Positions 1 to 15,647 of a stretch of DNA of 15,647 nucleotides are shown one piece after another (position 1 is the first letter of the stretch; every line of letters begins with the position of its first letter). Source of the DNA: Thelonectria olida (taxonomy: Eukaryota; Ascomycota; Sordariomycetes; Hypocreales; Nectriaceae); contig JAGPYM010000150.1 in the NCBI GenBank assembly GCA_020736575.1, positions 1 through 15,647 of the forward strand, read 5' to 3'. The translations under genes and the position numbers were made by a program. The notes beneath the pieces are model-generated. The model saw only the letters and a list, made by a program, of their open reading frames with translations. It made no database searches and was not told the DNA's origin.

Positions 1-274
1 GTCCCCTGGCTTGAATTCGGACACGCCGCCGCCCACTGCCTCGATAACACCCGCGAAGTCATCGCCTGAGTTCATAGCCTGTTTGGTGTAGATCACAGGC
101 ACCTTCCAATCCTTGGGGTTTATACCTGCATCTAGTTAGAAGGGAGTGTGTACGCTCTGCAGGCAACGCACCAGACACGACGACCTTGACGAGGACTTCC
201 CCTGCCTTGGGAGCAGGGATCGACACCTCGCGGATCTCAACCTGGATATCGGGTGTGATAAGCGCTTCCTTCAT
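1..274 (-). CDS. MDR-family (zinc-type alcohol dehydrogenase-like) oxidoreductase, N-terminal part, cut by window edge
   Basis: The 5' end of a medium-chain dehydrogenase/reductase gene that continues beyond base 1. Exon 1 is 274 to 172 and begins MKEALITPDIQVEIREV. A 46-nt intron (171 to 126 on the minus strand; donor GTGCGT, branch-like CTAAC, acceptor CAG) separates it from exon 2, 125 to 1. Splicing restores the family motif SGINPKDWKVP, then a DDFAGVIEAVG stretch and EFKPGD at the edge, 76 residues in all. The unspliced frame stops after 71 residues and loses these motifs, which supports the intron. Seen: the GroES-like N-terminal fold motifs (NPKDW; GxDxAGxVxxVG; KPGD). Known for the family: NAD(P)H-dependent reduction or oxidation of carbonyls, enals or quinones. 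The nucleotide-binding domain lies outside the window, so substrate and any zinc site are unknown. The gene is divergent from the SDR gene starting at 909. Confidence 0.85.
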
Positions 275-908
275 TTTTTCGTATGTTGGAAGTTACGATT
301 GATAGAGAAGAGGGTGGGTTGTTTGAGATATTGCTTGAGCTACAATGACAAAGAAGAATTGAGTCAAAATAGAGGAACAAGTGGCGATATTCAAGAGTTA
401 AAAGGTCACTCATTGAATACCATTTACAATCGTACCCTGATATCTCTCAGCTCCGCAGCCTCTAGCTTGGGAAAGGGTCGGCGGGATCGCACAGACCACA
501 TAATGCGGAAAGTCAATTAAGCATGCGGAGTTTCAAATACCTTAGGATGGTCAACTAAGAATCGGATCTTAAACAAGCGTCTTATGGCGGGTCACTTGCG
601 AGATGCTCCGCGGAGCATAGGACTTAAGGCACCGAGTCCACGGACTCATGCGGGCCGACTAAGTGGCTAAGCGAAACACCTCGCTTTCGGTCTCGGCCCC
701 GAAACCAATCCCTTCCCGAATCCGTGCGCGGCGGATTTACGCACATATCTCCAGCTTCGTGCTGGGTATGAGGCATGTATGAGATAGTATATTCAAAACT
801 TGCGCCCATAAAGCCTTATTCACGAGTACGGGCACTGGACGAGTTTGATCTAAATCTCATCCTCAGACTCAAAGCCTGTTCGTCACATTACCCGCGACAG
901 TTACAGCA
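275..908. promoter_or_regulatory. Divergent intergenic promoter region between MDR and SDR genes
   Basis: 634 bp separate the two divergent start codons at 274 (minus) and 909 (plus), so this stretch must hold both promoters. A CCAAT pentamer lies at 705-709. A weak TATA-like TATATT lies near 787-792, about 120 bp before the plus-strand ATG. The middle (603-765) is dense in inverted repeats, listed separately. A 124-aa plus-strand frame at 146-520 overlaps the coding exon on the other strand and shows no domain, so no gene is called here. Confidence 0.5.
603..765. repeat. Cluster of short inverted repeats in the divergent promoter
   Basis: Successive, non-overlapping perfect inverted repeats: ATGCTCCG/CGGAGCAT at 603-618 (16-bp palindrome, no spacer); GAGTCC/GGACTC at 634-647 (2-nt spacer); GCGA/TCGC at 671-684; TTTCGG/CCGAAA at 685-704 (8-nt spacer); AATCCG/CGGATT at 719-737 (7-nt spacer); CCAGC/GCTGG at 751-765 (TTCGT between the arms). 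Several arms carry CGG/CCG triplets, the half-site of fungal Zn2Cys6 regulators. Binding sites are one reading; a structured RNA or a fold-back element remnant are others. Confidence 0.45.
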
Positions 909-2030
909 ATGGCGTTGATTTGCACATATGCTGAAAGCCATAAAAACCCTAGTGGTCCTGGAGATGCCCGTCCTACCGCGATTCAGATCGTGCAAGATCA
1001 GAACCTTATCGACAAATGGCAGGGAAAAGTTGCTTTGGTGACTGGTTGCTCTCCAGGTAGCCTCGGTGCTGAGGTAGCGAGAGCCCTCCATGCCACAGGA
1101 GCCGACGTCTATATCACAGTCCGTGACGTGGCCAAAGGTTTAGAGGTTGCTCAACGGATTTCGGCGGATAAACACGCTGGGAAGATAGAGGTTATCCAAC
1201 TTGATCTCACGTCCCCGGATAGCGTTCAACATGCCGCAGCGGCCTTTTTGGAAAAGTCCAAGTCTTTACACCTCCTTGTTAATAATGCTGGTGAGTCGCT
1301 TGTCGTGATACTTGAGGCCAATCCATAGTGATCTTACTAATCTACATTCAGGCGTCCTGGGTCATCCCCTACACATCACGAATAACGGCGTGGATATTCA
1401 TTTTGCAGCAAACTATCTCGGTGGGTTGTCTCACAGTGAAGTTCTTCACTGGTGGCTCACAGGATATAAATAGGCCACTTTTTGCTATTCCAGCTCCTGC
1501 GATCGACCCTTCTGGCATCAGCTTCAGAGTTTGAGACCCGCGTTGTCAATGTGGCCTCTGTCGCTCATCGTCTCGGAACCTACGACCTTGATGACCTCGA
1601 GTTCAAAAACCGCGATTACGACGCCTCTACCGCCTATGCTGCATCCAAGCTCGCTAGTGTGCATTTTGCCAATGAGATTGAGAGGCGATACGGGCCTCGC
1701 GGTGTGCACGCATTTAGTGTAGACCCCGGCATCACAGCCACGTCGTTCACCAAGCTTACCCCGGGAATTGTCGCGATGATGGAGAAGTTTGGGGCTGGTA
1801 ACCTGCGCAAAACTCCAGAGCAAGGTGCTGCCACCCCGACTTGGGCTGCTGTGGCGCGTGAATTAAAGGGTAAGGGGGGAGAATATCTGGAACACTGTGG
1901 CGAGACCGAGTTGTGCACAGAAGATAGCTTCTTGGCCATTGGACATGGTAAGGATGCCTATAACGAAGTAAAAGAGAAGAAGCTATGGGCCAAGAGTCTG
2001 GAGCTTCTGGGCTTAGAAGACGACGCGTAG
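909..2030 (+). CDS. Short-chain dehydrogenase/reductase (SDR), three exons, 335 aa
   Basis: Exons 909-1290, 1352-1420 and 1474-2030. Intron 1 (1291-1351, GTGAGT...TACTAA...CAG) and intron 2 (1421-1473, GTGGGT...TAG) both split a glycine codon and rejoin the frame exactly. The product has a glycine-rich NAD(P)-binding motif TGCSPGSLG (residues 45-53), NNAG (125-128, created at the first splice), a candidate catalytic serine in NVASVAH (S179), and the Tyr-Lys pair YAASK (Y205, K209), so the SDR active site is complete. A short N-terminal extension precedes the Rossmann fold; no signal peptide is evident. The layout resembles the retinol dehydrogenase / WWOX-like SDRs common in fungi, NAD(P)H-dependent carbonyl reductases or alcohol dehydrogenases; the substrate cannot be read from sequence. 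It shares a promoter region with the MDR gene on its left and converges on the SDR on its right. Confidence 0.9.
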
Positions 2031-2658
2031 AGGCTTGGTGTAACTCTCTGCATAATACTGGTACTACAGCTGATGGCACTGTAATTCGGTCAAGTCTTCG
2101 CCTCATGAGCAGACAGTTGCACTAGCCTAGTGTACGTGGCCTTAATCTTGATAGGATAAATCCGAGCTTGTTACTGTCATGATCCTCCAAATTGCCAATA
2201 TCGCCAAGCTCGCGCTAATTGCCTCGGCTGATGGGGTGGTGACTGTGTCAACCCTGTGACGCAAGGATTTGTCCCTATCAGATGGAGGGCAAAATGTTGT
2301 ATGCAATTGCCGGTACAGTTTTACCCTGCGCCTCCTCCGAATAGTAGGTCCTAGACCAGGCTCCCAAGTGTTGGGCCCAACTTAAGATTTATTGGAATCT
2401 CCTACCCGTTGGTTGCAGGCTACGACAACACCGAACAGAGGGCAAATGCTGGGGTGTCATGTGCGGGGCCAAGGGTCTTAAGATTGCTTATAGAAACAAT
2501 AGATCCTTCAGGGGCAGAGACACCTTACAAGAGAACAAACACAACACTAATTCACCAATCTGGCATCAATGGACCAAGTACACGTACTGCCTCACAGGAA
2601 TCTGATGCGGATTGTTTAACACGGGTTATAAATATAAACAGGAGATCTTGTATATTTT
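2031..2658. other. Intergenic region between two convergent SDR genes
   Basis: 628 bp between two stop codons (2030 plus, 2661 minus), expected to hold both 3' UTRs and terminators. A/T-rich stretches near 2625-2660 could serve 3' end formation of the minus-strand gene. An 87-aa plus-strand frame (2409-2672) has no recognisable motif and runs into the coding region on the other strand. I see no RNA gene or repeat here. Confidence 0.5.
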
Positions 2659-3484
2659 TTACCATGGCATAACACCGCCGTCAACATGTACTAAGCCATT
2701 CTTCTCAATATCAACATCCCTCTTTCCTTCGATAATCTCAACTATAGCCAGGGCTGGTTCTTTTGGGTCCCTTGCACCTCCCTTGATCCGCCATTGGCGA
2801 CCCTGCTCTCCCGTCAAGTTCGACAGACACCAGCCGGGATTGAAGGCAACCACCTTAATGCCCTTATCTGTAAGGTTGTAGCGGTGACAAGCTGCTACCA
2901 TATTGAGGGCCGCTTTGCTCGTACGGTACGCCTCGCCTTGAATATTACGGAACTGATGATTTGGATCAAGACGCAACGTGATAGAGCCTTGTTCGGAAGA
3001 GACATATATGACGAAGGCTTTTCCAGATTTCTTCAACAGCGGTTCGAGCGTCTCCGTCACCCTCAATGAGCCGATGACATTGGTCTCAAACGATTGTCGG
3101 AAGGCAGTTAGCTTATCAACCTCCTGGTAGACGACTATGCCCGCATTATTGACTAAAACGTGGAGCTTGCCAAACTGAGCCTCGATGTAGTCCTTAGCAG
3201 TATCGACTGATTTTCGATCGGTAATATCAATCTGGATCCCTGAAATGGAGGCTTTGAGTGAACTGTCGGCCGTGGACTGAATTTCGTTCAAGGCTTGTTG
3301 GGCTTTTTCCACAGTTCGAGCACCCAGCAAAATGTGGAAGTTGGCAGAGTGTTTTGCCAACTCTAGGACAGTTTCATAGCCAATTCCGCTATTCGCGCCT
3401 AAAGTGAATGTTAACCTTGCTGTCGTAAGGAGGATGCCGAATTTACAAACCGGTTACTAAGACAACGGTCTTACTGGAAGCCAT
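2659..3484 (-). CDS. Short-chain dehydrogenase/reductase (SDR), two exons, 257 aa
   Basis: Exon 1 is 3484 to 3451 (MASSKTVVLVT plus one base). The intron is 3450 to 3399 (52 nt, donor GTTTGT, acceptor TTTAG). Exon 2 is 3398 to 2659. Splicing completes the cofactor motif TGANSGIG (residues 11-18); an uninterrupted frame would begin only after it, which decides the gene model. Further SDR landmarks: NNAG (95-98), the structural Asn in FETNVIG (N118), the catalytic serine in YVSSEQG (S145/S146), and YRTSK (Y169, K173). The length of about 257 aa is that of a classical single-domain SDR. The protein should be a cytosolic NAD(P)H-dependent carbonyl reductase; no membrane segment or targeting signal is seen. 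It is unlike its convergent neighbour at 909-2030 outside the family motifs, so the two are not recent duplicates. The GTTTGT donor is off the usual consensus but gives the only splice that restores the motif. Confidence 0.88.
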
Positions 3485-3611
3485 GTTTGAAAACTTGAAT
3501 ATATGTAGAGGTTGGTATAAATTTTCTAGTGTAAACACAAATTATAATTCACTCTGTATGCTGAATTGGCGGCTACGTCCCTTTTCAAGGTTTTAAATTG
3601 CAAGTGACTCC

Positions 3612-3620
3612 TTTTATATA
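3612..3620 (-). promoter_or_regulatory. Possible TATA box for the minus-strand SDR
   Basis: On the minus strand this reads TATATAAAA, about 130 bp upstream of the ATG at 3484. Position and sequence fit a fungal core promoter, but the surroundings are A/T-rich, so chance is not excluded. Confidence 0.35.
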
Positions 3621-3830
3621 TAACAGGACCGCGTGGAATTGCAAGACAGTCTCGCCAAATTGAACGAACTTAGTTAAGATTGCGGCATTGAAGAGTGGTA
3701 CGATGGCGGGCGACATGTTACACATGCTAATGACGTGTGCTTGCAGATCAAGCTGCGCGTTCTCTTTGCGCAGCTCTTTGTCCTTCGAACTGACACTTGG
3801 CCCAACCTATTTAGGCTAGCCTTCCGGAGT

Positions 3831-4423
3831 TTCACTCTTAGCATATTAAATATACTAGTATTTGTACTATATGCTAAGTATGGTACAGATTTGTAAATAA
3901 TAACTATTTTCACTTATATAAAATTTTATTAAAAATTTAAATATTAAAAAAAAGTATTTATATAAATTAAAATTTATTTAATTATAGTTTAAAATATAAT
4001 TAAATAGCTAGTAAATAATTTAAAATTTAATATAAATTTTTAAAAGTATTTTAAAATATTTTTTAAATATTAATATTTATATTTTATTAAAATTATAATT
4101 ATATATAATATTATTATTATTTTATTATTAATATATATTATACTTTTTAATATATTTTAATAAAAATTTAATATTATATATTATTTAAATTATTATTTAT
4201 ATTATTAAATATTTTAATAAAAAAATTAGATTTTAATAATATATAAAATTAATATATACTAGCTAAAGCTTAAAAATATAAATAATATAATTATTAATAT
4301 ATTAAATAATATATTTTTAACTTATTATAAAATTTATTATTATATAAATAACTTAACTTACTCTTACTTTTATATAAATTAAAGTAATTATATAATATAT
4401 AGTAGGCCTATTGCTATAGTGGA
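3831..4423. repeat. AT-rich, CpG-free block (RIP-like relic)
   Basis: From just after the CCGGAG at about 3825 to the GGACCGC at about 4421 I find no CpG. The sequence is almost entirely A and T, rich in TATA/TTAAAT strings, with no coding potential beyond a few short stop-bounded frames. This is how RIP-degraded repeats look in Pezizomycotina. The original element cannot be recognised. The block separates the SDR promoter from the promoter of the next MDR gene. Confidence 0.7.
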
Positions 4424-5113
4424 CCGCTGTTAATATTATTTAAGCTAAAGTGCATATGAAAATACTATTCCCACCCCGTCATACATGGGTGCACCCTGCT
4501 TACAAATTGTCCATTGGACCAAGCGGTAACAGGTGGGAAATATGGAACGCCCTTCGGCGGCCGATTTGCTTTATTCAAACAGGTTAGCGTTCCGTAGTTG
4601 GACAACGTATGTACGGAAGCATGAGGCCCTCAAGGTCTTTTGCTGAGCTAGTGTGGGAGGAAAACGTCCGAGGGAACTAGGTAGCTTAGTATGAAGGCAT
4701 TTCGGGATGTTAGCAACCAATTAACGTCCTGCTTGCGAAAAAAAGGACAGCAGTGGCCAAAACCAAAGTACCGGCGTTACCGATTTGCCCTGATAGGAGC
4801 AGCGTCGGAGTAGGTGCCTAGCTAAGGCCGTCCACGTTGTGTAAGCAACCTTGATAGTCAAGTCAAATCACGCAACCATCATCCCTCCTTGACGATTGCT
4901 GTTGGCCCCTCCCCTGGATAAACGAGGGTTATTTTGACCCGTTATCTCCGTCTTATACTGTAAGTGACGTTTACACTACTAAAATGTTTCTTAAGTGAGC
5001 TATTAAGGCTATATAAATGCTTAGCCACCTCGCAAGTTAAGACCTTTGCCCCAAATCTTGAAGTCTAGATCTCAACAAATCTTCTTCACAACTCTTTCGT
5101 CACTTTTGCCATT
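4424..5113. other. Non-coding region upstream of the plus-strand MDR gene
   Basis: 690 bp of normal base composition with no supportable ORF. It contains a 10-bp palindrome GGGTGCACCC (4487-4496) and an ATTGG (reverse CCAAT) near 4512-4516. The last 110 bp form a core promoter: TATATAAA at 5010-5017, then C/T-rich sequence leading to the ATG at 5114. Part of the left half could be eroded gene or transposon sequence; nothing is recognisable. Confidence 0.5.
5010..5017 (+). promoter_or_regulatory. TATA box of the plus-strand MDR gene
   Basis: TATATAAA lies 97 bp before the start codon at 5114, followed by pyrimidine-rich leader sequence (about 5078-5110) typical of fungal transcription start regions. 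Confidence 0.5.
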
Positions 5114-6309
5114 ATGTCTTTACCTACAGATATCAAGGCTGTTCAGGCTGAATCCCAGGGCAAGGCCATTATCAAGACTGTATCCTTGCCTAAGCTCCGG
5201 CCCGACTACCTTCTTATCCGTACCACCGCCATCGCGGTGAATCCAGCTGACTGGAAACACCTCGAATACGGCGCAGGACTCGCTGGGACCACAGTCGGAT
5301 GCGATTATGCTGGCGTTGTGGAGGAGGTTGGTTCCGACTTAAGCAAGCCTTTTAAAAAGGGTGATCGGGTTTCTGGTTTCGCTCATGGCTCGTCTGTAAC
5401 TTCAATTCCTCTCGGTAACGCATTGAGCTAACATATCTGAACAGAAACAAGGTTCAGCCTGAAGATGGCGCTTTTGCCGAGAACTGTGTCGCCAAAGCAG
5501 GCGTTGCATTCAAGATTCCCGACAATATCAGTGACACAGAAGCTGTCACTCTCGGACTCGGTATTGCTACAGTGGTGAGTCTCGCTGAGAATGGAGTTCC
5601 AAAGCCATATTTCTAGGTAAATTTCTTACAAGTTAAGTACTCACAGGTCCAAGGGCTTTACAGAACCCTGAAGCTGCCACTGCCAACTGATCCCATCACC
5701 GAGCCTGCAACGATCCTGATTTATGGTGGCTCTACCGCTACAGGCATGCTCGGGGTGCAGTATGCCAAGTTATCTGGCTTCAGCGTTGTGACGACATGTT
5801 CGCCTGCCAATTTCGACTATGTCAAGCTTTTAGGTGCTGATGCCGTGTTTGATTACACTGACCCTGAGCGGTGTGTCTCTAATATACGTGACTTCACACA
5901 GGGCAGCCTGAAGCTTGCGTGGGACTGTGTCGCGACGCCTGAGACGGCGAGCATCTGTGCGGGAGCTCTATCTACGGACGAGGAGTCCCATTATAGCTCG
6001 CTGCTGAGGGTTAATGCTGACGACATCACAACCATTAATTCCAAAGTTAATATGGCCGTCTCGGTAGCATACGTGAGTCTGGGGGAGCGGTTTGAAGAGT
6101 TTGGTACGGTTTTCGAGGCTCAACAAGAGGAATACGAGTTTGCTAGCATGTTCTTTGAGTTGAGTAAGCGTCTTCTAGAGGAAGGCAAGCTCAAGCCGGC
6201 ACGACAAGTGACTAACAAGGGGGGCATGGGGCTAGTAGGTGCCCTTAAGGGCCTGGAGGAGTCTAAGCTGGGTAGCGTAAGGGCGGCAAAGCTGGTCTAT
6301 ACTTTATAA
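5114..6309 (+). CDS. MDR oxidoreductase, ToxD / trans-enoyl-reductase-like, three exons, 356 aa
   Basis: Exons 5114-5391, 5445-5574 and 5647-6309. Intron 1 (5392-5444; donor GTCTGT, branch GCTAAC, acceptor ACAG) is the only splice I found that joins FAHGS to NKVQPEDGAFAE in frame. Intron 2 (5575-5646; GTGAGT...CACAG) joins GIATV to VQGLYRTL. The product has the GroES-like N-terminal half (NPADWKH; GCDYAGVVEEVG; FKKGDRV), the HGS...PEDGAFAE segment and the GLYRTL helix of this subfamily. An NADPH-binding YGGSTATG follows at residues 162-169. The length of 356 fits. Structural-zinc cysteines are not evident, as in the quinone-oxidoreductase/enoyl-reductase branch. Known relatives include stand-alone enoyl reductases that work with reducing polyketide synthases and many uncharacterised zinc-binding-like oxidoreductases; no synthase is in this window, so a biosynthetic role is inference. 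The stop codon lies directly at the edge of a CpG-free AT tract. Confidence 0.9.
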
Positions 6310-7159
6310 TATGAGTTTAGGGCTTGTTAGAGGAAATTATAAGGCTAGAATAATACTTTTAGGAAACTTAAAGCTATAGCATACCTATTTTAATAGAAAA
6401 GAGCTTAAATTAGTATATAAAAGTTATTTATAATATATATAATAAGTATATAATACATTTAAGTATATAATACACTTTTCCCTCTTATATTTAACTTTTT
6501 AATTAATTAATTAATTTTTTAATTATAAATAATATTTAACTTTAATATTAAGGCTAGAACCCTGTTTATATTTTAAGCCTTTTAAAATAACTTAAAATTA
6601 AGTATTTAATATACTATTAAGATTTAAAAGGTTTTTAAGCTTAAGCTCTATTACTATTAAAATAATATCTAATTATAATATAATTAAATCCTTTAATTAT
6701 ACTAGCTATTAGATTTAATAGAATAGATTATAATTTAATTTATTTTTAATTTAAATTTTAAAATATTTCCCATATAATTATATACTATTAAAAAATAGCT
6801 AACTAACTACTTACTAATTATAATATATTACCTATTAGTAAGTGCTAGGCTTTTAACTTTATTAAGTAATAAAAAAAGTTAAAAATAATTTTTATTATAT
6901 AAATATAACTATTAAAAAGCTAAATATAAAAATTTAAAAAAGTTTAAAAGTAGTTTTAACTTGTAGTAAATATAAGTATAAAATATAATATTTAAAATTT
7001 TAATAAAACTAGCTTTTTTATAAGTATAATTATAAGTAAAATAAATATTATAAGTATAAAAATATATAAATAATTAAAATTAATATAGTTTAAAAGCTAG
7101 AAATAAATTTAAATAATTAATATAAAAGGTTAAGTAATTTAGCTATTTATTATAAGTAT
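6310..7159. repeat. AT-rich, CpG-free tract, left flank of the retrotransposon
   Basis: 850 bp with no CpG dinucleotide that I could find and very little G or C, starting abruptly at the stop codon of the MDR gene. No ORF, RNA gene or recognisable repeat is visible. It would be continuous with the AT-rich sequence at 15389-15647 before the retrotransposon inserted, giving one tract of at least 1.1 kb. RIP-degraded old repeat DNA is the likely explanation. Confidence 0.75.
7155..7159. repeat. Target-site duplication, left copy (AGTAT)
   Basis: AGTAT directly precedes the LTR start (TGTAACG) and is repeated directly after the other LTR at 15384-15388. Five bp is the usual duplication size for Ty3/Gypsy integrases. 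Confidence 0.9.
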
Positions 7160-7547
7160 TGTAACGATCTGGTCAATTCCCAACGGATAAGACTAGAGGG
7201 TTCTAGGTTTATGTTGGCAGAGAGATCAGGGCGTTAAGGTCTGAGCAATGTAGTGGGTTGTTACGTCTGGTAATGTGCTCAAAGTAGATGAGTGTAACCA
7301 AGTTGTATTGAAAGCTGAAGTAGCTGTATCTATCTAGTGTGCTAAATGAATGTGTTTATATACTAAGGGTGTTTTCCTTGGATCACGGTTGAGATCGTGA
7401 GCCTTCCCTTGGATCACGATTGAGAGGGTGATCCAGTTGTTTGGATCACGCTCTGGAAGGTGATCCTCCGATGATTGGGTGGTAAAAGTGGGGCAAGTTG
7501 GGGCTGATTTCTGGCACGTGATGGGGTGTTCGTTACGGACCGTGACA
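7160..7547 (-). repeat. 3' LTR of the retrotransposon (388 bp)
   Basis: Same sequence and length as 14996-15383. It begins TGTAACG and ends CCGTGACA on the plus strand, so in element orientation it opens TGTCACGG and closes CGTTACA. It contains CACGTG (7515-7520), a CCAAT on the minus strand (7474-7478), three 26-bp imperfect palindromes (7378-7466) and a TATA box on the minus strand (7355-7362). In this downstream copy the LTR provides the element's 3' end, and it could also drive plus-strand transcription into the antisense gene. Confidence 0.95.
7378..7466. repeat. Three phased 26-bp imperfect palindromes in U3 (3' LTR copy)
   Basis: Units at 7378-7403, 7409-7434 and 7441-7466. Each starts TTGGATCACG and ends GTGATCC (GTGAGCC in the first), so the arms GGATCAC and GTGATCC are complementary around a 9-10-nt centre. 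Unit starts are 31 and 32 bp apart, near three helical turns. The array lies upstream of the minus-strand TATA box and, for the plus strand, 200-290 bp before the antisense gene. The same array is at 15214-15302. It is probably an enhancer-like array bound by a dimeric factor. Confidence 0.8.
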
Positions 7548-7667
7548 CGATGTCTCCCCTCCGTTGGTCTTGTCCTCAAGGCCATATTCGTGACCTCGCA
7601 TAATCGCCAGTGGTTAGTCAACTTAAACCTCCATTTTTCCTTTTCCTTGTGCCGTCATGCTGACACA
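7548..7667 (+). promoter_or_regulatory. Leader / possible core promoter of the antisense gene
   Basis: 120 bp between the 3' LTR and the antisense start codon. It contains a pyrimidine-rich run (about 7630-7650), as often found at fungal transcription starts. The context CACAATGTC around the ATG at 7668 fits the filamentous-fungal start consensus. A short out-of-frame ATG at 7657 lies just before it. No TATA is seen here; the nearest is inside the LTR. Confidence 0.4.
7553..7562 (-). promoter_or_regulatory. Polypurine tract (plus-strand DNA primer)
   Basis: In element orientation this reads GGAGGGGAGA, five bases upstream of the 3' LTR start TGTCACGG, where the plus-strand primer is expected in LTR retrotransposons. 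Confidence 0.75.
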
Positions 7668-8344
7668 ATGTCAGGCCGCGTGACCAAATCCAAAGCGAAA
7701 AAGACATCCGAACGTGATTCTTTGGTTCGTTTTCTTGAGCAGAATTCTCGTCCAGCCGACATGCCTTGCACTTATTGCTTCAAGCACAAACCCCAATTGG
7801 TGTGCGAGATGGACGACACGGGTCGAACGGACAAGTGCAAGCAGTGTGTTCGGCGGGGTCGAACATGCGATGGTGTCAACGTGGCTTCTTCTTGTGTGTT
7901 TTTTCCTGGTGTTTTTGTTGTTTTCCCTGCTAACTCTCCTGTGCAGTGAACAGACTCGTTGAGCAGCAGAAAAAACTGGAGTTGGAAGAGGAAGAGGCTG
8001 GGGACAAGATTTTAGTCCTTCATACTCAGCTTGCGGAGCTGCAATCGTCTTTGGCCCAGGCCGTGAGTCGTTTGGCTCGTATCCGCAAGATCAAGAAGAG
8101 GGTGAAGGAGAAGGGTTCCGAGTTGTTTGAGCGGGGGATGCAAGAGTTGGACAAGGAGGAGGGCATTCTCCCGGCGTTAGAGTCTCACGAGAACTGGGTG
8201 GTGGGCGACCTTCGGTCGTTAGGCGTTCCCAACGAGGTGGACTGGTCTTCTCTAGGTCTCGGGGAGGACTTTAACGGGCTTGGTCCTTTGCTTGATCCTG
8301 GCGTTGCTGGTGAAAGTTCTTCAGCAGGCGCTGCGCATGGTTGA
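7668..8344 (+). CDS. Antisense accessory gene of the retrotransposon: Zn2Cys6-like cluster plus coiled coil, 207 aa
   Basis: Exon 1 is 7668-7893, the intron 7894-7946 (53 nt; donor GTGTGT, branch GCTAAC, acceptor GTGCAG), exon 2 7947-8344. Splicing fuses ...DGVNVASS to LNRLVEQQ through a split leucine codon; unspliced, the first frame ends just past the junction. Residues 1-33 are basic. C34, C37, C46, C57, C60 and C67 give CX2CX8CX10CX2CX6C, close to the fungal Zn2Cys6 pattern but with a longer first loop. Residues about 77-150 form a heptad-rich coiled coil (LEEEEAG, LHTQLAELQ, SRLARIRK), then a short acidic tail. The start is the ATG with CACAATG context; the frame opens further upstream inside the LTR. 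The last 74 bp overlap the end of pol. I recall similar uncharacterised proteins scattered in ascomycete genomes, but no established function. A DNA- or RNA-binding dimer acting on the element is inference. Confidence 0.8.
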
Positions 8345-11300
8345 GATGTTCCGGTGGTTCCCATGTATTTTCCTTTTGGTCGTAGCCTTTCCATTTGACG
8401 AGGTACTTGATTTGTCCGTCTTCCTTCGTGATGTCGAGGATTCGTTCTGCTTCGTACTCGTCAAGGTCTTCGACTTCGGTTTCTGTGTCGTCGTTCGTTC
8501 TGACCATGATTGTCCCTTCTGTTGACTCGAGTAAGGAAATGTGAAAGATTGGATGGAGCTTGACCTTCGGTGGTAAGTCCAGTTTGTAGTTGTTTTCCGA
8601 GATTTTTTCCAAAATTTTGTAGGGTCCAATGTATTTGTAGTCGAGTTTTTTGTTTGGTCTTTTCGTGTTGATGTTTCTTGTGGCGAGGAGCACCATGTCT
8701 CCCTCCGAGAAGGTTGGTCCCTTCAACCTTTTCTGGTCGTAGTATTTTTTGTGCATTTTCTGAACAAAAGAAAGTTCTGTGCGCATTTCTTCATGCAAGT
8801 TCTTGAGTTGATCTGACGCAAGGATAGCTGCCGGTGCAAGTGGTCCGTTCCTTGAATCTCTGTAGGCGTCGGGGGTGAATCCAAAGTTCGCGTAGCTCGG
8901 TGTGATCTTGGTACTTTCGTTGGTTGCTGTGTTGTATGCCAGTTGTGCCGTTGGCAACTTCTCAACCCAATCGTTCTGGATATGGTTGATGTAGCAACGA
9001 AGGTAGGTCTCCAAGACTTGATTCATTCGTTCGGTCTGTCCATCGACTTGCGGTCTCCAAGCGGTGGTCAACTTGTGGTTCAGTCCGATCCTTGCCATGA
9101 GGCATTGCCAAAAGTTCGAGAAAAAGGGTGGTCCTCTATCCGAGATGATCGTATTAGGTAGTCCGTGTGTGCTGACAATATTTCGTAAAAAGATGTAGGA
9201 AAATTCTTCTGCGTCGGTTGCTTCTTGATATGGAATGAAATAAGAAAATTTTGTGAGTCTGTCGACAATGACTAGAATGCTGTCGTAGGCCGTGCTCGTA
9301 GCAGGGTCTAACGATAGGGGTAATTTCGTAATGAAGTCCATAGTGATTGAGTCCCATGGTCGTTCCGCGACCGGTATGGGTTGTAGTTCTCCGTATGGCT
9401 TGTGTCGTCTTGCCTTCGTCTTACCGCAGATGAGGCACTGTTTGATGATTTTCTTGACTGTTTCTTTGACTCTAGGAAATGAAAATGTCGTCTTGACTCG
9501 TTCGAGGGTTTTGTTGATTCCTTGGTGTCCGTGGAGCGGGTGTTCATGGATTTCCCGTACGAGGTCCTCTCGTAGGTGTTCCGGTACTTGTTGTTTATCT
9601 GTTTTTTCGTCGCTCGGTAACTGTTCGTTGTATTCCAGGATTTGTTTGAGTAGTGGATTTCCCTGTTCCACTGTGTGTGTTGCTGCGAGGGTGTTGCTGA
9701 CAGGGGTTCTTCCTATCATCCTCGGGGTGAGGCCTTCGTTCTTCAGGCACTGATCGCAGTGGAGGTAGTTGTTTGGTCCAGCTCCTTCCCACCAGAAATT
9801 CTCGTTGAAGAAGTTCCAGAATTGTAGGTCGTCCCATTTCTTGTGGTGCTTGATGGTTTGATGACAGTGTTCGATGAATTCGTTTCGTATTTTCCGGGGT
9901 AGGTAGATTGTTCCTTGATAGGTGATCATTCCTAACACCGAGTTGACCCAGTCTGCTCGTCCGATGATGAGTTGTCTGAGCTCGTCTCTGGTGATTGATT
10001 GTCGGATGCTTTCCTTCCATTGTTCTGTCAAACATTCAGGGATGCGTTGAGCGGTGGTGGCTGCGATGTATTTTTGTTTGAGGTGTCCTTCGGGCGTGAA
10101 AGCCAGTAGTTGTTCTTTCGTCTTGACCTTGCCTGTGTCGAAGTCAGGTCGTCGGCTGATGGCGTCGGCTCTGCCATTCTCCGATCCTTTCTTGTGCTTG
10201 ATGATGTAGTCAAATTCTGATAGGTATTCGGCGTATCTGAGTTGTCGTCCGCTGAGTTGTTGCGTGGTAGCGAAGTGGGAGATGTTCTTGTGGTCTGTGT
10301 AGACCGTGACCTGGTGGTGGCTTCCTAGTAGATATTGTCGAAACTCCTTGAAAGCTTGGACTATCGCGAGAAATTCTTTGTCGTAGATGGGGTAGTTGAG
10401 TTCTGCTCCGTGCAACTTGTGGGAGTAGAATGCAATTGGGTGCAACTTTCCATCGTCGTCGCGTTGTCCGATCTGGGCTCCTAGGGCGAAGTCTGAGGAG
10501 TCCGTTTCTAGTTCGATAGGTCGTGTAGGGTCAAACATCTTGAGTACTGGTTCGCTAAGGATGAGATCCTTGATTTTGTCGAAGGCTTCCTGGATGTTGG
10601 GTTTCCAGATGAATGGTCGGTCCTTCTTTGTTAACTCAGTGAGGGGTGCGGCTAGTTTCCCAAAATCTTTGAGGAACTTGCGGTAGTAGTTTGCGAATCC
10701 TAGGAAGGCTTGTACTTCCTTGACTGACTCTGGTTTCTTCCAGTCTTTGACTGCTGAAAGTTTCTTTGGGTCCATTCGTATCTCGTTGTGGGAGATAATG
10801 TGTCCCAGAAATTCCACTTCCGATGCGTGGAAATGACTTTTCTCCGGTTCAACTAGCAGTTTGGCGTCTTCGAGAGCTTGCAGTACCTTGTGGACGTGTT
10901 CCGTGTGTTCTTCTTCCGTCCTGGAGAAGATGAGGATATCGTCGAGGTAGCATACCACGAATACGTCTAGGTATTCTCGTAACACGTTGTTAATCATTCG
11001 TTGGAATGTTGCTGGTGCATTGGTGAGACCAAAAGGCATAACAAGATATTCGTATAGCCCGAATTTCGTTCTGAAAGCGGTTTTCCATTCGTGTCCTTCT
11101 TTGATGCGGATGAGGTTGTAGGCTCCCTTCAGATCTAACGCGGTGAAGTACTTCATCCCGTGGAGTCGGTCCTTCAGTTCGTTGATCAAAGGCAAGGGTG
11201 TTCTGTCCTTGATGGTAATGTCGTTGAGCCTTCGGTAATCCACAACAAGTCGGAGCTTTCCGTTCTTTTTGGGAACGAACATGACTGGATAGCCTGCTTC

Positions 11301-12254
11301 TGACTTGGAAATCCTGATATATCCTTTCCTTAACATTTCTTCGAGGTAGTTCTTGAGCTCGTGCAGCTGTGCTTCGTTGAGGTTGTAGATGGGGTGGAAC
11401 GTGGTCGATGTTCCGTCTTTGAGCCAAATCTCGTGATCCCATTGAGAATGCTCTGGTAGTCCTGTTTCCAGTTCTTCGGCAAACAGTTTCTTGTATACTC
11501 TGTACTGTGCTGGTACGTTCTTGAGTCTGTCGTCAGATGATTCCTTCTGTTCTTTGAGGTCTTCGTTCATCTGTGCAAATGTCTTCTTGAGGAATGCGAT
11601 TGTTCGTCGTGTTTGTTGCGCTTGCCCTTTCTTGTGTTTGTGTCGTGTTCCTTTTGGAGGTCGTGCTTTCTCCGTAGGTTGAGGAGTGTCTTCGTTGTTG
11701 CTCCGCCGTACTTCTTCGTCCTCTTCGATAGAAGTTTGAGATCTCGTGTCGTCTGAATCGTTGTCCGTATCGTTGGCTGCATCACTTCGAAAAGCTTGCA
11801 CCTGGCCAGTACGCCAACTGATAAGGGGGTCATATCGGTAAAGCCATGGGTAACCTAGGAGTAGGTCGTATCCTTGGAGAGGTATGATGTCGAGGTCAAC
11901 TCCTTGATTCTTTCCTTCGATGAACACTTTGAGGTGATCAACCTCGCGGGTAACTTGTCCATTTTCGTACTCGAATGGTTTTCCTTCTACATCAGATATC
12001 CCGTAGGGTATGTCCTTGTCCTTCCATGGTAGCTTGAGATGATTGACCACTCGTGGATCAACTCCATTCATCTCTGCTCCGCTGTCTACCAACGCGGTAA
12101 ACCATTGTCCCTTGATTCGTACTTGCAGCATCATCCGTCGTCGTGGTGATGTATCGTTGGGTCTTTGCGTTGCGCATAGAGCTCTCCTTGGAGGTTCTGC
12201 AAATTCCTCCTGCTCTTGCCGGTCCTGTGGCTCTGTTACAGGCGGCGTTTGTCG
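8271..12254 (-). CDS. pol: Pol polyprotein (PR-RT-RNaseH-IN-chromodomain), expressed as Gag-Pol by -1 frameshift
   Basis: About 1327 residues downstream of the frameshift; the frame is also open back to 12641 but that part overlaps gag. Protease: LVDSGAEMNG (DSGA codons 12075-12086). Reverse transcriptase (about 10780-11330): RLVVDYRRLN, FTALDLKGAYN and the catalytic YLDD (10938-10949). RNase H (about 10130-10520): TDSSD, YDKEFLA, YTDHKN, RADAISR. Integrase: two HHCC-like modules (9747-9902 and 9426-9587), then core residues D (9336-9338, MDFI), D (9138-9140, SDRG) and E (9030-9032, QTERMNQ). A GPY/F-like module (YIGPYKILEKI) lies at about 8600-8640. The chromodomain (about 8310-8463) carries YEAERILD, YLVKWKGY and TWEPPEHL, which in chromoviruses steers integration to marked chromatin. 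No stop or frameshift interrupts the frame and all catalytic residues are present. Its 3' end overlaps the antisense gene by 74 bp. Confidence 0.96.
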   Translation of the reverse strand, partial: RQTPPVTEPQDRQEQEEFAEPPRRALCATQRPNDTSPRRRMMLQVRIKGQWFTALVDSGAEMNGVDPRVVNHLKLPWKDKDIPYGISDVEGKPFEYENGQVTREVDHLKVFIEGKNQGVDLDIIPLQGYDLLLGYPWLYRYDPLISWRTGQVQAFRSDAANDTDNDSDDTRSQTSIEEDEEVRRSNNEDTPQPTEKARPPKGTRHKHKKGQAQQTRRTIAFLKKTFAQMNEDLKEQKESSDDRLKNVPAQYRVYKKLFAEELETGLPEHSQWDHEIWLKDGTSTTFHPIYNLNEAQLHELKNYLEEMLRKGYIRISKSEAGYPVMFVPKKNGKLRLVVDYRRLNDITIKDRTPLPLINELKDRLHGMKYFTALDLKGAYNLIRIKEGHEWKTAFRTKFGLYEYLVMPFGLTNAPATFQRMINNVLREYLDVFVVCYLDDILIFSRTEEEHTEHVHKVLQALEDAKLLVEPEKSHFHASEVEFLGHIISHNEIRMDPKKLSAVKDWKKPESVKEVQAFLGFANYYRKFLKDFGKLAAPLTELTKKDRPFIWKPNIQEAFDKIKDLILSEPVLKMFDPTRPIELETDSSDFALGAQIGQRDDDGKLHPIAFYSHKLHGAELNYPIYDKEFLAIVQAFKEFRQYLLGSHHQVTVYTDHKNISHFATTQQLSGRQLRYAEYLSEFDYIIKHKKGSENGRADAISRRPDFDTGKVKTKEQLLAFTPEGHLKQKYIAATTAQRIPECLTEQWKESIRQSITRDELRQLIIGRADWVNSVLGMITYQGTIYLPRKIRNEFIEHCHQTIKHHKKWDDLQFWNFFNENFWWEGAGPNNYLHCDQCLKNEGLTPRMIGRTPVSNTLAATHTVEQGNPLLKQILEYNEQLPSDEKTDKQQVPEHLREDLVREIHEHPLHGHQGINKTLERVKTTFSFPRVKETVKKIIKQCLICGKTKARRHKPYGELQPIPVAERPWDSITMDFITKLPLSLDPATSTAYDSILVIVDRLTKFSYFIPYQEATDAEEFSYIFLRNIVSTHGLPNTIISDRGPPFFSNFWQCLMARIGLNHKLTTAWRPQVDGQTERMNQVLETYLRCYINHIQNDWVEKLPTAQLAYNTATNESTKITPSYANFGFTPDAYRDSRNGPLAPAAILASDQLKNLHEEMRTELSFVQKMHKKYYDQKRLKGPTFSEGDMVLLATRNINTKRPNKKLDYKYIGPYKILEKISENNYKLDLPPKVKLHPIFHISLLESTEGTIMVRTNDDTETEVEDLDEYEAERILDITKEDGQIKYLVKWKGYDQKENTWEPPEHLNHAQRLLKNFHQQRQDQAKDQAR

Positions 12255-12260
12255 TTTTTT
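12218..12260 (-). promoter_or_regulatory. -1 programmed ribosomal frameshift signal (gag to pol)
   Basis: Element-strand heptamer A AAA AAC (12260 to 12254), in phase with gag (codons TCA AAA AAC). A 7-nt spacer GACAAAC follows. Then comes a stem GCCGCCTGT (12246-12238) pairing with ACAGG (12228-12224) and CGGC (12221-12218) across a 2-nt bulge, 9 bp in total with a 9-nt loop. The gag stop (12238-12236) falls at the stem/loop border. pol is in the -1 frame relative to gag, exactly as this site requires. Confidence 0.88.
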
Positions 12261-14932
12261 GACTTCTGGTGCACTTCCTTGACCCAGTCTTCCACCGTGT
12301 CGTTCTTCTTGGGTGGTACGTTGTAGGGTCGTGTGTATCGTGCTGGATGCTTCCTGTGCCAATCCGCTATCTTGGCTCGTTCGTGTACGAGGCACTCGGG
12401 GTGCAAGCATCTGACTTCGTCGTACGTTCCGTCCAGGCATTTCTTGGGGAGTGCGTGTGTGTACTCCGCTAGGATGGCAACGTTCAGATGGTGTAGCCAG
12501 GTCACAGTCCTTCGTGACGCTAGGTCGGTGGCTTGATACCATCGTCCAATTGGGTACGGTCCCAATCGTAGTGGGTAACAGTCGTTCTTGACTTTGTCGT
12601 TCAGGTGGTGTGTGCAATCGTGGTAGTAGCAAGATACCCATGAGATCACATGGTGATCCTGGTGCATTGTGCTGAGGATGGGTGCGTCGTCTTCGTGCGA
12701 CTGATGAAGTTCATGTTTTCCGGATTGCATTGCTTGTCGTGTCACACCGTGGACATAGAGTTCTTCGGCATCGATTCTCTGTCCTCGTCTGATCTGTTCA
12801 TGAATTGGGTGGACTCGTCTTGTCTCTCCTTCTTCTGCGATGTCTTCCGATTCCTCGTCGGGTGTTTCGTAGATGACCGGTTCTCCGGTTCGTGGTTGTC
12901 TGGTTGACTGCGCGTTGTCGAGCGAGTCAGGAAACACATGCCATGTGTTGACTGGTAGTCCCAATTCTCGGGCCCTGTCCAAGTCTGACAGTGTTAAAAA
13001 GGGTTGCGGGATGTCGTCCTTGCTTTGAGTTGCGAGTTCTCGTTTCACGAGGTTGATAAGTTCGGCGTCGGCTGGACTTAGGTCGAGATCGTCAGGTTTG
13101 TTGACTTGTTGACGTTTCGGCTGTAGGTTCCTAGCCTTGGTGTATCGTTTTTCCTCTTCGTTGTAGACGATGTCGCTTCCTTCCGGGCTTGCTGCCTTAC
13201 TCCTGCGGACCATTGCGAGAATCTTTGTGTTGTTCTGACCAATGTGTCCGGTCTTTCGTGGTTCGGGGACTGGTCTCCATGTGGCGTACTTGGCGATACT
13301 TTGTTTGCGTAGGTTGGATCGGGCGTCCAGTTGAATCGTTGTGTCAGCGTCGTCGTGCTCGGCTTCCTCCCGTTCCTTGTACAGACTCCGTGATGCCAAT
13401 AGTACGGTGTCATTGGGGATTCCTCCGTTGTCGTAACCACTTCGTGCCATTGCGAGGGTTTTCTTTGGGATGTCCTGGTTGGGTGCGTCATCCTTGGGTG
13501 TGTTAATTGGTACCTTCACCCATTCCTTGTCCTCGCGAATCTGGCAATTTCCTGGACAGGTTTCGTCGTATGCAGTGAGTCGCATCTTCTGTCCTTCCTT
13601 TCGCTGAAGCTTGCGGGGATAATATCCGTTGTCTTTGCCGTTCCTGTGGGTGTGGCAGTTGTCGTCGTAGCACGCCGTCCAGTGCATCAGGGCATGCTCC
13701 TGGGGTTCAAGGTACTCGTTGATCTTGCCATCAATGCACACGTAGCAGTTTTTGTTTGTGCACGTTGCTTGATGCTGTAGGGCGTACTTGCGTCGTTTGT
13801 CGTGATCCACTGGGTCGGTCGTGACCATGGTGGTTGCTGCCAGCGTTCTGGTAGCCGTTCTGACTGCCATTTGTGGTTCGTCCTGTCGGTTAGTGTTGTT
13901 CAAGCGTCGCTTACCTTCTGGGACAGGTTTGAACTTCTGGTTGGTTTTGTTGGGGTTTCGACACTTGCTTTCGAAATGTCCCTTCTTTCCACAGTTCCAA
14001 CAAGTGACTTGCGAATAGTCTCGTTGAGTGGCTCCGAGCTCCATGGGTCCTGAGTTCGTGCCGTAGGAGGTGTTGCCTTGACGGGCTCTTCCTTTTCCCT
14101 TGTTGTTGTTTGCTTGATACCGGTTAGGGTAGTAAGGGTCGTAAGAGGTGTTTCGTCCCGTGCGGCGTTCTCGGGCCTTCTCTCTTCTGCGTTCGTACTG
14201 TCTTTCGTCGATCTTGACGGCCATGGTGATGAACTCCGTGAGGGTCTCGGGGCGTTCCGCCTTGTAGATTTCGTCTTTGACTTCTTCTTTGAGTCCCTGA
14301 TAGTAGATTTCCATGAGTACATCATCATCCCATTCAAGTTTGGCTGCAACTTGTCGAAATGCAACGGAGTAACCGGCAGCAGACTTGAGTTGTTTGATCT
14401 GGTAGATGTCGGTGGCTGCTTGTCGTTCTTCGTTGACCATTCCGAATGTGTCTTTGAGTGCAGTTTCGAAATTGTCCCATTCCGAGAAGATGTTGACCGT
14501 GTCTTGGTCTCGACTGACGTCGTCGTCATGCTCGAGGTAGTCTCTCATGATAGGTTCGAACCAAGTGGCTGCGGTTCCCTCCATGCGACTGTAGGCGTAC
14601 ATGACCCTTCCTTCGGCCGAGGCAAGTCTGCGTGGGAACCATCGGAAGTAGGTTCCAAGTCGTGTAAGGAAAGGTACAACGTCTTTGGAGGTTCCGTTGA
14701 AGGGTTCCGGTTGAGGTGGTTTGACTGCTTCGCCGGGATCACGTCCTCCATCCTGTTGAATGGCCGGGGCTTGTTGTCCTTGACTCTGCACCTGAGTACG
14801 GAGTTGGTTGACCAAGTTCCGAAGTTGCTGGACTTCAGTGGCAACCTCCGCATTGCTAGGTGGAGTGTTGTAAGCCGGGGGTGAGTTGTTCAACGCAGGG
14901 TTGGGAGTGTTGGTAGGTCGACTTCCGGACAT
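12236..14932 (-). CDS. gag: Gag polyprotein, 898 aa, zinc knuckle plus long C-terminal Cys/His extension
   Basis: The start is the ATG at 14932 (MSGSRPTNTPN); the frame extends upstream to 14983 without an ATG. A coiled-coil-like stretch (about 28-50) precedes a Ty3/Gypsy capsid-type region (PFNGTSKDVVPFLTRLG, YAYSRMEGTAATWF, IYYQGLKEEVKDEIY). A basic stretch then leads to a CCHC zinc knuckle CWNCGKKGHFESKC (residues 311-324; 13961-14002) of nucleocapsid type, for genomic RNA binding. About 570 residues follow, which is unusual: many Gypsy Gags end near the knuckle. This part repeats C-x4-C-x2-[H/C] at C391, C421, C768 and C842, two copies with a following YYP/CYP-xx-L, plus two LAM-x-R segments (coding near 13440-13470 and 13206-13226). 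A capsid/nucleocapsid role is sure; the extension's role is unknown. Translation ends at TAA (12238-12236) unless ribosomes shift into pol at residue 893. Confidence 0.93.
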   Translation of the reverse strand: MSGSRPTNTPNPALNNSPPAYNTPPSNAEVATEVQQLRNLVNQLRTQVQSQGQQAPAIQQDGGRDPGEAVKPPQPEPFNGTSKDVVPFLTRLGTYFRWFPRRLASAEGRVMYAYSRMEGTAATWFEPIMRDYLEHDDDVSRDQDTVNIFSEWDNFETALKDTFGMVNEERQAATDIYQIKQLKSAAGYSVAFRQVAAKLEWDDDVLMEIYYQGLKEEVKDEIYKAERPETLTEFITMAVKIDERQYERRREKARERRTGRNTSYDPYYPNRYQANNNKGKGRARQGNTSYGTNSGPMELGATQRDYSQVTCWNCGKKGHFESKCRNPNKTNQKFKPVPEGKRRLNNTNRQDEPQMAVRTATRTLAATTMVTTDPVDHDKRRKYALQHQATCTNKNCYVCIDGKINEYLEPQEHALMHWTACYDDNCHTHRNGKDNGYYPRKLQRKEGQKMRLTAYDETCPGNCQIREDKEWVKVPINTPKDDAPNQDIPKKTLAMARSGYDNGGIPNDTVLLASRSLYKEREEAEHDDADTTIQLDARSNLRKQSIAKYATWRPVPEPRKTGHIGQNNTKILAMVRRSKAASPEGSDIVYNEEEKRYTKARNLQPKRQQVNKPDDLDLSPADAELINLVKRELATQSKDDIPQPFLTLSDLDRARELGLPVNTWHVFPDSLDNAQSTRQPRTGEPVIYETPDEESEDIAEEGETRRVHPIHEQIRRGQRIDAEELYVHGVTRQAMQSGKHELHQSHEDDAPILSTMHQDHHVISWVSCYYHDCTHHLNDKVKNDCYPLRLGPYPIGRWYQATDLASRRTVTWLHHLNVAILAEYTHALPKKCLDGTYDEVRCLHPECLVHERAKIADWHRKHPARYTRPYNVPPKKNDTVEDWVKEVHQKSKNDKRRL

Positions 14933-14995
14933 GGTTGCGGTAGTACGGTATTGCTCAGGGTAACGCGGTAACCTTCTGAACAAGAGCTTTCAACG
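14933..14995 (-). promoter_or_regulatory. Leader and primer-binding region between 5' LTR and gag
   Basis: Only 63 bases separate the LTR from the gag ATG. Directly after the LTR the element strand reads CGTTGAAAGCTCTTG. No TGG, the mark of a tRNA 3'-end primer site, is found there. TTGAAAGCT (14993 to 14985) is instead complementary to AGCTTTCAA within the LTR (15152 to 15144), about 47 nt after the TATA box, which suggests self-priming by the transcript's own 5' end. Confidence 0.5.
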
Positions 14996-15190
14996 TGTAA
15001 CGATCTGGTCAATTCCCAACGGATAAGACTAGAGGGTTCTAGGTTTATGTTGGCAGAGAGATCAGGGCGTTAAGGTCTGAGCAATGTAGTGGGTTGTTAC
15101 GTCTGGTAATGTGCTCAAAGTAGATGAGTGTAACCAAGTTGTATTGAAAGCTGAAGTAGCTGTATCTATCTAGTGTGCTAAATGAATGTG

Positions 15191-15198
15191 TTTATATA
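15191..15198 (-). promoter_or_regulatory. TATA box of the retrotransposon promoter
   Basis: The minus strand reads TATATAAA in the 5' LTR, preceded by a CCAAT box and the palindrome array and followed about 47 nt later by AGCTTTCAA, the candidate transcript 5' end. Confidence 0.65.
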
Positions 15199-15213
15199 CT
15201 AAGGGTGTTTTCC

Positions 15214-15302
15214 TTGGATCACGGTTGAGATCGTGAGCCTTCCCTTGGATCACGATTGAGAGGGTGATCCAGTTGTTTGGATCACGCTCTGGAAGGTGAT
15301 CC
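15214..15302. repeat. Three phased 26-bp imperfect palindromes in U3 (5' LTR copy)
   Basis: Units at 15214-15239, 15245-15270 and 15277-15302, the same as in the other LTR: TTGGATCACG at one end, GTGATCC or GTGAGCC at the other. Here they lie just upstream of the TATA box that should drive gag-pol. Confidence 0.8.
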
Positions 15303-15383
15303 TCCGATGATTGGGTGGTAAAAGTGGGGCAAGTTGGGGCTGATTTCTGGCACGTGATGGGGTGTTCGTTACGGACCGTGACA

Positions 15384-15388
15384 AGTAT
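15384..15388. repeat. Target-site duplication, right copy (AGTAT)
   Basis: Matches 7155-7159 exactly and sits immediately after the CA end of the LTR. Confidence 0.9.
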
Positions 15389-15647
15389 AAGTAAATATTA
15401 CCTTACTAATTAGTATTAAAAAAATAACCTTTTAAATAATTAAGCTATTATAATATTATAAAATAGCTAGACTAATAATAAAGAGGTTTTAAATAGTTAA
15501 AATATTTTAATTAGTTTATAATTAAATAATTAAATAATAACTATTATTTTTTAATTTTTAATAGGTATAAAAGTGACTATTTTATTAATTTTAAAAAAGA
15601 TTATAAAAAGAATAAAATTATTATATTTTATATATTGGCTTATTATT
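15389..15647. repeat. AT-rich, CpG-free tract, right flank of the retrotransposon
   Basis: No CpG and almost no G or C to the window end; no ORF or RNA gene. It is the continuation of the tract at 6310-7159 into which the element inserted. Confidence 0.75.

Follow-up and report, generated by a model that had tools for sequence, protein, structure and literature searches.

The window analysed here is the whole stretch of 15,647 nucleotides from the 52.5 Mb genome of Thelonectria olida, and its minus strand carries an intact-looking Ty3/gypsy chromovirus. The two LTRs, each 388 bp long with TG...CA ends and located on the minus strand at 7160-7547 (3' LTR) and 14996-15383 (5' LTR), are identical, with zero differences, and the element is flanked by a 5-bp target duplication, AGTAT, at 7155-7159 and 15384-15388. 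Between the LTRs lie gag (12236-14932, minus strand; Retrotrans_gag, with a zinc knuckle just under its Pfam cut-off) and pol (8271-12641, minus strand), in which protease, reverse transcriptase, RNase H and integrase follow one another in the PR-RT-RH-IN order ahead of a C-terminal chromodomain. Together with the LTRs and the target duplication these are the features of a chromovirus, the Pfam basis being that the protease and the integrase core score below their cut-offs and the other pol domains above. A TATA motif, TATATAAA, at 7355-7362 on the minus strand marks the predicted sense (gag-pol) promoter, and a polypurine tract (PPT) at 7548-7562 on the same strand, kept across the cassette types described below, adjoins the 3' LTR. 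The Gag product is long (898 aa), and by eye a C-x4-C-x2-H/C pattern recurs about four times in its second half besides the CCHC knuckle. AT-rich stretches, again judged by eye, surround the unmutated element (3840-4440, 6330-7158 and 15384-15647), which on inspection looks like a young insertion that landed in RIP-degraded DNA. Host-like flanking genes were recognized by eye at 909-2030, 2659-3484 and 5114-6309, two being short-chain dehydrogenase-like and one enoyl-reductase/alcohol-dehydrogenase-like.

On the strand opposite to gag-pol, between pol and the 3' LTR, lies an antisense gene of two exons. Exon 1 (7668-7893, plus strand) encodes a Zn2Cys6-like cluster with the spacing CX2CX8CX10CX2CX6C, and exon 2 (7947-8343, plus strand) encodes a coiled coil and an acidic tail. 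They are separated by a 53-nt, phase 1 intron (7894-7946, plus strand; GTGTGT...GCTAAC...GCAG), whose removal leaves an open spliced frame of 207 aa. Eight donor/acceptor combinations were tried, of which 7893/7947 (207 aa) and 7898/7953 (206 aa) are open; homologs (...VASSLNRLVEQQ...) match the 207-aa splice form. The two-exon structure proposed in the first-pass annotation, including the length of the intron, the length of the product and the cysteine spacing, was borne out in each respect, as was its statement that the gene lies mostly outside pol: pol ends at 8271, so that the overlap is limited to 8271-8343, 73 nt including the stop codon. The 746-bp gene region is present at seven places at 100% identity, the window counted, and at one place at 99%; a further nine places match it at 65-75% over at least 257 bp. 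The latter copies are AT-rich, differ mostly by transitions and contain stops, which is a RIP-type pattern. The genome also contains a second family of elements, family B, with seven complete copies of a homologous gene and one cut by a contig end. The family B homolog is an open frame of 180 aa with 34% identity to the window protein, and its intron of 51 nt has the same site and phase as that of the window gene. Position between pol and the 3' LTR, orientation and presence in related copies are all those of an antisense additional ORF. Given the eight places at 99-100%, the conserved homologs, the shared intron site and phase, and the bias of transversions towards codon position 3 presented below, the gene is beyond chance, and on sequence grounds we regard the ORF as a real protein-coding gene.

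Selection at the codon level was assessed from transversions, which are a record of change apart from RIP because RIP yields transitions only; the stretch tested stops before pol. In L014, the most diverged readable copy, transversions number 5, 2 and 31 at codon positions 1, 2 and 3 (183, 182 and 182 sites), and they occur at 13 of the 53 intron positions. The excess at position 3 over positions 1 and 2 together is pronounced (P = 2.9e-10), as is that of the intron over the same two positions (P = 2.1e-8). Since the gene copies are related to each other, the P value was taken from L014 alone. Eight more copies (L009-L013, L044, L049 and L053) display 0-1, 0-1 and 5-8 transversions by codon position. 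A codon bias is not clear in L015 (9/8/13) and L089 (34/37/38), which have larger indels and align poorly; both are counted in the overall totals of 49/49/135. In family B the transversions, 6/3/4 over approximately 1400 sites each, are too few for a codon test. The distribution of these RIP-proof changes shows purifying selection on the antisense gene, with the predicted spliced frame constrained. Stops or lost cysteines in related copies had been regarded beforehand as an argument against the gene; that argument stands only for copies of the RIP type, and it fails in that the RIP-proof changes in those same copies show earlier purifying selection.

A protein database search at E 0.001 returned 34 homologs from 632 candidates, one of which is the window's own exon 2, and a profile search gave 104 homologous proteins among 7995 candidates scored. 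The names displayed are from Fusarium, Colletotrichum, Verticillium, Trichoderma, Metarhizium, Thyridium and further Sordariomycetes, plus a single weak match in Aspergillus; among the matches listed, the closest named protein is from Fusarium. The six-cysteine pattern, with a first loop of 7-9 residues also allowed, is present in 84 of the 112 proteins compared, most commonly with the spacing CX2CX6CX8CX2CX6C (63 of the 84), and 20 of the 28 proteins that have no such pattern are shorter than 160 residues. The Zn2Cys6 consensus is CX2CX6CX5-12CX2CX6-8C. The family conforms to it in spacing and the window protein departs from it through the CX8 first loop, which is a variant within the family, longer by two residues. 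The window protein had no match to Pfam PF00172 (Zn_clus), not reaching the gathering score; family B scored 19.6 bits against a cut-off of 21, and 5 of 16 members of A1 matched at E 1, the best at 0.0024. Searches of Pfam, PDB sequences and Foldseek found no named DNA-binding family, only Zn_clus below cut-off where scores were shown, and a solved Gal4-type structure was found neither by sequence nor by fold search. The model of one homolog (P0001; pLDDT 78.9) has a pair of short helices in the cluster as well as one 78-residue helix at 73-150, and had no match in the PDB at E 0.001.

Full-length six-cysteine proteins number 75 (73 database entries together with A and B), and in every one of them the C-terminal 70 residues are acidic, with a charge of -5 or below in 71 of them and a median of -10, as against +6 for the N-terminal 70 residues. 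A Trp following an acidic (or Pro-Pro/Val) residue is found in the tail of 67 of the 75, and the conserved tail Trp is present in 16 of 16 proteins of a smaller set. The layout of cluster and coiled coil pointed out in the first-pass annotation is seen across the family, with the acidic tail in addition. In dimeric fungal activators, too, a basic six-cysteine cluster is joined by a linker to a coiled coil, and an acidic tail follows. Some database proteins from raw contigs are of the joined form (e.g. P0011, P0012, P0035 and P0036; contigs of approximately 1-1.5 kb) and others of the intron-containing form (e.g. P0032, P0034 and P0050), which hints that spliced transcripts are among the sources. 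When IMG/VR contigs were searched for such loci from other species, 101 places matched the pattern and none of them encodes a relative.

The U3 of the LTR contains an array of three 31-32 bp units at 7373-7466, each with a dyad that is a predicted operator. Dyad 1 (7380-7403) reads GGATCAC-N10-GTGAGCC, and dyads 2 (7411-7434) and 3 (7443-7466), which were also recovered by a whole-genome pattern search, read GGATCAC-N10-GTGATCC. The same dyads lie in the 5' LTR, upstream of gag-pol, at 15216-15239, 15247-15270 and 15279-15302. They are upstream of the TATA motif, with 17 bp between it and dyad 1. Dyads of different sequence occupy the same U3 slot in LTRs of other types: GGATCAC-N10-GTGATCC in type A, to which the window belongs, GGACCGA-N13-TCGGTCC in type B and AGTCGA-N11-TCGACT in type C. 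When inverted repeats and 6-mer families in the slot were compared with 300 dinucleotide shuffles, the slot stood above the shuffles in 3 of 3 LTRs of type A (P 0.007 or less), 4 of 4 of type B and 4 of 4 of type C. Type D (2 LTRs) was significant by 6-mers only (inverted repeats P 0.17 and 0.08) and type E in one of two LTRs (L099; P 0.56 and 0.32 for L098); type F was above the shuffles by neither measure (P 0.11 and 0.24), and in type G (L103) there were zero inverted repeats and the 6-mer result came from a poly-T run. The controls, namely R/U5 of A and B and the leader, exon 1 and pol end of A, were not above the shuffles.

Conservation within type A follows the half-sites. Two un-RIPed A-type LTRs (L090 and L097) differ at 2 of 84 half-site positions versus 26 of 82 spacer positions, and by transversions alone at 1 versus 7 (P 0.03). 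Among eleven RIPed A-type LTRs, transversions affect 5 of 462 half-site positions versus 42 of 495 in the spacers (P 3e-8), the counts for all differences being 144 and 209. The exact A dyad occurs 40 times in the genome, compared with 0 for a control pattern, and 39 of these lie in A-type U3 stretches: eight elements account for 32 through their paired LTRs, two further, identical LTRs (C106 and C158) for 4, and diverged A-type stretches (C102, C109 and C110) for 3. The exact B dyad occurs 20 times, each time within a U3 stretch of type B, again with a control of 0. For the C pattern, 8 of 16 occurrences are in LTRs examined and 2 more have the same spacer; the other 6 equal the control count of 6. 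The one exact A dyad outside any recognized A-type LTR stretch is at C1:1794581-1794604, and it may be a host target or chance.

Gene and dyads vary together on a backbone that is otherwise shared. One element of each type was compared by transversions: the window element for A, L055 for B and L087 for C. The difference between them is 1.1-1.2% in the integrase region (8501-9180; 674-722 sites), versus 27-33% for the exons, 22-34% for the leader and 33-39% for the variable U3. The values fall again to 0-3.8% in the PPT segment (7538-7590) and 1.4-6.6% in R/U5. The last part of pol (8344-8500) is intermediate at 6.4-10.8%, more than the integrase, so that the divergence does not begin abruptly at the gene. 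With the U3 type of each locus scored apart from its gene type, 20 loci were A/A and 12 were B/B, with 0 mismatches in 32; L078, with a B gene and a U3 assigned to B by eye, brings the agreement to 33 of 33 A or B loci. Gene and U3 also agree by eye in L088 (B) and L089 (A), outside the 33. These 33 loci represent two lineages and not independent events, since there are only three gene-bearing types and C comes from one copy. The count leaves out nine pol-bearing places that have no A or B gene match (C159:37712, C4:45180, C37:1586, C159:24342, C51:11434, C131:7732, C158:52790, C122:91635 and C136:100126) and several gene places (C133:1693073, C148:52963, C86:2799, C22, which is cut by a contig end, and further decayed places), where discordant or new cassettes may lie. 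At C159:24342 an A-type stretch is found approximately 6 kb further on (C159:31159), where its other LTR would lie.

Type C with a gene is defined by L087, a sole, decayed copy whose U3 matches C-type LTRs. Its gene matches that of B weakly (74 bits) and that of A not at all, and no in-frame GT-AG intron could be placed in it by eye in this single copy. R/U5 is not bound to a particular cassette: in L065 and L066, which are older B copies, it is A-like. Because the nearly identical unmutated copies form sets of 8 for A and 7 for B, both cassettes belong to recently mobile elements. A decayed B-type element at C111:1958715-1974480 is interrupted by a young A-type element, which lies between the gene side of the B element and its pol.

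Taken together, we consider that the antisense gene probably encodes a dimeric Zn2Cys6-type activator of the palindromes in its own LTR, so that gene and repeats would form one regulator-operator cassette, and we put the probability of this reading at roughly 0.64. The pairing of regulator and operator by itself is highly probable. A self-encoded activator was chosen on account of the layout of the protein, the fit of dimer and dyad, the upstream-activator position of the dyads relative to the sense promoter, their location upstream of the antisense gene as well, and the joint change of gene and dyad; the first-pass annotation, which had proposed that the element carries its own antisense-strand regulator, is upheld to this extent by the codon-level selection, the layout of the family and the LTR dyads that change with the gene. 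From these features we infer transcription, splicing, binding and activation as follows. The basic N-terminal cluster would read the half-sites, the coiled coil would hold together a dimer that suits the dyad, and the acidic tail with its conserved Trp would recruit the transcription machinery. At the 5' LTR, 17 bp upstream of the TATA motif of the sense promoter, the bound protein would drive gag-pol; at the 3' LTR it would turn on the antisense transcript of its own gene, to be spliced afterwards. Since pol is on one side of the gene and the 3' U3 on the other, a single template switch in pol during reverse transcription could move regulator and operator together, and the U3 switched in would then be copied into both LTRs by reverse transcription. 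The switch is suggested by the mosaic pattern and the known mechanism of LTR copying, and it would account for the mosaic elements as well as for where the gene lies.

An activator and a repressor are not separable from sequence alone. Most fungal Zn2Cys6 proteins are activators. A repressor that acts on the LTR dyads to limit its own element, with new pairs escaping in the manner of heteroimmune phages or copy-number control, is the strongest of the alternatives, although unlikely: variable regulator-operator pairs on one backbone do resemble an immunity region, and both LTRs have the same dyads, but the nearest dyad stops short of the TATA motif instead of covering it, and the invariably acidic tail is activator-like. 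Less likely again is a chromatin or anti-silencing factor that, bound to the LTR dyads, would keep heterochromatin off the element, activation being secondary, for which the joint divergence of protein and target motif reported for VANC/VANDAL offers a parallel (PMC5735166). Pfam matches to the kinetochore protein Fta4 (9 of 16 members at E 1, the best at 3.3e-5) point the same way; they are, however, confined to the coiled coil, and the bit scores displayed are below cut-off. Action of the antisense transcript as an RNA, forming dsRNA with the 3' end of pol while the protein is incidental, would fit the antisense overlap with pol, but it is very improbable, as RIP-proof changes avoid codon positions 1 and 2 and the protein is kept between families whose DNA is far diverged. 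Zn2Cys6 proteins are abundant in fungi, yet a host gene captured once as a passenger is equally improbable: three diverged versions occupy one place with a conserved PPT and C-terminal pol overlap, A and B have a common intron site, the LTR dyads differ along with the gene, the gene matches examined all adjoin this LTR, and no close host paralog away from elements was recognized (C133:1693073, C148:52963 and C86:2799 being outside the scope of both statements).

An activator encoded by the element and acting on its own LTR can be compared with several known systems. Gal4-type activators likewise combine a six-cysteine cluster with a linker, coiled coil and acidic region, and they have dyad targets, which are predicted here; the present proteins differ in being short (207 aa in the window, 180 aa in family B), the window cluster is longer by two residues, and the Gal4-type CGG is contained in the B half-site and absent from that of A. 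HBZ of HTLV-1 is a dimerizing nuclear bZIP regulator from a spliced antisense gene that reads away from the 3' LTR. The gene described here is also antisense, has an intron recognized by sequence only, reads away from the 3' LTR and encodes a predicted dimerizing regulator; unlike HBZ, the window protein has no bZIP match (Pfam, E 1), and the likeness drawn in the first-pass annotation, of layout and not of homology, holds. In logic the closest known system is VANC/VANDAL of Arabidopsis, in which a transposon-encoded sequence-specific anti-silencing protein co-diverges with short repeated non-coding motifs (PMC5735166). In both systems sister families differ in the protein and in its target motif at once, the targets in our case being predicted. 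In contrast, VANDALs are plant Mutator-like DNA transposons and the present element is a fungal LTR retrotransposon (chromovirus); its antisense gene has an intron and encodes a coiled-coil protein that is Zn2Cys6-like, and the dyads in its U3 are palindromic.

Plant elements of the Retand, Grande and RIRE2 type have antisense ORFs, e.g. TRP28, whose function is called unknown in the sections available (PMC11963269, PMC7264820). According to these sections they resemble the present gene in lying antisense between pol and the 3' LTR, in being conserved within lineages and in a suspected DNA-binding or regulatory role; they differ in that target sites are not named there, TRP28 has another domain, and Retand is a non-chromovirus with a pol-LTR region of 2.9-6.6 kb. 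The brtn gene of the Boty-like gypsy element of Botrytis cinerea (Zhao 2011), compared by its partial description only, likewise lies antisense in a fungal gypsy element, one that has a chromodomain; Botrytis is absent among the homolog names displayed, many matches being nameless. Among the matches listed in the literature search, which covered titles and the starts of abstracts and subscription journals thinly, neither an antisense zinc-cluster gene in an LTR element nor matched LTR operators were found. The parts are known already; the combination of a probable antisense regulator and predicted LTR operators is new.

A wider reading is that retrotransposons sharing one backbone are split into private groups, each with its antisense Zn2Cys6-type regulator and its own palindromic LTR operator, that at least five operator types exist within this one genome, and that the cassette is swapped by template switching, giving a system of specificity or heteroimmunity. 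This is put forward tentatively, at slightly less than even odds. If true, LTR retrotransposons can evolve private transcriptional control, by which related elements avoid switching each other on (or off), and the position of the gene adjoining the 3' U3 would be explained by a regulator/operator pair that travels jointly through reverse transcription. The case adds a conserved protein of DNA-binding layout, candidate promoter targets, and natural variants that differ in both on a constant backbone. As the protein, the candidate sites and the paired natural variants are in hand, its function is directly testable with short DNA and one protein.

Further operator types are represented by LTRs on the same R/U5. 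Dyads of type D (L096 and L101) read GGAGCGA/TCGCTCC and those of type E (L098 and L099) read GGTTCAC/GTGAACC, while L104 has a nested palindrome in the U3 slot; 231-236 bp of each of the D-type, E-type and L104 LTRs were examined. D and E cassettes occur at 3 and 4 places, and no pol or gene match was found near those examined, in a search that comprised pol matches from 40 of 47 candidates scored and the A and B genes as queries. The same search found none near LTRs of types D, E and F, which are likely relics of cassette types gone as full elements from the genome. LTRs of these three types with the shared R/U5 are seen at C102:57735-57965, C102:224150-224380, C106:187865-188095, C122:27585-27815 and C98:289560-289790. 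Between the dyads and the LTR end, blocks of ATTGG (sense CCAAT) and AAAAGTGGGG recur by eye in several types, and the outer end of U3 occurs in two versions, CACGTGA or GGTCATG..., in what by eye is again a mosaic.
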